Assembly: GCA_944389505.1 (NCBI GenBank)
Contig: CALXMP010000002.1
Span: 124,001-188,000 of the forward strand
DNA: 64,000 nucleotides
Direction of reading: 5' to 3'
From: an uncultured Spirochaetaceae bacterium
Lineage (GTDB): Bacteria; Spirochaetota; Spirochaetia; Sphaerochaetales; Sphaerochaetaceae
The translations under genes and the position numbers were made by a program. The notes beneath the pieces were generated by a model. The model was not told the origin of the DNA, searched no databases, and worked only from the letters and a program-made list of their open reading frames with translations. The stretch's first letter is position 1. Each line of letters opens with the position of its first letter. Positions 1 to 64,000 of the stretch are shown one piece after another.

Positions 1-1247
1 CCGAGAAGGAGTGACCTGAGGTATTCATCCCTGAGATTGCCAGGCTTCACCTTCAGTCTTATGTAGCGGTTGTCAGGATTTGCAGTGCTGAATACGATGC
101 TGTCGCTTCCGACCATCTCGAGGATACGGAGATTATGGCTTGTGAATATCAGCTGCCCCTTTGCTCCGCTTTCGAATACAGATATCAGCTCACCAAGGAG
201 GAATTCGAAGATTGATGCATCGAACTCATCGATGACAAGGCAGACAGATCTTGAGTTATATACGGCAAGAAGGCATGAGAGCAGGGAGATGATCTTTATG
301 ATGCCGACCGATTCCGAGCGTAGCGGTATCGGAGTATCGTTCTTGTACGATACAATCTCGACAGCAACACCCCTGTGTCCTTCTGCTGTAAGCTCATCGC
401 CGACCTTGTATATACCTATCCTCAGCCGCGGTACGATTGCGGAGAGTACCTTGTTCATCTCGTCTATGAGATTGCCAAGGAATTCCTCCTCCTCTCTGGA
501 TATGACCGCCGGCTTTGATATATCCAGCAGAATACGGCCCTTTACAGGCTTTCCGTCCTTTATCTGCTGGTATGATATCCTGAGTATCCCTCCGCTGAGG
601 CCCGAGTCATCTGCAGCAAGAACGATGAACGATGTATCCGCATAGCTTTTCAGCACTTTGACCTCTGGCATGGCTTCCGAGAGGATGGGGAAGGCCGCAT
701 CGGCTCCGAATATGAAGGAAATATCCTCCTTCTCAGCCATGCGCATCGCGACCATCAGATCAAGCGCCGCATCCTTTCCGCTTGCTTTCAGTTCTTTCAT
801 CGCAGATGCAGGGGCAAGCTTCCTGTCCCCCCGTGTGAATGATATAAGGAGCTTCTCACGCTTTCCTGCATCCTTCCTGTAGAGGGATTCGGATGCTATC
901 GCAGCAGAGCCCATATCATTCCTGATCTCGAACTCATAGCGGATGATGCAGATCCTGTTCCCATTATCATCTTCGATGGAGAAGGAGAGAGACAGAGCAG
1001 CACTGTCGCTGTCTATATTGATGTAATCATAGCTCTTTCCCGGAAGTTCCTCCCCGGTCATGATGCGCTGCATAAGACCGAGGGCCTCTATCGCGGCGCT
1101 CTTTCCTGATCCGTTCTGCCCGTATATGCCGAGGATATCGGGGGTGGGGGAGCTATGGAGGAATGAAGGCATGGAGAATGAGCCATTCCTTACATTCCTG
1201 AAGTTCCTGAGCCTGAGCTCCGCGATCCTTATATCATACCTATCCAA
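1..1247 (-). CDS. AAA family ATPase, COG1106/AbiLii-like (partial)
   Basis: The reading frame runs from 1247 off the left edge of the window, so the C-terminus is missing. The N-terminal part has a Walker A motif (GQNGSGKS, about residues 43-50) after an RLRNFRNV strand typical of RecF/SMC-like ATPases. Near the visible end there is a Walker B-like stretch (CLVIDEFDAS) followed by an ABC-type SHNLRIL histidine switch. This is the arrangement of COG1106 ATPases, some of which pair with a RloB-type partner in abortive-infection loci; any partner would lie outside the window. The only start in frame after the preceding stop is TTG at 1247, overlapping the upstream gene's TAG by 8 bases, so translation is probably coupled. 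The fold is clear; a defence role is inference. Confidence 0.75.
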   Translation of the reverse strand, partial: MDRYDIRIAELRLRNFRNVRNGSFSMPSFLHSSPTPDILGIYGQNGSGKSAAIEALGLMQRIMTGEELPGKSYDYINIDSDSAALSLSFSIEDDNGNRICIIRYEFEIRNDMGSAAIASESLYRKDAGKREKLLISFTRGDRKLAPASAMKELKASGKDAALDLMVAMRMAEKEDISFIFGADAAFPILSEAMPEVKVLKSYADTSFIVLAADDSGLSGGILRISYQQIKDGKPVKGRILLDISKPAVISREEEEFLGNLIDEMNKVLSAIVPRLRIGIYKVGDELTAEGHRGVAVEIVSYKNDTPIPLRSESVGIIKIISLLSCLLAVYNSRSVCLVIDEFDASIFEFLLGELISVFESGAKGQLIFTSHNLRILEMVGSDSIVFSTANPDNRYIRLKVKPGNLRDEYLRSLLL

Positions 1248-1635
1248 AAGTCACCGTCCTGGGAGGTTCCGTGAATGATGAGAAGGTCGCTGTGGCATTC
1301 TTAAGGTAGAAGACCTCGGTGTTCCCGTCATCCTCGCTGTACATCGCCCGCAGCTCCGGATAATCATCAAGCACCGCCTTTCGTGCCTCCCTCCTGTCAT
1401 CCTCGACAGCTTCAGCCTGTATCCTCAGCCATCTGCCGTCCATGAACGCGCAGATCTCAAGGCGTGGGTTGCTGTGGAGCTGCATCGATACGCTCTTTTT
1501 CTTTCCCGTCTGTATATAAAGCCTTCCCTCGAAGAGGGTAGCTGTGCCGAAAGGCCTGACCCTCGGCTGTCCGTTGTCGTCGGTGGCAAGGTAGTAAGTG
1601 CCCGCCTTCTTAAGGAATTCCATCACTTCTTCCAT
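1240..1635 (-). CDS. pyridoxamine 5'-phosphate oxidase-like flavin-binding protein
   Basis: A 131-residue split-barrel protein of the PNPOx-like/NimA-like class, which binds FMN or a related cofactor; the substrate cannot be told. Recognised by the N-terminal pattern FLKKAGTYYLATDDNGQPRVRPFG and later LYIQTGKKKSVSMQL and LEICAFMDGRWLRIQAEA, in the usual order and at the usual family length. An earlier ATG exists at 1671, but ATG 1635 is preceded by GGAGG at a proper distance and is preferred. It is cotranscribed with the ATPase downstream, whose TTG start overlaps its stop codon. No link in function between the two is evident. Confidence 0.8.
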   Translation of the reverse strand: MEEVMEFLKKAGTYYLATDDNGQPRVRPFGTATLFEGRLYIQTGKKKSVSMQLHSNPRLEICAFMDGRWLRIQAEAVEDDRREARKAVLDDYPELRAMYSEDDGNTEVFYLKNATATFSSFTEPPRTVTFG

Positions 1636-1705
1636 ATAGTGCCTCCATATCCATTGTATCACCATTTCCATCTGAAACTGTCTATGAAAGATGCTGAGAA
1701 CAGAT

Positions 1706-1738
1706 TATAATTACATTAAATCCACATAAAGGAGAAAA
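1706..1738 (+). promoter_or_regulatory. -10 box and strong SD of the nucleoside transporter operon
   Basis: TATAAT at 1706-1711 is a perfect -10. No good -35 is visible at 16-18 bases. AAAGGAG at about 1728-1734 lies the right distance before ATG 1741. Confidence 0.5.
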
Positions 1739-1740
1739 GC

Positions 1741-2769
1741 ATGAAGAGACTACTTGCAATGACCATTGTACTAGTGATGGCATTCGGCCTTTCCGCATCC
1801 GGAAGCAGTGAGAGCGCTGCTGATGACGGAACGTTCAAGATTGCTCTCATCATCGAGAATACAATAGATGATAAGGGCTGGTGCCAGTCGATGCATGATG
1901 GTATTACACAGGCTATCGCGGCGATGCCGGACAAGAAGATCGAGTATTCATACTCTGAGAAGATGCTTCCTGTCGATGCAGGTTCCATCGCACGCCAGTA
2001 TGTTGCTGACGGCTATGACCTCATCATCGCTCATGGTGCACAGTACAAGAACTTTGTTCTTGAGATGGCTGATGAGTTCCCAGATGTATCATTCGCATTC
2101 GGAACATCCTCCGAGATCGGGCCTGCCAATGTATTCACATACATGCCTGAGTCCGAGGAGACAGGATACATCAACGGACTTATCGCAGGTACGGACACAA
2201 AGGTCAACATCGTTGGTCTCGTAGGCCCTGTTGATTCAGGTGATGCCGCACGCTATAACCGCGGCTATGTCCTCGGTGTACAGGCTGTCAATCCCGATGC
2301 GAAGATCCTTGTCGCACACACAGGTTCCTTCTCCGATTATGTTAAGTCCTCTGAGGTAGCAACATCCCAGCTCTCAAGCGGCGCTGACATGCTCACAGGT
2401 TCTTCCCAGCAGGCTATCGGAGCGCTCAGGGCAACTGCAGAGAGCCCGACAGCGATGTGGGTCGGCCAGGACCTTGCACAGCTCACGACAGAGGAAGGAA
2501 AGGCAAAGTGCATAGCAGCTTCCTCCTATAACTACGCAGCTGTCGTCATCGACCTCGTCAACAGAATCGAGAGCGGCGTTAAGGGCGGCGAATGCATCCC
2601 GATGAACTTCGCTAACGGCGGTTTCATATTCGAGTACAACCCAGCACTCGAGGCAGAGTGGGTATCCCCAGAGCTCAAGGAGCTCGTAGCTTCCACGATC
2701 GAGTCCTTCAAGGCCGATCCGGACGGAACACTCGCAGACTGGGCGGATGTGGACTATTCCACTCTCTGA
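1741..2769 (+). CDS. BMP-family (PnrA-like) nucleoside-binding protein of an ABC transporter
   Basis: Periplasmic binding protein, 342 residues, of the BMP/PnrA/NupN family, which captures purine nucleosides. After a hydrophobic signal peptide ending GLSASGSSES, the mature protein starts with FKIALIIENTIDDKGWCQSMHDGI, and carries the family landmarks YDLIIAHGAQY, DVSFAFGTSSE and NVFTYMPESEETGYINGLIAG. PnrA of Treponema is a lipoprotein, but here no cysteine is present in the signal region, so a soluble periplasmic form is inferred. It heads an operon with a dual-ATPase subunit and two permeases. A hairpin just after the stop codon probably lowers expression of the membrane parts relative to this protein. 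Confidence 0.9.
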   Translation: MKRLLAMTIVLVMAFGLSASGSSESAADDGTFKIALIIENTIDDKGWCQSMHDGITQAIAAMPDKKIEYSYSEKMLPVDAGSIARQYVADGYDLIIAHGAQYKNFVLEMADEFPDVSFAFGTSSEIGPANVFTYMPESEETGYINGLIAGTDTKVNIVGLVGPVDSGDAARYNRGYVLGVQAVNPDAKILVAHTGSFSDYVKSSEVATSQLSSGADMLTGSSQQAIGALRATAESPTAMWVGQDLAQLTTEEGKAKCIAASSYNYAAVVIDLVNRIESGVKGGECIPMNFANGGFIFEYNPALEAEWVSPELKELVASTIESFKADPDGTLADWADVDYSTL

Positions 2770-2781
2770 TAACAACTTACC

Positions 2782-2805
2782 GAGGCAGGTGTCTTTACCT
2801 GCCTC
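2782..2805 (+). terminator. intercistronic hairpin after the binding-protein gene
   Basis: A perfect 9-bp stem (GAGGCAGGT / ACCTGCCTC) with a 6-base loop starts 12 bases after the binding-protein stop. It is followed by a T-rich but interrupted tail, so partial termination or mRNA 3'-end protection is likelier than full termination, as often seen between a binding protein and its ABC subunits. Confidence 0.7.
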
Positions 2806-2820
2806 AATCTTTCTCAGGCT

Positions 2821-4338
2821 ATGGACAATAAGATCAGAAGTCTCCGGATGGAGCACATAACAAAGCGTTTTCCCGGAGTCCTTGCTTCCGATGATATCTC
2901 GATAAGCGTCGGAGAGGGGGAGGTTCTTGCTCTCGTCGGTGAGAATGGAGCAGGAAAGACAACGCTTATGAACATCCTCATGGGTCTCTATCAGAGCGAT
3001 GAGGGTCGTATTCTAATAAATGACAAGGAAGTGCGCTTCCGCGGTCCTGAAGATGCATTCAAGGCAGGACTGGGGATGGTGCATCAGACATATATGCTCG
3101 TCCATAATATGACGGTACTGGAGAATATCGCTCTGGGCTACAAGAGTGCCTGGAAGCATACGAGCATCGATATGGGCGAGGTAAGGGACAGGATCAATGA
3201 GATTTCCTCTAGATATGGTCTTCTGGTAAATCCCGATGCGTATATCTGGCAGCTCTCGGTAGGTGAGCAGCAGAGGGTAGAGCTTGTGAAGACTCTCTGC
3301 CTTGGAGCAAGGTTCCTGATTCTCGATGAGCCTACATCGGCACTTACTCCGCAGGAGACGGATGAGCTCATCGTTCTTCTGAAGAACATGAAGAACGAGC
3401 TTCCGATCATCTTCATCTCCCATAAGCTCCAGGAGGTCAAGGCGCTTTCGAACAAGGTCACGATTCTCCGCCATGGAAAGGTCGTATTCTCTGGCAATAC
3501 CGATGATTACTCCTCGCAGGAGATCGCTGCGAAGATGACGGGCCATGAGATCGTTCTTCCACGGAACAAGGCAGAGAATAAGAGCGGAGAGACTGCGCTG
3601 GAGATTGACAGTATCACCGTCATGTCTGATATGAAGACAAAGGCCCTCGACGGCTTCTCGCTCTCGATAAAGGCAGGGGAGATCGTAGGGCTTGCAGGTG
3701 TCTCCGGAAACGGGCAGAGGGAGCTTGCCGAGGCGATAAACGGACTGAGGCACACAGCGAGCGGAAGGATCGTGCTCCATGGCAAGGAGATTCAGAACCT
3801 CTCGCCGCATGATGTCATAGCATCGGGTATGGGATATATCCCTGAAGAGCGCAATACCGAGGGCATCGTTCCTTCATTCTCAATCATGGAGAATCTCGTT
3901 CTGAAGGATATCTCCACAGAGAAGTTCTCCGATAAAGGCATCGTGAAGAAGAAGGAAGAGGAGGCCAATGCTGAGCGCCTTGTCGAGGGCTTCGATATAA
4001 GATGCCCCGGCATCATGACCGCAGCAGGTTCGCTCTCCGGAGGTAATATCCAGAAGGTCATCCTTGCCCGTGAGCTGGACAGGAAGCCGAAATTCCTCGT
4101 TGCTGTCTATCCGACCCGCGGACTCGATATGGGAGCTGTGGAGTTCATTCATCAGCGCCTTCTTGAGATAAGGGAGAGCGGCATAGGCATCCTTCTCATC
4201 TCCGAGGAGCTCGAGGAGATCATGAATCTCTCCGATAGAATAGCTGTCATCTACAAAGGAACCGTACAGAAGGTCCTCAGGCAGGATGAGGCAACTAAGG
4301 AGAGGCTCGGAATACTTATGGCGGGGGTGAAGGAATGA
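2821..4338 (+). CDS. nucleoside ABC transporter ATPase, double nucleotide-binding domain
   Basis: A 505-residue fused ATPase like NupO/PnrC and RbsA. The first domain has a full Walker A (GENGAGKTT, about residues 40-48), signature SVGEQQRVEL and Walker B FLILDEPTSALT. The second has a degenerate Walker A (GVSGNGQREL), signature LSGGNIQKVILAREL and YPTRGLDMGA, which is the normal asymmetry of this family, so ATP hydrolysis is probably carried by one site. It energises uptake through the two permeases that follow. No clear Shine-Dalgarno precedes ATG 2821; the hairpin upstream may affect its expression. Its stop overlaps the next start as ATGA. Confidence 0.93.
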   Translation: MDNKIRSLRMEHITKRFPGVLASDDISISVGEGEVLALVGENGAGKTTLMNILMGLYQSDEGRILINDKEVRFRGPEDAFKAGLGMVHQTYMLVHNMTVLENIALGYKSAWKHTSIDMGEVRDRINEISSRYGLLVNPDAYIWQLSVGEQQRVELVKTLCLGARFLILDEPTSALTPQETDELIVLLKNMKNELPIIFISHKLQEVKALSNKVTILRHGKVVFSGNTDDYSSQEIAAKMTGHEIVLPRNKAENKSGETALEIDSITVMSDMKTKALDGFSLSIKAGEIVGLAGVSGNGQRELAEAINGLRHTASGRIVLHGKEIQNLSPHDVIASGMGYIPEERNTEGIVPSFSIMENLVLKDISTEKFSDKGIVKKKEEEANAERLVEGFDIRCPGIMTAAGSLSGGNIQKVILARELDRKPKFLVAVYPTRGLDMGAVEFIHQRLLEIRESGIGILLISEELEEIMNLSDRIAVIYKGTVQKVLRQDEATKERLGILMAGVKE

Positions 4339-5420
4339 CAAGAGGTTTCAGGATTGCCTTCAAGGCAGCCATAATACTGATAGCGATCATAGCGGCGGTC
4401 CTCATCGCCTCCATGATACTCTGGCTTATAGGAGCAAAGGTCGGTGCGACATTCTACACTATCTGCATCGCGCCGCTTACGAACATGCTCCATATCTCTG
4501 AGGTCATGATCAGGGCAATACCGCTCTGCATCATCGCAATCGGAATATCGGTAGCATACAGATCGGGAATCATAAACATCGGAGCTGAAGGACAGATGGC
4601 TATGGGAATCCTTGCATTCACAGGCGTTGCTCTTGCTTTTCCCGATGTTCCACGTCCGCTTCTCCTGCCTCTTGCGCTCCTTGCATCGGTCATAGGAGGA
4701 GGTGTTTGGGGCTATATTCCTGGCATACTGAGGGCAAAGCTCAATGTCTCGGAGCTCCTTTCAACCGTTATGCTCAACTACATCGCGGCCCAGTTCTATT
4801 CCCTCTGCCTCCGCACTATCTATCTCGATCCGGCGGAGAAGGTATACGGGACAGGAACCCCGCAGTCGATGAGGCTTACAGAGAATGTCTGGCTCGGACG
4901 CATCACAGGCCGTCTGCATTATGGTGTGCTCATCGCTTTGGTGCTTGCTGTGCTTATCTACATCCTCATGTGGAAGACCACGACGGGCTTCAGAATGAGA
5001 GCTTCCGGATCCGGAGCTCGTGCGGCGCGCTATGCAGGTATCAGCGTTGGATTCTATGCAGCGCTTTCGATGGCTATCTCCGGTGCGTTCGCAGGCCTTG
5101 CAGGCGGTATAGAGCTTGCGGGTGTCCACAGAAGGGCAATCGAAGGAATAACGAACAACTATGGCTTCTCTGGTGTTGTCGTTGCTCTCTTCGGAGGTCT
5201 CCATCCATTTGGTATCATTCCCGCATCGTTCTTCTTCGGCCTGATGATCTACGGAGCGACGCTCGCACCATCAAAGGTCGGGGTTCCAGCGAACATTGTT
5301 CAGGTAATGCAGGGAATCATAATCATCGTCATCGTCACAGCGCAGATGGTGCTGTCGAACACGTATTTCCAGGACAGGGTCTGGAGAAAGTACCAGAGCC
5401 TGAGGAAGAAGGAGGCCTGA
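4335..5420 (+). CDS. nucleoside ABC transporter permease 1 (NupP/PnrD-like)
   Basis: A 361-residue polytopic inner-membrane protein of the BPD_transp_2 class. It begins with a long hydrophobic helix (about residues 11-35) and contains IPLCIIAIGISVAYRSGIIN and IGAEGQMAMGILAF, which mark the YufP/NupP type, followed by LNVSELLSTVMLNYIA and GFRMRASGSGARAARYAGI, the coupling loop to the ATPase. Length and motif order match the family. Start overlaps the ATPase stop by four bases; the second permease follows after one base. Confidence 0.92.
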   Translation: MTRGFRIAFKAAIILIAIIAAVLIASMILWLIGAKVGATFYTICIAPLTNMLHISEVMIRAIPLCIIAIGISVAYRSGIINIGAEGQMAMGILAFTGVALAFPDVPRPLLLPLALLASVIGGGVWGYIPGILRAKLNVSELLSTVMLNYIAAQFYSLCLRTIYLDPAEKVYGTGTPQSMRLTENVWLGRITGRLHYGVLIALVLAVLIYILMWKTTTGFRMRASGSGARAARYAGISVGFYAALSMAISGAFAGLAGGIELAGVHRRAIEGITNNYGFSGVVVALFGGLHPFGIIPASFFFGLMIYGATLAPSKVGVPANIVQVMQGIIIIVIVTAQMVLSNTYFQDRVWRKYQSLRKKEA

Positions 5421-5421
5421 T

Positions 5422-6369
5422 ATGCTCGATATCCTTACGAATATGCTTTCGATGTGCATACCGTTCTCCGTTGCTCTCCTTCTCGCATCGATCGGTGAGA
5501 TGTTCAATCAGAGGGCTGGTGTATTCAATCTTGGCTGCGAGGGTGTTATGGCCATGGGTGCCTTCATCGGCATGCTCATCCCGTTCGCGGCAGGTGGCGG
5601 TGGCGCTGTATCGCAGTGGTACAATGTCATGGGCTTCATCGCAGCAGCGGTGCTTGGAGCTGTTTTCGGCATAATATTCGCTGTCATCACAGTCACATTC
5701 CGCGCGCCCCAGGGCATTGCAGGCATCGGACTCCAGATGTTCGGAGTAGGAACTGCAGGAACGCTCTTCAGGCACTTCGTAGGCGGAACGCAGTCGATTC
5801 CCGGTATCCCTGATTTCGATATCCCGCTTCTTTCGAAGATCCCGTTCATCGGAGATGTCTTCTTCTCCCACAATGTCATGGCGTATCTTGCATACCTCTT
5901 TATCCCGGTTGCGATGTACATACTCTTCAAGACCCCCTGGGGGCTGAAGGTCAGGGCTGCGGGAACGAATCCGAGAGCTGCTGACTCGATGGGAATCAAT
6001 GTGACGAGGACGCGCTATGAGGCGCTTATGCTTGGCGGAGCGCTTGCAGGCCTTGCCGGGGCTTACCTCTCGATAGCCCAGGCGAAGATGTTCTCCGATA
6101 CGCTTATATCGGGACGCGGCTTCATCGCTGTGGCACTTGTCTACTTCGGACACTGGCATCCGATCCAGATCATGGGAGGCGCTCTGCTCTTCACGTTCGC
6201 TCAGACATTCCAGACAATCATACAGAGCATGGGAATCTCATTCCCGTATGAGCTCGCTGTTATGCTTCCGTACGTGCTTGTCATCGTCGTCCTCTCCTTC
6301 ACATCAAAGGATCAGACGATGGCTCCATCCTCTCTCGGAAAGCCATTCAACAGAGAGATCAGAACCTGA
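5422..6369 (+). CDS. nucleoside ABC transporter permease 2 (NupQ/PnrE-like)
   Basis: A 315-residue membrane permease, the second half of the translocation pore. Landmarks are FNQRAGVFNLGCEGVMAMGAF near residue 30, LKVRAAGTNPRAADSMGINV in the cytoplasmic coupling loop, and GRGFIAVALVYFGHWHPIQIMGGALLF near the C-terminus, all typical of the NupQ type. An AGGAGG site sits inside the end of the previous gene. With the binding protein, ATPase and permease 1 this completes a four-gene nucleoside importer. A GC-rich hairpin follows the stop. Confidence 0.92.
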   Translation: MLDILTNMLSMCIPFSVALLLASIGEMFNQRAGVFNLGCEGVMAMGAFIGMLIPFAAGGGGAVSQWYNVMGFIAAAVLGAVFGIIFAVITVTFRAPQGIAGIGLQMFGVGTAGTLFRHFVGGTQSIPGIPDFDIPLLSKIPFIGDVFFSHNVMAYLAYLFIPVAMYILFKTPWGLKVRAAGTNPRAADSMGINVTRTRYEALMLGGALAGLAGAYLSIAQAKMFSDTLISGRGFIAVALVYFGHWHPIQIMGGALLFTFAQTFQTIIQSMGISFPYELAVMLPYVLVIVVLSFTSKDQTMAPSSLGKPFNREIRT

Positions 6370-6384
6370 TTATATGTATGTATT

Positions 6385-6404
6385 CCGGGCAGGCTCCTGC
6401 CCGG
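6385..6404 (+). terminator. hairpin ending the nucleoside transporter operon
   Basis: CCGGGCAGG and CCTGCCCGG form a perfect stem 16 bases after the last permease. The tail lacks a T run, so it is a terminator-like hairpin rather than a textbook intrinsic terminator. Confidence 0.6.
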
Positions 6405-6538
6405 AGCATTCCTTCCTCAATCTTCCTTCGATTTCATTTTGGTATAAAGCAGAAAATCCAGGATTTTTCATTTTCCCCGATTCTTATATCTTGCATCGTC
6501 ATGTCTTCTTGCAGTAATACTTCTCCGGAGAATTTTCT

Positions 6539-7888
6539 ATGGCTGTGGAACTGACCAAAGGACGACCTATAAGCGTTATCATTCGATTCGTGATACCTGT
6601 CATAGGCGGGAATCTCTTCCAGCTCTTCTATACGATTGCCGATACGCTTATTGTCGGACAGACGATAGGCGAGAATGCGCTTGCCGCAGTCGGATCGACT
6701 ACCGTATTCATCTACTTCATCCTCTGCTTCATCCAGGGACTTACATCGGGATTCTCGATAATCCTCGGACAGCGCTTCGGACGTGGGGATATGGAGGCTG
6801 TAAAGAGATCGGTCATCGCCTCGGTCTATATCTCCATCGCTGTCACAGTCATCATAACGGCTATCACATGCTCAATGGTTCCCGTTATCGTCAGGCTGAT
6901 GAAGATCCCTGAGGAGATATCGCAGGATGCATCCGTATACCTCCTTGTCGTGCTTGCAGGCACCGGAGCTACGGTATTCTACAATCTTATATCGAATATA
7001 CTCAGGGCGCTCGGGGACAGCCGCATACCGCTTGTCTATCTGATATTCTCCTCCCTCCTCAATGTCATTCTCGACATAGTGTTCATCGTTCCATTCGGAA
7101 TGGGTGTTGGGGGTGCAGCATTGGCAACGGTCCTGTCTCAGCTCCTTGCTGCGATTCTCTCCGCTGTCTCTGCGCTACGGCATTACCCTGTGCTGAGGAT
7201 TGAGAGGATGTACTGGAGAGCTGACAGACAGAGCATCATGCAGAATCTCCATGTCGGATTCATCATGGGCTTCCAGATGTCCGTGATGTGCATCGGGCAG
7301 CTTGTAATGCAGGCATCGGTGAATAAGCTAGGAACATATGCCATCGCAGGCTATACGGCTGCAACGAAGGTGGACCAGCTCTCTTCGCTTGTGAACCATT
7401 CATTCCTGACTGCAGTCTCCGCATATACAGCGCAGAACTACGGGGCAGGGAAGGTCGACAGGATAAGCAGGGGGATATGGTCATCGCTTCTTATAGCCGA
7501 GGTTGCCGATTTCATCATGATCGGCATAATACTCCTCGTCCAGCCATTCGTCGTGCCGATGTTCGTCTCAGATGCCTCTCCAGAGGTCTTTGCCTATGCT
7601 TCGGATTTCTTCCTTATAACGCTTCCTTTCTATCCTCTTCTCGGGGTACTATGCGTATACAGGACGGCCGTTCAGTCCATGGGCAATTCATGGGCTCCGT
7701 TCACGGCCTGTATAATAGAGCTGGTGGCAAGATGCTCTGCTTCGATCATCTTCGGAGCGATATTCGGCTATCGCGGCGTCGTTTTCTCCACGCCGTTTGC
7801 CTGGATCGGAGCCGATCTTCTTGTCATTCCCGTCTATGCTTTCATGATAAGGAAGCTGAAGAAGACCGGGATTGTCGCCAGGATCTGA
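6539..7888 (+). CDS. MATE family efflux transporter
   Basis: A 449-residue, 12-helix antiporter of the MATE family, expected to export drugs or cationic metabolites in exchange for Na+ or H+. It starts with KGRPISVIIRFVIPVIGGNLFQLFYTIADTLIVGQTIG, the classic first helix and D/G pattern, has a second-half repeat from about residue 230 (NLHVGFIMGFQMSVMCIGQL), and FYNLISNILRALGDSRIP at the end of the first half. Length is normal. CGGAG precedes ATG 6539. The methyltransferase gene follows closely. A second, different MATE gene lies at 13.3-14.7 kb. The substrate is unknown. Confidence 0.9.
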   Translation: MAVELTKGRPISVIIRFVIPVIGGNLFQLFYTIADTLIVGQTIGENALAAVGSTTVFIYFILCFIQGLTSGFSIILGQRFGRGDMEAVKRSVIASVYISIAVTVIITAITCSMVPVIVRLMKIPEEISQDASVYLLVVLAGTGATVFYNLISNILRALGDSRIPLVYLIFSSLLNVILDIVFIVPFGMGVGGAALATVLSQLLAAILSAVSALRHYPVLRIERMYWRADRQSIMQNLHVGFIMGFQMSVMCIGQLVMQASVNKLGTYAIAGYTAATKVDQLSSLVNHSFLTAVSAYTAQNYGAGKVDRISRGIWSSLLIAEVADFIMIGIILLVQPFVVPMFVSDASPEVFAYASDFFLITLPFYPLLGVLCVYRTAVQSMGNSWAPFTACIIELVARCSASIIFGAIFGYRGVVFSTPFAWIGADLLVIPVYAFMIRKLKKTGIVARI

Positions 7889-7898
7889 TGGAGGGACT

Positions 7899-9059
7899 AT
7901 GAGGAAGGGCAGGAGCTGTCCTCTTTCTGGACGCTGCGGCGGATGCATATATGCTAATATCGATTACCGCGATGAGCTGATGGATAAATTCCATCTCGAA
8001 TCAAGGCTGCTTGAGCGGTATGGCAGGGTCTATCCCGTGCTGCCTGCAGATCCTATTACTGGATACAGGTGCAAGGTCCAGGCTGTATGCGGAACAGAGA
8101 ACGGGAAGCTTGTCACGGGAATCTACCGCAGGGGAACGCATAAGCTCATACCTGTGAAGCGCTGCATGGTCGAGGATGAGAGGGCTGCGGCTGTGCTGAA
8201 TACAATCAGGACGCTTTCCGGGCGCTATGGCATCTCATCATATGACGAGGATCTCTTCACCGGCGATCTCAGGCATGTTCTGATAAGGCTTGCAGCCCAT
8301 GCCGATGAGGCGATGGTCGTCCTTGTCCACGGTTCTCCTTCGATTCCCCATGTCTCCGACCTTGCCGCAGCAATCCATCAGAAGCATCCGTTCGTCAAAA
8401 CTGTCGCGACAGTGCGTAACAATGGGAAGACAAGCATGGTCATACCCGATGATGCTGATATCCGCATAATCTATGGAAAGGGCTATATAACGGATAGGCT
8501 CTGCGGTCTGAAGTTCAGAATATCCCCAGGATCGTTCTATCAGGTCAATCCATACATGGCTGAGAGACTGTACAGGATAGCTATGAATATGGCCCAGCTC
8601 AGGGATGATGACGTTGTGATAGACGCATACTCCGGTACCGGCACGATATCATTGATAGCGGCATCAAGCTTCAGGGGGCAGGTTATTGGTATCGAAAGCT
8701 CCCCACAGGCTGTCCTGGATGCCCTGATAAACGCAAAGGAGAACGGGATAGCCAATGCATCATTCATCGAGGGCGATGCGCCAAAGGTGATAAAGGAGAT
8801 GGCTAAGAGGGGAGAGCGGTGCTCCGTGCTCTTCCTTGATCCTCCTAGAAGCGGTGCCAGCGAGGAGTTCCTCGCATCCGCAGGAAGGATGGGGCCTGAG
8901 CGTATTGTGTATATCTCCTGCAATCCAGAGACGCTTGAGCGCGATCTAAGGTACATAAGGCGCTTCCTGCCATACAGCATAGATGCAATCCAGCCTGTCG
9001 ATATGTTCCCCGGTTCCGAGCATATTGAGACGGTTGTTATGCTCACTCGCCGTTTCTGA
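7899..9059 (+). CDS. 23S rRNA (uracil-5-)-methyltransferase, RumA/RlmCD-like without TRAM
   Basis: SAM-dependent RNA m5U methyltransferase, 386 residues. The N-terminus carries an iron-sulfur cluster motif (CPLSGRCGGC, residues 8-17) with a fourth cysteine further on (PVKRC), directly at the start, so the TRAM domain of RumA is missing. The catalytic half has SPGSFYQVNPYMAERLY, VIDAYSGTGTISL for SAM binding, FLDPPRSGA, and the nucleophile cysteine in YISCNPETLERDL. ATG 7899 is chosen because GGAGGG lies just before it; an upstream start would add nine unlikely residues. Which uridine (position 747 or 1939 type) is modified cannot be told. Confidence 0.88.
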   Translation: MRKGRSCPLSGRCGGCIYANIDYRDELMDKFHLESRLLERYGRVYPVLPADPITGYRCKVQAVCGTENGKLVTGIYRRGTHKLIPVKRCMVEDERAAAVLNTIRTLSGRYGISSYDEDLFTGDLRHVLIRLAAHADEAMVVLVHGSPSIPHVSDLAAAIHQKHPFVKTVATVRNNGKTSMVIPDDADIRIIYGKGYITDRLCGLKFRISPGSFYQVNPYMAERLYRIAMNMAQLRDDDVVIDAYSGTGTISLIAASSFRGQVIGIESSPQAVLDALINAKENGIANASFIEGDAPKVIKEMAKRGERCSVLFLDPPRSGASEEFLASAGRMGPERIVYISCNPETLERDLRYIRRFLPYSIDAIQPVDMFPGSEHIETVVMLTRRF

Positions 9060-9062
9060 TTC

Positions 9063-9091
9063 TTGCATAGGTCATACTCGCATTGTAGAAT
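9063..9091 (+). promoter_or_regulatory. promoter of the TPP riboswitch-thiC transcript
   Basis: TTGCAT at 9063-9068, a 17-base spacer, and TAGAAT at 9086-9091. Predicted start of RNA near 9098, just at the 5' edge of the riboswitch. Confidence 0.6.
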
Positions 9092-9097
9092 TCCTAG

Positions 9098-9185
9098 GTA
9101 TACGGGGAGCGTAAAAGCTGAGATTGAGTGCACCGCATTCTAAACCCATGGAACCTGTACGGATAATGCCGGCGTAGGGATTGAT
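9098..9185 (+). promoter_or_regulatory. TPP (THI element) riboswitch
   Basis: All conserved blocks of the THI element appear in order: GGGGAGC, GCTGAGATTG, ACCC, GAACCTG, GGATAATGCCGGCGTAGGGA. It lies directly upstream of thiC and should repress it when thiamine pyrophosphate is present. About 65 bases further down, CTCC at 9251-9254 can pair with GGAG in the thiC Shine-Dalgarno (9263-9266), so control of translation initiation is the likelier mode; no intrinsic terminator with a T run is seen between aptamer and gene. Confidence 0.93.
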
Positions 9186-9272
9186 GTTGATATTTATTCT
9201 TCTCAGGCATTGGTTTCTGGTGTGGCTATACGCCCTGGTCAGTCCGCTGACTCCCCTTATAAGGAGGATTGC

Positions 9273-10577
9273 ATGGGGTACACTACGCAGATGGATGCCG
9301 CAAGACAGGGCATCATCACACCGGAGCTCAGGAAAGTCGCTGAGGATGAGAGAATCGATGAGGAGAGGCTTAGGAAGCTGGTTGCGGAGGGCAAGGTCTG
9401 CATACCTGCGAACAGGAACCACAGGAGCCTGAAGCCCTGCGGCATCGGAAATGCCCTCAGGACGAAGATTAATGTCAATCTCGGCACATCGCGCGACTGC
9501 ATGGACATGGATGCCGAGATGGAGAAGGTCAGGGAAGCTGTCGAGATGGGTGCTGAGTCGATTATGGATCTCAGCTCATTCGGGAAGACAGAGATATTCC
9601 GCAGGAAGCTTACATCGGAATGCTCCGCGGTCATTGGCACCGTTCCAATTTATGATGCCGTCGTTTACTACCATAAAGCATTGAAGAAGATAACATCAGA
9701 TGAGTGGATAGATATCGTGAGGATGCACGCGGAGGACGGTGTTGACTTCATGACAATCCACTGCGGCATAAACAGAAGCACTGCAGAGCGCGTCAAGGCT
9801 GCTGCAAGGCATACGAATATCGTATCGCGCGGCGGTTCGATAATCTTTGCATGGATGATGCTGACAGGGGAGGAGAATCCATTCTATGCCCGTTTTGATG
9901 AGATACTGGATATCTGCCAGAAGCATGATGTCACGCTCAGCCTCGGCGATGCCTGCCGTCCTGGTTCGATTGCCGATGCCGGCGATATCCCACAGATCGA
10001 GGAGCTTGTGACGCTCGGGGAGCTTACAGAGCGCGCATGGAAGAAGAATGTACAGGTGATGATCGAAGGACCGGGCCATATGCCTCTCAATCAGATCAAG
10101 GCAAACATGGAGATTGAGCAGAGTGTATGTAAGGGCGCTCCGTTCTACGTTCTTGGTCCTCTCGTTACAGATATCGCTCCAGGCTATGACCATATAACGG
10201 CAGCGATTGGAGGCGCGATAGCAGCTACGTATGGTGCATCTTTCCTTTGCTATGTGACACCTGCGGAACATCTCCGTCTTCCGACAGTTGAAGATGTCAG
10301 GGAGGGTATCATTGCATCTAAGATCGCAGCTCATGCTGCCGATATAGCAAAGGGCATTCCCGGTGCATCGGACTGGGACTGGAAGATGAGCGAGGCGCGC
10401 CGCGAGCTTGACTGGGAGAGCCAGTTCCGTCTTGCAATCGATTCGGAGAAGGCCAGACGCTACAGGGTGGAATCCACGCCAGAGCACGATGATACATGCA
10501 CAATGTGCGGCAAGATGTGCGCCGTGAGGAATATGAACAAGATCCTCCGCGGCGAGAATGTGGACATTATGGACTGA
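9273..10577 (+). CDS. thiC: phosphomethylpyrimidine synthase ThiC
   Basis: Radical SAM enzyme that rearranges aminoimidazole ribotide to HMP phosphate, the pyrimidine half of thiamine. 434 residues, the short anaerobe-type form. Landmarks: [76 protein letters not shown], and the C-terminal cluster motif CTMCGKMC, a CX2CX3C spacing one residue shorter than the E. coli form. AAGGAGG precedes ATG 9273; a frame extension to 9210 lies between the riboswitch and the SD and is rejected. No other thi gene is in the window. Confidence 0.96.
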
Positions 10578-10583
10578 CAGGTG

Positions 10584-10607
10584 GAGGGGTATCTCCGGAT
10601 ACCCCTC
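10584..10607. terminator. bidirectional hairpin between thiC and the potassium operon
   Basis: Perfect 10-bp stem (GAGGGGTATC / GATACCCCTC) with a TCCG loop, between two convergent genes; it overlaps the stop codon of the minus-strand gene by two bases. No long T run on either side. Confidence 0.7.
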
Positions 10608-11274
10608 AGCTGAATGAGCCCTGGAAGCGGTCAAGGGCCTTGTTGCTTCCTGAAAGGACTATCGTCTCATCCTTCGAGAGGATGGTGTCAGGGCCGATGT
10701 TTCCATTCGCCTTGCCGTCCTTCACAGCAGCTATCAATGAAATGCCATACTTGCTGCGTATTCCGATCTCACCGACGCTCCTTCCATCGAGTGCCTCAGG
10801 GGTCTTCATCTGGAGTATCGAGAACTCATCAGATAGAGGCAGAATATCCTCTGCAAGACTCTCGCAGAGCCTTATAGCCGTCCTCTTTCCGATTTCGATC
10901 TCAGGGAACACGACCTCTGCCCCAAGCTTGTTAAGTATCTTCGCATGATCGACGGTTATTACCTTTGCGATGACCTTCTTCACACCAAGCTCGATGACAT
11001 TCAGCGTCGCAAGGATAGAGTTCTCTATATCCTTTCCGATGCCGATGATAACGGTATCGGCCTCCTGTATGCCTGTCTCCATCAGAGCTTCCATAGACAT
11101 ATCGTTGATGACGAAGATCTCTGCAGCCGTATTCGTCAGCCGTCTGAGCATCACCGGATCCTTATCGATTGCGATGACATCCTTTCCCCTTGCAAGAAGC
11201 TCCTCTGCGACAGCCATACCGAACCTTCCTGTGCCTATTATCCCGAAAAGCTCGTTTCCGTTTTTCTTTCTCAT
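10606..11274 (-). CDS. potassium uptake regulatory subunit KtrA/TrkA
   Basis: Cytoplasmic RCK gating subunit, 222 residues, that binds nucleotides and controls the channel-like partner encoded just upstream. The RCK_N Rossmann motif FGIIGTGRFGMAVAEELLARG is at residues 10-30, with the acidic end of strand 2 (VIAIDKD) and VIIGIGKDIENSILATLNVIELG; an RCK_C domain follows from about residue 145 (FSILQMKTPEALDGRSVGEIGIRSKYG). Single-RCK length fits KtrA. The start is four bases after the KtrB stop, so the two are cotranscribed. Confidence 0.92.
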   Translation of the reverse strand: MRKKNGNELFGIIGTGRFGMAVAEELLARGKDVIAIDKDPVMLRRLTNTAAEIFVINDMSMEALMETGIQEADTVIIGIGKDIENSILATLNVIELGVKKVIAKVITVDHAKILNKLGAEVVFPEIEIGKRTAIRLCESLAEDILPLSDEFSILQMKTPEALDGRSVGEIGIRSKYGISLIAAVKDGKANGNIGPDTILSKDETIVLSGSNKALDRFQGSFS

Positions 11275-11278
11275 CTGA

Positions 11279-12571
11279 TTATCCTATAAGTATATTCTCC
11301 TCGATGTATCTCACTGGGTCCTCCATGCGCCTTGCGAATGATGCGATGATTGTCATCACTCCGACGCGCCCGAGATACATAAGGGCTATTATGACTATCT
11401 TGCTGCCGATGGTGAGATCCGGGGTTATGCCCAGGGTAAGACCAACGGTCGCAAATGCGCTTACCGCTTCAAAGAGCAATGTCTCAAGATCAGCCTCAGG
11501 CTGGAAGACCGTGAGCAGCATGAGTGCTATGGCAAGGACTGTTATCGCTATGACGATGACGAAGAATGCCTTCATGATGCTGTCTTCCCCGATCTCCCTG
11601 CCGAATGCCCTCGGCCTTCTTCCAAGAAGCAGTGAGAACGATGCGAGTATTGCTGCGAATGCCGATGTCGTCTTTATTCCTCCGCCCGTTCCTCCGGGGG
11701 ATGCTCCTATGAACATGAGGATCACGGAGATCAGGATTGCTGCATGGGACATCGAGGCCTGGTCGAATGAGAAGAAGCCAGCTGTCCTTGTCGTAACCGA
11801 CTGGAAGAATGCGTTCTTCCAGTCTATGCCATCGATAGTGAGCTTGAAGAGCACCGTTCCTGCTATTATCAGGAAGAGCGTCGATACAACTACAATCTTC
11901 GTATGCAGCATGATCCTCGTCTTCTTCCTTATACTTCCCGCAATGTTCCCGCAGAGGAGGAATCCTATACCTCCCGTGATGATAAGAAGCGCAATCGTAA
12001 TAAGCACGACAGGGTCATCATTCCAGGGGATCATGCTCGTAGAGAAGAGATCGAAACCTGCATTGTTGAAAGCGGAGACAGAGTGGAAGAGCGAGAGATA
12101 CAGCGCCCTTGCCAGATCGTATTCCCGGGAGAACGATGTGAAGAGCAGCACAGCACCTAAAAGCTCCGATGCGATCGTGACAGTCAGTGCTGTCCTGAGA
12201 AGCCTTCCTGTGTTGATCTTATGATCAGCTCCGAAGGAATCCCTCAGCAGGTTGCCCAAGAAGAAGTCGATCCTTCCGTTTGCAATCCAGATGAAGAATA
12301 CGGCAAGAACGGCATAGCCAAGCCCTCCTGCCTGTATAAGGAGCATCAGTACAGTGCTTCCGAATGTGCTGAGCGTCTGGGAGATATCGAGCGGGGTCAG
12401 CCCTGTGACGCATACGGCCGATGTCGATATGAACAGAGCATCGATCAGGCTTATATCCACCCCGTCCTGATGCGATGCAGGCAGCATGAGGAGCACCGTC
12501 CCTGCTGCTATTATCATCATGAACCCGATAGCAAGGGTAAGGCCCGGTCTGGGCTTTCTTCTGCGTATCAT
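11279..12571 (-). CDS. potassium uptake channel subunit KtrB/TrkH
   Basis: Membrane pore of a Ktr/Trk K+ uptake system, 430 residues. Four selectivity-filter-like loops are visible: TSAVCVTGLTP (about residue 50), SAFNNAGFD (about 166), TTRTAGF (about 275) and VSAFATVGLTLG (about 370). The SF glycines are all present. It heads the operon with the RCK subunit. No Shine-Dalgarno precedes ATG 12571, but TAGACT sits exactly six bases before it, suggesting a leaderless mRNA. Confidence 0.92.
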   Translation of the reverse strand: MIRRRKPRPGLTLAIGFMMIIAAGTVLLMLPASHQDGVDISLIDALFISTSAVCVTGLTPLDISQTLSTFGSTVLMLLIQAGGLGYAVLAVFFIWIANGRIDFFLGNLLRDSFGADHKINTGRLLRTALTVTIASELLGAVLLFTSFSREYDLARALYLSLFHSVSAFNNAGFDLFSTSMIPWNDDPVVLITIALLIITGGIGFLLCGNIAGSIRKKTRIMLHTKIVVVSTLFLIIAGTVLFKLTIDGIDWKNAFFQSVTTRTAGFFSFDQASMSHAAILISVILMFIGASPGGTGGGIKTTSAFAAILASFSLLLGRRPRAFGREIGEDSIMKAFFVIVIAITVLAIALMLLTVFQPEADLETLLFEAVSAFATVGLTLGITPDLTIGSKIVIIALMYLGRVGVMTIIASFARRMEDPVRYIEENILIG

Positions 12572-12577
12572 GCCAGC

Positions 12578-12583
12578 AGTCTA
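12578..12583 (-). promoter_or_regulatory. -10 box six bases before ktrB ATG (leaderless type)
   Basis: On the minus strand TAGACT, six bases (GCTGGC), then the ATG. The predicted RNA start coincides with the A of the start codon. No convincing -35. Confidence 0.4.
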
Positions 12584-12704
12584 GCGCACTACGATGGTAA
12601 TTGATAGGCGTTTCCAGCGCTTATTTCCGCTTAATTTCGCTATAAAATACCCACTTTTCTGGAAGCTGTGTAGTTTTTTCTGCATATTCAGGCGTCCGAT
12701 GTAG

Positions 12705-12727
12705 TATAATCAGTCCATAACAAGGAG
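12705..12727 (+). promoter_or_regulatory. -10 box and SD of the cytidylate-kinase-like gene
   Basis: TATAAT at 12705-12710, and AAGGAGG at about 12721-12728 before ATG 12737. A -35 of the form TGCATA with an 18-base spacer is weak. Confidence 0.5.
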
Positions 12728-12736
12728 GAAGCAGCT

Positions 12737-13336
12737 ATGAAGATAATAACAATCGGACGCGAATTCGGAAGCGGGGGAAGAGAGCTCGGGCGCAGATTGG
12801 CGGACTATCTCCAGATTGCCTACTATGACAAGGAGATCATCACGGAAATAGCCAAGCGCACAAAGCTTTCCGAGGAATATGTCCACAATGTAGTAGAGCA
12901 TCATCCATATCCGCTTCTACCTATAACTATCGGCAGAAGCTTCAATCCGATGGGCAATCCTATGTTCCAGATAACCCAGACTGTATATGCGGAGCAGACC
13001 AAGATCCTCAAGGAGATGGGCGAGCAGTCGGACTGCGTTATAGTAGGACGCTGTGCCGATTACATCCTCAGGGATGACAAGCCGTTCAGGATATTCGTCT
13101 ATGCGGATATGGAATCAAGGATCAGGAGATGCCAGGCAAGAGCGCCGGAGGGTGAGAATCTCACCGACAAGGAGATGAAGCAGAAGATACAGGCAATCGA
13201 TAAGGGCAGGGCGAAGTACTACGAGTTCTACACCGGCCTGAAGTGGGGCGATAAAGCCAACTACGACTTCTGCATCAACACTGCCAATCTGGATATCAAG
13301 GAAGCGGTGCCCCATATCGCGCACCTCTTCGACTGA
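12737..13336 (+). CDS. cytidylate kinase-like family protein
   Basis: A 199-residue P-loop kinase relative of the cytidylate-kinase-like group that is common in anaerobes. It opens with ITIGREFGSGGRELGRRLADYL, where the phosphate loop GREFGSGGRELG replaces the usual GPSGSGKS, then YYDKEIITEIAKRTKL, CVIVGRCADYILRDD and YADMESRIRRC with the lid arginines. The true substrate of this group is uncertain. Good SD and -10. A hairpin after the stop is shared with the convergent MATE gene. Confidence 0.85.
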   Translation: MKIITIGREFGSGGRELGRRLADYLQIAYYDKEIITEIAKRTKLSEEYVHNVVEHHPYPLLPITIGRSFNPMGNPMFQITQTVYAEQTKILKEMGEQSDCVIVGRCADYILRDDKPFRIFVYADMESRIRRCQARAPEGENLTDKEMKQKIQAIDKGRAKYYEFYTGLKWGDKANYDFCINTANLDIKEAVPHIAHLFD

Positions 13337-13340
13337 TCTA

Positions 13341-13363
13341 TCAGGCGGATTTTTTCCGCCTGA
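13341..13363. terminator. bidirectional terminator inside the MATE gene end
   Basis: TCAGGCGG and CCGCCTGA form an 8-bp stem around a loop with six Ts. The stem contains the stop codon of the minus-strand MATE gene and lies four bases beyond the stop of the plus-strand kinase-like gene. Confidence 0.65.
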
Positions 13364-14678
13364 GATAAAAGTAGTATCCAAGGTTTATGAGTATTCCGAA
13401 GACAGTCGCCAGCGGGGCGGCTGTTCCTATCATCGTAAGGCTCGGATCTGGCTGTATAGACATAATATATGCAACAGGAAGCCTTACAAGGAATGTCTGG
13501 AGCATCGACTGAGCCATCACAAAGAGCGTCATTCCATGGCCGCTGAAGTATCCCATGAATGAGAAGAGGATGCTTGTGACGATCGCTTCAGGGGCAAATC
13601 CCCTGAGATACTCCGCAGAGCGTGCTATAACGCCCTCGTTTGTAGCGAATATGTGGGAGAGTCCTATGCCGTTGAAGTAGGCAAGAAGGAACATCACAAC
13701 ACCTACTGTGATACCGATTACCATTCCCGTATACATCGTCCTTCTGGCTCTGTCCTCGCGTCCTGCGCCGACATTCTGCGCAATGAAGGATGACAGCGAC
13801 TGCATCAGCGATGAGGGGATGAGCATGACGAATGTCGTTATCTTGTTCGCAACTCCGTATCCGCTTGAAGCCTCGAGTCCGATGTTGTTTATGAATGCGA
13901 TAAGCGCTAGGAATGAGATCTGCGTCATCAGCTCCTGAAGCGCTATCGGAGAGCCTATGCGGAGGAAGGAGAACATCTCCTTTGAGAATCTTATGTCGCT
14001 CCTTCTTATCGTGAACGGCAGCTTCTGCTTTCTGAGTATGATCAGGGAAAGGATCACGGATATCACCTGAGCACCCACGGTTGCCGCAGCAGCACCGCGC
14101 TCATCCATATGGAATATCGCGATAAGCGTATAATCCCCGATTATGTTCGCAACGCATGCGATTGAGACGAATATCAATGGAAGCTTCGAGTTGCCGATGC
14201 CCCTGAGGATGCAGCTTATGAGGTTGTAGGCGATGATGAATATGATACCGCCCCCGCATATCCTTACATATGCGACCGTGTTGGCAAGAGCCTCTTCTGG
14301 GGCCTTCATAAGACGGGCAATCGGCTCTGCGAATGCTATCAGGACGAAGGTGAGGATTACACCTGTAATCAGGAAGAAGAGTATTGCGCTTCCGATTGTC
14401 TTCCCGGCTCTCTCTGTGTTCTTGCTTCCTATGAATGTTCCGAGGAGGACTGTGATGCCTGTTGCGAGGCCTGTTATCACAAAGGTCACGAGATTGATGA
14501 TGCTGCTTCCCGTCGATACCCCTGAAAGACCTTCAGTCGTACCGAACCATCCTACCATCAGCACATCTACAGCTCCATATGCTGCCTGGAGCACAAGGGA
14601 GCCGAGGATCGGTATCATGAACTTTATGAGCTTTCCTGTAATCCGCCCTTCGGTGAAATCAGAGACTGTATTTTCCAT
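13341..14678 (-). CDS. MATE family efflux transporter (second)
   Basis: A 445-residue MATE antiporter, distinct from the one at 6.5 kb. It begins TEGRITGKLIKFMIPILGSLVLQAAYGAVDVLMVGWFG and has the family's ISCILRGIGNSKLPL at the end of the first lobe and a second lobe starting near residue 230. The last residues RRKKSA are encoded by the terminator hairpin itself. It is transcribed divergently from a Crp-like regulator 58 bases away, which may control it. TATTAT stands seven bases before its ATG and no Shine-Dalgarno is seen. Confidence 0.9.
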   Translation of the reverse strand: MENTVSDFTEGRITGKLIKFMIPILGSLVLQAAYGAVDVLMVGWFGTTEGLSGVSTGSSIINLVTFVITGLATGITVLLGTFIGSKNTERAGKTIGSAILFFLITGVILTFVLIAFAEPIARLMKAPEEALANTVAYVRICGGGIIFIIAYNLISCILRGIGNSKLPLIFVSIACVANIIGDYTLIAIFHMDERGAAAATVGAQVISVILSLIILRKQKLPFTIRRSDIRFSKEMFSFLRIGSPIALQELMTQISFLALIAFINNIGLEASSGYGVANKITTFVMLIPSSLMQSLSSFIAQNVGAGREDRARRTMYTGMVIGITVGVVMFLLAYFNGIGLSHIFATNEGVIARSAEYLRGFAPEAIVTSILFSFMGYFSGHGMTLFVMAQSMLQTFLVRLPVAYIMSIQPDPSLTMIGTAAPLATVFGILINLGYYFYLRRKKSA

Positions 14679-14685
14679 GAGAGCG

Positions 14686-14691
14686 ATAATA
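14686..14691 (-). promoter_or_regulatory. -10 box seven bases before the second MATE ATG
   Basis: On the minus strand TATTAT, seven bases, then ATG. Leaderless-type spacing; no clear -35. Confidence 0.4.
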
Positions 14692-14736
14692 CAGCATGGA
14701 GTGGATTTAATCTGAGATATATGTCACACTGATTGC

Positions 14737-15357
14737 ATGAGGATGATTTCAGGAAAGAAGGCTGCGGAGCTCAGTGCAATGTATCCATCCTCCGCATTCT
14801 TCTCAGATCCGTCGATACATATGGAGTATGCCTCCTGGAAGAAGGGTGAGATTCTTGTTTCTGCTTTTGATATGCCCAAGTACCTTATCTTTCTCTTCTC
14901 AGGTACTGTGAAGATCTCTGCATACAGGGATGATGGAAGCGAGTTCGTGCTTCCTACAGAGGAGAATATCGTTATCGGGGATATACAGCTGATGACGGGA
15001 AAACCCTCACCGTTCTACGCTGAGGCTGTGACGGATCTGGCCTGCGGCATTGTGGATATCGAACGCTATGGAGAAAGGCTGAAGAACGATGTGATGTTCC
15101 TCCGGGGAACGCTCTCGATGATGTCTGAGCGCATGGAGATGATGCTCCGACCGGGAATCGATCCTGAATCTGCGGAGGAGAGGGTTCTTTCGTATATCGG
15201 GAATATCTGCAGGGGAAGGATGGAGAACATAACCCATGCATCCCAGGCTCTCCACCTCTCAAGGCGCCATGTGCACCGTATTCTCTCATCCCTTGTGGAC
15301 AGGGGACTCATCCTCCACGATGAGTATGGGATATACAGGTTCCCTGATTCCATATGA
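14737..15357 (+). CDS. Crp/Fnr family transcription regulator (YeiL-like)
   Basis: A 206-residue cyclic-nucleotide-fold regulator. The beta-roll spans about residues 25-115 (YASWKKGEILVSAFDMPKYLIFLFSGTVKISAYRDDGSEFVLP), a dimerisation helix follows (LRGTLSMMSERMEMML), and a winged helix-turn-helix lies at the end (ITHASQALHLSRRHVHRILSSLVDRGLI). No cysteine cluster of the Fnr type is seen, and the effector is unknown. Its position, divergent from the MATE pump, suggests local control. No SD; ATG 14737 gives the family length. Confidence 0.85.
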   Translation: MRMISGKKAAELSAMYPSSAFFSDPSIHMEYASWKKGEILVSAFDMPKYLIFLFSGTVKISAYRDDGSEFVLPTEENIVIGDIQLMTGKPSPFYAEAVTDLACGIVDIERYGERLKNDVMFLRGTLSMMSERMEMMLRPGIDPESAEERVLSYIGNICRGRMENITHASQALHLSRRHVHRILSSLVDRGLILHDEYGIYRFPDSI

Positions 15358-15363
15358 TACAAT
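15358..15363 (+). promoter_or_regulatory. -10 box six bases before the serine hydrolase ATG
   Basis: TACAAT overlapping the end of the Crp-like gene, then six bases, then ATG 15370. No SD is present. The -35 region is poor. Confidence 0.4.
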
Positions 15364-15369
15364 CTCTCC

Positions 15370-16821
15370 ATGATTGAGAAAGTACGCCCTGAGGATATCG
15401 GTATATCCCCGAATGCGATCACAAAGGCCCTCGATGATATAGACAGAAAGAAGGTTCCGATCCACAGCCTTCTTATGATGCGCCATGGAAAGATATTCCT
15501 AGAGGCATACTGGGCTCCATGGACGGCGGATAAGCTCCATAGGCTATATTCGATTACGAAGAGCTTTACGGCGCTTCTTATAGGATGCCTTGAGGAAGAG
15601 GGCAAGCTCTCGCTCGATGACAGGATTGTTGATTACTTCCCTGAATACTGTCCTGAAGATATCCATCCTTATCTTGCATCGCTCACAATCCGTGACATGC
15701 TGATGATGCGTACATGCCATCGCACAGCGACCTATAAGATGGGCAGAACCAGGTGTGTCTCATCCTGGAGGACCGATTGGGTTAAATCATTCTTCGATAC
15801 ATCGCCTGACCATGCCCCAGGAACTCTGTTCATGTATGATACCTCATCATCCCATGTGCTAGCATGCCTTGTGGAGAGGCTTTCAGGAATAGATTATATG
15901 TCCTATCTGAGATCAAGGCTTAAGAGCATCTCCGATATCTCTGATGACAGCTATATCCTCCACGATCCAGAAGGGAATCCATGCGGCGGCAGCGGGGTAA
16001 TGATGAGGCCTTCCGATCTGGTGAGGATAGCATGGCATGTTCATTCAAGAGGCCCAGGTCTTCCATCTCCATCATTCATGCAGGATGCTCTCTCACCGCT
16101 TTCAGCGAGCAATCCCGGCCTTGGAGGAGATGATGCTGACGAGAGGGCAGGGTATGGATACTTCTTCTGGATGATGAGCCATGGTTCTGCTGCAATGTAT
16201 GGAATGGGAGGGCAGTATGCAATCCTCATTCCTTCTAAGGATATGGTGGTGGTGACAACTGCAGATACCCAGCCCTTGAAGGAGGGTAATGAGATTATCC
16301 GCCGCGCAATCTGGGATATCGTAGAAAGTGCATCGGATAAAGCAGTCGGCAGAGATGATGCATCGTACCAGGCACTTCAGAGAAAACTGCAATCTCTTTC
16401 TGTTCCAATACTTGCATCTGCGGTAAGGTCAAAGCTATCAGGACCGCATGAATTTAAAATCAAGGATAATAGTACCGGATTCGAAATGATAACTTATGAT
16501 TTTAATAAGGATTATGTAGACATAATGCTGAAATACAGAGACAGTGAATATGCGTTCCGGGCAGGCGACGGGTATCTGGAGAAGAGTGATTTTCCCGTTT
16601 CGAAATCCACTCCCTGCTATGCATCCTCGGCATGGCTTTCCGATGGTACTTTCTCGGTTCTTGCTTATCTTTCCGGTCCGGAGATGGGGACGATAAGCAT
16701 CCAGTCAGCGTTCTCAGAGAATGCCGTTACAGTGCTCATGCACCTATATGGCGAGGTGAGCTTCACAGGATTCGAGGGAGTGTTTACGGGTATTGAACAA
16801 GGAAGTTCTTCTGGGGTATGA
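15370..16821 (+). CDS. beta-lactamase-fold serine hydrolase
   Basis: A 483-residue protein of the beta-lactamase/penicillin-binding-protein-C fold (EstB type), probably an esterase or amidohydrolase. The SxxK motif is SITK (about residue 62), the second motif is YDTSSSHVL (YDT in place of YxN, about 156), and HGSAAMYGMGGQYAILIPSKDMVVV supplies the third. There is no signal peptide, so it should act in the cytoplasm, unlike true beta-lactamases. The C-terminal 150 residues form an extra beta-rich domain. The end overlaps no other chosen start; rpoZ begins 28 bases later. Confidence 0.85.
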   Translation: MIEKVRPEDIGISPNAITKALDDIDRKKVPIHSLLMMRHGKIFLEAYWAPWTADKLHRLYSITKSFTALLIGCLEEEGKLSLDDRIVDYFPEYCPEDIHPYLASLTIRDMLMMRTCHRTATYKMGRTRCVSSWRTDWVKSFFDTSPDHAPGTLFMYDTSSSHVLACLVERLSGIDYMSYLRSRLKSISDISDDSYILHDPEGNPCGGSGVMMRPSDLVRIAWHVHSRGPGLPSPSFMQDALSPLSASNPGLGGDDADERAGYGYFFWMMSHGSAAMYGMGGQYAILIPSKDMVVVTTADTQPLKEGNEIIRRAIWDIVESASDKAVGRDDASYQALQRKLQSLSVPILASAVRSKLSGPHEFKIKDNSTGFEMITYDFNKDYVDIMLKYRDSEYAFRAGDGYLEKSDFPVSKSTPCYASSAWLSDGTFSVLAYLSGPEMGTISIQSAFSENAVTVLMHLYGEVSFTGFEGVFTGIEQGSSSGV

Positions 16822-16849
16822 TGATAAGGCTGTAAATAAGGAGAATGAA

Positions 16850-17056
16850 GTGATACCGCTTAATGAACTGATCGACAAGCAGGGCAATGTCTACGAGATG
16901 ACATGTGTCGCTATCAAGGAAGCGAATATCTATGCCGCGACCGATAAGGGCCGCGATATCGAGGCTGCAGGCGAGAAGGTGGTATCAGTCGTGCTTGATC
17001 GCGCCCTCAACGATGAAATCGAGTACACAGAGAGCCCCGAAGACGACGAGGAATAA
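16850..17056 (+). CDS. rpoZ: RNA polymerase omega subunit
   Basis: A 68-residue protein resembling spirochaetal omega: IPLNELIDKQGNVYEMTCVAIKEAN with the NxYE helix that contacts the beta' tail, then EKVVSVVLDRALNDEIEY and an acidic tail. GTG 16850 is chosen because AAGGAG precedes it by six bases; the longer frame from 16793 would start inside the hydrolase gene without an SD. It is followed with overlap by miaA, a neighbour also seen in Treponema. Small size and low conservation leave some doubt. Confidence 0.8.
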   Translation: MIPLNELIDKQGNVYEMTCVAIKEANIYAATDKGRDIEAAGEKVVSVVLDRALNDEIEYTESPEDDEE

Positions 17057-17963
17057 GGCTGTTGTCCTTACCGGTCCGACTGCAGTCGGCAAGACTGCCC
17101 TGACCGAGAGCTTTTTCAGCAATGGCTTCGAGATAATCAATGCTGATTCTGTCCAGATCTACAGAGGGCTGGATATCGGATCGGCAAAACCCGACAGGGA
17201 TCTTCAGAGAAGGATCCCTCATCATCTTATCGATATAAGGGATCCCTGGGAGGAGTACTCTTCCGGGGATTTCGTCAAGGATGCCCTCTCTGCGATGGAA
17301 GGAATCTGGGATCGTGGGAATATACCACTGGTGACAGGTGGTACGATGTACTACATAAAGCACCTTGTATATGGTCCGCCGCAGACTCCCGAGGCCGATA
17401 TGTCCATACGCGCAGAGGTCATTGAAGAGTGCCATGCTAAGGGCAGTGAGTGGGCCTACAGCTATCTTGCATCTATTGATCCTATATCCGCAGGGCGTAT
17501 AAACAGAAATGATATATATCGCATAACGCGTGCAATCGAGGTTTACAGGGCTATAGGCAGGCCTCTCTCCTCATTTCCTCTCAGCACCTCTCCACGGGAG
17601 GATATCCTTTTCGCCCTCATTGGCCTTTCAAGGGACAGAAGTGTTCTTTCCCGCCGTATAGAGCAGAGGGCAGTGCAGATGTTCGATGAAGGTCTTTATG
17701 ATGAGGTGAGAGCCCTGATTGATTCGGGCGCTGATAGATCCTGGCCTGGAATGGAGGGGATAGGATACAGGGAGTTTTTCGATGCTGCAGAGGATGGAGA
17801 GTCGTCCGTCCATGATATCTGCGACAGCATAATCCGTGACTCAAAGCGCTATGCGAAGCGGCAGATCACATTTCTTTCATCCATGAAGGAATTCTCCATC
17901 TTCTCCCCGGAGGATGAGGATGGAGTCAGATCATTCCTTCTGGATAATGGCATCAGAGTGTAG
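17013..17963 (+). CDS. miaA: tRNA dimethylallyltransferase
   Basis: Transfers a dimethylallyl group to A37 of tRNAs reading UNN codons. Walker A GPTAVGKT, the DSVQIYRGLDIGSAKP pocket, PHHLIDIRDPWEEYSSGDF, GGTMYYIKHLVYG and the GxGYREF-like GMEGIGYREFFDA with KRYAKRQITFL at the end are all present; 316 residues is normal. The only ATG close before the P-loop is 17013, inside rpoZ and without a clear SD, so the start is uncertain. The 3' end overlaps the convergent membrane-protein gene by 11 bases. Confidence 0.93.
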   Translation: MKSSTQRAPKTTRNKAVVLTGPTAVGKTALTESFFSNGFEIINADSVQIYRGLDIGSAKPDRDLQRRIPHHLIDIRDPWEEYSSGDFVKDALSAMEGIWDRGNIPLVTGGTMYYIKHLVYGPPQTPEADMSIRAEVIEECHAKGSEWAYSYLASIDPISAGRINRNDIYRITRAIEVYRAIGRPLSSFPLSTSPREDILFALIGLSRDRSVLSRRIEQRAVQMFDEGLYDEVRALIDSGADRSWPGMEGIGYREFFDAAEDGESSVHDICDSIIRDSKRYAKRQITFLSSMKEFSIFSPEDEDGVRSFLLDNGIRV

Positions 17964-19410
17964 GTGTAGCAGGATTAAGGGGAACATATTCCACCGTTTC
18001 CCTTCCGAGTTCCTCCTTGATGGTCATCTCGCTTCCCGTTATATTCCACCAGCCGCGCTTGTTCCATTCGAAGTCGAATGTCTGCTGGATATGGTACTCA
18101 TAGACATATCCTCCAGTCTCCTGTGTACTGTCAGCGGAATAGGGTGTATACCATGTAGCATCTGCTACGAACGTATCATCATCGAGCTGTGTTATGCTGT
18201 CGACGATAACTCCGTAGATTATCGCAGTCTCGGGGATGGCTGGCTTTCCAGCCTCTACCCATTCCTCTGCGTTTATCACGGGATTGAATCCCTCATAGGC
18301 AAGTCTTGCTCTCGATGTTACGAAGAGATTCGTAATCTCCATCTCCTGCGGAAGCCTGCAGCCCTTAACCGCATCTGTGAGCAGTTCAACATCGAGGATG
18401 TTCTGCGCATCATAGAGCGCCTCTATGACAGCTACCTGATCCTGTCCCGCTGTCACTGGCGGTTGCAGAAGGCGGTAGAGCCAGCTTCCGAAGAAGCTTA
18501 TCAGGGCGACACCTGCTATCGCTGAGATTATGATAATAGTTCCCTTTACACGCCAGAATGCATTGCGCTTTGCCTTCTTCTCCGCGTTCCCGATGAATGC
18601 TGCGTACTCCTGATTACCCTTCGCTGCTGCTATCGTGGCATCGCGCTCCGTGGTGCTTCTTGCAGGAAGATCCCATACAAGACCAGTTGTCTTATCCAGG
18701 AACCATGCAAGATTCTTTCCCCCTACGATGTTTCCCATGATATCCCTCATCTCCTTGACCTTCGCAGAGAGCACGAAGGAGATGAAGCCATCGGTCTTCT
18801 CATCGAGCGTGACGATGTATCTCAGCGGGACAGGGTGGTATCCAGAGCCGCGGATTGCGTCATCAGCATATGGAAGAAGTCCCGATGCAGCAAAGTACAG
18901 GAGCTCTGCCATCTCTGTTATGAGCCTGAACTGTATCTCCGCATTTCCCCTTATGATATCCGTCCTGTCCCTTGAATTCTCCTCCTCGCTCTGCGTGAGC
19001 GAGATGATGTCCCCTATGTCCGGAGGGAGGAGCAGGACCCTGCCATCTCTTACAAGCAGTATCCTGGAGAGTGGGAAGACTCCATTCGTCAGATCGAGGA
19101 ATGCAGGGGAGGACTCCATGAGTCCATGGGCTATCGTCCTGACGATATCGAGAGCCTTGTCCCTGAGCTCAGTAGAGAGCGCATCGATAGTGAGGATATC
19201 GAGGGAGTCGAAGTAGATGTACCTTGTGCCTTCTATCGAGCAGAAGCCCTCCCAGTACCATTCGCTCCGACTCGTTCCATCAAGGATGAAGCCATTATGC
19301 TTCTCTCCGGACATCAGATGCTTCGGTATCGATATATCATCATGTCCGACAGCGATTGCCGTCTTCTCTTTTCCTTCCCTTATTATTGTCCTGAGTTCCA
19401 TATCTACCAC
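17953..19410 (-). CDS. single-pass membrane protein of unknown function
   Basis: I do not recognise this 485-residue protein. Residues 1-290 look cytoplasmic: a divergent domain with RTIIREGKEKTAIAVGHDDI, FLDLTNGVFPLSRILLVRDGRVLLLPPDIGDII and FRLITEMAELLYFAASGLLP, a layout reminiscent of degenerate protein kinases. One transmembrane helix follows (about 292-315, IIIISAIAGVALISFFGSWLY). Residues 320-485 form a periplasmic domain that may be NTF2-like (YGVIVDSITQLDDDTFVADATWYTPY). A soluble sensor or pseudo-kinase linked to a periplasmic domain is one reading, not proven. It overlaps the Memo-like gene upstream by seven bases and shares its operon. Confidence 0.7.
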   Translation of the reverse strand: MVDMELRTIIREGKEKTAIAVGHDDISIPKHLMSGEKHNGFILDGTSRSEWYWEGFCSIEGTRYIYFDSLDILTIDALSTELRDKALDIVRTIAHGLMESSPAFLDLTNGVFPLSRILLVRDGRVLLLPPDIGDIISLTQSEEENSRDRTDIIRGNAEIQFRLITEMAELLYFAASGLLPYADDAIRGSGYHPVPLRYIVTLDEKTDGFISFVLSAKVKEMRDIMGNIVGGKNLAWFLDKTTGLVWDLPARSTTERDATIAAAKGNQEYAAFIGNAEKKAKRNAFWRVKGTIIIISAIAGVALISFFGSWLYRLLQPPVTAGQDQVAVIEALYDAQNILDVELLTDAVKGCRLPQEMEITNLFVTSRARLAYEGFNPVINAEEWVEAGKPAIPETAIIYGVIVDSITQLDDDTFVADATWYTPYSADSTQETGGYVYEYHIQQTFDFEWNKRGWWNITGSEMTIKEELGRETVEYVPLNPATPTL

Positions 19411-20123
19411 CTCAAAAGAGCAGCATGCCCTGCCTTCCTGTCATTACCAGCCTTGCCGATCAGCTCCCATTTCCCGGGAACTGCTCTGGAGACAGCTTCT
19501 ATGATAGGAGTGCCGCATGCGCTTATATGGCCCTTCCTGTATCCGTCAAGGAGAGGTTCACAGGATAAGAGTCTCTCTATCATCCGGTCCATCTCCGCCT
19601 CGGGATCCTCCGTAAGACCAGTCATATTCGATGATACGATGAAGACTGTGTTCCCATCATCAAGTGAATGCACAGTTTCTGTGAGTTTTCTCACTTCTCC
19701 AGCTGAAAGCGCTGATGAGAATATCGCTATGAGATGAGAAGAGGGGCAGTATGATGCTATGAGAGGGAAGAGAAGCTCCAGAGAGGCTTCCTCCTTCTCA
19801 TATGCATCTGCATGGGGCAATCCTGCCTCCTCAATCTCTATATCCCCTGTGATGAAGTGCTCAGTACGCCCAGCCGATGAAAACAGGAACGAGGGCCTGT
19901 CATTCTCAAGAGGGGACCTGTGGAGCGGGAGCAGGGCGGCTATACGTTTCCCATCGGGTATCATGGAGAAAGCCTTCCTGTACAGGTCGATGCATCTTCT
20001 GAGATCCATATGGGGCAGTATGAAGGCCTTCGGGCATCGCTCTGCACAGCCGTCTCTCTTTCCTGCAAGCTTCGAAAGCTCATCCTTATCAGATGGGTAG
20101 AATATTCCTGAGTGGTATATCAT
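19404..20123 (-). CDS. divergent Memo-like protein (AmmeMemoRadiSam protein B family)
   Basis: A 239-residue protein whose motif order follows the MEMO1 fold: an N-terminal SGIFYPSDKDEL, then LPHMD (H38), LPLH (H68), EEASLELLFPLIA (the EHSxExxLPF block), FIVSSNMTGL (the VVSSDxxH block) and ISACGTPIIEA (the ICGxxPI block, C203). Metal-binding H38, H68 and C203 positions are kept, but the Asp and His of the SSD block are replaced by Asn166 and Gly169, so activity may be lost or changed. AMMECR1 and radical SAM partners are absent here. Its start overlaps the RqcH stop as ATGA. Function unknown; family call by eye. Confidence 0.6.
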   Translation of the reverse strand: MIYHSGIFYPSDKDELSKLAGKRDGCAERCPKAFILPHMDLRRCIDLYRKAFSMIPDGKRIAALLPLHRSPLENDRPSFLFSSAGRTEHFITGDIEIEEAGLPHADAYEKEEASLELLFPLIASYCPSSHLIAIFSSALSAGEVRKLTETVHSLDDGNTVFIVSSNMTGLTEDPEAEMDRMIERLLSCEPLLDGYRKGHISACGTPIIEAVSRAVPGKWELIGKAGNDRKAGHAALLRW

Positions 20124-21505
20124 CCGAGGATCTCCTTCACACGCTTCTCATCAAGCACCGCATGGAGATTCCTCTCCTGCGTCGGGATGACAAGGCCTGT
20201 TTTTCCGTCCTTAGCGCGCCTGAGATATTTCACCTCCGTGTAGTACAGATCGGCCCTGCCGTTCTTCTTTGCCTTGGAGTAGTGTATTGCAAGCGATGCT
20301 GCATCTAGAAGGACCGGAAGCGGCACAGTCTTTCCCTTCTTTGCCTTTATGATCACGTACGCTCCTGCAAAGTCACGGGTATGCATCCATATGTCAGAGC
20401 CCCTTGTTTCCCTTCTGAGTATATGATCATTCTCCTTTGCAGTCCTTCCTATGATCATATCCCAGCCTGAGACAGTCACCCTGACACCGGGCTTTCCATC
20501 GCTGTCCTTTCCTCCATCCTTTGTCCTGGCATTCTCCTTCTCAAGCTTCTGGAGGCTTCCTTCGGCGATGAGCGCATCATAGTGCTTTCTTGTGCTCTCA
20601 ATCTCCTCTTCGGTCCTTTCAATCTCCTCCTTTGCCAGCTCGGATGTCCTTCTGTCCTTCCTGTAGCGCTGGTAGAGCTTTTCGAGATTCTCCTCAGGGG
20701 AGAGGGCAGGGTCGAGAGGAATCGTAATCCTCGAGCCATCAAAGCCATCGAGCGTGATGCTTTCCATTCCTTTCCTAGCGAGGTGTATGTATGAGGCAAG
20801 GGTATCTGCAGCAGTCTTCGAAGCTTCAAAGCCTGCAGTGGATGCATAGCGCTCCTTCTGCCTCCTGAGCCTGTCCTCCAGTGCATGCAGTTCCCTGTCG
20901 CGCTTCTCTGAAAGACGCTTTATCAGGGCTTCCTTCGAGCTTGTAGCTGCTTCCTCGCTTTCCATTCTGTCAATGAAGCTATTGAATGAGTCTCCTTCCC
21001 ATTCCCGCACCTCGAAGTGCTTATCGCCCTCGCTGGTGCGCTCCTCGATGATAAGCTTCTTTCCCTTTTCCTCGCCGCGCTGAGGCCTTCTGTACATCAG
21101 CTCGAGTATCGTATCATCCTCGCTAAGCACGATAGCGTTTGCGCCGATACCGGAGAAGAGCCTCACAAGGAGCTTGATCCTGTCCTCGCTGTTCTCCAGT
21201 GTCAGTATGAAGGCCCTGTCATAGGGAAGCTGATGGACGTTAGTTACTTTTCTACCTTCAATATGAGCCCTCAGGTACTGCGTGAAGCGCTGCATCGTTG
21301 CGGATTTCTTCCTCATCCTGTCGGTCCTCACAACGCGGGATGATGGGGTTGCGATCTCAAAGTACAGCAGCCATGCCTTCTCGCTTTTTGAGTACATGGA
21401 GAATGTGAAGCTGTGGATATCGTGCTCCGTTATCTTCTGTATATAGCTTCCCTCAAGCGGAAGTTCGGAAAGCAGGAGCTCAAGCTCCTTCCAGTTAAGA
21501 CTCAT
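20120..21505 (-). CDS. NFACT-family RqcH-like ribosome quality control protein
   Basis: Binds stalled 50S subunits and recruits tRNA-Ala to add C-terminal alanine tails. 461 residues. The N-terminal NFACT-N domain keeps the Asp-Arg pair (D96-R97 in LPYDRAFIL) needed for tailing in the characterised family. A long coiled coil spans about residues 190-340 with many Glu, Arg and Lys. The C-terminal NFACT-R domain has WDMIIGRTAKENDHIL, DIWMHTRDFAGAYVIIK and ADLYYTEVKYLRRAK. The HhH part seems short. It overlaps folC upstream by 11 bases and the Memo-like gene downstream by four, so the genes are one unit. Confidence 0.9.
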   Translation of the reverse strand: MSLNWKELELLLSELPLEGSYIQKITEHDIHSFTFSMYSKSEKAWLLYFEIATPSSRVVRTDRMRKKSATMQRFTQYLRAHIEGRKVTNVHQLPYDRAFILTLENSEDRIKLLVRLFSGIGANAIVLSEDDTILELMYRRPQRGEEKGKKLIIEERTSEGDKHFEVREWEGDSFNSFIDRMESEEAATSSKEALIKRLSEKRDRELHALEDRLRRQKERYASTAGFEASKTAADTLASYIHLARKGMESITLDGFDGSRITIPLDPALSPEENLEKLYQRYRKDRRTSELAKEEIERTEEEIESTRKHYDALIAEGSLQKLEKENARTKDGGKDSDGKPGVRVTVSGWDMIIGRTAKENDHILRRETRGSDIWMHTRDFAGAYVIIKAKKGKTVPLPVLLDAASLAIHYSKAKKNGRADLYYTEVKYLRRAKDGKTGLVIPTQERNLHAVLDEKRVKEILG

Positions 21506-22808
21506 GGGCCCTCCTGAGTTTCTCCATTTCGGGAGGAAGATAGAATGATCCCGTCACAAGGATATCCTTCCCGTTATCCAAAGCCCATTCCAGGGCCTCA
21601 TCAGGGTTGGGAATGAGCTCTATGTCCTTCTCCGGGAACAGTGCCTTCGCTATCCGGTATATCCCGTTTATATCGCTCTTCTTGAATGTTCCTGGCCGTG
21701 ATACCGCAATCCTACGGAAAGGAGGGAAGAGCTCCTTAGCCATATGCTCTATGTCTTTTCCTTCGATAGATGCGAATATAAGAGCAGAGGATGATGGATC
21801 ATCGGTGATTGCGAGAAATGCATCCTTCGCAGCTCTCACCGAGCTGACAGTATGCGCTCCATCAGCGATGACAGTATGACCGTCGATAGAGAGCTTCTCG
21901 AACCTTCCAGGAAGGACCGCTTCCTCCAAATGCCTTATGCCATCATCTGTGAGGATACCAAGCTTTTCTGCAATAAGCACGGCAAGCGCTGCGTTCTCTG
22001 CCATAGCCTCCGTCGTCATAGAGAGCATGAGGCTGTAATCCCTGTCATTCAATGAGAAGGAGACCTTTTCTCCCGTTTTCGTAGTCTCAGAGGAGAATGA
22101 CTTGATGCAGTCATCGAAGGTGAAGAACGTGGCATTGTTTTCCATTGCTTCCTTCCTGAATACATCCATCGCCTCTTTTCTCTGTCTGGATACGAACACA
22201 GGGACACCAGGCCTGATTATCTTTGCCTTCTCCAGTGCGATCTTCGCTATCGTGTCCCCAAGCACCTGGGTATGCTCAAGCTCTATCGGAGTGAGGATAA
22301 CAGCTTCAGGGGTTATCGTATTGGTTGCATCAAGACGGCCACCTAGACCTGTTTCGATAACAGCATCGGTGCATCCCGCTTCCCTGAAGAGCATATAGCC
22401 ATAAGCGGTATACATCTCGAAAGTCGTAGGCTTTTCCGATCCGAGACCCTCTGGCAGCGTGAACGATGATACGAGATCCAGAAGTTTTGATGCCGTCTCT
22501 GTATAGAGCTCATCGCTGAAGAAGCCTGATGGGAGCATGAAGCGCTCCCTGATGGTATACATGTGCGGCGATGTGTACAGCCCGCATCTCCTTCCAGCTC
22601 CCTCTAGAAGCGATGCAAGATACATCGATGTAGTGCCTTTTCCCTTTGATCCCGCCGTATGATACGTCTTATAGGATTCCTCCGGATGACCGATGAGATC
22701 AAGAAGCCTGACCATGCGTTCAAGCCTGTTATCCCTGATTCTAGCCTCCGGAAGGGAAGGGCAGAATGAATCGAAGACTGTTTCCAGCTGAGCAATATCC
22801 CTGACCAT
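21495..22808 (-). CDS. folC: folylpolyglutamate/dihydrofolate synthase FolC
   Basis: Mur-ligase-fold enzyme that adds glutamate to folates (and may make dihydrofolate). P-loop TAGSKGKGTTS at about residue 51, SPHMYTIRERF for folate binding, AVIETGLGGRLDATN, ILTPIELEHTQVLGDTIAKIALEKAKI with the carbamylated-lysine region, and VIADGAHTVSS. ATG 22808 gives 437 residues and the usual distance to the P-loop. It also has TACACT seven bases upstream with ATGACG 17 bases further, a leaderless-type promoter; longer starts at 22844 and 22877 are possible but lack an SD. First gene of the folC-rqcH-memo-membrane protein unit. Confidence 0.92.
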   Translation of the reverse strand: MVRDIAQLETVFDSFCPSLPEARIRDNRLERMVRLLDLIGHPEESYKTYHTAGSKGKGTTSMYLASLLEGAGRRCGLYTSPHMYTIRERFMLPSGFFSDELYTETASKLLDLVSSFTLPEGLGSEKPTTFEMYTAYGYMLFREAGCTDAVIETGLGGRLDATNTITPEAVILTPIELEHTQVLGDTIAKIALEKAKIIRPGVPVFVSRQRKEAMDVFRKEAMENNATFFTFDDCIKSFSSETTKTGEKVSFSLNDRDYSLMLSMTTEAMAENAALAVLIAEKLGILTDDGIRHLEEAVLPGRFEKLSIDGHTVIADGAHTVSSVRAAKDAFLAITDDPSSSALIFASIEGKDIEHMAKELFPPFRRIAVSRPGTFKKSDINGIYRIAKALFPEKDIELIPNPDEALEWALDNGKDILVTGSFYLPPEMEKLRRAHES

Positions 22809-22815
22809 AGCGGTA

Positions 22816-22844
22816 AGTGTACTCCAATATGCTTTTTTCGTCAT
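22816..22844 (-). promoter_or_regulatory. candidate leaderless promoter of folC
   Basis: On the minus strand ATGACG, 17 bases, TACACT (22821-22816), seven bases, ATG 22808. It would make the shorter start the true one. Confidence 0.35.
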
Positions 22845-22929
22845 TGCATCCCAGCTGCTCTGCCGATAATATGCCAATTAAGCTGAAAATCAGATGTAAT
22901 TATTTATGATATAAAATATTACAGCCAAG

Positions 22930-22974
22930 TGTTAGGAAAATGTTAAATATTGATTCTTAACATGGATTTAACAT
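22930..22974. promoter_or_regulatory. double Pho-box operator of the pst regulon
   Basis: TTAACAT occurs at 22957-22963 and again at 22968-22974, exactly 11 bases apart. On the other strand TTAACA (22946-22941) and CTAACA (22935-22930) are also 11 apart. This is the direct-repeat layout of PhoP/PhoB boxes, in two opposed pairs. The right pair ends ten bases before TATCAT (22984-22989), a likely -10, so activation from the -35 region is expected. The response regulator that would bind is encoded at the end of the same operon. Confidence 0.7.
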
Positions 22975-23060
22975 AAACAGCCTTATCATTTAATGCGTGG
23001 GCGATAGCATCGCTTCTGTAATCGAACAGGGCATACCCTGAATTACAGGAGAAAATGAAA

Positions 23061-23870
23061 ATGAAGAAGTTTATTGCTATCATGCTCGTGGCTCTCGCAG
23101 CCGTCTCAGCATTCGCAAGTGGCTCATCAGAGCAGTCCGCTACAGTCGCTACAGATGGATCTACATCGATGGAGAAGGTCATCCTCTCCCTTGCTGAGCA
23201 GTATATGATCGACAACCCCGGCGTGAATGTTACATACAATCCTACTGGAAGCGGTACCGGCATCACAGCAGCTCTCGAGGGCAGGTGCGATATCGGTCTT
23301 TCTTCCCGCGCTCTCAAGGACAGCGAGATTGAGTCCGGTCTCAAGCAGACAATCGTTGCCCTTGATGGAATCGCAATCATCGTGAATGCAGATAATCCTG
23401 TCTCCGATCTCTCGATCGATCAGATTGCAGGTCTCTTCAATGGATCGATAAAGAACTGGAACGAGGTCGGCGGTGCAGATGCTCCTGTAGTTGCTATCGG
23501 TCGTGAGGCTGGTTCAGGCACAAGGGATGGATTCGAGTCCATCACAGGAACAGAGGATGCATGCGTATACAGCCAGGAGCTCACATCGACAGGAGCTGTC
23601 ATCACAGCTGTCTCCCAGAACCCTGGTGCTATCGGCTACGCATCCCTTGCCAGCAACCTTGATCAGGTCAAGACTCTCACAGTCGAGGGTGTCCAGCCTA
23701 CAGAGGATACAGTCAAGAGCGGCGAGTACAAGATCCAGAGACCATTCGTCTTCGCTACAAAGGCTGACGCTCCGCTCTCAGACGCAGCACAGAAGTTCTT
23801 CGACTACTGCGTAAGCGCTGATGCAGCTTCCATCATCGCAGGAGCTGGTGCTGTTCCTACAGCAGAGTGA
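23061..23870 (+). CDS. pstS: phosphate ABC transporter binding protein PstS
   Basis: Periplasmic phosphate-binding protein, 269 residues. Signal peptide ends AVSAFASGSSE; no lipobox cysteine, so it is predicted to be released into the periplasm by signal peptidase I. TDGSTSMEKV, NPTGSGTGITAALEGRCDIGLSSR and REAGSGTRDGFESI supply the phosphate-binding loops. ATG 23061 is preferred to the in-frame ATG 23055 because AGGAG is nine bases away rather than three. First gene of the phosphate operon, behind the Pho boxes. Confidence 0.96.
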   Translation: MKKFIAIMLVALAAVSAFASGSSEQSATVATDGSTSMEKVILSLAEQYMIDNPGVNVTYNPTGSGTGITAALEGRCDIGLSSRALKDSEIESGLKQTIVALDGIAIIVNADNPVSDLSIDQIAGLFNGSIKNWNEVGGADAPVVAIGREAGSGTRDGFESITGTEDACVYSQELTSTGAVITAVSQNPGAIGYASLASNLDQVKTLTVEGVQPTEDTVKSGEYKIQRPFVFATKADAPLSDAAQKFFDYCVSADAASIIAGAGAVPTAE

Positions 23871-23889
23871 TTAAAGAGGGAACCGGGAA

Positions 23890-24795
23890 ATGAATCTAAG
23901 ACAGTTCCTTGCCGAGAAAGGTTATAAAGATAACCCGAGAAGGCTGGCTGAGGATCTTATCCACCTTGTTTTCCTGGTTCTCGGTCTCGTTGCAGTCGGC
24001 TCGGTCCTGGTCATCACAATCTACCTTGTGGTGTCGGGACTGCCGGCCATAATAAAGATAGGCCCGGTCGAGTTCCTCTTCGGAACGCGCTGGGCTTCTA
24101 CTGCGGCTGAGCCCGAGTTCGGGATACTGCCTTTTATTCTTACGAGCATCTATGGTACCGCAGGCGCAATCATCATAGGAGTTCCTATAGGTTTCTTCGC
24201 TGCTGTATATCTTGCGAAGATTGCACCGAAGAAGGTGCGCGATGCGATGGAGCTCTGCATAGGTGTCCTGGCTGGCATTCCATCGGTTGTATACGGTCTT
24301 GTCGGCATGACGATACTTGTGCCAGGGATTAGAATCCTCTTCGGAGTCCCTGATGGTGCTACGCTCCTTGCCGCTATAGTGGTCCTTGCAGTCATGATCC
24401 TTCCATCTGTCATCAATGTCTCGCTCACAGCGCTCCAGGCTGTTCCGAGGGAGTATGAGGAAGCATCCCTTGCCCTTGGAGCTACAAGCACGGAGACATA
24501 CTTCCGTGTTACCGTCCCAGCAGCGAAGAGCGGTATATTCACAGCTATCGTGCTCGGCATCGGAAGGGCAATAGGGGAAGCAATGGCTATCATGATGGTT
24601 GCTGGAAATGTTGCGAACATGCCATCGATCTTCCGCTCGGTAAGATTCCTCACAACGGCAGTCGCATCGGAGATGTCCTATTCATCGGGACTGCAGAGGG
24701 AAGCGCTCTTCTCGATAGCGCTCGTGCTCTTCCTCTTCATCATGCTTATCAACGCTGTACTCAATATGCTTAAAACAGGGGGGAAGAACAAATGA
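23890..24795 (+). CDS. pstC: phosphate ABC transporter permease PstC
   Basis: Inner-membrane permease, 301 residues, six predicted helices. The first helix is about residues 24-50; FGILPFILTSIYGTAGAIIIGVPIGFFAAVYLAKIAPKK opens the transport domain, and the EAA loop EYEEASLALGATSTETYFRVTVPAAKSGI docks on PstB. GRAIGEAMAIMMVAGN marks PstC. Its stop overlaps the pstA start as ATGA. Confidence 0.96.
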   Translation: MNLRQFLAEKGYKDNPRRLAEDLIHLVFLVLGLVAVGSVLVITIYLVVSGLPAIIKIGPVEFLFGTRWASTAAEPEFGILPFILTSIYGTAGAIIIGVPIGFFAAVYLAKIAPKKVRDAMELCIGVLAGIPSVVYGLVGMTILVPGIRILFGVPDGATLLAAIVVLAVMILPSVINVSLTALQAVPREYEEASLALGATSTETYFRVTVPAAKSGIFTAIVLGIGRAIGEAMAIMMVAGNVANMPSIFRSVRFLTTAVASEMSYSSGLQREALFSIALVLFLFIMLINAVLNMLKTGGKNK

Positions 24796-25652
24796 TAGAG
24801 AGAATATCCGGAAAGAGACGTGCCTGGTGCGGCATGATGAGGGCTTTCTGCTATGTATCAGTGGGTATCGTTACAATCCTTACAGCCTTCATGATACTCT
24901 ACGTCCTTTCCCGCGGACTTCCGCATATAACAGGGCAGCTCCTCTTTACCGTTCCCAGCATGCTCAGGAATACAATCGGTATTCTTCCAGACATACTGAA
25001 TACGATCTATATCGTCATCGCAGCTCTTGTGATTGTGCTCCCGATAGGCGTAGGTGCTGCTATATACCTCAATGAATATGCGACGAACAGGAAGGTCGTC
25101 GAGGCAATAGAGTTCGCTGCAGAGACGCTTTCAGGCATTCCCTCGATCATCTATGGTCTTGTCGGCATGCTTGTCTTCTGCCAGTTCTGCGGTCTTGGCA
25201 CATCGCTTCTCGCAGGAGCCCTGACGCTTGTGATCATGAATCTTCCAACAATCATGAGGACAACACAGGAAAGCCTGAAGACCGTTCCTGAAAGCTACCG
25301 CGAAGGTGCTTTCGCACTCGGGGCGGGAAAGTGGAGGGTAATACGCACCGTTGTCCTTCCAACGTGCATAAACGGAATCATAACAGGGTGCATACTCGCA
25401 ATCGGAAGGATCCTCAGTGAATCGGCGGCTCTGCTCTTCACTGCGGGATTCGCCCACAACCTCAATGGTTTCATCAAAGGACTTTCCAGCGCAGGAGCGA
25501 CGCTCACAGTCGCGCTCTATGTCTACGCGAGCGAGAGAGGGGAGTTCGATATCGCATTCGCAATCGCTGCGATACTCATGATCCTCACAGTCATCATAAA
25601 TCTTCTTACATCGTATATGGGAAGGCTTATGAAAAGGAGAAATGGACAGTGA
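24792..25652 (+). CDS. pstA: phosphate ABC transporter permease PstA
   Basis: Second permease, 286 residues. A first helix at about 15-42, then [35 protein letters not shown], the EAA loop [29 protein letters not shown] and [15 protein letters not shown], which is the PstA counterpart of the PstC ESA motif. Overlaps pstC by four bases and pstB by four. Confidence 0.96.
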
Positions 25653-26401
25653 ATATAATCGAGACCAGGGATCTGGACCTGTGGTATGGTTCAATGCAGG
25701 CCCTGAAGAAGATAAACCTCGCAATCGAGGAGAAGAACATCACAGCCCTCATCGGTCCATCGGGATGCGGCAAATCGACATTCCTCAGGACACTGAACAG
25801 GATGAATGACCTTGTCCCCGGTGTGAGGATCGAGGGAAAGGTCCTCTACAATGGCGAGGATATCTTCTCTCCGAAGGTCGACGTCAATGGCCTTAGGTAT
25901 GAGGTTGGGATGGTCTTCCAGAAGCCCAATCCATTCATGATGAGCATCTATGACAACATCGCATACGGGCCTAGGACCCATGGCATAAAGAGCAAGGTGA
26001 AGCTCGATGAGATCGTCGAGAAGGCGCTTATCGATGCATCGCTCTTTGATGAGGTCAAGGATAGGCTCAGAAAGAGCGCTCTCGGACTGTCCGGCGGACA
26101 GCAGCAGAGGCTCTGCATAGCCCGTGCGCTTGCTGTTGAGCCCAAGGTTCTCCTGATGGATGAGCCGACATCAGCACTCGATCCAATATCCACAGCGAAG
26201 ATCGAGGAGCTGGCTATGGGGCTTGCTGACAGATATACTATAATCATCGTGACGCACAATATGCAGCAGGCACTCCGTATAGCACATAAGACGGCATTCT
26301 TCCTTCTGGGAGAGGTCATCGAATATGATGATACGGAGAAGATCTTCTCCAATCCGTCCAACCCGAAGACGGAGGAGTACGTTACAGGAAGGTTTGGCTG
26401 A
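25649..26401 (+). CDS. pstB: phosphate ABC transporter ATPase PstB
   Basis: ATPase of phosphate import, 250 residues. Walker [10 protein letters not shown] (about 33-41), Q-loop FQKPNPF, signature [16 protein letters not shown], Walker [13 protein letters not shown] and switch VTHNMQQA. It starts at GTG 25649, overlapping the pstA stop, with AAAGGAG a few bases upstream. The C-terminus YVTGRFG is the typical PstB end. Confidence 0.97.
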
Positions 26402-26402
26402 T

Positions 26403-27068
26403 ATGAGGACAAGATTCGATGCGGAGCTTGAGTCGCTCTATGTTGATATGATAAAGATGGGCGCCCTCTCGGAGGATGCGCTTTCAAAGCTTGCAGCTGC
26501 GCTTGGGTCGGATGACCGTTCGATGCTCGGTGCTGTTGCCGAGGTCTCAAGGCAGATAGATGAGAAGGAGAGGGAGATCGAGGCGCTCTGCCTGCGTCTG
26601 CTTCTCCGCCGCCAGCCTGTCGCAAAGGATCTCAGGACGATATCATCTGCGATGAAGATGGTCGGTGATATCGAGAGAATAGGGGATAATGCCGCTGATA
26701 TCGCGGAGATCATCCCGTTCCTTTCCGTCTCGGAGCTTCCAAAGGCGATAGGTCTCGATTCCATGATCGTATCCGTGACAGGGATGGTGACCGATGCAAT
26801 CGATGCATTCGTGCACTATGATGCGGCGAAGGCCCTTGCTGTCGTCGGCTCTGACGATATCGTGGACAATGCCTTCGACAGGGCGAAGAGCGCTATTACC
26901 GACATGATCAGGAATGGCGATAAGAATGCCGCCGAGGCTCCTGATCTTCTCATGATAGCGAAGTACCTCGAGAGAATGGGCGACCATGCAGCATCTCTTG
27001 CGCGCTGGGTGCTTACGGCTCTCGATGCGACTGGTGACTGGATCAACAATCCGGCAAAGGTTGAGTAG
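26403..27068 (+). CDS. phoU: phosphate signalling protein PhoU
   Basis: Two three-helix bundles, 221 residues, linking the Pst transporter to the PhoR kinase so that the regulon is silent when phosphate is plentiful. The metal-binding E/DxxxD patterns appear twice: DLRTISSAMKMVGDIERIGDNAADIAE and DLLMIAKYLERMGDHAASLARWV. ATG 26403 lies one base after the pstB stop; a longer frame reading into pstB is rejected. The next gene follows directly. Confidence 0.95.
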   Translation: MRTRFDAELESLYVDMIKMGALSEDALSKLAAALGSDDRSMLGAVAEVSRQIDEKEREIEALCLRLLLRRQPVAKDLRTISSAMKMVGDIERIGDNAADIAEIIPFLSVSELPKAIGLDSMIVSVTGMVTDAIDAFVHYDAAKALAVVGSDDIVDNAFDRAKSAITDMIRNGDKNAAEAPDLLMIAKYLERMGDHAASLARWVLTALDATGDWINNPAKVE

Positions 27069-27746
27069 ATGATTTATCTTGTAGAGGACGATCCTTCGAT
27101 CAGGAAGCTTGTCAGCTATGCGCTTGAATCAAGCGGATATACGGTAGCGGCCTCGGAATCCGGGGAGGAGATGTGGAAGAAGCTTGAGACTGTGAAGCCC
27201 GAGCTCTTCCTTCTCGATATAATGCTTCCGGGACAGTCCGGACTCGATATCCTCACTGCAATCCGCTCAGATCCCTCCCTCCGCGATATCCCTGTGATCA
27301 TGCTTACCGCGAAGGGTACGGAGTACGATAAGGTACTCGGACTCGATAGCGGGGCCGATGACTACATCCCGAAGCCATTCGGGATGATGGAGCTTCTTTC
27401 GAGGATTAGGGCTGTTCTCCGCCGCTATGAGCATCCGAAGGACAGGATAGATATCTCCTATGGGAAGATCGTGATCTCTCCAGCTTCCCATACAGTCAGG
27501 GTTGATGGAGAGAAGGTTGAGCTGACGCTGAAGGAATTCAATCTCCTTCTCTATCTGATGGAGAATGAGGGGATCGTACTCGACCGCGACAGCATCCTCA
27601 ACACTGTCTGGGGCTATTCATTCGACGGTGAGAACAGGACTGTCGATGTCCATATAAGGCACCTGAGGGAGAAGCTGAAGGATGAGGGGCTTAGGATCGA
27701 GACCGTGAAGGGCGTCGGCTACAGATTCAGAGGTAAGGATGAATAG
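27069..27746 (+). CDS. phoB: phosphate response regulator PhoB/PhoP type
   Basis: OmpR-family regulator, 225 residues. Receiver: EDD acidic pocket (residues 6-8), phospho-acceptor Asp50 in LLDIMLPG, LTAKG threonine and PKPFGMMEL lysine. A winged helix follows from about residue 128 (ELTLKEFNLLLYLMENEG to RTVDVHIRHLREKL, VKGVGYRF). It probably binds the TTAACA repeats before pstS. Start codon immediately follows the phoU stop; overlaps phoR by eight bases. Confidence 0.94.
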   Translation: MIYLVEDDPSIRKLVSYALESSGYTVAASESGEEMWKKLETVKPELFLLDIMLPGQSGLDILTAIRSDPSLRDIPVIMLTAKGTEYDKVLGLDSGADDYIPKPFGMMELLSRIRAVLRRYEHPKDRIDISYGKIVISPASHTVRVDGEKVELTLKEFNLLLYLMENEGIVLDRDSILNTVWGYSFDGENRTVDVHIRHLREKLKDEGLRIETVKGVGYRFRGKDE

Positions 27747-29394
27747 GAAAATATTCCATGCGCTGTTTCTGGCAGTGCTCATAACGATTGTTCTTTCTGC
27801 AGCTGTTTCCATCTTCATCTTCTATTTCTCCTATTCCGATAGGGTCATGGAGGATCTTGATGCGGAGCTGAAGTATCTTTCAAGGGCTTACAGCGAGGAT
27901 ATAGGTGCTCTTGGCACTTACGTTCCCGGACGGCGTGTCACGCTTGTCTCCCCTGAAGGGAATGTGCTGTTCGACAGTGAGGCAGATCCCGGAGCGATGG
28001 AGAACCATCTTGGCAGGATTGAGATCGATGAAGCGATCGCATTTGGCTCAGGCCATGATATCCGCAGGAGCGAGACACTGACCCGTTCCTACTACTATGC
28101 GGCTGAAAGGGCATATGATGGCAATATAATCCGCATTGCAGTGCTTGGCGATACCGTCTTCTCCTTTGTGATAGGAATCATATTCCCTCTCTGCTTGATT
28201 CTCATCATCCTTCTTATCTTTTCGGCATGGATATCGATGAAGATCGCGAGGAGGATCACCGATCCGATAAACTCCATCGATCTGTCGCATCCGGAGGATA
28301 CAGAGGGATACGAGGAGCTCTCACCGCTTCTTGTGAGGATTGCAAAGCAGCAGGCGCTTATAAAGAGCCAGATCGAGGATGCAGAGAGAAGGTCGAGGGA
28401 ATTCGGAGTCATAACCGACAATATGTCCGAAGGTCTTGCAGTTATCGATGATGAGGGGAGGATACTCTCCATCAACAGGGCGGCCTGGGAGCTTTTCGAT
28501 GCCTCAGAGGCAAAGAAGGGCGATTCGATACTCGCTATCGACCGCTCGGAGCAGTTCTCCGGCATTATCGATGATGCTCTTAAGGGTGAGCGTGGAGAGG
28601 TCGTGATTGAACGTCCATCCAAGACGCTGCAGATCATTGCATCCCCTGTCTCCGAGAGAAGGGCAGGAGCCGGTGCCGTGATTATCATTATGGATATAAC
28701 GGAGAAGGCAGGACGCGATAGGCTGAGACGGGAATTCACAGCGAATGTCTCCCATGAGCTCAGAACCCCTCTCCAGTCGATATCAGGGTACGCGGAGCTT
28801 CTGAAGAGCGGCAGCGTGCAGCCTGACAAGGTCCCCGAGTTCGCGGGTGAGATATTCAATGAGTCCCAGCGCCTTATTGCCCTTGTCCATGATATCATCA
28901 GGCTCTCGAAGCTCGATGAGAATGACAGCGATGAATGCGCCGAGGATGTCGATCTTTCTGAGTGTGCCGAGGAGGCTGTGCAGCGCCTGTCGAAGAAGGC
29001 TGCGGCAAATGGTGTAACCCTCTCTGTCATCAAGGAAGAGGAGTGCATCGTCCATGGCTCTCCATCCCTTATCGATGAGATGGTCTTCAACCTTCTTGAG
29101 AACTCAATCAAGTACAACAGGAAGGGTGGCAAGGCTGTGATCAGGATCTTCCGCGAGGACGGATGCCCCGCATTCTCCGTCTCCGATACCGGCATAGGAA
29201 TTCCCGATGAGGATAAGGACAGGGTCTTCGAGCGCTTCTATCGTGTTGATAAATCGCGTTCAAGATACTCGGGAGGCACAGGGCTCGGGCTTTCGATTGT
29301 CCGCCATGCGGCTCTCTTCCACCACGCATCGATCTCCCTCCGTTCGAAGCTCGGCGAGGGTACGGAGATAACGGTACGTTTCCCCATGATCTGA
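27739..29394 (+). CDS. phoR: phosphate sensor histidine kinase PhoR type
   Basis: A 551-residue membrane kinase. Helix 1 at about 8-32, an extracytoplasmic domain to about 135 (YVPGRRVTLVSPEGNVLFDSEADP, a dCache/PAS-like pattern), helix 2 at about 138-165, a HAMP-like linker, a PAS domain (ITDNMSEGLAVIDDEGRILSINRAA), HisKA with FTANVSHELRTPLQSISGY, and HATPase with N box LLENSIKYN, DTGIGIPDED and GGTGLGLSIV. The extracytoplasmic domain is unlike short E. coli PhoR and is closer to Gram-positive PhoR. A terminator follows. Confidence 0.93.
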   Translation: MNRKIFHALFLAVLITIVLSAAVSIFIFYFSYSDRVMEDLDAELKYLSRAYSEDIGALGTYVPGRRVTLVSPEGNVLFDSEADPGAMENHLGRIEIDEAIAFGSGHDIRRSETLTRSYYYAAERAYDGNIIRIAVLGDTVFSFVIGIIFPLCLILIILLIFSAWISMKIARRITDPINSIDLSHPEDTEGYEELSPLLVRIAKQQALIKSQIEDAERRSREFGVITDNMSEGLAVIDDEGRILSINRAAWELFDASEAKKGDSILAIDRSEQFSGIIDDALKGERGEVVIERPSKTLQIIASPVSERRAGAGAVIIIMDITEKAGRDRLRREFTANVSHELRTPLQSISGYAELLKSGSVQPDKVPEFAGEIFNESQRLIALVHDIIRLSKLDENDSDECAEDVDLSECAEEAVQRLSKKAAANGVTLSVIKEEECIVHGSPSLIDEMVFNLLENSIKYNRKGGKAVIRIFREDGCPAFSVSDTGIGIPDEDKDRVFERFYRVDKSRSRYSGGTGLGLSIVRHAALFHHASISLRSKLGEGTEITVRFPMI

Positions 29395-29431
29395 TGTTCT
29401 GAAGGCAATTAGTTATTTCCTACTATGCCTG

Positions 29432-29453
29432 AATCCCCTATATGGGGATTTTT
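29432..29453 (+). terminator. intrinsic terminator of the pst-pho operon
   Basis: AATCCCC and GGGGATT form a 7-bp stem with a TATAT loop, followed by TTT, 38 bases after the phoR stop. Confidence 0.75.
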
Positions 29454-29521
29454 ACATATTGACTAGTTCTGTAATGAATAGGGAGAATACCTGAGTCCGC
29501 GGGACGTAAAAGAGGATTTTT

Positions 29522-31246
29522 ATGAAAACAATAGGTTATTTTGATTCGTACAGCTTTCTCGATGCTTTCAGGGGAAAGGAATTCCAGGGAAAATGGCCGA
29601 ACGTCAGGGAGATGTTCCATATAACGGTTCTCCGCTACCCAGAGAATGCATGCTTCCACGCATTCTCGCCGGTGGAGGAGAGATTCACATACACCGAGGC
29701 AGAGAAGAAGATTGAGGCTGTTGCACGCTTCCTCGCCTCCAAGGGTGTCGGCAAGGGCGACAAGATCGCGGTATCTGGCAAGAACAGCCCCGAGTGGGCG
29801 ATTGCCTACTTCGGCATCATCTATGCTGGAGCGACCGTTGTCCCTCTCGATTATCTTCTCAAGGATAATGAGATGGAGACGCTCATCTCCTTCGGTGGCG
29901 TCACAAAGCTTTTCATCGATACCGAGCGTATCGATGCGATTGACAAAGACGGAAAGCTCGGACTGGAGAAGTTTGCCCTTGAGTCTGGTACTTCCTATCC
30001 ATTTGTCCTCGACATGGATGGACCAGAGTTCGTATATGAGAGAGCTGAGGGCAGCGATGTCGCTGCGATTCTCTTCACATCAGGAACTACAGGAACACCT
30101 AAGGGAGTCATGCTCACCCATGATAACCTTATCTCCGACTGCTATCTTGCCCAGTGCAATATGAATATCTACTCGACGGATGTATTCTATGCGATTCTTC
30201 CGATCCATCACGCATACACTATGCTCGCAGTTCTTTACGAGGCTACAAGCGTAGGTGCGGAGATCGTATTCGGAAAGAAGCTTGTCGTGACGCAGATCCT
30301 AAAGGAGCTGAAGCAGGGCAAGGTTACGATGTTCCTCGCTGTTCCTATGCTCTTCAATAAGATGATCGGCGCACTAATGTCAGGTGTAAGGAAGAAGGGC
30401 ATCGTTGTCTATGGCCTTATAAGGGCTCTGATGGGCTTCTCCGGCTTTGTGAAGAAGGTCTTCGGAGTGAATATCGGTAAGAAGATGTTCGGATTCCTTC
30501 TTTCAAAGCTCTCGCTGGAGTCGAATAGGATCTGTATCTGCGGAGGCGGCCCCCTTCCGGCTTCCACGTTCCGCATGTTCAATGAGCTCGGTATCGACTT
30601 CGTCCAGGGCTATGGTCTTACGGAGACATCTCCGATCACGCACCTCAATCCTGTAGAGGCATATAGGGAGACATCGGTCGGAAAGCTCTTCCCGGAGGAG
30701 GAGGTGAAGATTGTCGATCCTGACAGCGATGGCAATGGCCTCATATTCATCAAGGGACCAATGGTCATGAAGGGCTACTACAACAACGAAGAGGCCACGA
30801 AGGAGGTTCTTACTGAGGATGGATGGCTCAACACTGGAGACGTGGGACATCAGGATAAGGATGGCTATCTCTACCTCACAGGAAGGGCTAAGAACGTTAT
30901 CGTCACAGAGGGCGGAAAGAATGTCTTCCCCGAGGAGATTGAGGACCATTTCCAGCTCTATGATGATATCGATACGATATGCATCATCCCGTATGTCATC
31001 GATAAGGCGATGAAGAGCGAGGGCATCAGGGCTGTAATCTATCCTTCCGAGAACTATGCAAAGAGCGTTAACCGCGATAAGGCCGCAATCGAGAAGCATA
31101 TGAATGAGATCATCGAGGAGGTCAACCGCTCGCTCCAGAGCTACAAGAAGATCACGAAGGTCACCGTCACTGACAAGCCTCTGCCAATGACCAGTACGAA
31201 GAAGGTGAAGAGGTTCGAGGTCATAAAGGAGTTCAGGGAGAACTGA
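29522..31246 (+). CDS. AMP-dependent acyl-CoA synthetase (long-chain type), copy 1
   Basis: Activates a carboxylic acid to its CoA thioester through an acyl-adenylate. 574 residues. Motif A5 FTSGTTGTPKGVMLTHDNL (about 188-206), ILPIHHAYTM, GGGPLPASTFRMF, QGYGLTETSPITHLNP, WLNTGDVGHQDKDGYLYLTGRAKNVIVTEGGKNVFPEEIE and a C-terminal lysine TSTKKVKRFEV. The N-terminus IGYFDSYSFLDAFRGKEFQGKWPNV is shared only with its tandem copy. AGAGGA precedes ATG 29522. Substrate is unknown; medium or long fatty acids are likely. No beta-oxidation genes are nearby. Confidence 0.9.
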   Translation: MKTIGYFDSYSFLDAFRGKEFQGKWPNVREMFHITVLRYPENACFHAFSPVEERFTYTEAEKKIEAVARFLASKGVGKGDKIAVSGKNSPEWAIAYFGIIYAGATVVPLDYLLKDNEMETLISFGGVTKLFIDTERIDAIDKDGKLGLEKFALESGTSYPFVLDMDGPEFVYERAEGSDVAAILFTSGTTGTPKGVMLTHDNLISDCYLAQCNMNIYSTDVFYAILPIHHAYTMLAVLYEATSVGAEIVFGKKLVVTQILKELKQGKVTMFLAVPMLFNKMIGALMSGVRKKGIVVYGLIRALMGFSGFVKKVFGVNIGKKMFGFLLSKLSLESNRICICGGGPLPASTFRMFNELGIDFVQGYGLTETSPITHLNPVEAYRETSVGKLFPEEEVKIVDPDSDGNGLIFIKGPMVMKGYYNNEEATKEVLTEDGWLNTGDVGHQDKDGYLYLTGRAKNVIVTEGGKNVFPEEIEDHFQLYDDIDTICIIPYVIDKAMKSEGIRAVIYPSENYAKSVNRDKAAIEKHMNEIIEEVNRSLQSYKKITKVTVTDKPLPMTSTKKVKRFEVIKEFREN

Positions 31247-31315
31247 TTTCCTCTTTTCCTTCACCGGTGAAAAATGGTAGATTTTTCTCATTATTGATAA
31301 GGTGGTGTGCAGTTT

Positions 31316-33031
31316 ATGAAGAATGTCGGATACCGGAATGCCTGGGCATTCCTTGATGGATATAGAGGAAAGGAATTCCAGGGCAAGTGGCCAGGGGTTA
31401 ATGAGATGTTCCATATCTCTGTCCTGCGTTTCCCGGACCATCTGGCATTTCATTCATTTGAGCCTGAGACGAAGCTTACATTCGCTGAGGCAGAGAAGCG
31501 GATAATGGAGATTGCGGGATACCTTCAGAGCACGGGCTTCCAGGAGGGCGATAAAGCCGCTGTATCAGGCCGCAACAGCACAGAGTGGACGCTCTCTTAC
31601 TTCGCGATCATATATGCAGGCGGTATTGTCGTTCCTCTCGATTATTCCCTCAAGGACAGCGAGATGGAGCGCTTCATCTCCTTTGGAGGCGTCAAGAGGC
31701 TCTTCATCGATTCTGAAAGGGTTGATGGTATCGACAAGGACGGTAGTCTCGGGCTTATCAAGTATTCGATAGGACATGCTGATGGCTATCAGTCTGTTGA
31801 TACGATGAGGGGTGTGTATAAGCCGCTTGGATTCCGTAATGGCTCCGATGTTGCGGCAATCCTCTTCACATCAGGAACGACAGGTACACCGAAGGGAGTC
31901 ATGCTCACCCATGATAACCTTGTTTCCGACTGCTTCCTCACACAGTCAATCCTGGATATCAGAGATAATGATGTCATGTATGCGATTCTTCCGATCCATC
32001 ATGCATATGCGATGATGGCTGTCGTCTACATCTCGATAAGCTGCGGTGCTGCTGTTGTATTCGGCAGAAAGCTTGCCATGAGCCATATAATAAGGGAGCT
32101 CAAGGATGGCAATGTCACTGTATTCATGGCTGTTCCGATGCTCTATAACAAGATGATCGGCGCTCTCATGTCTGGGGTAAGGAAGAAGGGCACTGCAGTC
32201 TACGGCGTGGTAAGAGCGCTGATGGGCTTCTCAGGTTTCATGAAGAAGGTCTTCGGCATCAATGTGGGCAGAAGGATATTCCATTCCATGCTCGCAAAGC
32301 TCTCCCTCGACAACCTCAGGCTCTGCATATCAGGAGGTGGTCCGCTTCCGCCATCCACGTTCCGCATGTTCCAGGAGCTTGGCCTGGATTTCCTACAGGG
32401 CTACGGCCTGACAGAGGCATCTCCCGTTACACATCTCAATCCGTCGAAGGCATTCAGGGTTGAATCGGTTGGAAAGCTCTTCCCGGAGGAGGAGGTGAAG
32501 ATCGTCGATCCTGACAGCGATGGCAATGGTCTTATCTATATAAAGGGACCTATGGTCATGAAGGGCTACTATAACAACGAGGAGGCCACGAAGGAGGTTC
32601 TCACCGATGACGGATGGCTCAATACAGGAGACGTGGGACACCAGGACAAGGATGGCTATCTCTACCTCACAGGAAGGGCTAAGAACGTTATCGTCACAGA
32701 AGGTGGCAAGAATATCTTCCCCGAGGAGATAGAGGATCACTTCCAGCTCTTTTCCGAGATCGATCAGGTCTGCGTTGTGGGCTATATGGCCGATGAGGCA
32801 CTGAGGAAGGAGGGCATAAGGATACTTATCCGTCCGACAGATGAGTACAGAGAGAGCATGAAGAATGACGAGGCTGCGATTGCGCGCCATATGAATGATC
32901 TTGTCGAGCAGGTCAATAGGGATATCCAGCACTACAAGCGCATAACCAAGGTCACGATAGTCACGGACAAAATGCCTATGACAAGCACATCGAAGATAAA
33001 GCGCAGCGATGTCATGAAGCTTTACGGTTAA
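31316..33031 (+). CDS. AMP-dependent acyl-CoA synthetase, copy 2 (tandem paralogue)
   Basis: A 571-residue paralogue of the gene just upstream, collinear over its whole length: NVGYRNAWAFLDGYRGKEF at the start, FTSGTTGTPKGVMLTHDNL, GGGPLPPSTFRMF, QGYGLTEASPVTHLNP, and STSKIKRSDV with the C-terminal lysine. Copies differ mostly in residues 130-180 and in the last 90. The stretch 32471-32700 is nearly identical in DNA to 30680-30909 of copy 1. ATG 31316 aligns with the copy-1 start and follows AAGGTGG; a GTG at 31307 is less likely. yhbY follows 10 bases later. Confidence 0.9.
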   Translation: MKNVGYRNAWAFLDGYRGKEFQGKWPGVNEMFHISVLRFPDHLAFHSFEPETKLTFAEAEKRIMEIAGYLQSTGFQEGDKAAVSGRNSTEWTLSYFAIIYAGGIVVPLDYSLKDSEMERFISFGGVKRLFIDSERVDGIDKDGSLGLIKYSIGHADGYQSVDTMRGVYKPLGFRNGSDVAAILFTSGTTGTPKGVMLTHDNLVSDCFLTQSILDIRDNDVMYAILPIHHAYAMMAVVYISISCGAAVVFGRKLAMSHIIRELKDGNVTVFMAVPMLYNKMIGALMSGVRKKGTAVYGVVRALMGFSGFMKKVFGINVGRRIFHSMLAKLSLDNLRLCISGGGPLPPSTFRMFQELGLDFLQGYGLTEASPVTHLNPSKAFRVESVGKLFPEEEVKIVDPDSDGNGLIYIKGPMVMKGYYNNEEATKEVLTDDGWLNTGDVGHQDKDGYLYLTGRAKNVIVTEGGKNIFPEEIEDHFQLFSEIDQVCVVGYMADEALRKEGIRILIRPTDEYRESMKNDEAAIARHMNDLVEQVNRDIQHYKRITKVTIVTDKMPMTSTSKIKRSDVMKLYG

Positions 33032-33041
33032 GAGGGTACAG

Positions 33042-33335
33042 ATGAAACTTACAAGTCAGCAGAGGGCTTACCTGCGCTCAGAGGCGCAGAGCCTCGATCC
33101 GGTTGTGTATGTCGGCAAGGAAGGCCTTACCGATGGAGTCATAAAGGCTCTTGATGATGCGCTTACCGCGCATGAGCTCGTGAAAGTCCGCTTCCAGAAC
33201 GCAAAGGATGAGATAAAGGAGATATCGAGAGCGCTGGAGAAGTCGACAGCATCAACGCTTGTCGCGACTACAGGATTCACCACTGTCTTCTTCCGTCAGG
33301 ACAGTGAGAACAAGGAAAGAATATACCATATCTGA
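33042..33335 (+). CDS. yhbY: YhbY-like ribosome assembly RNA-binding protein
   Basis: CRS1/YhbY RNA-binding domain protein of 97 residues, which associates with pre-50S particles. It has LTSQQRAYLRSEAQSLDPVVYVGKEGLTDGVIKALDDAL with the conserved GxxG-like turn GKEGLT, then ELVKVRFQNA and TLVATTGFTTVFFRQ. AGAGGGT precedes the start. The left 91-bp repeat, with a hairpin, begins five bases after its stop and probably ends the transcript. Confidence 0.92.
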   Translation: MKLTSQQRAYLRSEAQSLDPVVYVGKEGLTDGVIKALDDALTAHELVKVRFQNAKDEIKEISRALEKSTASTLVATTGFTTVFFRQDSENKERIYHI

Positions 33336-33339
33336 GCTC

Positions 33340-33430
33340 AATTTGTTTGATAGGAAAGCCTGGGATCATCAAAATTCCAGGCTATTTCTTTATATTGCAA
33401 CAATAAATTTGTTTGATAGTTGTTTGACAG
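33340..33430. repeat. left copy of a 91-bp direct repeat flanking the AlbA_2 gene
   Basis: Aligns without gaps to 34919-35009 at an offset of 1579. Shared blocks include AATTTGTTTGAT at the start, AATTCCAG, CTATTTCTTTATATTGCAAC and AAATTTGTTTGAT near the end. It holds a hairpin terminator and copies of an 11-mer. Confidence 0.85.
33357..33391 (+). terminator. terminator hairpin in the left repeat, after yhbY
   Basis: AGCCTGG (33357-33363) pairs with CCAGGCT (33377-33383), extendable by two pairs, followed by ATTTCTTT. The right repeat carries an imperfect version of the same hairpin (34936-34962). Confidence 0.65.
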
Positions 33431-33441
33431 TTGTTTGATAG
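33409..33441. repeat. three phased 11-mers TTGTTTGAYAG over the promoter
   Basis: TTGTTTGATAG, TTGTTTGACAG and TTGTTTGATAG follow one another without gaps at 33409, 33420 and 33431; a fourth copy is at 33343. Eleven-base spacing places them on one face of the helix, like operator half-sites. The middle copy contains the -35 TTGACA. Confidence 0.75.
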
Positions 33442-33452
33442 GATGATACCAT
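33424..33452 (+). promoter_or_regulatory. promoter of the AlbA_2 gene, leaderless type
   Basis: TTGACA at 33424-33429, 17 bases, TACCAT at 33447-33452, six bases, then ATG 33459. There is no Shine-Dalgarno. The -35 and spacer lie inside the 11-mer array, so a bound protein would block transcription. Confidence 0.55.
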
Positions 33453-33458
33453 CAAAGC

Positions 33459-34919
33459 ATGCAGGATGGATATGACTATATAGCTTTGGTTGATTATCTA
33501 CGTAGCTACAGCCAGGAAGAGCCTTGGTTTGAGTTCAAGAAAGGCAACAGCAATCCAGAGCGGATTGGGGAATATGTCTCCGCATTAAGCAATGCAGCGG
33601 CTCTTTCCGGCCATCCATTTGGATATATTGTCTGGGGCATCGATGATCAGACCCATGATGTTGTTGGCACGGATTTCCATCCAAAGACTGCCAAGAAGGG
33701 CAATCTTGAGCTTCTGAACTGGCTCGCAATTGCGACAAGCCCTAGAATCAGACTCGATTTCATTGAGCTTCAGGGCTGGGATGGAAAGCATGTTGCCCTG
33801 CTTGAGATTCCTGCAGCTTCATCTGCGCCTGTTAGGTTCCAAGGAACAGAATATATCAGGGTTGGGTCAAATGTGCAGGAACTGTCCAGGTATCCTGAAT
33901 ACGAGAGGGAGCTGTGGCATAGTTTTGATCGAATGCCCCCTGAAATGAGGGTTGTGAAGAGCGGATTGCTCGGCACAGATATACAAGAGCTTCTTATCCT
34001 CGATGCCTACTTCATCCAGCAGAATCTACCTGTTCCTTCTTCCCTTGAAGGAAAGCTTGAGCGTTTCAGCGATGAGAGATTCATTGCCATCTCTGATAAT
34101 GGTACATACTCAGTAACGGCGTTGGGAGCTCTTCTCTTTGCCAGGAACCTAAGGGAATTCCCTATGGTTGCATCAAAAGCAATCAGGGTGATTCTCTATA
34201 GAAATGGAAGCAGGATTGAAGCTGTGAATGATATCACGGCATATGAGGGATATGCTGTCTCATTCAGCCCTGTATGCAACCGTATCTATGATATGGTCAG
34301 AGAGCCTGAGATAATACGCAGCGAGCGCAGGGAAGAACCTATGAGATTCCCCGCTGTTGCAATCAGGGAGCTTCTTGGCAATCTCCTTATACATCAGGAT
34401 CTGTCGGTTTCCGGTTCCGGTCCGATTGTGGAGGTCTTTGCATCCCGTATTGAGGGATCGAATCCTGGTTCCCTCCTTGTTCCGAAGGACAGGATTATCG
34501 ATGCACCCCCAAGAGTAAGGAACGAGGCTCTTGCTGCATTTCTGCGCCGTATACATATCTGCGAAGAAAGGGGCAGCGGGTTTGACAGGATGGAGGAGGG
34601 GATGGCAAGTATGTTTCTTCCTTCCCCTCTTGTGGATACTGGTCCGGATTATACAAGGATCAAGCTCTTCAGCTATCCAGATTTCTCATCCTGGACAAAG
34701 GATGATCGCATCCGGACATGCTATATGGCAACATGCCTTCGGTATATAGAGTCGATTCCTGTTTCAAACGCGATGCTGCGTGATCGTTTCGGGATACCTG
34801 AGAAGAACAGCGCAGTTGTATCAAGGATTGTCAAGGAGGCAATCGCCGAGAACCGAATCCGAATCCTTGATGAGTCAGCTGGGGCTAAAGCAAGGCGGTA
34901 TATCCCATATTGGGCCTGA
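33459..34919 (+). CDS. AlbA_2/HATPase_c_4 regulator-like protein (COG2865)
   Basis: A 486-residue protein of the AlbA_2 (Schlafen AlbA, divergent AAA_4) plus HATPase_c_4 architecture, annotated elsewhere as putative transcription regulator or RecG-related. AlbA_2: EEPWFEFKKGNSNPERIGEYVSALSNAAAL, FGYIVWGIDD, EIPAASSAPVRFQGTEYIRVGS. ATPase-like part: RELLGNLLIHQDLSVSGSG, EVFASRIEGSNPGSLL, RNEALAAFLRRI, CEERGSGFDRM. A winged-helix end is likely (about 420-480). It is flanked by 91-bp direct repeats, has its own promoter and no SD, and uses more AT-rich codons than neighbours. An acquired, self-regulated gene is inferred; its role, possibly host defence or stress, is unknown. Confidence 0.85.
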   Translation: MQDGYDYIALVDYLRSYSQEEPWFEFKKGNSNPERIGEYVSALSNAAALSGHPFGYIVWGIDDQTHDVVGTDFHPKTAKKGNLELLNWLAIATSPRIRLDFIELQGWDGKHVALLEIPAASSAPVRFQGTEYIRVGSNVQELSRYPEYERELWHSFDRMPPEMRVVKSGLLGTDIQELLILDAYFIQQNLPVPSSLEGKLERFSDERFIAISDNGTYSVTALGALLFARNLREFPMVASKAIRVILYRNGSRIEAVNDITAYEGYAVSFSPVCNRIYDMVREPEIIRSERREEPMRFPAVAIRELLGNLLIHQDLSVSGSGPIVEVFASRIEGSNPGSLLVPKDRIIDAPPRVRNEALAAFLRRIHICEERGSGFDRMEEGMASMFLPSPLVDTGPDYTRIKLFSYPDFSSWTKDDRIRTCYMATCLRYIESIPVSNAMLRDRFGIPEKNSAVVSRIVKEAIAENRIRILDESAGAKARRYIPYWA

Positions 34920-35009
34920 ATTTGTTTGATGAAATAGCCTGAAATTATTGAAATTCCAGACTATTTCTTTATATTGCAACAACAAATTTGTTTGATGGTT
35001 GTTTGATTG
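34919..35009. repeat. right copy of the 91-bp direct repeat
   Basis: Begins on the last base of the AlbA_2 stop codon. Contains three 11-mer relatives (at 34922, 34988 and 34999) and a degraded version of the terminator hairpin that may end the AlbA_2 transcript. No plus-strand gene follows; pfp lies convergent. Confidence 0.85.
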
Positions 35010-35011
35010 CA

Positions 35012-35043
35012 GAAAAATAATGCTCCCGGAATATCCAGGAGCA
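35012..35043 (-). terminator. intrinsic terminator of pfp
   Basis: On the minus strand TGCTCC pairs with GGAGCA (35043-35038 with 35026-35021) with an inner GGA/TCC continuation, followed by ATTATTTTT. Confidence 0.7.
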
Positions 35044-35061
35044 TCAAAGGCTTTCAGTCCT

Positions 35062-36729
35062 TTATTTTCTTGCTTCCTTTTCAAGGGCAAGTGTGATTGT
35101 CGTCGCATCACAGAGCTCTGACGGTCCATAGTACTGGATAGCACCAGGGTATCTGAAGCATGTATCAGCTGCCCATTCTTCCCTGTGCTCTGCAAAGTAC
35201 TGGAATGGCTTTCCATCGAGCTCTACAAGAGCCTTCTTGATAACAGGCTTGTCCTGACCGCCACGGCGTTCCATGTTCATCATCTTCGTAATAGGCATAC
35301 CGCCAGCCTGCCATGCATCTACACCCTGGTCGAGGGCGCGGATTGTTGACATATAGCCTGTGTATCCGTTCTGGATAAGGAGGAATGCAGTATAGCCGAG
35401 GCTGTAGCAGTAATCAGCATCGAAGTTCGATGGGAATGCTGCTCTTCCCTCATAGCCGAAGAAGTGCGTCATCGAGCTGAACTTGCCGGTATACTTGCCC
35501 TCTGCCTTGAGAGCCTTGAGCTTTGTCTCTGTAAGCGTTGCAAGGAGCTTCTCTGTCTCAATCCTAGATACCTGCACATTGCCATGCGGATCGCGGTCCA
35601 TCAGAAGCTGCTGCTGGATATCCACAGGAAGGATGGAGAATACATTCATCGACTCCTCTGAGAGCTCAGCGGAGAGGAAGCCTGTCTTCTCTTCCCATGA
35701 CTCAAGCTCTGCGAACTGCTCACCCTTTGCTGCGAGTGTATCATTGAGCTCTGCGATGAGCTTCTTCATCTCAGGGATGAACTCGATAAGTCCCTCTGGA
35801 ACGACAACGATACCGAAGTTCATTCCCATAGCGGCCCTGTGCACAACGCTGTCGACGATGCTGTCAGCTACCGATTCGAGGCTCGTTCCGTTCTTCTCGA
35901 CCTCTTCGGAGATAAGACAGACGTTCGGATGTGTCTGGAGTGCGCACTCAAGAGCGATGTGGGAAGCGGAGCGTCCCATAAGCTTGATGAAATGCCAGTA
36001 CTTCTTTGCGGAGTTAGCATCCCTCATGATATTCCCGATAAGCTCGGAGTAGGTCTTTGTCGCTGTATCGAAACCGAATGATGCCTCGATCTCATCGTTC
36101 TTCAGGTCTCCATCGATTGTCTTCGGGCATCCTATCACCTGCACAGGTACATCATGGTCTGCAAAGTACTCTGCGAGCACCGCGGCATTGGTATTGGAGT
36201 CATCGCCTCCGATTATGACGATAGCTGTCATGCCATGCTTCTCAGCAACTGCTGCAACCTTCTTGAACTGCTCCTCTGTCTCGAGCTTCGTCCTTCCGGA
36301 TCCGATCATATCGAATCCGCCGGTATTCCTGTACTGGTCGATGATGTCGCCGGTAAGCGTGATGTAGTTGTCATCGGTAAGACCTGATGGACCGCCCTTG
36401 AATCCGAGGAGGACGTTGTCCTTTCCTGCTTCATGGATCGCATCGTACAGACCTGCGATTACATTATGTCCGCCAGGGGCCTGTCCACCGGAGAGGATAA
36501 CGCCGACAACCTGCTTCTTGCCAGATGCCGTGCTCTTTCCTTCCTTGAATGAGACCTCTTTCATCCCATATGTCTTAGGGAAGAGCTCCTTGATCCTGCT
36601 GTCAGCAGATCCGGTTGAGGCATTGCCTTCCACTGCCTGTATGTTTCCGATTCCAGCGCGGAGCATTGCAGGCACTTTCGGCTGGTATGTATAACGCGTA
36701 CTCTGAAGTATTGATATGTTATTGTCCAT
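35062..36729 (-). CDS. pfp: diphosphate-fructose-6-phosphate 1-phosphotransferase
   Basis: PPi-dependent phosphofructokinase, long type, 555 residues; reversible step of glycolysis using pyrophosphate. [18 protein letters not shown] near residue 76, [17 protein letters not shown] with the GGDD that selects PPi, [23 protein letters not shown] (usual TIDNDL reads TIDGDL), and [20 protein letters not shown] strong AAAGGAGG precedes the start and a terminator follows. Many spirochaetes use this enzyme in place of ATP-PFK. Confidence 0.95.
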
Positions 36730-36775
36730 CAGGACCTCCTTTATCCTTGACCATTCTACCGGATAATAGAGTATG

Positions 36776-36804
36776 TTTCCATATCATTGGCCTTCTGGTA
36801 GGAT
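36776..36804 (+). promoter_or_regulatory. candidate leaderless promoter of the YaiI-like gene
   Basis: TTTCCA, 17 bases, TAGGAT, six bases, ATG 36811. AGGA is also present within the -10, so an SD reading cannot be excluded. Confidence 0.35.
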
Positions 36805-36810
36805 ACAATC

Positions 36811-37353
36811 ATGCTTAGAATCTATGTTGATGGCGATTCGATGACAGAGCGTCACAGAAGCATCATACTAAGGCGGGTAATTGGCCATGCCGATGCCATC
36901 TGCGTCTTCGCCGCAGACAGGGCTCTTCCCGATGTTGTCAGGGCAATCGAGCTCGATAAGGCTGAGAGGAGACGTCCGTTCCGCGATCAGCTTCCGCCAG
37001 AAGAGGTGAGGAAGATCGGATCGGGGATACACATGGAGGTAGTCGGAAAGGGGAAGGACTCCGCTGATGATTACCTTGTATCGGTCGCAGTCCCCGGCTC
37101 TGTCGCTATAACCCATGATATCCCTCTCTCGGCACGGCTTATCGAGAAGGGTGTCATTGTCATAGATGACCGCGGAGGAAGGCTTACCGCCAGCGATATA
37201 AAGCAGAGGCTCTCAGAGAGAAGCAATAACGCCATATTCAGGGAGATGGGGCTCTTTGAGGGCAATCAGAAGCGCTTCGATGAGCGTACGATAAGGCTCT
37301 TCGCAGCAGCCTTCGATAAAGCCGTAAGCGAATCGATGCGGCAGGATCTTTGA
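36811..37353 (+). CDS. YaiI/YqxD family protein (DUF188, PIN-like)
   Basis: A 180-residue protein of the YaiI/YqxD family, related to PIN/NYN nucleases; function not established. It starts LRIYVDGDSM with the conserved acidic residue and has the family motifs GKGKDSADDYLVSVAVPGSVAITHDIPLSARLIEKG and RFDERTIRLFAAAFDKAV. The DSAD, THD and RF patterns match the family. It lies divergent from pfp. Confidence 0.88.
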   Translation: MLRIYVDGDSMTERHRSIILRRVIGHADAICVFAADRALPDVVRAIELDKAERRRPFRDQLPPEEVRKIGSGIHMEVVGKGKDSADDYLVSVAVPGSVAITHDIPLSARLIEKGVIVIDDRGGRLTASDIKQRLSERSNNAIFREMGLFEGNQKRFDERTIRLFAAAFDKAVSESMRQDL

Positions 37354-37370
37354 GAAATTACGGTCAGCGG

Positions 37371-37399
37371 CTGTCATAGAGGGCGGTCTGGAGCGTAAT
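37371..37399 (+). promoter_or_regulatory. candidate leaderless promoter of the LuxR-HTH gene
   Basis: CTGTCA, 17 bases, CGTAAT, six bases, ATG 37406; no Shine-Dalgarno. Confidence 0.35.
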
Positions 37400-37405
37400 A
37401 TCATT

Positions 37406-37948
37406 ATGAGAAAAAAGATCATTGCACTCCGCGGTGAGTATCCATATGCTGATGCGCTCAGGATGAAAGGCTCCTGGATTGTCGATATCGTACCACCCTG
37501 CTGCTATACGCGGCGTACCGATGCCGTCGTGATCGACAGCCCCACAGCCGATGAGCTTATGGATGAGATCGAGAGGGCAGGTATGCAGCTCTGCTCTCCT
37601 AGGATAGTCGCTGTCTGCGACCGGTATGCGTCCCTTGCGCTTCGCGCATTCTGCCGGTGTGCAGTCAGTGTCTGCAGTGATGATGGAGCTGAAGGCGTAG
37701 CTGCAGCCATAGCCGGGCGCAGAATCGATTCAATAGACCTCTCCCAGAGGGAGATTGAGCTGATACGGCAAATGAGGAAGGGGCCATCGAATAAAGAACT
37801 CTCGCTTTCGTTGTCCGTCAGCGAGAGAACAGTTCGCAGGATAAAGGAATCGGTATTCAGGAAGACCGGGCTTGTCTCCGGGGAGCAGCTTGCGGTCTTC
37901 TCCGTATATATCGATCAGTATTCGCAGCTCTTCACATACCTCGGATAA
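37406..37948 (+). CDS. LuxR-type helix-turn-helix protein with a receiver-like N-terminus
   Basis: A 180-residue DNA-binding protein. The C-terminal GerE/LuxR helix-turn-helix is clear (LSQREIELIRQMRKGPSNKELSLSLSVSERTVRRIKESVFRKTGL, about 112-156). The first 105 residues have the size and alternating strand-helix pattern of a response-regulator receiver (DAVVIDSPTADELMDEI, SPRIVAVCDRYA) but lack the acidic pocket and a convincing phospho-acceptor, and are rich in cysteine (eight by residue 95). Phosphorylation-independent or redox control are open options. No kinase is adjacent. The 3' end overlaps convergent asnS by 34 bases. Confidence 0.7.
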   Translation: MRKKIIALRGEYPYADALRMKGSWIVDIVPPCCYTRRTDAVVIDSPTADELMDEIERAGMQLCSPRIVAVCDRYASLALRAFCRCAVSVCSDDGAEGVAAAIAGRRIDSIDLSQREIELIRQMRKGPSNKELSLSLSVSERTVRRIKESVFRKTGLVSGEQLAVFSVYIDQYSQLFTYLG

Positions 37949-39297
37949 GGGATTACGTCCCTGATGTTCTCCATGCCTGTAACATATCTTACAGCGCGCT
38001 CGAATCCGAGCCCGAATCCAGCATGCGGGACAGATCCATACTTCCTGAGGTCGAGGTACCACCAGTATGCGGCAGGATCGAGTCCAAGCTCCTTCATCCT
38101 GTCCAGAAGCACATCGTACCTGTACTCCCTCTCAGAGCCTCCAATGATCTCACCGAGCCTCGGAGCTAGGACATCCATGGCCCTCACCGTCTTTCCATCA
38201 TCGTTCATCTTCATATAGAAGGCCTTGATCTCCTTCGGGTAGTCTGTGACGATGACAGGGCGCTTGGCGATGACTTCAGTGAGGTATCTCTCATGTTCGC
38301 TCTGTATCTCCGTTCCCCATGTCACAGGGAACTCGAATGAGTCATTGTGCTTCTCGAGGATCTTGACCGCCTCAGTGTATGTCATGTGCTCGAACGGGCT
38401 TTCGATTACATGCTCAAGCGTCTCGACAACGCCATTGAGGACGAACTTCGAGAAGAATGCCATATCCTCTTCGTTCTTATCGAGGACAGCCTTGAAGATG
38501 TACTTGAGGAACTTCTCGGCAGTATCCATATCGCCTTCAAGCGTGCAGAATGCCATCTCGGGCTCGATCATCCAGAACTCCGCAAGGTGCCTTGTCGTAT
38601 TTGAGTTCTCTGCGCGGAATGTAGGCCCGAACGTATAGATGTTCTTCATCGCAAGGGCATATGTCTCTCCCTCAAGCTGTCCTGAGACAGTGAGGTTGGC
38701 GAGCTTCCCGAAGAAGTCCTTTGAGTAGTCGACCTTCCCGTCCTCCGTGCGCGGCGGATTCTCGATATCAAGGGTGGTGACCTGGAACTGGGCTCCAGCG
38801 CCTTCGCAGTCAGAGGCTGAGATAAGCGGCGTGTTGACATATACAAAGCCATTCTCCTGGAAGAATGAATGGACAGCATATGCCATTGTGTTCCTTACTC
38901 TCGTTACTGCGCCGAAAAGGTTCGTCCTCGGCCTGAGGTATGCCTTCTCCCTGAGGAACTCGACCGTATGCCTCTTCTTCTGCAGAGGGTAGTCAGCAGG
39001 GCATGCTCCGACAAGCTCGAGCTTCGTGCATCTGAGCTCGGTAGCCTGTGCTCCGCCCTCGGATTCAACGATGGTGCCTTCAGCAATTACGCTTGCTCCA
39101 GTCGTTATGCTGTCTATAAGCTCTGCGGGGATGGCTGATCTGTCGATTACAGCTTGAAGCCCTTTGAGGCAGGATCCGTCGTTTATCTCAATGAACGAGA
39201 CATTCTTGCTGTCTCTCTTTGTCCTTACCCAGCCTTCAGCGCGGACAATTTCATCGGACGGGCTGAGAGCGAGGATTTCCTTGATTCTCTTCTCCAT
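37915..39297 (-). CDS. asnS: asparaginyl-tRNA synthetase
   Basis: Class IIb aminoacyl-tRNA synthetase, 460 residues. OB-fold anticodon domain at about 18-105 (VRAEGWVRTKRDSKNVSFIEINDGSCLKGLQ), motif 2 FGPTFRAENSNTTRHLAEFWMIEPEMAF, and motif 3 GFGLGFERAVRYVTGMENIRDVIPYPR. The ENSNT motif specifies Asn rather than Asp. ATG 39297 is preceded by AGGAG at eleven bases; the frame open to 39750 has no family similarity. With asnA nearby, the cell makes free Asn and charges it directly. Confidence 0.96.
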   Translation of the reverse strand: MEKRIKEILALSPSDEIVRAEGWVRTKRDSKNVSFIEINDGSCLKGLQAVIDRSAIPAELIDSITTGASVIAEGTIVESEGGAQATELRCTKLELVGACPADYPLQKKRHTVEFLREKAYLRPRTNLFGAVTRVRNTMAYAVHSFFQENGFVYVNTPLISASDCEGAGAQFQVTTLDIENPPRTEDGKVDYSKDFFGKLANLTVSGQLEGETYALAMKNIYTFGPTFRAENSNTTRHLAEFWMIEPEMAFCTLEGDMDTAEKFLKYIFKAVLDKNEEDMAFFSKFVLNGVVETLEHVIESPFEHMTYTEAVKILEKHNDSFEFPVTWGTEIQSEHERYLTEVIAKRPVIVTDYPKEIKAFYMKMNDDGKTVRAMDVLAPRLGEIIGGSEREYRYDVLLDRMKELGLDPAAYWWYLDLRKYGSVPHAGFGLGFERAVRYVTGMENIRDVIPYPRYVKSCEY

Positions 39298-39417
39298 AAT
39301 GAAAAATACTCCTAGATGGATTTCCTGCATTATTGCACCATGGCGGCAGGCGGTCAAGGATAGTACAATATAGTGAATATTTGCTATCCTCTTCCATGAA
39401 ATGGTGAATCCTTCCGA

Positions 39418-39447
39418 TTGACACTGGGAAGCCATGGATTCTAGACA
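39418..39447 (+). promoter_or_regulatory. leaderless-type promoter of the ArsC-like gene
   Basis: A perfect TTGACA at 39418-39423, 18 bases, TAGACA, six bases, ATG 39454; no Shine-Dalgarno. Confidence 0.45.
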
Positions 39448-39453
39448 TATACC

Positions 39454-39789
39454 ATGCTTGAGATTATCGGGACGAAGAAGGACAAGGAAACTGCAAAAGC
39501 TATAAGGTACATGAAGGAGCGGAGGGTTCCGTTCAGCTTCATCGACCTCAGCGAGCGAAAGGAGCTTCCAGAGAAGATCTGGAAGAGCATCTTCGCATCT
39601 GCAGACGATGCCTCCGATCTCATCGACACATCCTCCCGCTTCTTCCGCGATAACGGCTACCAGTGGCGAGAGTACAGTCCGGAGGCTGAGCTCAGAGAAC
39701 ACCCGGAGCTGCTGAGGCTTCCGGTGCTCAGAGCAGGCCAGAAGGCCCATGCAGGATTCTCCGAGGTATTCATCAAGGAGGTGCTCTGA
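39454..39789 (+). CDS. ArsC/Spx-family protein lacking the active cysteine
   Basis: A 111-residue thioredoxin-fold protein of the arsenate reductase/Spx family. ETAKAIRYMKERRVPFSFIDLSE matches the first helix and second strand, and LLRLPVLRAGQKAHAGFSEVFIKEVL matches the C-terminal PVL..G..GF. The active-site Cys of ArsC, or CXXC of Spx, should fall in IIGTKKDKETAK but is Lys/Asp there, and the protein has no cysteine at all. It cannot be a reductase; a binding or regulatory role is inferred. It overlaps the next gene by one base (TGATG). Confidence 0.75.
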   Translation: MLEIIGTKKDKETAKAIRYMKERRVPFSFIDLSERKELPEKIWKSIFASADDASDLIDTSSRFFRDNGYQWREYSPEAELREHPELLRLPVLRAGQKAHAGFSEVFIKEVL

Positions 39790-40568
39790 TGCACTATGCG
39801 GTACTGACCACTGGCAGCTGCGGCAACTGCTATATATTCCACGAGGGTGATAAGGCGATCATCATCGATGACGGAGTGACCTATACGAAGCTGTCGAGAG
39901 GGCTTGAGATGCATGGAATTCCCGCAGAGGATATCAAGGCAATGTTCCTGACGCATCTTCACCCTGACCATTCGAAGGGAGTCGGTGTATTCCAGCGCAA
40001 GACGGGTATACCTGTATATATCTCCGACATAGCGATCTCCAGGAACGGAACCGTAATAGACAGGCAGGGGATAGAGAGAAATCTTCTCGTTCCATTCAGC
40101 TTCGGTGAGGAGATAAGAGTCGATGGTTTCACTGTCCATCCATTCAGGACATGCCATGACAGCGAGGGCTCTGCAGGCTACCGCATCGTTTCGGATGAGA
40201 ATGTGAGCGTATTCCTCATGACCGATACCGGTGTGATTCCCGATGAAGCGGCGGCTCTTGCGATGAATTCAGATGTAAAGTTCATAGAATCGAATTATGA
40301 TGAAGATATGCTGGAGAAAGGGCCATACCCGGTCCATCTCAGGAAGCGGATAAGCGGAACATACGGCCATCTGTCCAATACAAAGGCCGTTGAGTTCGCA
40401 AGAAGCGTATCGCGTCAGGGCGATAGCGTGTATTTCGTGCATGTGAGCGCGAATTGCAACTCGCCCGATGTGCTTAGGCCATTCGTTATGCGCTCTATCC
40501 CTTCAGGCATATTCTGCAGGGTATGCGAGAGGGGGGAGACATTCGAGGGGTTCAGGGATGCCAGATAG
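39789..40568 (+). CDS. metallo-beta-lactamase-fold hydrolase, WalJ/YycJ-like
   Basis: A 259-residue metal hydrolase. TTGSCGNCYIF at the start is the GSxGN signature of the YycJ/WalJ group; THLHPDHSKG supplies the HxHxDH metal site, CHDSEGSAGYRI and LMTDTG the further ligands, ESNYD and YGHLSN the late ones. WalJ-like enzymes act on DNA or RNA in genome maintenance; the exact substrate here is not known. Overlaps its neighbours by one and 11 bases, so it is in an operon with the ArsC-like and acyl-CoA synthetase genes. Confidence 0.88.
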   Translation: MHYAVLTTGSCGNCYIFHEGDKAIIIDDGVTYTKLSRGLEMHGIPAEDIKAMFLTHLHPDHSKGVGVFQRKTGIPVYISDIAISRNGTVIDRQGIERNLLVPFSFGEEIRVDGFTVHPFRTCHDSEGSAGYRIVSDENVSVFLMTDTGVIPDEAAALAMNSDVKFIESNYDEDMLEKGPYPVHLRKRISGTYGHLSNTKAVEFARSVSRQGDSVYFVHVSANCNSPDVLRPFVMRSIPSGIFCRVCERGETFEGFRDAR

Positions 40569-42363
40569 GAAAAGGAAGAAGGAACAGAAGAAGGAGATCA
40601 AGAAGTACAGCTATAAGGAGTGCAGGAAGGTTGTAAGGCCCGATGGCATGATGATGAAGACCGTAAGGGGTTATACTTTCCCTGATTTCATCGATGCGGT
40701 AAGCCATCGGTTCGGCAGAAGGGTCTGCTACAAGGTCTTCCGGACAGGCGAGGAGAATGATACCACATTCAGCCAGCTTGGATGGCATGCTTATGCTATT
40801 GCCTCGTATCTGATCTCGAAGGGAATAGAGAAGGGTGACCGCATCGCTATATTTGGCGAGAGCTGTCCGGGATGGATGGAGATGTATCTCGGCATCACAT
40901 CAATCGGTGCGGTTGCTGTGCCTATCCTCCCTGATTTCTCCTCGGCGGAGGCTATGCATATCATCAGCGAGAGCGGTGCGAAGGGTGTCTGCGTCAACCA
41001 GAAGCAGTTCCAGAAGATCTCCTCAATCGTATCGGACCTCATGGTCTTCAGGATGGAGGATCTTGTCCATGTCCCGTCGATAAGCGAGGAGTACCAGTTC
41101 GGTACCGCTCCAGGCTTCCCGATGAGGAATGCAAAGATAAATCCTGCGGAGCTGGAGAAGAGGAAGCCTGCAGAGGATGATGTGGCTTCCCTGATATTCA
41201 CATCGGGAACAACTGGAGCCTCCAAGGGCGTTGTCCTTACACATATGAATATCCTCCGATGCGCAGATCTCGCTACAGATATCTATGTAAAGATAAAGCC
41301 AGGATACAGAGCGCTCTCCATACTTCCTATGAGCCATGTCTATGAGTTCACGATCGGGCAGATCCTTCCACTGATGGTAGGTGTCGAGATAACATTCCTA
41401 GGCCGTCCGCCTGCAGTCTCTGTTCTGCTTCCTGCTCTCTCGGAGGTCAGACCCCATGTCATGCTCACAGTCCCCCTTCTGATCGAGAAGGTTTACAAGG
41501 CTGCGGTGCTTCCTGTACTCCGCGATAACAAGAAGATCTCATCGATGCTCAATAAGCCTCTTATCGGATCCTTCGTTTACAGGACGATAGGGAGGAAGCT
41601 GATGAAGACATTCGGACATAATCTTGTCTTCTTCGGTATCGGAGGCGCTCCTCTGGATAAGGATGTAGAGATCTTCCTCCATAAAGCCCATTTCCCATAT
41701 GCCATCGGCTACGGCCTGACCGAGACAAGTCCTCTTGTCGCTGGCTGCGGTTCAGCTCACAGCAGGCAGCATCCCGGATTCGTCGGGGAAATCGTTACAG
41801 ATGATGATGTCATCCTCCTGGATAAGAACAGCGAGGGCGTCGGAGAGATAGCCGTTAAAGGGCCCAATGTCATGAAGGGCTACTACAACCGTGATGATCT
41901 CAATAGCGAGGTGTTCACAGAGGATGGCTACTTCCGCACAGGAGATCTTGGCTTCATCGACAGCCACAACAGACTCTCGATACGCGGACGCGTTAAGACG
42001 ATGATTCTCGGACCAGGCGGGGAGAATATCTATCCGGAGCTTATTGAGTCTCTGATCAATAATCAGTCGTTTGTCGAGGAATCATTGGTCGTTCCTGAGG
42101 ATGGAGGTCTTGTCGCTCTTATCAAAATCGATGTAAACATGATGGCGGAGAAGATGAAGATCTCTGCCATGGAGGCGCATCAGGAGGCTCTGAAGTACAT
42201 CAAGACGATCAGGGCCGATGTCAACACGCAGCTCTCATCATTCTCCAGAATCTCGGATGTCAAGCTGCAGGAGGAGCCTTTCGCGAGGACCCCGACCCAG
42301 AAGATAAAGAGATTCCTTTACGGCAAGAAGGATAAGAATGGAAGCGGAAATGACGATAAATAG
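40558..42363 (+). CDS. AMP-dependent acyl-CoA synthetase (long-chain type), third copy
   Basis: A 601-residue adenylate-forming enzyme, more distant from the tandem pair at 29.5-33 kb. A lysine-rich head (RKRKKEQKKEIKK, residues 4-16) precedes the domain. FTSGTTGASKGVVLTHMNI, LPMSHVYEFTIG, GGAPLDKDVEIFLH, IGYGLTETSPL, YFRTGDLGFIDSHNRLSIRGRVKTMILGPGGENIYPELIE and RTPTQKIKRF. The GxGGENIYPE loop is of the bacterial FadD/AcsL type. ATG 40558 lies within the end of the preceding gene with GAGGGG upstream; a longer frame is rejected. Confidence 0.9.
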   Translation: MPDRKRKKEQKKEIKKYSYKECRKVVRPDGMMMKTVRGYTFPDFIDAVSHRFGRRVCYKVFRTGEENDTTFSQLGWHAYAIASYLISKGIEKGDRIAIFGESCPGWMEMYLGITSIGAVAVPILPDFSSAEAMHIISESGAKGVCVNQKQFQKISSIVSDLMVFRMEDLVHVPSISEEYQFGTAPGFPMRNAKINPAELEKRKPAEDDVASLIFTSGTTGASKGVVLTHMNILRCADLATDIYVKIKPGYRALSILPMSHVYEFTIGQILPLMVGVEITFLGRPPAVSVLLPALSEVRPHVMLTVPLLIEKVYKAAVLPVLRDNKKISSMLNKPLIGSFVYRTIGRKLMKTFGHNLVFFGIGGAPLDKDVEIFLHKAHFPYAIGYGLTETSPLVAGCGSAHSRQHPGFVGEIVTDDDVILLDKNSEGVGEIAVKGPNVMKGYYNRDDLNSEVFTEDGYFRTGDLGFIDSHNRLSIRGRVKTMILGPGGENIYPELIESLINNQSFVEESLVVPEDGGLVALIKIDVNMMAEKMKISAMEAHQEALKYIKTIRADVNTQLSSFSRISDVKLQEEPFARTPTQKIKRFLYGKKDKNGSGNDDK

Positions 42364-43438
42364 GAATACGCAGGATCTCAGGATAGCAGGGATAGACAGC
42401 CTCAAGACACCTTCTGAGCTTCAGGCTCTCTGTCCTGCATCTCCTGAGGATGAGGCACGCATCGCATCGTTCAGGCATAGCGTCAGCGATATCATTAAGG
42501 GAAAGGATAACAGGCTCCTGGGGATTATCGGGCCATGCTCTATCCATGATCCAGAGGCTGCGATTGACTACGCGTCACGCCTTAAGAAGCTCTCTGACAG
42601 CGTTTCGGATGTCTTCCTGATCGTTATGAGAACATACTTTGAGAAGCCGAGGACAGCACTTGGCTGGAAGGGCCTCATAACAGATCCTGACATGGATGAG
42701 TCCTGCAATATCGAGAAAGGGCTCATTATAGCCAGGAAGCTCCTTCTGCAGATAACGGGCATCGGACTTCCCGTAGGATGCGAGGTCCTCGATCCCATCG
42801 TCCCGCAGTATACCGATGAGCTGATGTCATGGTCATCGATAGGCGCAAGAACAACGGAGAGCCAGACTCATAGATCTCTTGCCTCTGGCTTGTCGGTCTC
42901 TGTTGGCTTCAAGAACAGCACCTCCGGCGATCTCACAGCAGCTGTGAATGCCGTCAAGAGCGCATCCCGTCCAGCTTCATTTATCGGTGTGGAGAGGGAT
43001 GGAAGGCTTGCTGTATTCAGATCAAAGGGAAATGACTGCTGCCATCTTATACTCCGTGGCGGCGATAACGGCCCCAATTACTACGAGGATGATGTGGAGG
43101 AGGCTAAGAAGATGCTAGAGTCTCTCTCACTTGATCCGAGGATCATCATCGACTGCTCCCATCAGAACAGCCATAAGGACTGGAGAAGGCAGAAGAGAGT
43201 CCTTCGCTCCGTGATAGACCAGGTAAGGTGGGGTGAGACGGCAATAAAGGGCTTCATGCTTGAGTCGAATATCAACGAGGGGTCGCAGAAGATCCCTGAA
43301 GATCTGTCGAAGCTCCAGTATGGTGTGTCCGTAACCGATGGCTGCATCGGCTGGGAGGAGACGGAGCAGATTGTGCAGCATGCGGCTGAGCTGATAAGGG
43401 AAGCCAGAAGAAACGGCGGCTCGGTGGAGGTATTATGA
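42338..43438 (+). CDS. 3-deoxy-7-phosphoheptulonate synthase (type I, AroF/G/H)
   Basis: First step of the shikimate pathway: phosphoenolpyruvate plus erythrose 4-phosphate. 366 residues. LLGIIGPCSIHDPEAAIDYASRL, MRTYFEKPRTALGWKGLITDP, GCEVLDPIVPQYTDELMSWSSIGARTTESQTHR, SVGFKNSTSGDLTAAVNA, and IIDCSHQNSHKDWRRQ are all present. It starts 26 bases before the end of the acyl-CoA synthetase with AAGGA upstream. The aromatic amino acid effecting feedback cannot be told. No other aro gene is in the window. The DJ-1-like gene overlaps its end by four bases. Confidence 0.95.
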   Translation: MEAEMTINRNTQDLRIAGIDSLKTPSELQALCPASPEDEARIASFRHSVSDIIKGKDNRLLGIIGPCSIHDPEAAIDYASRLKKLSDSVSDVFLIVMRTYFEKPRTALGWKGLITDPDMDESCNIEKGLIIARKLLLQITGIGLPVGCEVLDPIVPQYTDELMSWSSIGARTTESQTHRSLASGLSVSVGFKNSTSGDLTAAVNAVKSASRPASFIGVERDGRLAVFRSKGNDCCHLILRGGDNGPNYYEDDVEEAKKMLESLSLDPRIIIDCSHQNSHKDWRRQKRVLRSVIDQVRWGETAIKGFMLESNINEGSQKIPEDLSKLQYGVSVTDGCIGWEETEQIVQHAAELIREARRNGGSVEVL

Positions 43439-43977
43439 AGGCTGGAATATTTCTTGCTGAAGGATTCGAGATAGCAGAGGCGCTCTGTCCTCTTGATGTT
43501 CTAAGGCGTGCAGGCATAGAGACCGAGCTTATCGGCGTTGGTGGCATGGTGATAAAGTCATCCTGCGGAGCAGCCGTTTCTGCTGATATCCCTATAGAGG
43601 AAGCTTCAGGCAGCTATGATCTTCTCTTCTGTCCGGGAGGAATGCCGGGGGCTGTGAATCTCTCCCAGTCCTGGGATGTGAACAGGATGCTCTGCGAGAC
43701 TGCTCAGCATGGCATCATCTCCGCAATCTGCGCGTCTCCTGCGGTCGTGCTCTTCCCTCTTGGACTTCTTGAGGGGCATGAGGCTACATGCTTCCCGGGT
43801 TCCGTATCCTATGCTCCTTCATTCTCTTTCTCCTCTGAAGGTGTTGTCGAGAGCGGGAATATAATCACAGGCAAGAGCGCAGGCTGGGCTTTCGATCTCG
43901 GTCTAAGGCTCGTTGCACGGCTGAAGGGCGAGGAAGCTGCTGCGAAGGTCAGGAGCGCCATCTTCTACAAGCTCTGA
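43435..43977 (+). CDS. DJ-1/PfpI family protein (ThiJ/YajL-like)
   Basis: A 180-residue class I glutamine-amidotransferase-like protein. AEGFEIAEALCPLDVLRRAG holds the conserved Glu, DLLFCPGGMPGAVNL and ISAICASPAVVLFPLGLLEG hold the nucleophilic elbow cysteine (about residue 103), and TATCFPG-type ATCFPGS follows. YajL/DJ-1-like proteins act as redox chaperones or protein deglycases; the exact role is debated. Last gene of its operon; an intrinsic terminator follows. Confidence 0.9.
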   Translation: MKAGIFLAEGFEIAEALCPLDVLRRAGIETELIGVGGMVIKSSCGAAVSADIPIEEASGSYDLLFCPGGMPGAVNLSQSWDVNRMLCETAQHGIISAICASPAVVLFPLGLLEGHEATCFPGSVSYAPSFSFSSEGVVESGNIITGKSAGWAFDLGLRLVARLKGEEAAAKVRSAIFYKL

Positions 43978-43997
43978 GCGAATTAAGCGCAATATGG

Positions 43998-44027
43998 CGG
44001 GCTTTCCTTGAAGAGAGTCCGTTTTTT
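43998..44027 (+). terminator. intrinsic terminator after the DJ-1-like gene
   Basis: CGGGCTTTC (43998-44006) pairs with GAGAGTCCG (44013-44021), nine pairs including two G-T, loop of six, then six Ts. Confidence 0.75.
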
Positions 44028-44041
44028 CACTGCTTTCCCAC

Positions 44042-44070
44042 TTGATTCGCAAAATCCATTTCCTTAAAAC
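44042..44070 (+). promoter_or_regulatory. promoter of asnA
   Basis: TTGATT, 17 bases, TAAAAC; RNA would start near 44077. AGGAGGTG lies before GTG 44101. Confidence 0.45.
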
Positions 44071-44100
44071 ATAGTAAGAAAATTTCCAGGAGGTGCACCA

Positions 44101-45120
44101 GTGTATTTTCCAGAAGGATACAGACCGCTTCTAGGACAGCATGAGACCGAGAAGGCTATCAAGGATGCAAAGGATATCTTTGAGAAGTCGCTTTCAGGCT
44201 CGCTCAGGCTCTCAAGGGTAACATCGCCGCTTTTTGTCCCCTCGGGATCGGGCATAAACGATGATCTCAATGGAGTGGAGAATCCCGCCAGCTTCTCTGT
44301 AAGGAACCTCGGAGGAAAGCGCATGGAGATCATCCAGTCGCTTGCGAAGTGGAAGAGAATGGCTCTTGCCGATTATGGCGTTAAGCCAGGGCGTGGCATC
44401 TATACCGATATGAACGCTCTCCGTCCCGATGATGATATCGATGCAATCCATTCGATCTATGTCGATCAGTGGGACTGGGAGAAAGTGATGTTCCCAGCTG
44501 AGAGGAATCTGGAGTATCTCAAGTCCACAGTCAGGGATATATACCGGGCAATCAAGCGCACTGCATTCCTCCTTTCCGAGGATTTCCCCGTGCTTGAGGA
44601 TACGCTTCCGGAGGATATTGTCTTCATCCACTCTGAGGATGCCGCTGCCGAGTATCCGGGGCTTACACCGCAGGAGAGGGAGGCAGAGCTTGCAAGGCGC
44701 TATGGCGCTATCTTCCTTATCGGTATAGGGTATGGCAACCCACCTCACTCAGGACGTGCTCCTGACTATGATGACTGGTCCGAGGATACAGGGAACGGCC
44801 ATCATGGTCTCAATGGCGATATAATCGTGTGGGATACTGTCAGGAATGACTCGCTTGAGCTTTCCAGCATGGGAATAAGGGTCAACAGGGAAGCCCTCCT
44901 TAGGCAGCTTGCTATAAGAGGCTGCGAAGAGAGACGGGAGATGTACTGGCATAAGCGCCTCATAAACGGCGAGTATCCTCAGACGATCGGAGGCGGTATC
45001 GGCCAGTCTAGGCTCTGCATGTTCCTGCTCCATAAGGCCCATGTCGGAGAGGTCCAGGCATCTGTATGGCAGGAGGAGGCAAGGGCAGAGGCCCTCAGCC
45101 ATTCGACAAGGCTTCTCTAG
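44101..45120 (+). CDS. asnA: aspartate-ammonia ligase (asparagine synthetase A)
   Basis: Makes asparagine from aspartate, ammonia and ATP. 339 residues, as expected. LSRVTSPLFVPSGSGINDDLNGVENP, AKWKRMALADYGVKPGRGIYTDMNALRPDDD, SIYVDQWDWEKV and GGGIGQSRLCMFLLHKAHVGEVQASVW show the class II synthetase-like core, including motif 3. It starts at GTG with a strong AGGAGGTG. The end overlaps the convergent thpR gene by 26 bases. Confidence 0.97.
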   Translation: MYFPEGYRPLLGQHETEKAIKDAKDIFEKSLSGSLRLSRVTSPLFVPSGSGINDDLNGVENPASFSVRNLGGKRMEIIQSLAKWKRMALADYGVKPGRGIYTDMNALRPDDDIDAIHSIYVDQWDWEKVMFPAERNLEYLKSTVRDIYRAIKRTAFLLSEDFPVLEDTLPEDIVFIHSEDAAAEYPGLTPQEREAELARRYGAIFLIGIGYGNPPHSGRAPDYDDWSEDTGNGHHGLNGDIIVWDTVRNDSLELSSMGIRVNREALLRQLAIRGCEERREMYWHKRLINGEYPQTIGGGIGQSRLCMFLLHKAHVGEVQASVWQEEARAEALSHSTRLL

Positions 45121-45622
45121 AGTACAGCGATGTATATACCATCCTCCCATTGATGCGTTCGGAAAGCATGAGATCGACAGATACGATCTGCGAATGCACC
45201 TTGGGAATCCTTCCGGGCTTCATATCGCCCCTGACCCTCCGTGCCAGAGTGATGTGGGGCCTGAATCTTTTATTGTCAAATGGCAGCCCAAGCTCTTTGA
45301 GATTATCCTGCAGCTCATCATGCAGTCCCGTAAGCGCTTCCGAGTCCTCAAGCTGTGCAAACCATAGCCTTCCATCGTCGCGAGAGAAGTATCCCATTCG
45401 GTTTATATCAACATGGACGGAGAAGTCATGAAGCCTCTTGATTGCGGAGACAGCATCGTTGCTCTGCGTCTCATTGCACTCTCCAAGGAATGCAAGTGTC
45501 AGGTGCAGATTGCTGTCAGGAACGAATGATCCAGATTCTGATGAACGTCTCAGATCCTCCCGAAGCCCTTTCAGGTCCTCAATGGTGTCCTCTGGGAATA
45601 GTGCTGCAATGAACAATCTCAT
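45095..45622 (-). CDS. thpR: RNA 2',3'-cyclic phosphodiesterase (ThpR/LigT)
   Basis: 2H phosphoesterase of 175 residues that opens 2',3'-cyclic phosphates on RNA ends. Both catalytic HxTx motifs are present, HLTLAFLG at about residue 40 and HITLARR at about 122. Start RLFIAALFPED is typical. No SD; TACAAT lies exactly six bases before ATG 45622. Confidence 0.92.
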   Translation of the reverse strand: MRLFIAALFPEDTIEDLKGLREDLRRSSESGSFVPDSNLHLTLAFLGECNETQSNDAVSAIKRLHDFSVHVDINRMGYFSRDDGRLWFAQLEDSEALTGLHDELQDNLKELGLPFDNKRFRPHITLARRVRGDMKPGRIPKVHSQIVSVDLMLSERINGRMVYTSLYSREALSNG

Positions 45623-45628
45623 ATCTTG

Positions 45629-45634
45629 ATTGTA
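45629..45634 (-). promoter_or_regulatory. -10 box six bases before thpR ATG
   Basis: On the minus strand TACAAT, six bases (CAAGAT), ATG. Leaderless-type spacing, no clear -35. Confidence 0.45.
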
Positions 45635-45700
45635 TCACAAACATTATCTTCTTATATTACAGAAAGTTAACAAATTTGTAATAAAATTTTCCTAAAATGA

Positions 45701-45729
45701 TTGACTTAAATCCCCAAAAGTTCTATTTT
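45701..45729 (+). promoter_or_regulatory. promoter of tRNA-Leu
   Basis: TTGACT, 17 bases, TATTTT. The -10 runs into TTTATCACAGT (45727-45737), an 11-mer also present at the tRNA-CAT promoter. Confidence 0.65.
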
Positions 45730-45746
45730 ATCACAGTACCAAGTAC

Positions 45747-45830
45747 GCGGTCGTGGTGGAATTGGTAGACACGCTAGCTTGAGGTGCTAGTGGTCGAAAG
45801 GCTATGCTGGTTCAAGTCCAGTCGACCGCA
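45747..45830 (+). tRNA. tRNA-Leu(GAG)
   Basis: Acceptor stem GCGGTCG/CGACCGC with discriminator A, anticodon stem CTAGC/GCTAG around loop TTGAGGT giving anticodon GAG, a long variable arm typical of leucine tRNA, and T loop TTCAAGT. CCA is not encoded. Reads CUC and CUU. Confidence 0.95.
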
Positions 45831-45837
45831 GACGATG

Positions 45838-45864
45838 CTCCTGCTGAGAATGCAGGAGTTTTTT
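45838..45864 (+). terminator. intrinsic terminator of tRNA-Leu
   Basis: CTCCTGC and GCAGGAG form a 7-bp stem, loop of seven, followed by six Ts, eight bases after the tRNA. Confidence 0.85.
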
Positions 45865-45865
45865 G

Positions 45866-45894
45866 TTGCATCTGATGGGCTGGAGGAATACCAT
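45866..45894 (+). promoter_or_regulatory. leaderless-type promoter of the dipeptidase gene
   Basis: TTGCAT, 17 bases, TACCAT, six bases, ATG 45901. It starts two bases after the tRNA terminator's T run. GGAGG at 45882 would lie upstream of the RNA start. Confidence 0.5.
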
Positions 45895-45900
45895 CGTCAT

Positions 45901-46866
45901 ATGCTTATCGACCTCCACTCCGATACAATCTACGCACTCTGGGATGATCCTACCAAGGGATCATTGGTTTCATCCTCGCTCAGCATCGACAGGAATAAGC
46001 TCTATGGCGGTAAGGTTTCAGGGCAGTGCCTCGCGCTCTTTGTACCAATGCATGAGCATGTCCCTGAGAATCATAGAGGGAAATCTCCATGGACGATACT
46101 CAATGAGCTTCATGACAGATTCATCAGCGAGATCTCATCTGCTGGTATTCCTCAGATGGAATCAGCAGATGATCTTGAGGATGGAACTCTCCATGCAATC
46201 CTAACAACGGAGGAAGGGGCCTCTATCGAAGGGGATATCTCAAGGCTATCCATTCTCAAGAGCTGGGGTGTGAGGATCTTCGGACTGACATGGAACTATG
46301 AGAATGAGCTAGGATACCCGAATTCCGCAGATCCTGAGATTATGGCAAAGGGACTTAAGGAGAAGGGCATTGAAGCTGTAGAGGAATGCGGAAGACTTGG
46401 AATCATAGTGGATGTATCCCATCTCAGCGATGGTGGATTCATGGATGTTGCGCACCATGCAAAAGGTCCTTTCATCGCAACGCATTCAGATGCAAGGAGC
46501 ATTACCGGTGTTTCCAGGAATCTTACAGATGATGAACTGAGGATTCTTGCCGATAAGGGCGGGGTAACAGGCCTAAATTTCTGCCCCACCTTCCTTCATG
46601 ATGAGAAAGCCCTTACCGAAGATGAATCGGAGAGCCGTATCGAGGACATGGTCAGGCATGTCATGCATATTTATAAGACAGCAGGCGAGGATGTCCTTGC
46701 AATCGGCACAGACTTTGATGGAATAGGCGGCAAGCTTGAGATTCCTTCTCCTGATAAGCTCTATCTTTTACGTGAAGCGTTAACCAAAGCAGGACTTGCT
46801 GAATCTATACTCGACAAGATGTGGTACGGGAATGCATTGAGGGTATTCAGGGAAGCTACATTCTGA
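45901..46866 (+). CDS. membrane dipeptidase-like peptidase (M19)
   Basis: Renal-dipeptidase-family zinc enzyme, 321 residues, cleaving dipeptides. LIDLHSDTI has the first metal ligands, LTTEEGASIEGD the bridging Glu, VDVSHLSDGGFMDVA and FIATHSDARSI the histidines, and LAIGTDFDGIGG the terminal Asp. There is no signal peptide or membrane segment, so it acts in the cytoplasm. A frame running upstream through the tRNA is rejected; MLIDLHSDT is the usual start. Confidence 0.93.
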   Translation: MLIDLHSDTIYALWDDPTKGSLVSSSLSIDRNKLYGGKVSGQCLALFVPMHEHVPENHRGKSPWTILNELHDRFISEISSAGIPQMESADDLEDGTLHAILTTEEGASIEGDISRLSILKSWGVRIFGLTWNYENELGYPNSADPEIMAKGLKEKGIEAVEECGRLGIIVDVSHLSDGGFMDVAHHAKGPFIATHSDARSITGVSRNLTDDELRILADKGGVTGLNFCPTFLHDEKALTEDESESRIEDMVRHVMHIYKTAGEDVLAIGTDFDGIGGKLEIPSPDKLYLLREALTKAGLAESILDKMWYGNALRVFREATF

Positions 46867-47000
46867 TTTCACTCAGTATATATTCCTTCTGATAAAGTTC
46901 AGGTGAATTTGGATGATAATGTTTTGAGGAATATCTCCTGCTAGATTTGAAGAACGGTTAACTTTATGAAGAAATATCCATATGAATATATTCCAGGTAC

Positions 47001-47029
47001 TTGATTCAATATCAAGTTTCTGTTAATTT
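47001..47029 (+). promoter_or_regulatory. promoter of tRNA-CAT
   Basis: TTGATT, 17 bases, TAATTT, running into TTTATCACAGT (47027-47037), the same 11-mer as at tRNA-Leu and at the same distance from the -35. Confidence 0.65.
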
Positions 47030-47049
47030 ATCACAGTCAAACGACGCAT

Positions 47050-47122
47050 GGCACGATAGCTCAGTTGGTAGAGCAAGCGGCTCATATCCGCTCGGTCAGG
47101 GGTCCGAGTCCCTTTCGTGCTA
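47050..47122 (+). tRNA. tRNA with CAT anticodon (elongator Met or Ile2)
   Basis: Acceptor GGCACGA with TCGTGCT (first pair G-U), anticodon stem AGCGG/CCGCT with loop CTCATAT, T loop TCCGAGT. Not an initiator, since the three G-C pairs of its anticodon stem are absent. Met and lysidine-type Ile cannot be separated by eye. CCA is not encoded. Confidence 0.88.
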
Positions 47123-47126
47123 CTTT

Positions 47127-47150
47127 CCCGGATGCATAATCCGGGTTTTT
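47127..47150 (+). terminator. intrinsic terminator of tRNA-CAT
   Basis: CCCGGAT and ATCCGGG with a 5-base loop, then five Ts and a further CTTT. Confidence 0.85.
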
Positions 47151-47168
47151 CTTTGCCTGTTACTCTGC

Positions 47169-47174
47169 TATCAT
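47169..47174 (+). promoter_or_regulatory. -10 box six bases before the hydrolase ATG
   Basis: TATCAT, six bases (CAGGCC), ATG 47181. The gene follows a terminator, so it needs its own promoter; no SD is present. Confidence 0.45.
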
Positions 47175-47180
47175 CAGGCC

Positions 47181-48128
47181 ATGATCCTTGTAGTGCTTCT
47201 TATTATTCTTGCTGTTATCGCTGTTGTAACATATCTTGTCGGCTCCTTCTTCGTGGACTATTCCATCACACGGAAGGAAAGGGATCCTGCATCATTCATC
47301 CCTTCCGATGAAATTAAGGCCTGTGATAGGGCAGATGTGAACAAAAACAAGGAAATCAGGGATAGACGCGTAGAGGAGTTCCATAGGAATACTTATACAG
47401 AACATCCTGAGATTAGAACGAAGGAGGGTTTCGCCCTTCGTTCCTCATACTATCCTCAGGATGGACATAAATATGCGATTATGATTCATGGCTACACAGG
47501 ATCAAGACGGGAGATGCAGAGTATCGCATCTATGTATTACAGCTGGGGCTTCAGTGTTCTTACACCAGATAACCGTGCCCATGGTGAGAGCGAGGGAAAG
47601 TATATCGGCATGGGATGGCTAGATAAGGATGATATCCAGCTTTGGATGGAGTGGATACGCAACAAGGATAAGGATGCAAAGATCGTCATACAAGGATGCT
47701 CAATGGGAGCTGCAACCGTTATGATGACTGCTGGCGATAACCCTCCCGGTCTTGTCGCTGCTGTTGAGGACTGCGGCTATACCTCTGTCTGGGATATCTT
47801 CAGTGATGAGCTTAAGACGCTTTTCCATCTTCCTGCATTCCCTGTTCTTTATATGTGCGATGTCGTAGCAAGACTGAAGGCCGGTTATTCCATAAGGAGA
47901 GCATCAAGCGTCGAACAGCTTAAGAAGACAAGCATCCCTATGCTTTTCATCCATGGCAGCAATGATAGATTCGTACGGTCATCAATGCTTGATGAGAACT
48001 ATGATGCAAAGGTTGATGGCCCGAAGGAGAAGCTGCTTGTAGAAGGTGCAGCCCATGGTGAATCAGAGGTCGTAGCTCCTGATCTGTACTACAGGACTAT
48101 CCATGATTTCCTTGATAAGTATGTTTAA
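47181..48128 (+). CDS. membrane-anchored alpha/beta hydrolase
   Basis: A 315-residue serine hydrolase with an N-terminal membrane helix (about residues 2-24, ILVVLLIILAVIAVVTYLVGS). Oxyanion loop MIHGYTGSRREM, then DNRAHGESEGKYIGMGWLDKDD, nucleophile elbow QGCSMGAATV, FIHGSNDRFV with the acid and GAAHGES with the histidine. It resembles the YqkD/BD-FAE-like group common in Firmicutes and spirochaetes. Substrate unknown. The longer frame through the tRNA is rejected. Confidence 0.9.
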   Translation: MILVVLLIILAVIAVVTYLVGSFFVDYSITRKERDPASFIPSDEIKACDRADVNKNKEIRDRRVEEFHRNTYTEHPEIRTKEGFALRSSYYPQDGHKYAIMIHGYTGSRREMQSIASMYYSWGFSVLTPDNRAHGESEGKYIGMGWLDKDDIQLWMEWIRNKDKDAKIVIQGCSMGAATVMMTAGDNPPGLVAAVEDCGYTSVWDIFSDELKTLFHLPAFPVLYMCDVVARLKAGYSIRRASSVEQLKKTSIPMLFIHGSNDRFVRSSMLDENYDAKVDGPKEKLLVEGAAHGESEVVAPDLYYRTIHDFLDKYV

Positions 48129-48209
48129 GTGAATTAATTTTCCTTTAAGCTCATAAAAGATGCATAATGTTGTGATGTAGCATCTAGCTACGGTATAAGG
48201 GAGGATATC

Positions 48210-48926
48210 ATGGACATAAAGGCACTTCTGGATGAACTTGACTCATTCGATGCACCTACTGTGTGCAACGGACTCGAGCTTATCGATAACAGCTACAGGC
48301 TGAAGGGATACGGACGGCCAGGAATGATGCTCAGGGCCGGGAAGGATAAGCCAGTATCCGGTGTTGCAATCACTGCTACGATCAGTGCTGTGAAGCCTCC
48401 TACTTCAGAGCAGGCTGAGCTGAGGAATAAGCTTTATGCTGCCGCAGGTGAAACGGAGCTTCCCTCGATTATCTGCATGAAGGATATCGACAAAGTTCAT
48501 ATCGGGTCATTCTGGGGTGAGATGCAGGCCAGCATATTCCGGTCGCTCGGAGCTGTCGGGACTATCAATGAGGGAGGTGTACGTGATCTTGACTGCTGTG
48601 ACTCCCTTGGCTTCTCATTCTTCTCCACTGAGATTCTTGTTTCGCATGCAAATGTCCATGTCGAGTCGATACAGGAGCCTGTAGAGATTCTTGGGCAGAC
48701 AATCGTTCCTGGGGATATAGTCCATGCGGACAAGCATGGCTTTGTTGTTTTCCCGATTGATCTTCTTGAGCAGGTTATTGCTGCATGCAAACACCTTGAG
48801 AAGGCAGAATCATATCTCATCCAGCCATGCAGGGAAGCGATAAAGCAGGGGAGAAAGCCTTCCATCGATGAGATAATCGCATGGAACAAGAAGACCAACG
48901 AATCCAAGGCCTCTTTCGGAAAATGA
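48210..48926 (+). CDS. RraA family protein (HMG/CHA aldolase-like)
   Basis: A 238-residue protein of the RraA/4-hydroxy-4-methyl-2-oxoglutarate aldolase family. FDAPTVCNGLE at the start, HIGSFWGEMQASIFRSLGAVGTINEGGVRDLD (G-x-x-A and the R/D pair that bind the metal and keto acid) and IVPGDIVHADKHGFVVFP with the DxxG pattern. It may be a small aldolase or decarboxylase rather than an RNase E inhibitor. GGGAGG precedes the start. A FAH-family gene lies convergent. Confidence 0.88.
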   Translation: MDIKALLDELDSFDAPTVCNGLELIDNSYRLKGYGRPGMMLRAGKDKPVSGVAITATISAVKPPTSEQAELRNKLYAAAGETELPSIICMKDIDKVHIGSFWGEMQASIFRSLGAVGTINEGGVRDLDCCDSLGFSFFSTEILVSHANVHVESIQEPVEILGQTIVPGDIVHADKHGFVVFPIDLLEQVIAACKHLEKAESYLIQPCREAIKQGRKPSIDEIIAWNKKTNESKASFGK

Positions 48927-48956
48927 AATCATCCGGGTCGTGCCCGGATGGATTTC
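48925..48956. terminator. bidirectional terminator between rraA-like and FAH genes
   Basis: GAAATCATCCGGG pairs with CCCGGATGGATTTC, 13 pairs with one bulged G. It overlaps both stop codons by two bases. Confidence 0.75.
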
Positions 48957-49713
48957 AAGCGATTGTGTTCCTGAGTATTCCCAGTCCCTCTATTTCAATC
49001 TCTACGACATCGCCTTTCTGCATGCCTGAGATTCCGCCTGGCGTACCTGTGGATATCACATCACCGGGAAGGAGCGTCATCACATGAGAGAGGTATGAGA
49101 CGAGATAGTGCACGGAGAAGATAAGGTTCGATGTGCGGGACATCTGCTTTGTCACGCCATTGACCCTGCTTGTTATGTACAGATCGCTGCCATCTGTCTC
49201 ATCGGATATATACGGTCCGAACGGGAAGAATGTATCAAAGCTCTTCGCAACGGTCCACTGTCCGTTCTTAGGCTGGAGGTCTCGGGCCGTCACATCGTTC
49301 GCAATTGTGTATCCAAGGATGTACCTGTGGGCATCTTCCTCGCTCACATCCTTGCATTTTCTGCCGATGACGACTGCAAGCTCTGCCTCATAGTCAAGTC
49401 TGTGGCACATCTGAGGATAGATTATGTCGTCATTCTGGGCTGCTGCGGATGTGGATGGCTTCATGAATACAACAGGAGTTTCCGGTATCGGAAGCCCGAA
49501 CTCCTCTGCATGGTCCCTGTAATTCAGGCCAATGCAGATGGCTTTTGTGTACTCGCACGGAGGAAGAAGCTTCACCTCTGAGATATCATAATGCTCATCG
49601 AGGAGCATGAAAGGCTTATTGAAAGGGGATCCGTCCATAAGGGTTATGGTCTTATCTTCCAGTATCCCATAGGAAGTCCTTCTGTCAGGTGTCATGATTC
49701 TCACATATTTCAT
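48955..49713 (-). CDS. fumarylacetoacetate hydrolase family protein
   Basis: A 252-residue FAH-fold enzyme, expected to hydrolyse or decarboxylate a 2-keto or acylpyruvate acid. AICIGLNYRDHAEEFGLPIPETPVVFMKPSTS, LDYEAELAVVIGRKCKDVSEEDAHRYILGYTIANDVTARDLQ with the metal-binding ExE..D, and LLPGDVISTGTPGGISGMQKGD. ATG 49713 has AGGAGGG upstream; the longer frame is rejected. It follows the GNAT gene after one base (TGA-A-ATG). Confidence 0.92.
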   Translation of the reverse strand: MKYVRIMTPDRRTSYGILEDKTITLMDGSPFNKPFMLLDEHYDISEVKLLPPCEYTKAICIGLNYRDHAEEFGLPIPETPVVFMKPSTSAAAQNDDIIYPQMCHRLDYEAELAVVIGRKCKDVSEEDAHRYILGYTIANDVTARDLQPKNGQWTVAKSFDTFFPFGPYISDETDGSDLYITSRVNGVTKQMSRTSNLIFSVHYLVSYLSHVMTLLPGDVISTGTPGGISGMQKGDVVEIEIEGLGILRNTIA

Positions 49714-49714
49714 T

Positions 49715-50476
49715 TCAATCCCTCCTGAACATAGTATACCACCCATCATCCCTGAATCCCAGAGTTCTGTAGAGATGCTCTGCCTCCGGTTCCGGCCATA
49801 GCGACAACCGCTCCATCCCTTTGCTGAATGCGATGCTGCAGAGCTCTGAGACGACGCTTGAAGCATAGCCTCTGTTTCTGTAACGGCTATCTGTCGCAAC
49901 ACCTGCAATCATCGCATTCCTGACAGTACCGGAGGAGATATATCCAGCGGAAATAAGCTGTCCATCGCAGAACGCTCCGGCTGCAAGGAATGGATAGCGC
50001 CTTCCTGAATAGTATTCCGCTATCTCCTCTTCCTCTCCATCCGGATAGAACGCTGCCATTCCCTCTATTTTCCTGTAGAGATGGACAAGGGAAAGGAAAT
50101 CATCATTTCCCTCAAGTCTTCTGACAGCATGAACTCTGTTCTCTATGAATGAATCAGGAGTGACAGTGAAAAGGATCCTGTCCTCTTTTTCTGCATCCGG
50201 GATGGAAAGCCTGTCCGCAGTCCTCTTCTCAGCAAGAAGAGAGCTCCAGCGGGCGGCAGAGAGGAAGGAGGATACGCAGAATATATCAGAGTCACAGTCT
50301 CCTGTATCGATTACTACCATCGATACATCCAGCCAGGATATAGCGATGATTGAACCAGAAGCATATGCTTTGATCTCCCCCTGAGAGCCCCCAAGAGCCC
50401 TCTCCATATAGGGATGAAGAGGGCCTTTGATGCGTCTCTGGATATTTCCCAGATCACTGTGGCTGATTAACTGCAT
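49715..50476 (-). CDS. GNAT acetyltransferase with an extra N-terminal domain
   Basis: A 253-residue protein. The C-terminal half is a GNAT domain: FCDGQLISAGYISSGTVRNAMIAGVATDSRYRNRGYASSVVSELCSIAF, with the acetyl-CoA loop RYRNRGYAS, and YRTLGFRDDGWYTMFRR at the end. The N-terminal 120 residues match nothing I know. Start MQLISHSDLGNIQ at 50476 overlaps the end of hflC by 23 bases; the longer frame is not needed. Substrate unknown. Confidence 0.85.
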   Translation of the reverse strand: MQLISHSDLGNIQRRIKGPLHPYMERALGGSQGEIKAYASGSIIAISWLDVSMVVIDTGDCDSDIFCVSSFLSAARWSSLLAEKRTADRLSIPDAEKEDRILFTVTPDSFIENRVHAVRRLEGNDDFLSLVHLYRKIEGMAAFYPDGEEEEIAEYYSGRRYPFLAAGAFCDGQLISAGYISSGTVRNAMIAGVATDSRYRNRGYASSVVSELCSIAFSKGMERLSLWPEPEAEHLYRTLGFRDDGWYTMFRRD

Positions 50477-51458
50477 CTGGGGTAGTGGAGTATAAGTAGT
50501 TGAAGTACTCCATATCGGTTGTGAGAGTCTTGTCGATTGCGGGCAATGTACGCTTGTAGCTTTCAAGCGTCGTCCATAGCCTGAAGAACTCAGGATCCTC
50601 CGAATATGCTGCGCTGTAGATGGCTGCAGCCTGCCTGTCAGCCTCGCCCTTTATCTTCTCCGATTCAGCATAGGCCTTGGAGAGAATCGTGCGCTTATCA
50701 TTCTCTGTACGTCCCTGCCATGAAAGGAGCTGGCCGCGGCCATATGACCTGTATGCTTCAGCTATCTGGCTGCGCTCCTTGATCATCCTTGTGTAGACCG
50801 AAGCTGTGAGATCGTCTGAGTAGCGTATCTGCCTAATAATGATATCCTCAAGCTCGATGCCATAGCGCCTTGTGAGCGGGTCTGCATCGCTGAGCATCAT
50901 ATCGGAAAGACCATCGCGTCCGATGAGTATATCCTCCTGGCGCATGACCGTCTCCGTAAGGGATCTCAGCGTTTCCCTGTCCTCCGGATTCTCCACATCC
51001 CCGATATCTTCAGCGTATATCATGGAATTGATCCTGTTCGTGCTCCTGACAGCTTCGTTGAGATAGTTCTCGGAGATGACTGTACGGATCGTTGAATCAA
51101 GCACATCGTTTAAGCGGGCGATTCCTCCCTCTACAGTCTTCACCGTCTGATAGAACAAAGCAGGATCGGCGATTCTCCATCTTGCCGTAGCATCGACCCA
51201 GATGAACTGGTTCTCCTTTGTCGGTATGCGCTGGGCATCACCGTCCCATGAGAGGAGTGTCCCTGGATACTTCGTTACGGTATCGATGAACGGTACGCGG
51301 AACTTAAGTCCAGCATCGGTCTCTGTCGCTGTTATCCTTCCGAAGCGGGTCACTACGGATATCTCACCCTCATTGAGGATGTAGAATGGACCGGAGATGA
51401 AGAAGACAACGGCAAATGCTGCAATGATTATAAGTGCTGTAAGAAGTCTCTTCATCAT
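50454..51458 (-). CDS. hflC: HflC-like membrane protease modulator
   Basis: SPFH/prohibitin-fold subunit, 334 residues, that forms a membrane cage with HflK around FtsH. N-terminal helix about 4-27, then EISVVTRFGRITATETDAGLKFRVPFIDTVTKYP, a typical Band 7 start, and the coiled-coil QIAEAYRSYGRGQLLSWQ...EKIKGEADRQAAAIYSAAYSEDPEF. Start overlaps the hflK stop by four bases. Confidence 0.93.
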   Translation of the reverse strand: MMKRLLTALIIIAAFAVVFFISGPFYILNEGEISVVTRFGRITATETDAGLKFRVPFIDTVTKYPGTLLSWDGDAQRIPTKENQFIWVDATARWRIADPALFYQTVKTVEGGIARLNDVLDSTIRTVISENYLNEAVRSTNRINSMIYAEDIGDVENPEDRETLRSLTETVMRQEDILIGRDGLSDMMLSDADPLTRRYGIELEDIIIRQIRYSDDLTASVYTRMIKERSQIAEAYRSYGRGQLLSWQGRTENDKRTILSKAYAESEKIKGEADRQAAAIYSAAYSEDPEFFRLWTTLESYKRTLPAIDKTLTTDMEYFNYLYSTTPDAVNQPQ

Positions 51459-52417
51459 ATGCTCCTTATCGGGAGGAAGTTCTCCAGATCCTTGTCTATT
51501 ATCGTCACAGTACCGCTTCCTTCGGAGAGGATTTCCTCCATCGTCTCGATATAAAGTCTTGCAGCGGTCGTGTCACCATTGGCGCTGTATTCAGCGAGCA
51601 TCTCCTTAAAGCGTGCAGTGTCGCCCTCGGCCCTGTTGATTCTCTCTGCCGCGTATCCAGATGCCTCGGATACAAGCTTATCAGCCTCACCCTGTGCAGC
51701 AGGAATCTGCTGGTTGTAGTACTGCTTGCCTTCGTTTATATATCCATTCATATCCTGTATGGCTTTGTTGACATCCTCGAAGGCATCCTGTACCTCTCCC
51801 TCCGGGGGCATGATGTTCTGCAGCTTCACCGCAACGATATCTATCCCGAAGCCGTATCTGTCGAAGATCTTCTGCATTGCTTCTGCTGCATCGAATTCGA
51901 TCTGCGTTCTCTGATCGGTCATGACAGCAAGAATCGGAAGATCTCCGACAAGCTGGTTCATGACGGATTGCGATATATCCCTGATGGTTGTTTCCTTGTC
52001 CTTCACGGAGAAGAGATAGGACTGCGGGTCGGCAATCCTGTACTGCACAATCCACTCGACATCGACTATGTTCAGGTCGCCGGTAAGCATCATCGATTCA
52101 TCTTGATTGACCCTTGCATTCGTAAGCGATGTGCCTGTCGGGTCGGTTGCCCTGTATCCGAAAGTCAATGTCTTGACGATCTGCGTCTCAACATTGATGT
52201 TTCTCTCAATCCCGAACGGTATCTTCATCTGGAGTCCGGGGCCGACTGTCCGCTGGTACTTCCCAAAGCGCAGGACGACTGCATTCTCCGCCTGGTCGAC
52301 AGAGAAGAACGATGTGGCAGCTGCCGATAGCAGCAGTACGATGACGACTGCAAGAACCACCATTGATGGGCGGATCTCAAAGCGCGGCATCCTTCTTTCC
52401 TCTTCCTGATTTTCCAT
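51455..52417 (-). CDS. hflK: HflK-like membrane protease modulator
   Basis: Partner of HflC, 320 residues. A membrane helix at about 17-40, Band 7 domain from VDQAENAVVLRFGKYQRTVGPGLQMKIPFG, VNQDESMMLTGDLNIVDVEWIVQYRI, and a coiled-coil tail ending in a short C-terminal strand. The glycine-rich N-terminus of E. coli HflK is missing. No SD; TATCTT stands six bases before the ATG. Confidence 0.93.
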   Translation of the reverse strand: MENQEEERRMPRFEIRPSMVVLAVVIVLLLSAAATSFFSVDQAENAVVLRFGKYQRTVGPGLQMKIPFGIERNINVETQIVKTLTFGYRATDPTGTSLTNARVNQDESMMLTGDLNIVDVEWIVQYRIADPQSYLFSVKDKETTIRDISQSVMNQLVGDLPILAVMTDQRTQIEFDAAEAMQKIFDRYGFGIDIVAVKLQNIMPPEGEVQDAFEDVNKAIQDMNGYINEGKQYYNQQIPAAQGEADKLVSEASGYAAERINRAEGDTARFKEMLAEYSANGDTTAARLYIETMEEILSEGSGTVTIIDKDLENFLPIRSI

Positions 52418-52423
52418 GATTAG

Positions 52424-52429
52424 AAGATA
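52424..52429 (-). promoter_or_regulatory. -10 box six bases before hflK ATG
   Basis: On the minus strand TATCTT, six bases (CTAATC), ATG 52417. Lies back to back with the metG promoter. Confidence 0.4.
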
Positions 52430-52444
52430 ACAGGGAAAAGCATC

Positions 52445-52473
52445 TTGAGGAAGATGCCCGCCATGGGTATAGT
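52445..52473 (+). promoter_or_regulatory. leaderless-type promoter of metG
   Basis: TTGAGG, 17 bases, TATAGT, six bases, ATG 52480. No Shine-Dalgarno before the gene. Confidence 0.55.
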
Positions 52474-52479
52474 AGCCAT

Positions 52480-54696
52480 ATGAAGAAAAGACTGATTACA
52501 TCGGCATTGCCATATGTGAACAACATCCCGCATCTCGGGAATCTGACACAGGTGCTGTCCGCTGACGTCTTCGCGCGCTTCTGCCGCTCCCGTGGCTATG
52601 AGACGCTGTATGTCTGCGGAACGGATGAATACGGTACAGCGAGCGAGACCAGGGCGCTGCAGGAGGGTATTACTCCAAGAGAGCTCTGTGACCGCTACCA
52701 TGAGATCCATAAGGCGATCTACAAGTGGTTCAATATCGATTTCGATTACTTCGGACGCACAAGCACACCGCTCCAGACGGAGATTGTGCAGCACATCTTC
52801 TCCGCATGTGACAGCAATGGGTATATAACGGAGAAGGAATCGGAGCAGCTGTATTGCCCTGAGTGCAAGCGCTTCCTCGCAGACAGGTTCGTGTCTGGCA
52901 CCTGTCCTCACTGCGGCTATGAAGGGGCGAGGGGAGACCAGTGCGAGAAGTGCGGAACGCTTCTCGATCCTACAGAGCTTATCGACCCTAAGTGTTCCGT
53001 GTGCGGATCGACACCTGTGCTGAAGAAGACGAAGAATCTCTATCTGAATCTTCCGAAGCTGATGCCTAAGCTCAAGGAGTGGATGGACAAGGCCTCCATC
53101 GATGGCTTCTGGGCGAAGAACGCCATACAGATTACATCTTCCTGGCTGAGGGATGGTCTTCAGGAGAGGTGCATAACACGCGACCTTAAGTGGGGTATTC
53201 CTGTGAATAAGCCGGGTTATGAGGACAAGGTCTTCTATGTATGGTTCGATGCCCCGATCGGATACATTTCAATCACGGCCAATAAGATCAAGGACTGGGA
53301 GTACTGGTGGAGGGATCCGGAGAACACCGAGCTCTTCCAGTTCATAGGAAAGGACAACATCCCGTTCCATACCGTTGTTTTTCCATCATCCCTTCTTGGA
53401 ACGGGTGAGAAATGGACGATGCTCCATCATATGTCCTCAACCGAGTACCTGAACTATGAGGGAGGGAAGTTCTCCAAGTCCAAGGGCATTGGCATATTCG
53501 GCAACGATGTCGAGGAGACAGGTATCCCAGCTGACGTGTGGCGCTTCTATATGTTCTACAACAGACCAGAGAAGAGCGACTTCACATTTACCTGGGCTGA
53601 CTTCCAGGACAAGGTCAACAAGGAGCTTATCGGCAATCTCTCCAACCTCGTCAACAGAACGCTCACATTCGTCAAGCGCTTCTATGATGGTTCGATGGGA
53701 GAGGGAGAATTCGACGAAGATCTCAGAAGCGAGATTATCAGGCGCGAGGAGGCAATTACCGCAGCGCTTGAGAGAGCTGATGAGAAGGATGCGATCCATG
53801 GTATCTTCGAGCTTTCTGATATCGGCAACAAAGCATTCCAGGAAGGAGAGCCATGGAAGGCTAGGAAGGATGATCCAGAGAAGGCTAGGAAGCTTCTCAG
53901 AACGCTTATGTATCTCATCCGCGATCTCGGCGTCATGGTTACGCCGTATATGCCTGAGACCGGTAGGAAGATACTCTCATTCGTGTCTTCCGATGGCTCT
54001 CTGTGGGGTAGCGTAGGATCATTTGCCGGCAGCGTCGCTGTCGGAGAGACGGAGCTTCTTTTCCAGAAGCTCGAAGATGAAAGAATCAAGGAACTCAGAG
54101 AGCGCTACTCAGGATCCCAGAAGGAGAGGGAGGAGCGCAGGAATAAAGAGGAAGAGGTAGCAGAAGTGGAAAACGAAGAGAAGAAGGAAACACTTGCGGA
54201 GGAGTTCGCAAGACGCGTTATACTCAAGGTCTCGAAGATTGTGAATGTCGAGAAGCACCCAGGCGGTGACAAGCTCTATATCCTCAAACTTGACTGCGGC
54301 GAGGAGGAGCCTAGGCAGATTGTTTCATCCATCGTGCCTTTCTATACGATTGATGAGCTTATGAACAGGAATATCGTTCTCGTATCGAATCTCAAGCCTG
54401 CGAACTTCCGTGGCGTCAAGAGCTATGGAATGCTGCTCGCCGCTTCCGATAAGAACGACGAGACGCATGCTACATGCGAGCTCATCTTCTGCGATGATAT
54501 CGCACCGGGGACAGTGCTCAAGTATGAAGGCGAAGGAGATGATACGGAGAAAGTGACGACTTACATCAAGCCGGACCATTTCTTCGCCCTTCCTATGAAG
54601 ACAATCGATGGTTATGTGACGATTGACGGGAAGAAGCTTGGAGCGGACGGCCATTTCCTCCGCGTGTTCAAGTATGTTGATGGCAATGTGGGCTGA
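52480..54696 (+). CDS. metG: methionyl-tRNA synthetase with C-terminal tRNA-binding domain
   Basis: Class I synthetase, 738 residues. ALPYVNNIPHLGNL contains HxGH-like HLGN, a four-cysteine zinc knuckle set (CPEC, CPHC, CEKC, CSVC between about 127 and 175), KFSKSKG in place of KMSKS, then the anticodon helix bundle. A charged linker (about 540-575) leads to a Trbp111/EMAP-II domain (KVSKIVNVEKHPGGDKLYILKLDCG, NLKPANFRGVKSYGMLLAAS) that increases tRNA affinity. Long MetRS of this form is usual in spirochaetes and many anaerobes. A small CsoR-fold gene starts two bases after the stop. Confidence 0.96.
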   Translation: MKKRLITSALPYVNNIPHLGNLTQVLSADVFARFCRSRGYETLYVCGTDEYGTASETRALQEGITPRELCDRYHEIHKAIYKWFNIDFDYFGRTSTPLQTEIVQHIFSACDSNGYITEKESEQLYCPECKRFLADRFVSGTCPHCGYEGARGDQCEKCGTLLDPTELIDPKCSVCGSTPVLKKTKNLYLNLPKLMPKLKEWMDKASIDGFWAKNAIQITSSWLRDGLQERCITRDLKWGIPVNKPGYEDKVFYVWFDAPIGYISITANKIKDWEYWWRDPENTELFQFIGKDNIPFHTVVFPSSLLGTGEKWTMLHHMSSTEYLNYEGGKFSKSKGIGIFGNDVEETGIPADVWRFYMFYNRPEKSDFTFTWADFQDKVNKELIGNLSNLVNRTLTFVKRFYDGSMGEGEFDEDLRSEIIRREEAITAALERADEKDAIHGIFELSDIGNKAFQEGEPWKARKDDPEKARKLLRTLMYLIRDLGVMVTPYMPETGRKILSFVSSDGSLWGSVGSFAGSVAVGETELLFQKLEDERIKELRERYSGSQKEREERRNKEEEVAEVENEEKKETLAEEFARRVILKVSKIVNVEKHPGGDKLYILKLDCGEEEPRQIVSSIVPFYTIDELMNRNIVLVSNLKPANFRGVKSYGMLLAASDKNDETHATCELIFCDDIAPGTVLKYEGEGDDTEKVTTYIKPDHFFALPMKTIDGYVTIDGKKLGADGHFLRVFKYVDGNVG

Positions 54697-54698
54697 TT

Positions 54699-54950
54699 AT
54701 GGTTATTGAAGGACTGCACAACAGACTGGTCAAGATACAGGGCCAGGTCGGTGGTATCGAGAAGATGGTAGACAAGGGGGCTTCTGCGGAGGCCATCCTT
54801 GTACAGGTCAATGCAATCAAATCGGCTATCCATAAGGTCGGGGAGCTGATTCTTATCGAGGATGTGAAGGAGAGGCTTGCTGAATCAGGAGCGTCCGAGG
54901 AGAGCATTGAGCAGGCTGTCACGGATATCAAGCGCTTCTCTGCGCTCTGA
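54699..54950 (+). CDS. CsoR/RcnR-fold protein without metal ligands
   Basis: An 83-residue all-helical protein of the DUF156/CsoR family: LHNRLVKIQGQVGGIEKMVDKGASAEAILVQVNAIKSAIHKVGELIL matches helix 1 and 2 of copper/formaldehyde sensors, including the RLxxIxGQVxGIxxM pattern. The Cys at the start of helix 2 (here Ala) and the H-x3-C at its end (here E-D-x-x-x-x) are absent and there is no cysteine, so metal or formaldehyde sensing is unlikely. Two bases after metG, so translated with it. Role unknown. Confidence 0.7.
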   Translation: MVIEGLHNRLVKIQGQVGGIEKMVDKGASAEAILVQVNAIKSAIHKVGELILIEDVKERLAESGASEESIEQAVTDIKRFSAL

Positions 54951-54956
54951 TTCCGC

Positions 54957-56273
54957 TTATTTATTCTGATACACTGCGGCGGGAGCGAGGAGCTTTCTGA
55001 TATAGTTTCTGAAAGCTCTTCCCCGCTCGAATTCATTTGCGAAGTTCTCATCGGCATAGGCGCCGGGAGAGAGCAGGATTATCTCGGAAGTGTCCCTTCC
55101 TCTCTGCCTTGCCCTGGCGCTTTCCAGTGCCGCATCGACAGCATCCTCCATTTTAATGAAAGGACCGGAGAATCGTATTCCCTCACGGTGGAGCATGGGG
55201 AGAAGCTTGTCTGTCAGGCTTCCTGCGAGGAGGGTTACGGACACGGCATCATTTATCGGCCCTGTAAGCTCCTCGATATCCGTATGGCTTTTATCCGTAC
55301 CGCCCAGTATGAGATGAACAGGCGTGCCTTTCATTCCCCTCATTGAGAACTGCACAGATATAGGCAGTACAGATGCCGAATCATTTATGAAGGATACACC
55401 GTTATCGACGGCAACGAGCTCAAGCCTGTTCGGGATTCCCTTATAGCTCAGTATCGCTTTGTTGATATCCTTGCGTCTGAACCCGATAGAGCGTATGCAT
55501 TCCCATGCAAGCTCGCTTCCAGCCTTATGCTTGAAAGGATTGAGCGGGGAAGGGTATGAGCGCACCTTCGCCTTTGTTATGATTCCTGAGAAGAGAAGCT
55601 TCTCCCTGAGAAACCTTGGGATGATAAGCCGCCTTGTCCATGGCCCGATGATCAGGCCACCTTCGGCAGAGAAGTCGGAAGGCGATGTCGGGAGCGCGAT
55701 GTTATCCGTTATCCCTATGATATCTATCCTCGGCCAATGGAATGAGAGCGCCTCTGCCGTATCACGCACCTGCCACTGCGACATCTCGATAATCACCGCA
55801 TCGTAGACCATATTGTCATTCTCGATCTCAGAGAGGATATGGAAGGCAGAGTAGCCAACTCCCTCCGTTGAAGCTGCCTTTATCCCAAGCTCCGATAATG
55901 CTGCCGAGAGCGCTGATGCCGTACTTGTCTTTCCTTTCGAGCCAAGGATGATGATCCTTTTCATACGCTCCGTTCTTGGATCTTCAAGAAGCGCTGCAAT
56001 ATCATTGATGATCCTGCGGGCTTTCTTCTTAATGATATAAGGGACAGGGATGCCGGGCATCTTGACGACGATATCTGCATTTCCCGCCTCTGATTCAGCC
56101 TCCTGACGCGTGATAAAAATGGCCCCTCTCTCTTCAAGGTTCCTTCTTGTCTGCTCATTCCGGCTTTCATCGGAAGGGGAGAGCACCATTACCTCATTCC
56201 CCTGATTAAGATAGTACTCAGCAGCTTCGGCTCCGCCTCCGGAACCTCCGATGCCCATTATAAGGACTCTCAT
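54957..56273 (-). CDS. Mur ligase family protein, MurD-like
   Basis: A 438-residue ATP-dependent amide ligase resembling UDP-MurNAc-Ala:D-Glu ligase. Rossmann start MGIGGSGGGAEAAEYYLNQGNEVMVLS, P-loop LGSKGKTSTASAL, IIEMSQWQVRD (MurD ELSSFQ), PNRLELVAVDNGVSFINDSASVLP, and LLSPGAYADENFANEFERGRAF. The conserved NDSKATN of MurD reads NDSASVL, so it is divergent and its substrate may differ. No other cell-wall gene is adjacent. A TATAAT promoter precedes it. Confidence 0.82.
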   Translation of the reverse strand: MRVLIMGIGGSGGGAEAAEYYLNQGNEVMVLSPSDESRNEQTRRNLEERGAIFITRQEAESEAGNADIVVKMPGIPVPYIIKKKARRIINDIAALLEDPRTERMKRIIILGSKGKTSTASALSAALSELGIKAASTEGVGYSAFHILSEIENDNMVYDAVIIEMSQWQVRDTAEALSFHWPRIDIIGITDNIALPTSPSDFSAEGGLIIGPWTRRLIIPRFLREKLLFSGIITKAKVRSYPSPLNPFKHKAGSELAWECIRSIGFRRKDINKAILSYKGIPNRLELVAVDNGVSFINDSASVLPISVQFSMRGMKGTPVHLILGGTDKSHTDIEELTGPINDAVSVTLLAGSLTDKLLPMLHREGIRFSGPFIKMEDAVDAALESARARQRGRDTSEIILLSPGAYADENFANEFERGRAFRNYIRKLLAPAAVYQNK

Positions 56274-56284
56274 CTCCTCTAAGG

Positions 56285-56312
56285 ATTATATGATGAAGAT
56301 CGGCATAATCAA
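56285..56312 (-). promoter_or_regulatory. promoter of the MurD-like gene
   Basis: On the minus strand TTGATT, 16 bases, TATAAT, then 11 bases to ATG 56273. The predicted leader is only about four bases. Confidence 0.5.
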
Positions 56313-56402
56313 AGAAGAATATTGGTTTGAATCGCTGTATGTATAAGTGATTGTTTCTTATTCATTGACATTATGCTTTTGCATTCGTTTAAAAATAAGC
56401 TA

Positions 56403-56431
56403 TTGACATCAATAAAGCAAAACCGCAGAAT
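56403..56431 (+). promoter_or_regulatory. promoter of the AURKAIP1/COX24-like mini-gene
   Basis: A perfect TTGACA, 17 bases, CAGAAT (or 18 bases and AGAATA). The -10 is poor. Confidence 0.45.
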
Positions 56432-56481
56432 AAACCGGTAATTACATTAATTCCATATGGAAAAGGATAAGGAGCATTACT

Positions 56482-56571
56482 GTGCCTTGCGGAAGAAAAA
56501 GAAAGAAGCATAAGATAGCAACTCACAAGAGAAAGAAGAGACTCAGAATGAACAGACACAAGAAGAAGTAA
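56482..56571 (+). CDS. AURKAIP1/COX24 domain mini-protein
   Basis: A 29-residue, very basic protein starting PCGRKRKKHKIATHKRKKR and ending NRHKKK. It matches the short AURKAIP1/COX24 (mS38-like) proteins found in Bacteroidetes, spirochaetes and related phyla, which bind the small ribosomal subunit in mitochondria. It starts at GTG 56482 with AAGGAG about seven bases upstream, has its own promoter and an intrinsic terminator 19 bases after the stop. It stands alone. A ribosomal role in this organism is inferred from the family. Confidence 0.85.
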   Translation: MPCGRKRKKHKIATHKRKKRLRMNRHKKK

Positions 56572-56589
56572 TCTTCTTTGGCTATCTAG

Positions 56590-56617
56590 ACCGCTGGTGC
56601 AAAAACCGGCGGTTTTT
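56590..56617 (+). terminator. intrinsic terminator of the mini-gene
   Basis: ACCGCTGG and CCGGCGGT (one T-G pair) around an eight-base loop, followed by four more Ts. Confidence 0.8.
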
Positions 56618-56638
56618 ACTTTTCCATGTCCTGATTGC

Positions 56639-56667
56639 TTGACAATGCCAATGGGGGGTGGCACTAT
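56639..56667 (+). promoter_or_regulatory. promoter of the lipoprotein gene
   Basis: TTGACA, 17 bases, CACTAT; then CGGAGGG before ATG 56685. Confidence 0.5.
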
Positions 56668-56684
56668 GCATCCGGAGGGAAATA

Positions 56685-57599
56685 ATGACGAAGAAACTTG
56701 CGATAGCTGCTTTAGTTCTGGCTGCAATACTGTTCGCTTCATGCAGCAATTCCATAGATAGTGATCGGAATAATTCATCTTCTGATACGATATATGCTCC
56801 TGAATACGCAGAGATTGGTCTGCCTCGGACATATAGCAGCAGATCATTACATGTTGATGAAGCAGGGCAAATGGCTATCTTGCCATATGCCGCATACCAT
56901 TGGTATTCTCCTATAGTCACAGGATTTGAGGAGAAAAATTCTGATGACGTGCTGGGCCAGATTACAGTTCTTGGCTGTCCAGTGACAATTATCCATACAG
57001 AAGAAGATGGCAATTCCGTTTTCATCGGTCAGACTTCCGATGATACATTCTATTCGAAGGTTGTATATGATTCTAAATCAGATACATTCTCCTATCTGCA
57101 GTATCTTATTTCTGACTTTGAGGATGGAAGAAACCGTATTGATATCGTCAGAGGCGATTCCATTGGAATTAATCAGAATAGTACATTGCAGGGTGTAGTA
57201 CGACACTATTTCCTTCAGACGTATACCAACAGTACACCGACACAGCTTGGAGTTGATGATGGTGAGTATTTCTCTGGCTCTGCTGGATCTGGAACAGTAG
57301 TTAAAGGAACAAAAACATTTGTTGCAGATAATAGTAGTTCTGGTGTTGTTCTGGATTCCCTTTCCGGTCTTACTCCGACTGCAGATAATGTTGATAAGAT
57401 TATCCGAATAGGGGATGACGAATACTCTAAATACTCAGATGAAATGAGTACGTATGAGAAGATGGTATGGTTTGATGGCACTAATCCATCGATGTTCCCA
57501 GAGAATTCAGAAGCCATATTTAATGCCGATGAGTTAGCTTCTGAGAAGAGCAAGGGAGAATGGAATCTCTCTGTTCCATCAGAAGTTGTTCTTCAGTAA
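56685..57599 (+). CDS. lipoprotein of unknown function
   Basis: A 304-residue secreted protein. It has a clear type II signal peptide, KKLAIAALVLAAILFASCSNS, with the lipobox cysteine at residue 20, followed by a serine/asparagine-rich linker (about 21-37). The rest is rich in Asp, Ser, Thr and Tyr, with no motif I recognise. Third positions are more often A or T than in neighbouring genes, which suggests acquisition or relaxed selection. Own promoter, good SD, and convergent with tcdA two bases away. ATG 56685 is chosen over one at 56658 because of the signal peptide. Confidence 0.8.
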   Translation: MTKKLAIAALVLAAILFASCSNSIDSDRNNSSSDTIYAPEYAEIGLPRTYSSRSLHVDEAGQMAILPYAAYHWYSPIVTGFEEKNSDDVLGQITVLGCPVTIIHTEEDGNSVFIGQTSDDTFYSKVVYDSKSDTFSYLQYLISDFEDGRNRIDIVRGDSIGINQNSTLQGVVRHYFLQTYTNSTPTQLGVDDGEYFSGSAGSGTVVKGTKTFVADNSSSGVVLDSLSGLTPTADNVDKIIRIGDDEYSKYSDEMSTYEKMVWFDGTNPSMFPENSEAIFNADELASEKSKGEWNLSVPSEVVLQ

Positions 57600-57601
57600 T
57601 T

Positions 57602-58366
57602 CTACCTAACCTCCCTGCTGTCCATAGTGCCTGCAGGGAGCAGATTCTTCAGTGCAAGCTCTGCCATATATTCACCGAATACTGCTGTGACTGTCGGTAG
57701 TGAGCCAAGGACAGGGCGTTTTCTCTCTGTTCCTGGCATATTCTCCGCCTCTGAATCCGTATCAGGATCTCTGTAGGTGAATCTCACTTCCTCCGAGGAG
57801 AAGACGCACTGTATCCCTTTTCCTATTCCTTTCTTCCTGAGACCTTTCCTTACTTCCTTTGCAAGAGGACAGCCGTATGTATCCATGATGTCTGCAATAT
57901 GGATATGTGTCACGCTTCTTCTGAGCGCTGCTCCCATGCTCGATACAGCAGGGATGCCATGCTCATATGCATACGACAGAAGCTCAATCTTGGCTCCCAG
58001 GGAGTCTATGCAGTCCAGGATTACATCGGCAGATGAGAAGATGCCGAGATTGTCGCTGCTGATTACAACAGGATGCTTATCAATAATGCATTCTGGATTT
58101 ATATCCATCACTCTGCGCTCTGCCGCATCGGTCTTGAGCTCCCCGATTGTGGAATGCAGGGCGAGTATCTGCCTGTTTATATTGCTTTCAGATACTCTAT
58201 CAAAGTCTACGAGAATGAAATGCCCTATGCCGATCCTAGCAAGGGCCTCGAGCGCGTAGCCTCCGACAGCTCCTATGCCTGCAATGGCAATGGTCTTCGA
58301 TCCAAGGAGCTCTGTATTCTCATCTCCAAGAAGTCTTCTTGTCCTTTCAAACTGTTTTCCTGTCAT
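57602..58366 (-). CDS. tcdA: tRNA threonylcarbamoyladenosine dehydratase TcdA
   Basis: E1-like (ThiF fold) enzyme that cyclises t6A37 in tRNA; 254 residues. TGKQFERTRRLLGDENTELLGSKTIAIAGIGAVGGYALEALARIGIGHFILVDFDRVSESNINRQILAL contains the ATP-binding GxGxxG and D..N.NRQ. DCIDSLGAKIELLSYAYEHGIP and GSLPTVTAVFGEYMAE are family marks. ATG 58366 with AAGGAT upstream is preferred to longer starts. Overlaps the TatD-like gene by four bases. Confidence 0.92.
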   Translation of the reverse strand: MTGKQFERTRRLLGDENTELLGSKTIAIAGIGAVGGYALEALARIGIGHFILVDFDRVSESNINRQILALHSTIGELKTDAAERRVMDINPECIIDKHPVVISSDNLGIFSSADVILDCIDSLGAKIELLSYAYEHGIPAVSSMGAALRRSVTHIHIADIMDTYGCPLAKEVRKGLRKKGIGKGIQCVFSSEEVRFTYRDPDTDSEAENMPGTERKRPVLGSLPTVTAVFGEYMAELALKNLLPAGTMDSREVR

Positions 58367-58971
58367 AATATATCCTTGAGCATTTCCCAGCATCGTTCCC
58401 CGGCGTCTGTGCCTATCCTGTCCGAAAGTTTTCTGGACCATTCCTCCAGAGCATTCCTCTGGTCATCTCCCGCATTCATATCTGTCTCAATCAGGAAGGG
58501 AAGGGCAAGAAGCTTCTCGAAGCTCTTTGCTCTCTCTGCGTTCGGGGATAGGGAGATCATTCCGCCAAGTGAGAGTGCCTGGCATGCAATCTCATACGAT
58601 CCTGTGAAGCCATGCATGATGAATCCATGTATTCCTTCTTCCTTCAGGATATCCAGAGTCCTTCCGTATTCCCGTACAGTATGGATTACAGCAATCCTGC
58701 TATACTCCCTCGCTATCCTCAGAGCCTCCCTGAAGATCCTTTCCTGCTCAGGAAGGTCGCTATAGCGTTTATCAAGGCCAACCTCCCCGATATGCCATCC
58801 ATTCCTTGCTGCTATCCGGAGCTTTTCAATGTCCTTCTCCCTGCCTTCCGGGATTATCCCAAGGGCTCTATACCGATAGCTGGCAGCAAAATCCATCTCA
58901 TCGGTTGAGGATGTTGCGATGAAGGCAGAGTCCGTCTCTTCACCTATATGTGCATGGGCATCGAATAGCAT
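58363..58971 (-). CDS. TatD-family metal-dependent hydrolase
   Basis: A 202-residue TIM-barrel hydrolase, somewhat short for TatD (usually about 255). MLFDAHAHIG gives the HxH site, WHIGEVGLDKRYSDLPEQERIFREALRIAREY the Glu and following helix, AVIHTVREYGRTLDILKEE the next His, GFIMHGFTGS, and LIETDMN the last Asp/Glu region. Nuclease or other hydrolase function is uncertain. No SD, but TATCAT stands six bases before the ATG. Confidence 0.87.
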   Translation of the reverse strand: MLFDAHAHIGEETDSAFIATSSTDEMDFAASYRYRALGIIPEGREKDIEKLRIAARNGWHIGEVGLDKRYSDLPEQERIFREALRIAREYSRIAVIHTVREYGRTLDILKEEGIHGFIMHGFTGSYEIACQALSLGGMISLSPNAERAKSFEKLLALPFLIETDMNAGDDQRNALEEWSRKLSDRIGTDAGERCWEMLKDIL

Positions 58972-58977
58972 GCTATG

Positions 58978-59007
58978 ATGATACCAGCTACAGGGCATAC
59001 GGGACAA
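58978..59007 (-). promoter_or_regulatory. leaderless-type promoter of the TatD-like gene
   Basis: On the minus strand TTGTCC, 18 bases, TATCAT, six bases (CATAGC), ATG 58971. Confidence 0.5.
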
Positions 59008-59015
59008 TCAGCATA

Positions 59016-59045
59016 TTGACTTCCATGGCCTTCTGATGGTAATTT
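59016..59045 (+). promoter_or_regulatory. promoter of the rpsF-dnaB operon
   Basis: TTGACT, 18 bases, TAATTT. Predicted RNA start near 59052, where the leader hairpin begins. Confidence 0.5.
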
Positions 59046-59051
59046 CATAAA

Positions 59052-59089
59052 GCCTCTTTATCCGCATAGCGGATCGAAAATCTAAAGGC
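59052..59089 (+). promoter_or_regulatory. structured leader before rpsF
   Basis: GCC and TTTA (59052-59060, two bases bulged) pair with TAAAGGC (59083-59089); inside, TCCGC pairs with GCGGA (59061-59073), leaving a nine-base asymmetric loop on the 3' side. It ends just before the Shine-Dalgarno. Position fits a site for the S6:S18 complex, which represses this operon elsewhere; that role is inferred. Confidence 0.45.
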
Positions 59090-59103
59090 CACAAGGAGGA
59101 ACC

Positions 59104-59391
59104 ATGATCCAGAATTATGAGTTCACAGTCATCCTTGACTCCGATGAGGAGAGGATGAAGGCAGGCTACGAGCTTGTCAAGGAGACGTTTGCACGCTTCG
59201 GTGCAGATATTACAAAGGAAGAGGATCTCGGCGTGAGAACTCTTGCTTACGAAATCAGGAAGCAGGACAGAGGTCACTACATCTACTTCGAGCTGAAGGC
59301 TGACACAGCATCCATTTCCGAGATGAACAACATCTTCCAGCTTTCAACGCTTGTCCTCAAGTTCCTGTTCGTCAATCCGGAAAGGAAGTAA
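59104..59391 (+). CDS. rpsF: ribosomal protein bS6
   Basis: A 95-residue 30S protein that binds S18. NYEFTVILDSDEERMKAGYELVKETFARFGADITKEEDLGVRTLAYEIRKQDRGHYIYFEL matches the family throughout; it has no long acidic tail. AAGGAGG precedes the start. First gene of the block rpsF-ssb-rpsR-DUF2232-rplI-dnaB. Confidence 0.97.
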   Translation: MIQNYEFTVILDSDEERMKAGYELVKETFARFGADITKEEDLGVRTLAYEIRKQDRGHYIYFELKADTASISEMNNIFQLSTLVLKFLFVNPERK

Positions 59392-59402
59392 GGAATTAGC
59401 TT

Positions 59403-59879
59403 ATGGCTGGTGATCTTAACGTTGTTGTGCTTGTCGGTCGCCTCACCCGCAATGCTGAGCTGAAGTACAGCCAGAACGGCATGTCTTCCATGCTCCGCTT
59501 CTCGATTGCTGTGAACAGCCGCCGCCGCGGTGCTGATGGCAACTGGTCGGATGAACCGAACTTCTTTGACTGCGTCTATTTCTCCAAAACAGCTGAGGCA
59601 ATGAGCCAGTACCTCGAGAAGGGAAGGCAGGTTGCAATCCAGGGAGAGCTCAGACAGTCGAGATGGGAAGGCCAGGATGGTCAGTCCAGGAACCGTGTTG
59701 AGATATTCGTCAACAACCTTACGCTTCTGAGCCAGTCACAGGGAGGCCGCCCTCAGGGTGCCCCATCGCAATCATATTCCCAGAACCCGGTGCAGCAGCG
59801 CCAGAGCGCGCCTGCTCCAGAGATGCCTGATGCAGGCATGGGTCCTGAGGCTTTCCAGGATGATAACATCCCATTCTGA
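59403..59879 (+). CDS. ssb: single-stranded DNA-binding protein
   Basis: A 158-residue SSB. The OB fold covers about residues 1-110 ([72 protein letters not shown]), followed by a Gln/Pro/Ser linker and the acidic tip DDNIPF, which recruits replication and repair partners. Overlaps nothing; rpsR follows 13 bases later. Confidence 0.97.
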
Positions 59880-59892
59880 TAGGAGAATAATT

Positions 59893-60168
59893 ATGCACGA
59901 AGATAAGGATTTCGCTGAGAAAGATGCACTGCGCGACAGAAAGGCCGGTGTGAAGAAGCTTGGCTTCAAGAAGAAGGTCTGCAAGTTCTGCCAGGGCGCA
60001 GCACCTGCTGATTACAAGAACCCGGAGATGCTCCGCCGCTATATCACAGAGAGGGGCAAGATCCTTCCTGCACGCATCACCGGAACATGCGCAAAGCACC
60101 AGAGAGCTCTCAACAGGGAAATCAAGAGAGCAAGAGTGCTTGCATACCTCCCGTTCGAGAAGAAGTGA
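59893..60168 (+). CDS. rpsR: ribosomal protein bS18
   Basis: A 91-residue 30S protein. [63 protein letters not shown] is the full family core and retains the zinc-type cysteines (CxxC and a later Cys). ATG 59893 follows AGGAG; the longer frame reading into ssb is rejected. Confidence 0.97.
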
Positions 60169-60181
60169 GCAAGGGAGAGCC

Positions 60182-61159
60182 ATGCGGAAGGGAGTTCATA
60201 CATTCCTTGAGGGAGTGCTGCTGATATTCGCCAGCCAGCTTCTCCTGACTCTTGGTGGGGGTATGCTCTCATTCATCGCAATGGCTCCGATTCTTCTTTT
60301 CTCGATCGGACATGGAACAGGGAAGACCGTTCTTCTTTCCGCTGTCAACATCCTTGTGATCGCTCTCGGAAGCATGCTTCTGGATCATCCTTGGGAAGGC
60401 GGGAAGCTCGGATGGATCTTCCTGTTGCTTTATATGTATTTTCCCCTGTCGCTGTCAGCGGCTGGGATTGTCTGGCTGAAGACAAGAGGTGACCATAGGC
60501 TGATAGGGCGTCTGATGAAGACGCTTATACCATCCTTCATCCTTCTTGCCGTTTATGCCCTCATCATCTTCTCTGATAAGGCACTTCCCGGAGAGATACT
60601 TGATTCCTTCAGGAATGTGTTTGCTGACCTTATCGTACCGGTTCTGGAGGCACTGTTCCCAGGGCTCGATGCATCGCTTCTCTTTGAGCTTGTGATGCTG
60701 ACCCTGCTGTCCCTCCTTTATCCTGTGCTTCTGGCCAGCATCTGTGCAGGATGCTTCATCTATGAGACAGCCCTGCATTCAAGAGAAAGCGGGTGGGAGA
60801 GGCAGGTCGTTGCATTCGGTTATCCATCGGATGCAGTATGGGGCTTCATAATATCATGGGCCCTTGTGCTTCTCCTCCGCTTTGTATCAGCACCCCTGCT
60901 GCTGGAGATAGCAGTGATGAATGCAGCTGGCATATGGTCCGTGCTTTACGCTATACAGGGTTTTACCGTTATAGCAGCAAGGATACGGCGGAGGCATGAG
61001 AGCGTGAAGAGCATGACCATCTTCATAGTGCTTGCCATCTTCGGACTACTTATCCCTGGGATAAATCTATTTACACTCATAGGACTTCCGATACTCGGAG
61101 TCCTTGAGAGCTTCTTCGATCTGAAGAAGCTAGGAGCTGATTATGAAGATCATTCTTAA
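60182..61159 (+). CDS. YybS-like membrane protein (DUF2232)
   Basis: A 325-residue polytopic membrane protein with about eight helices (the first at about 8-30, LEGVLLIFASQLLLTLGGGMLSFIAMAPI). Its place between rpsR and rplI matches the DUF2232/YybS protein found there in Gram-positives and spirochaetes; function is unknown. ATG 60182 follows GGAG. The 3' end overlaps rplI by 17 bases. Confidence 0.82.
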   Translation: MRKGVHTFLEGVLLIFASQLLLTLGGGMLSFIAMAPILLFSIGHGTGKTVLLSAVNILVIALGSMLLDHPWEGGKLGWIFLLLYMYFPLSLSAAGIVWLKTRGDHRLIGRLMKTLIPSFILLAVYALIIFSDKALPGEILDSFRNVFADLIVPVLEALFPGLDASLLFELVMLTLLSLLYPVLLASICAGCFIYETALHSRESGWERQVVAFGYPSDAVWGFIISWALVLLLRFVSAPLLLEIAVMNAAGIWSVLYAIQGFTVIAARIRRRHESVKSMTIFIVLAIFGLLIPGINLFTLIGLPILGVLESFFDLKKLGADYEDHS

Positions 61160-61733
61160 CCAGGACGTGATCCACCTCGGAGAAGAGGGAGATGTCGTAG
61201 AGGTAAAGGACGGTTACGCAAGGAACTATCTCCTTCCTACAGGCACAGCTGTAATATACAGCAAGGCAAATGCTGCGCTCTTCAAGTCAAGAGCTGCTGC
61301 AATCGAGCAGAGAAAGGCTGAGAAGAGAGCCGCATCTGCATCCATCAAGGAGAAGCTGGACAATGTTGTTCTTACAATCACAGTACCAGCAGGCGAGTCC
61401 GGAAAGCTTTTCGGATCCGTTACTTCCCAGATGGTCCAGGCAGAGCTTCAGAAGCTTGGCTTTGAGATTGAGAGGAAGAAGATCGAGGTTGCAACACATG
61501 CAATCAAGATGACTGGAACATACTCTGTTGTCATCCATCTCTATGAGAACGATATGTCCCACGTCAAGCTCATCGTCCAGTCAGAGGCTGAGAGGATCAT
61601 GGCGGAGAAGAAGGCTGCAGAGGAGAAAGCTGCTGCTGAGGCTGCCGCCGCTGAGGCCGCTGCTGAGACAGCAGAGGAAGCTCCTGCAGAGGAGACAGCT
61701 TCTGAGGAAGCACCCGCATCCGATGCGGAATAA
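61143..61733 (+). CDS. rplI: ribosomal protein bL9 with Ala/Glu-rich tail
   Basis: A 196-residue 50S protein. N-domain MKIILNQDVIHLGEEGDVVEVKDGYARNYLLPTGTA, long central helix, and C-domain to about residue 148. The last 45 residues are a low-complexity Ala/Glu tail (EEKAAAEAAAAEAAAETAEE and onward), absent from E. coli L9, which ends near 149. The tail may be disordered or extend the helix. Confidence 0.95.
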   Translation: MKIILNQDVIHLGEEGDVVEVKDGYARNYLLPTGTAVIYSKANAALFKSRAAAIEQRKAEKRAASASIKEKLDNVVLTITVPAGESGKLFGSVTSQMVQAELQKLGFEIERKKIEVATHAIKMTGTYSVVIHLYENDMSHVKLIVQSEAERIMAEKKAAEEKAAAEAAAAEAAAETAEEAPAEETASEEAPASDAE

Positions 61734-61742
61734 GGAAGCAGT

Positions 61743-63128
61743 GTGAGAACCGCACCGCATAATGATGATGCCGAGAAAGCTCTTCTCGGCGCTATCCTTA
61801 TGAATGAGGAGGCATATGACAGTGTGTCACAGATTGTCAGTGCCTCCGATTTCTATCATCCGGCGAATGCTGAGATCTTCACCGCAATACAGCGGATGAA
61901 GGAGAGCTCCGGCTTCGCCGTTGATATCATCACTCTGACCGACTTCCTGAGGAAGAACGGCAAGCTTGATGCCGCCGGCGGGCTCGGATATGTCTCTACG
62001 CTTACAGAGTCTGAGACGATATATTCCAATGCAGAGCAGTATGCAGGGATCGTGAAGGAGCTCTCGCTCAGACGAAGCATGATCTCGCTCTCTGCAAAGA
62101 TGTCCGAGGCCGCGGGCGATGATAAGAATGATGTCTACTCGCTTCTAGATGAGAGCGAGACGAAGCTGATGCAGCTTTCCGAGAATGGCTCCGTAAGCAA
62201 CGACAGCTACTCCGTGTCTGCAGCTGTCACAGATATCGTCACAAGAATCCAGCTCAAGATGGAAGGGAAGCTTGATGATGATGCTATTGCTACAGGCTTT
62301 TCCGTTCTCGACAAGTACTGCAATGGAGGCTTCCATCCAGAGGATTATGTCGTCATAGCAGCACGTCCTTCAATCGGTAAGACAGCATTCGCAGTCTCAA
62401 TGATACGCAATATGCTCCTTGACGGAAGAAGCATCGCATTCTTCTCTCTCGAAATGCCTGCAAGGCAGATAACTGTCAGGCTTCTGGCTAATATCTCAAG
62501 GGTAGAGGCGAAGAAGATCACCAATGGCGATTTCGGCGATGGTGAGTTCATCCGCGTAATGGATGCAGCAGACAGCCTCTATTCAAAGTCGCTGTATATT
62601 GTAGATGTGCCGAATATAAAGCTAGGAGATCTGAGGGCAAAGGCCAGATCCCTTAAGAGGGAGAAGCACATAGAGTGCATCCTCATCGATTATATCGGCC
62701 TTGTTGACCCAGGCCTTGATCAGCGCACTCCGCGCCATGAGGTTATCGCAACGGTATCGAAATCACTCAAGCAGCTTGCAAGAGAGCTGAAGATCCCTAT
62801 CGTCGTGCTATGCCAGGTATCCAGGGACAGCGAGGAGAGGGAGCCTATTCTCTCCAATCTCCGTGATTCAGGCTCGATTGAGCAGGATGCAGATATCGTA
62901 ATGTTCCTCCACAGAAAGAGGGTTCTTACCGAGGAGGAGAAGATGCAGAATGCGAAGGACCGCGATGGAAGGCCTGTTCTGCAGACGACGATGGTCATCG
63001 TTGCGAAGCAGAGGAACGGTGAGACGGGATCGTTCAAGGTCGGCTACAATGCATCGACGACATCCTTCGAGGAAGTCCAGCAGGACAGCATCTTCTTCAA
63101 GCCAGATGCCCCCGACAAGCGCAAGTGA
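61743..63128 (+). CDS. dnaB: replicative DNA helicase DnaB
   Basis: Hexameric fork helicase, 461 residues. N-terminal primase-interaction domain (PHNDDAEKALLGAILMNEEAYDSV), linker, then RecA-like motor: Walker A ARPSIGKTAFA, SLEMPARQITVRLLA, LIDYIGLV Walker B, PIVVLCQVSRDSEER, LRDSGSIEQDADIVMFLHR. Walker A usually reads GRPSMGKT. It starts at GTG 61743 with AAGGAAG upstream. No intein. It ends two bases from the convergent rseP stop, without an obvious terminator. Confidence 0.96.
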   Translation: MRTAPHNDDAEKALLGAILMNEEAYDSVSQIVSASDFYHPANAEIFTAIQRMKESSGFAVDIITLTDFLRKNGKLDAAGGLGYVSTLTESETIYSNAEQYAGIVKELSLRRSMISLSAKMSEAAGDDKNDVYSLLDESETKLMQLSENGSVSNDSYSVSAAVTDIVTRIQLKMEGKLDDDAIATGFSVLDKYCNGGFHPEDYVVIAARPSIGKTAFAVSMIRNMLLDGRSIAFFSLEMPARQITVRLLANISRVEAKKITNGDFGDGEFIRVMDAADSLYSKSLYIVDVPNIKLGDLRAKARSLKREKHIECILIDYIGLVDPGLDQRTPRHEVIATVSKSLKQLARELKIPIVVLCQVSRDSEEREPILSNLRDSGSIEQDADIVMFLHRKRVLTEEEKMQNAKDRDGRPVLQTTMVIVAKQRNGETGSFKVGYNASTTSFEEVQQDSIFFKPDAPDKRK

Positions 63129-63130
63129 CC

Positions 63131-64000
63131 TCAGAAGAGATAGGCTTTTATATCAAGTGAATACATGAGTATCATAATAAGGAGTGCCATGATCATCCCG
63201 ATGATCTGCAGGATGATATAGCTCCTTGGCGTAAGCTCTCTTCCCCTTATCAGCTCTGAGAGGCAGATGAGTATCTGTCCTCCATCGAATGTGGGGACGG
63301 GGAGGAGATTGCCGGCAGCAAGCGATACGGATACGGCAGCAAGGAGCTGGAAGAGCGATCTTATGCCGCTGTATGCGCTTTCGCTGAATGCAAGAACTGT
63401 TATTCCTCCGATATTCTCCGCAGCTTTGACCGGTCCTGTGAGTACCGAGAGCGCGTCCTCGAGATGGAATGTTATAAGCGCTCCTAGTGCCTCTATTGCC
63501 GATGCCGCGATATCAAGGGAGCGGCTTATGCCGTAAAGGAGGGGAGAAGAGGAGTCACGGCTTATCCTGATGCCTCCTGCCCACGCAAATGGCAGGTTTC
63601 CATCGGTTATATTCCTCTCAATAAATTCTCCATCCCGCTCAATCACCATCGTGAAAGCATCTTTATCTATGGAGTAAAGATCAAGCTGGCTGTCTATTGG
63701 TCTGCCATCCGCTTCTATTATCCTGTCTCCTTCCTGGAAGTCCTTCGAGAGCGTGCGGCCAACGACAGGTTCGATCAGTACTGTAATTCCAAATGAAGGA
63801 TTGCCATTGATGATCATGGGCTCAAGGACCGTATCGATAAGCTCTCCATCCCGCGATATCCTTACAGGTACTTTCTCTCCCTGCCTTGATCTGAGGAAGT
63901 CCTCAATGCTCTGCCAGTCAGGGAAGACGGTATTCCCCGATGAGATTATCCTGTCTCCTTTTTCGATTCCTGGCTGCTTTGACGCTTCTGGAAAGAGCTC
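63131..64000 (-). CDS. rseP: RseP-like site-2 membrane protease (partial)
   Basis: The frame enters from the right edge and ends at 63131; the N-terminus with the HExxH site lies outside. Visible parts are one PDZ domain (PGIEKGDRIISSGNTVF), a second PDZ (SFGITVLIEPVVGRTLSKDFQEGDRIIEADGRPI), then the second catalytic motif NLLPVPTFDGGQILICLSELIRG and two terminal membrane helices. Two PDZ domains fit RseP. Its usual role is to cut anti-sigma factors or remnant signal peptides in the inner membrane. Confidence 0.9.
   Translation of the reverse strand, partial: ELFPEASKQPGIEKGDRIISSGNTVFPDWQSIEDFLRSRQGEKVPVRISRDGELIDTVLEPMIINGNPSFGITVLIEPVVGRTLSKDFQEGDRIIEADGRPIDSQLDLYSIDKDAFTMVIERDGEFIERNITDGNLPFAWAGGIRISRDSSSPLLYGISRSLDIAASAIEALGALITFHLEDALSVLTGPVKAAENIGGITVLAFSESAYSGIRSLFQLLAAVSVSLAAGNLLPVPTFDGGQILICLSELIRGRELTPRSYIILQIIGMIMALLIMILMYSLDIKAYLF

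Follow-up and report, generated by a model that had tools for sequence, protein, structure and literature searches.

The repeats of the yhbY-pfp locus

In an uncultured Spirochaetaceae bacterium, one gene lies between yhbY and pfp with a direct repeat on either side, and the question is what these repeats are and to which of the three genes they belong. We analysed a stretch of 64,000 nucleotides of contig CALXMP010000002.1 (hereafter the window), in which an earlier note had described ungapped repeats around one complete gene. This arrangement was confirmed: two ungapped direct copies of 107 nt (33321-33427 and 34900-35006; 83% identity, offset 1579) enclose a single complete ORF of 486 aa (Table 1), with yhbY (33042-33335) on one side and pfp (35062-36729, minus strand) on the other. 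The repeat starts first given, 33340 and 34919, mark the core correctly, but the full copies begin further upstream. The right copy overlaps the stop codon of the gene (TGA, 34917-34919), as had been noted. Both copies carry TTGTTTGAY iterons at 11-bp steps, and the repeats are two copies of a bipartite unit built from iterons as DR1-spacer-DR2, with a DR1-DR2 distance of 66 bp in each. A hairpin also folds in the two copies.

The genome-wide repeat search that had been proposed as a way to find further cassettes yielded none, as a whole-genome DNA search with the window repeat returned these two copies only. When the pattern TTTGTTTGAYNGTTGTTTGAY was compared with 48 genomes, the reversed control gave zero matches, which excludes chance, and the matches lay at the gene with four exceptions: one relic with a gene remnant, one contig edge and two solo units. 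Upstream of yhbY, two adjacent and similar 574-aa genes of the AMP-binding (acyl-CoA synthetase) type occupy 29522-33031 of the window, an apparent tandem duplication.

Table 1. Features of the element in the window.
Feature	Position	Strand	Basis or remark
Left unit (LR), DR1-spacer-DR2, upstream copy	33338..33440	+	83% identical to right copy
LR DR1, single iteron ATTTGTTTGAT	33340..33351	+	sequence; aligned across all spirochaete units
LR spacer hairpin, terminator-like	33357..33383	+	fold z -4.1; lineage-specific
LR DR2, three TTGTTTGAY iterons, 11-bp steps	33406..33439	+	66 bp from LR DR1
Schlafen-GHKL-wHTH protein, 486 aa	33459..34919	+	stop codon common to right unit
SLFN_AlbA_2 domain, residues 20-142, putative tRNase, triad E20/E25/D63	33516..33884	+	Pfam 9.6e-16; SAMD9 tRNase 9o0d Z 9.4
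HATPase_c_4 / GHKL domain, residues 319-402	34413..34664	+	Pfam 2.3e-15; histidine-kinase CA folds Z ~8.8
C-terminal winged helix, residues ~411-486, proposed iteron-binding	34689..34916	+	Z 8.8 to Zalpha/MarR-type wHTH; tracks DR sequence
Right unit (RR), DR1-spacer-DR2, from stop codon	34917..35012	+	copy widespread in family
RR DR1, overlaps TGA stop	34917..34930	+	sequence
RR DR2, two iterons	34984..35007	+	66 bp from RR DR1

Full, solo and empty sites

Comparison of the yhbY-pfp interval in related genomes had been expected to reveal gene-less relatives with a single repeat copy. Gene-less relatives were indeed found, but in eight other species of the genus (G001, G008, G021, G022, G031, G034, G040 and G041) yhbY and pfp are convergent, 80-130 bp apart, and hold zero repeats instead of one. 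The predicted state was seen in G010 (pfp C-terminus 91% identical), in which exactly one unit is present with the same pfp-side junction and the gene is absent. The gene adjoins pfp in G000, G014 and G007. In G007 and G010 the gene immediately after yhbY is a large, repetitive one of lipoprotein-like type (L136/L046 and L130), so the interval also varies independently of the element.

Two further sites were informative. One, flanked by a glycoside-hydrolase-like gene and an IclR-like regulator, has the full element in G021, a solo unit in G008, where the neighbours are 93-96% identical, and nothing in G038 and G041; at the third site, a full element in G042 and a solo unit in G035 have the left neighbour in common. 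A relic in G016, consisting of the left unit and a C-terminal remnant, lies at a site where G017 is full. Close homologs in the genus (59-99%) occupy several distinct sites, nearly all with a repeat on both sides. The empty, solo and occupied sites together bear out the view that the gene and its repeats were inserted together, and the locus is a one-gene accessory element whose repeats belong to the gene, not to yhbY. Where both are known, the left and right units of the same spirochaete element are 75-96% identical and nearly always closer to each other than to units of different elements, which indicates that the two arise, or stay uniform, together; at the same pfp site, unit sequences of G000/G014 and G007 differ strongly (60-64%). 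The simpler account of the solo units is that they derive from full elements by unit-unit recombination, rather than being insertion targets. For a test of target-site duplication, the empty sites were too diverged to place the insertion junction to the base.

The protein is a bacterial Schlafen

Pfam assigned SLFN_AlbA_2 and HATPase_c_4 to the protein, both above the gathering score. An AlphaFold2 model of the 486-aa protein (pLDDT 84.7) matched 3LMM over most of its length (Z 21.7); the N-terminal part matched SLFN11/13/14 and the SAMD9 tRNase domain (Z 9.4), the middle histidine-kinase CA domains, and the end Zalpha/MarR-type winged helices (Z 8.8), identities that hold among the listed families that the fold comparison covered. 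Among solved structures 3LMM, which is DIP2311 of Corynebacterium diphtheriae, comes closest over most of the length and is itself uncharacterised. The triad E20/E25/D63 has the spacing (5/38) of E205/E210/D248 in SLFN13 (PMC5862951), and in the rows of the 80 homologs described below E20 is conserved in 79, E25 in 78 and D63 in 67 (N in 11). The protein is a bacterial Schlafen composed of an AlbA_2 tRNase-like domain, a GHKL ATPase and a C-terminal winged helix, for which we infer tRNase activity and an anti-phage role. It shares the AlbA_2 fold and carboxylate triad spacing with mammalian SLFN11/13/14 and the SAMD9 tRNase domain, whereas these are without the GHKL-wHTH tail and without a DNA target unit.

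NCBIfam assigned no family to the protein, and PADLOC gave weak partial matches only, to argonaute-associated models. RptR (PMC12255303), which looked relevant because of its direct repeats, was rejected as a different 79-aa repressor. According to an excerpt of PMC12839542, which cites a preprint on anti-phage Schlafens (Taboada et al. 2025), Schlafen RNases with a minimal histidine kinase and a wHTH act as backup RNase effectors and occur at BREX-type loci of at least 1017 taxa. Those proteins have an identical three-domain architecture and, in part, a defence context, but the excerpt mentions no cis-linked 3' iteron unit. TrlG of Photorhabdus also combines AlbA_2 with HATPase_c_4, but it belongs to a trlR-trlF-trlG operon; growth arrest at 36 C is relieved when its function is lost (PMC7554251), so intact TrlG can stop growth.

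Two neighbourhoods in related species drew attention. In a sister species (G014:C92, L004/L028), the same yhbY-pfp element is deleted from its last LR iteron up to codon 86. The start and the whole triad are gone, so that a decapitated Schlafen gene remains together with two intact units. In G033:C104 (L033/L025), the element adjoins a second AlbA_2 paralog, 29% identical, so that two Schlafen-type genes stand side by side.

A 3' unit shared across phyla

One scan of named genomes yielded 80 homologs, from spirochaetes, Lachnospiraceae and other Firmicutes, gamma-, delta- and other proteobacteria, actinobacteria, cyanobacteria, planctomycetes and Myxococcota. With a threshold of at least 16 of 20 identical positions between DR1 and DR2, and DR1 no more than 30 nt from the stop, a DR1/DR2 pair was detected at the stop codon of 60 of the 80 homologs versus 3 of 203 control genes taken from these loci; 20 loci failed the threshold, and in some of these the DR is visible but shorter. 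DR1 and DR2 consist of iterons with a period of 10 or 11 bp, and the iterons are lineage-specific (TTTAGTTGATGGGTAGTTGAT, TTTATTTGATGGGTATTTGAT, TTAAGTTTCGCTAAGTTTC and TTTCGTTCACGGTCGTTCAC). Even homologs of 28% identity (L017, L022 and L026) bear iterons of their own, ACGCATGAAAA and TCAGGTGA, recognized by eye; the L026 spacer retains the core TAATTCATTATATTGCAAC found in spirochaete units. In L183 (4437-4620) and L223, three DR clusters with similar spacers stand in a row (DR-spacer-DR-spacer-DR), which indicates that the unit can be tandemly duplicated.

The hairpin that the earlier note had placed in each copy is present in both window copies (z -4.1 left, -4.9 right), but it is not general: it was significant in 14 of 60 spacers of other homologs and, by eye, was not evident in most sister-species units. 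The hairpin was accordingly rejected as the general core of the unit. An upstream copy was found outside the spirochaete clade in L182 only, most homologs being without one. The L182 copy starts exactly at the stop-codon base; the idea that a second gene copy had been lost and had left this tail behind was rejected, as there was no coding remnant. In homologs with a single unit, 11 upstream iterons were found versus 8.1 expected, and this lack of excess leaves classical autorepression unsupported there. In the spirochaetes, LR does sit upstream of the gene, where an operator at its own promoter would be sought. Across 60 units, promoter signal averaged z 0.0 and -0.1 on the two strands. The protein class is already known. 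Our literature search, which did not include the 2025 bacterial-Schlafen preprint, returned no earlier description of the 3' iteron unit arrangement, its spread, its wHTH linkage or its phasing, and priority is uncertain to that extent.

DR1 and DR2 lie at helically phased distances

The DR1-DR2 distances cluster around 66, 76, 88, 98, 109, 118, 127, 139 and 150 bp, with a best period of 10.4 bp (R 0.74, n=59 loci). When each 70% protein cluster was represented by one value (n=16), R was 0.80 at 10.5 bp (p ~3e-5), a value that 5000 jittered sets never reached. Fourteen held-out loci, from viral contigs, a plasmid, a phage, E. coli and other spirochaetes, gave R 0.77 and a matching phase (0.39 versus 0.40 turn). 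The iteron period itself, 11.0 bp, fits the DR spacing less well (R 0.65), and a one-iteron ambiguity in DR placement, possible at single loci, would favour 10 or 11 bp over 10.4. A fixed helical offset of this kind would be a requirement of a single nucleoprotein complex spanning both clusters. LacI, AraC and GalR act through looped repressor operators, which likewise comprise two operator clusters at a helically phased distance; the Schlafen unit differs from them in lying 3' of the gene and in its offset of about 0.4 turn rather than whole turns.

The iterons track the C-terminal domain

DR similarity was correlated with similarity of the C-terminal 68 aa when the rest of the protein was controlled (partial r 0.43), but not with the rest of the protein when the C-terminus was controlled (partial r 0.02); the permutation count was 0 of 2000. 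A clear case is that of L168/L170 and L180, which are 96/95% identical over the first 400 residues and 66% identical in the tail, and whose iterons are unrelated (TTTCGTTGATGGGTAG versus TTTTATTTGCACTCATTTG). By these sequence comparisons, iteron sequence tracks the C-terminal wHTH and not the remaining protein. The tail codons adjoin the DR, so the correlation could stem from linked exchange alone; it is consistent with, and not proof of, binding of the iterons by the tail.

Genomic company of the homologs

Conjugative plasmids, satellite phages and a Burkholderia phage carry homologs. In E. coli the homolog (L232 8703-14344; 4 of 5426 genomes) belongs to an island adjoining tRNA-Sec, where its neighbours are an IS5 and a retron St85-type effector. 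Neighbouring genes were mostly unrelated, about 1 in 12 being of the restriction-helicase type; none dominates the neighbourhood, and a fixed partner gene was rejected. No transposase, recombinase or integron integrase recurred among the neighbours. The full, solo and empty states and the 3' site at the stop codon resemble LTR elements and integron cassettes (attC), but the unit has direct iterons rather than attC inverted-repeat pairs, the sole ORF between the terminal repeats encodes the Schlafen protein and no reverse transcriptase, and the target lacks the site. In the earlier suggestion of a mobile defence cassette, defence fits the Schlafen tRNase domain and the excerpt of PMC12839542; since no recombinase or transposase is linked to the element, however, 'mobile cassette' describes its distribution only, and self-driven movement would be a further assumption.

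Discussion

An explanation of the element has to account for the anatomy of the unit, its place and spread, its linkage with the wHTH, the helical phasing, the full, solo and empty sites and the conserved triad. We consider it probable, though well short of certain, that the Schlafen tail binds the iterons linked to it in cis and joins DR1 to DR2 in a bridging complex of fixed geometry that controls or tethers an anti-phage tRNase. In this model, the C-terminal winged helix would bind the 10-11 bp iterons of both clusters, and protomers on DR1 and DR2, set at a constant helical angle, would join into one bridged or looped complex. Such a complex could retain the protein at its own gene, limit its amount, or keep the RNase inactive; upon infection, or once the site is lost, the protein would be released or activated and would cleave tRNA. 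In the spirochaete lineage, the second, upstream unit probably serves as an operator for the gene, and recombination between the two units would produce the solo repeats of relatives.

One could instead envisage that the unit is a recombination or transposition site, and that the gene and unit move as a cassette, by way of an unlinked recombinase or the protein itself, entering at unit copies or creating them. The LR-gene-RR order with its full, solo and empty states would follow, as would near-identical genes (91-96%) in different contexts whose homology is limited to a stretch that opens near the start codon and closes near the end of DR2, and the exact start of the L182 upstream copy. Helically phased iteron arms occur in recombination sites too. 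We nevertheless think this explanation unlikely: most homologs lack the upstream copy, the tRNase/GHKL/wHTH fold is no known recombinase and none is linked, plain homologous recombination between 100-bp repeats explains the solos, and neither a target duplication nor a consistent sequence at the target was established.

Distinctly unlikely, in our judgement, is an ordinary transcriptional autoregulator, in which the unit would be a promoter-operator (a DR1-promoter-DR2 loop) for the gene, through LR, or for a downstream partner, through RR, and AlbA_2 would be inactive as a nuclease. The old annotation as an HTH regulator, the TAATTCNTTNTATTNNA core common to spirochaete spacers and the few loci with the unit before an hsdR-like gene (L220) would agree with it; yet promoters are not enriched in the 60 units on either strand, several spacers contain terminator-like hairpins, the genes that follow the unit are unrelated to one another and in many cases convergent, and the tRNase triad is retained. 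Scarcely credible is a lineage-specific intergenic family or a duplicated yhbY terminator independent of the gene; a link of the repeat to the yhbY terminator was part of the earlier note's simplest reading. The hairpin in both copies would suit this explanation, but it is refuted by the zero copies at truly empty sites, and the repeat accompanies the gene wherever it is placed, with two copies only in the genome and, bar the four exceptions, pattern matches at the gene.

Returning to the bridged, iteron-bound Schlafen, a DNA-binding domain encoded side by side with its site would be exchanged together with that site by recombination, and the 3' position may owe its existence to this linkage of specificity domain and site. 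As far as our search went, it turned up no account of how bacterial Schlafens, which are related to antiviral RNases of humans, are silenced. A cis-element at the stop codon that is present across phyla, co-varies with the DNA-binding domain and is fixed in phase suggests that the enzyme has a specific state in which it is bound to DNA. We offer as a rule that the target of each family member should be predictable from the 150 bp after its stop codon. More tentatively, and with the balance somewhat against it, widespread anti-phage Schlafen RNases might be restrained or armed by a DNA tether at their own stop codon, the phased iteron clusters acting as a built-in DNA 'antitoxin' or sensor that is co-exchanged with the specificity domain.
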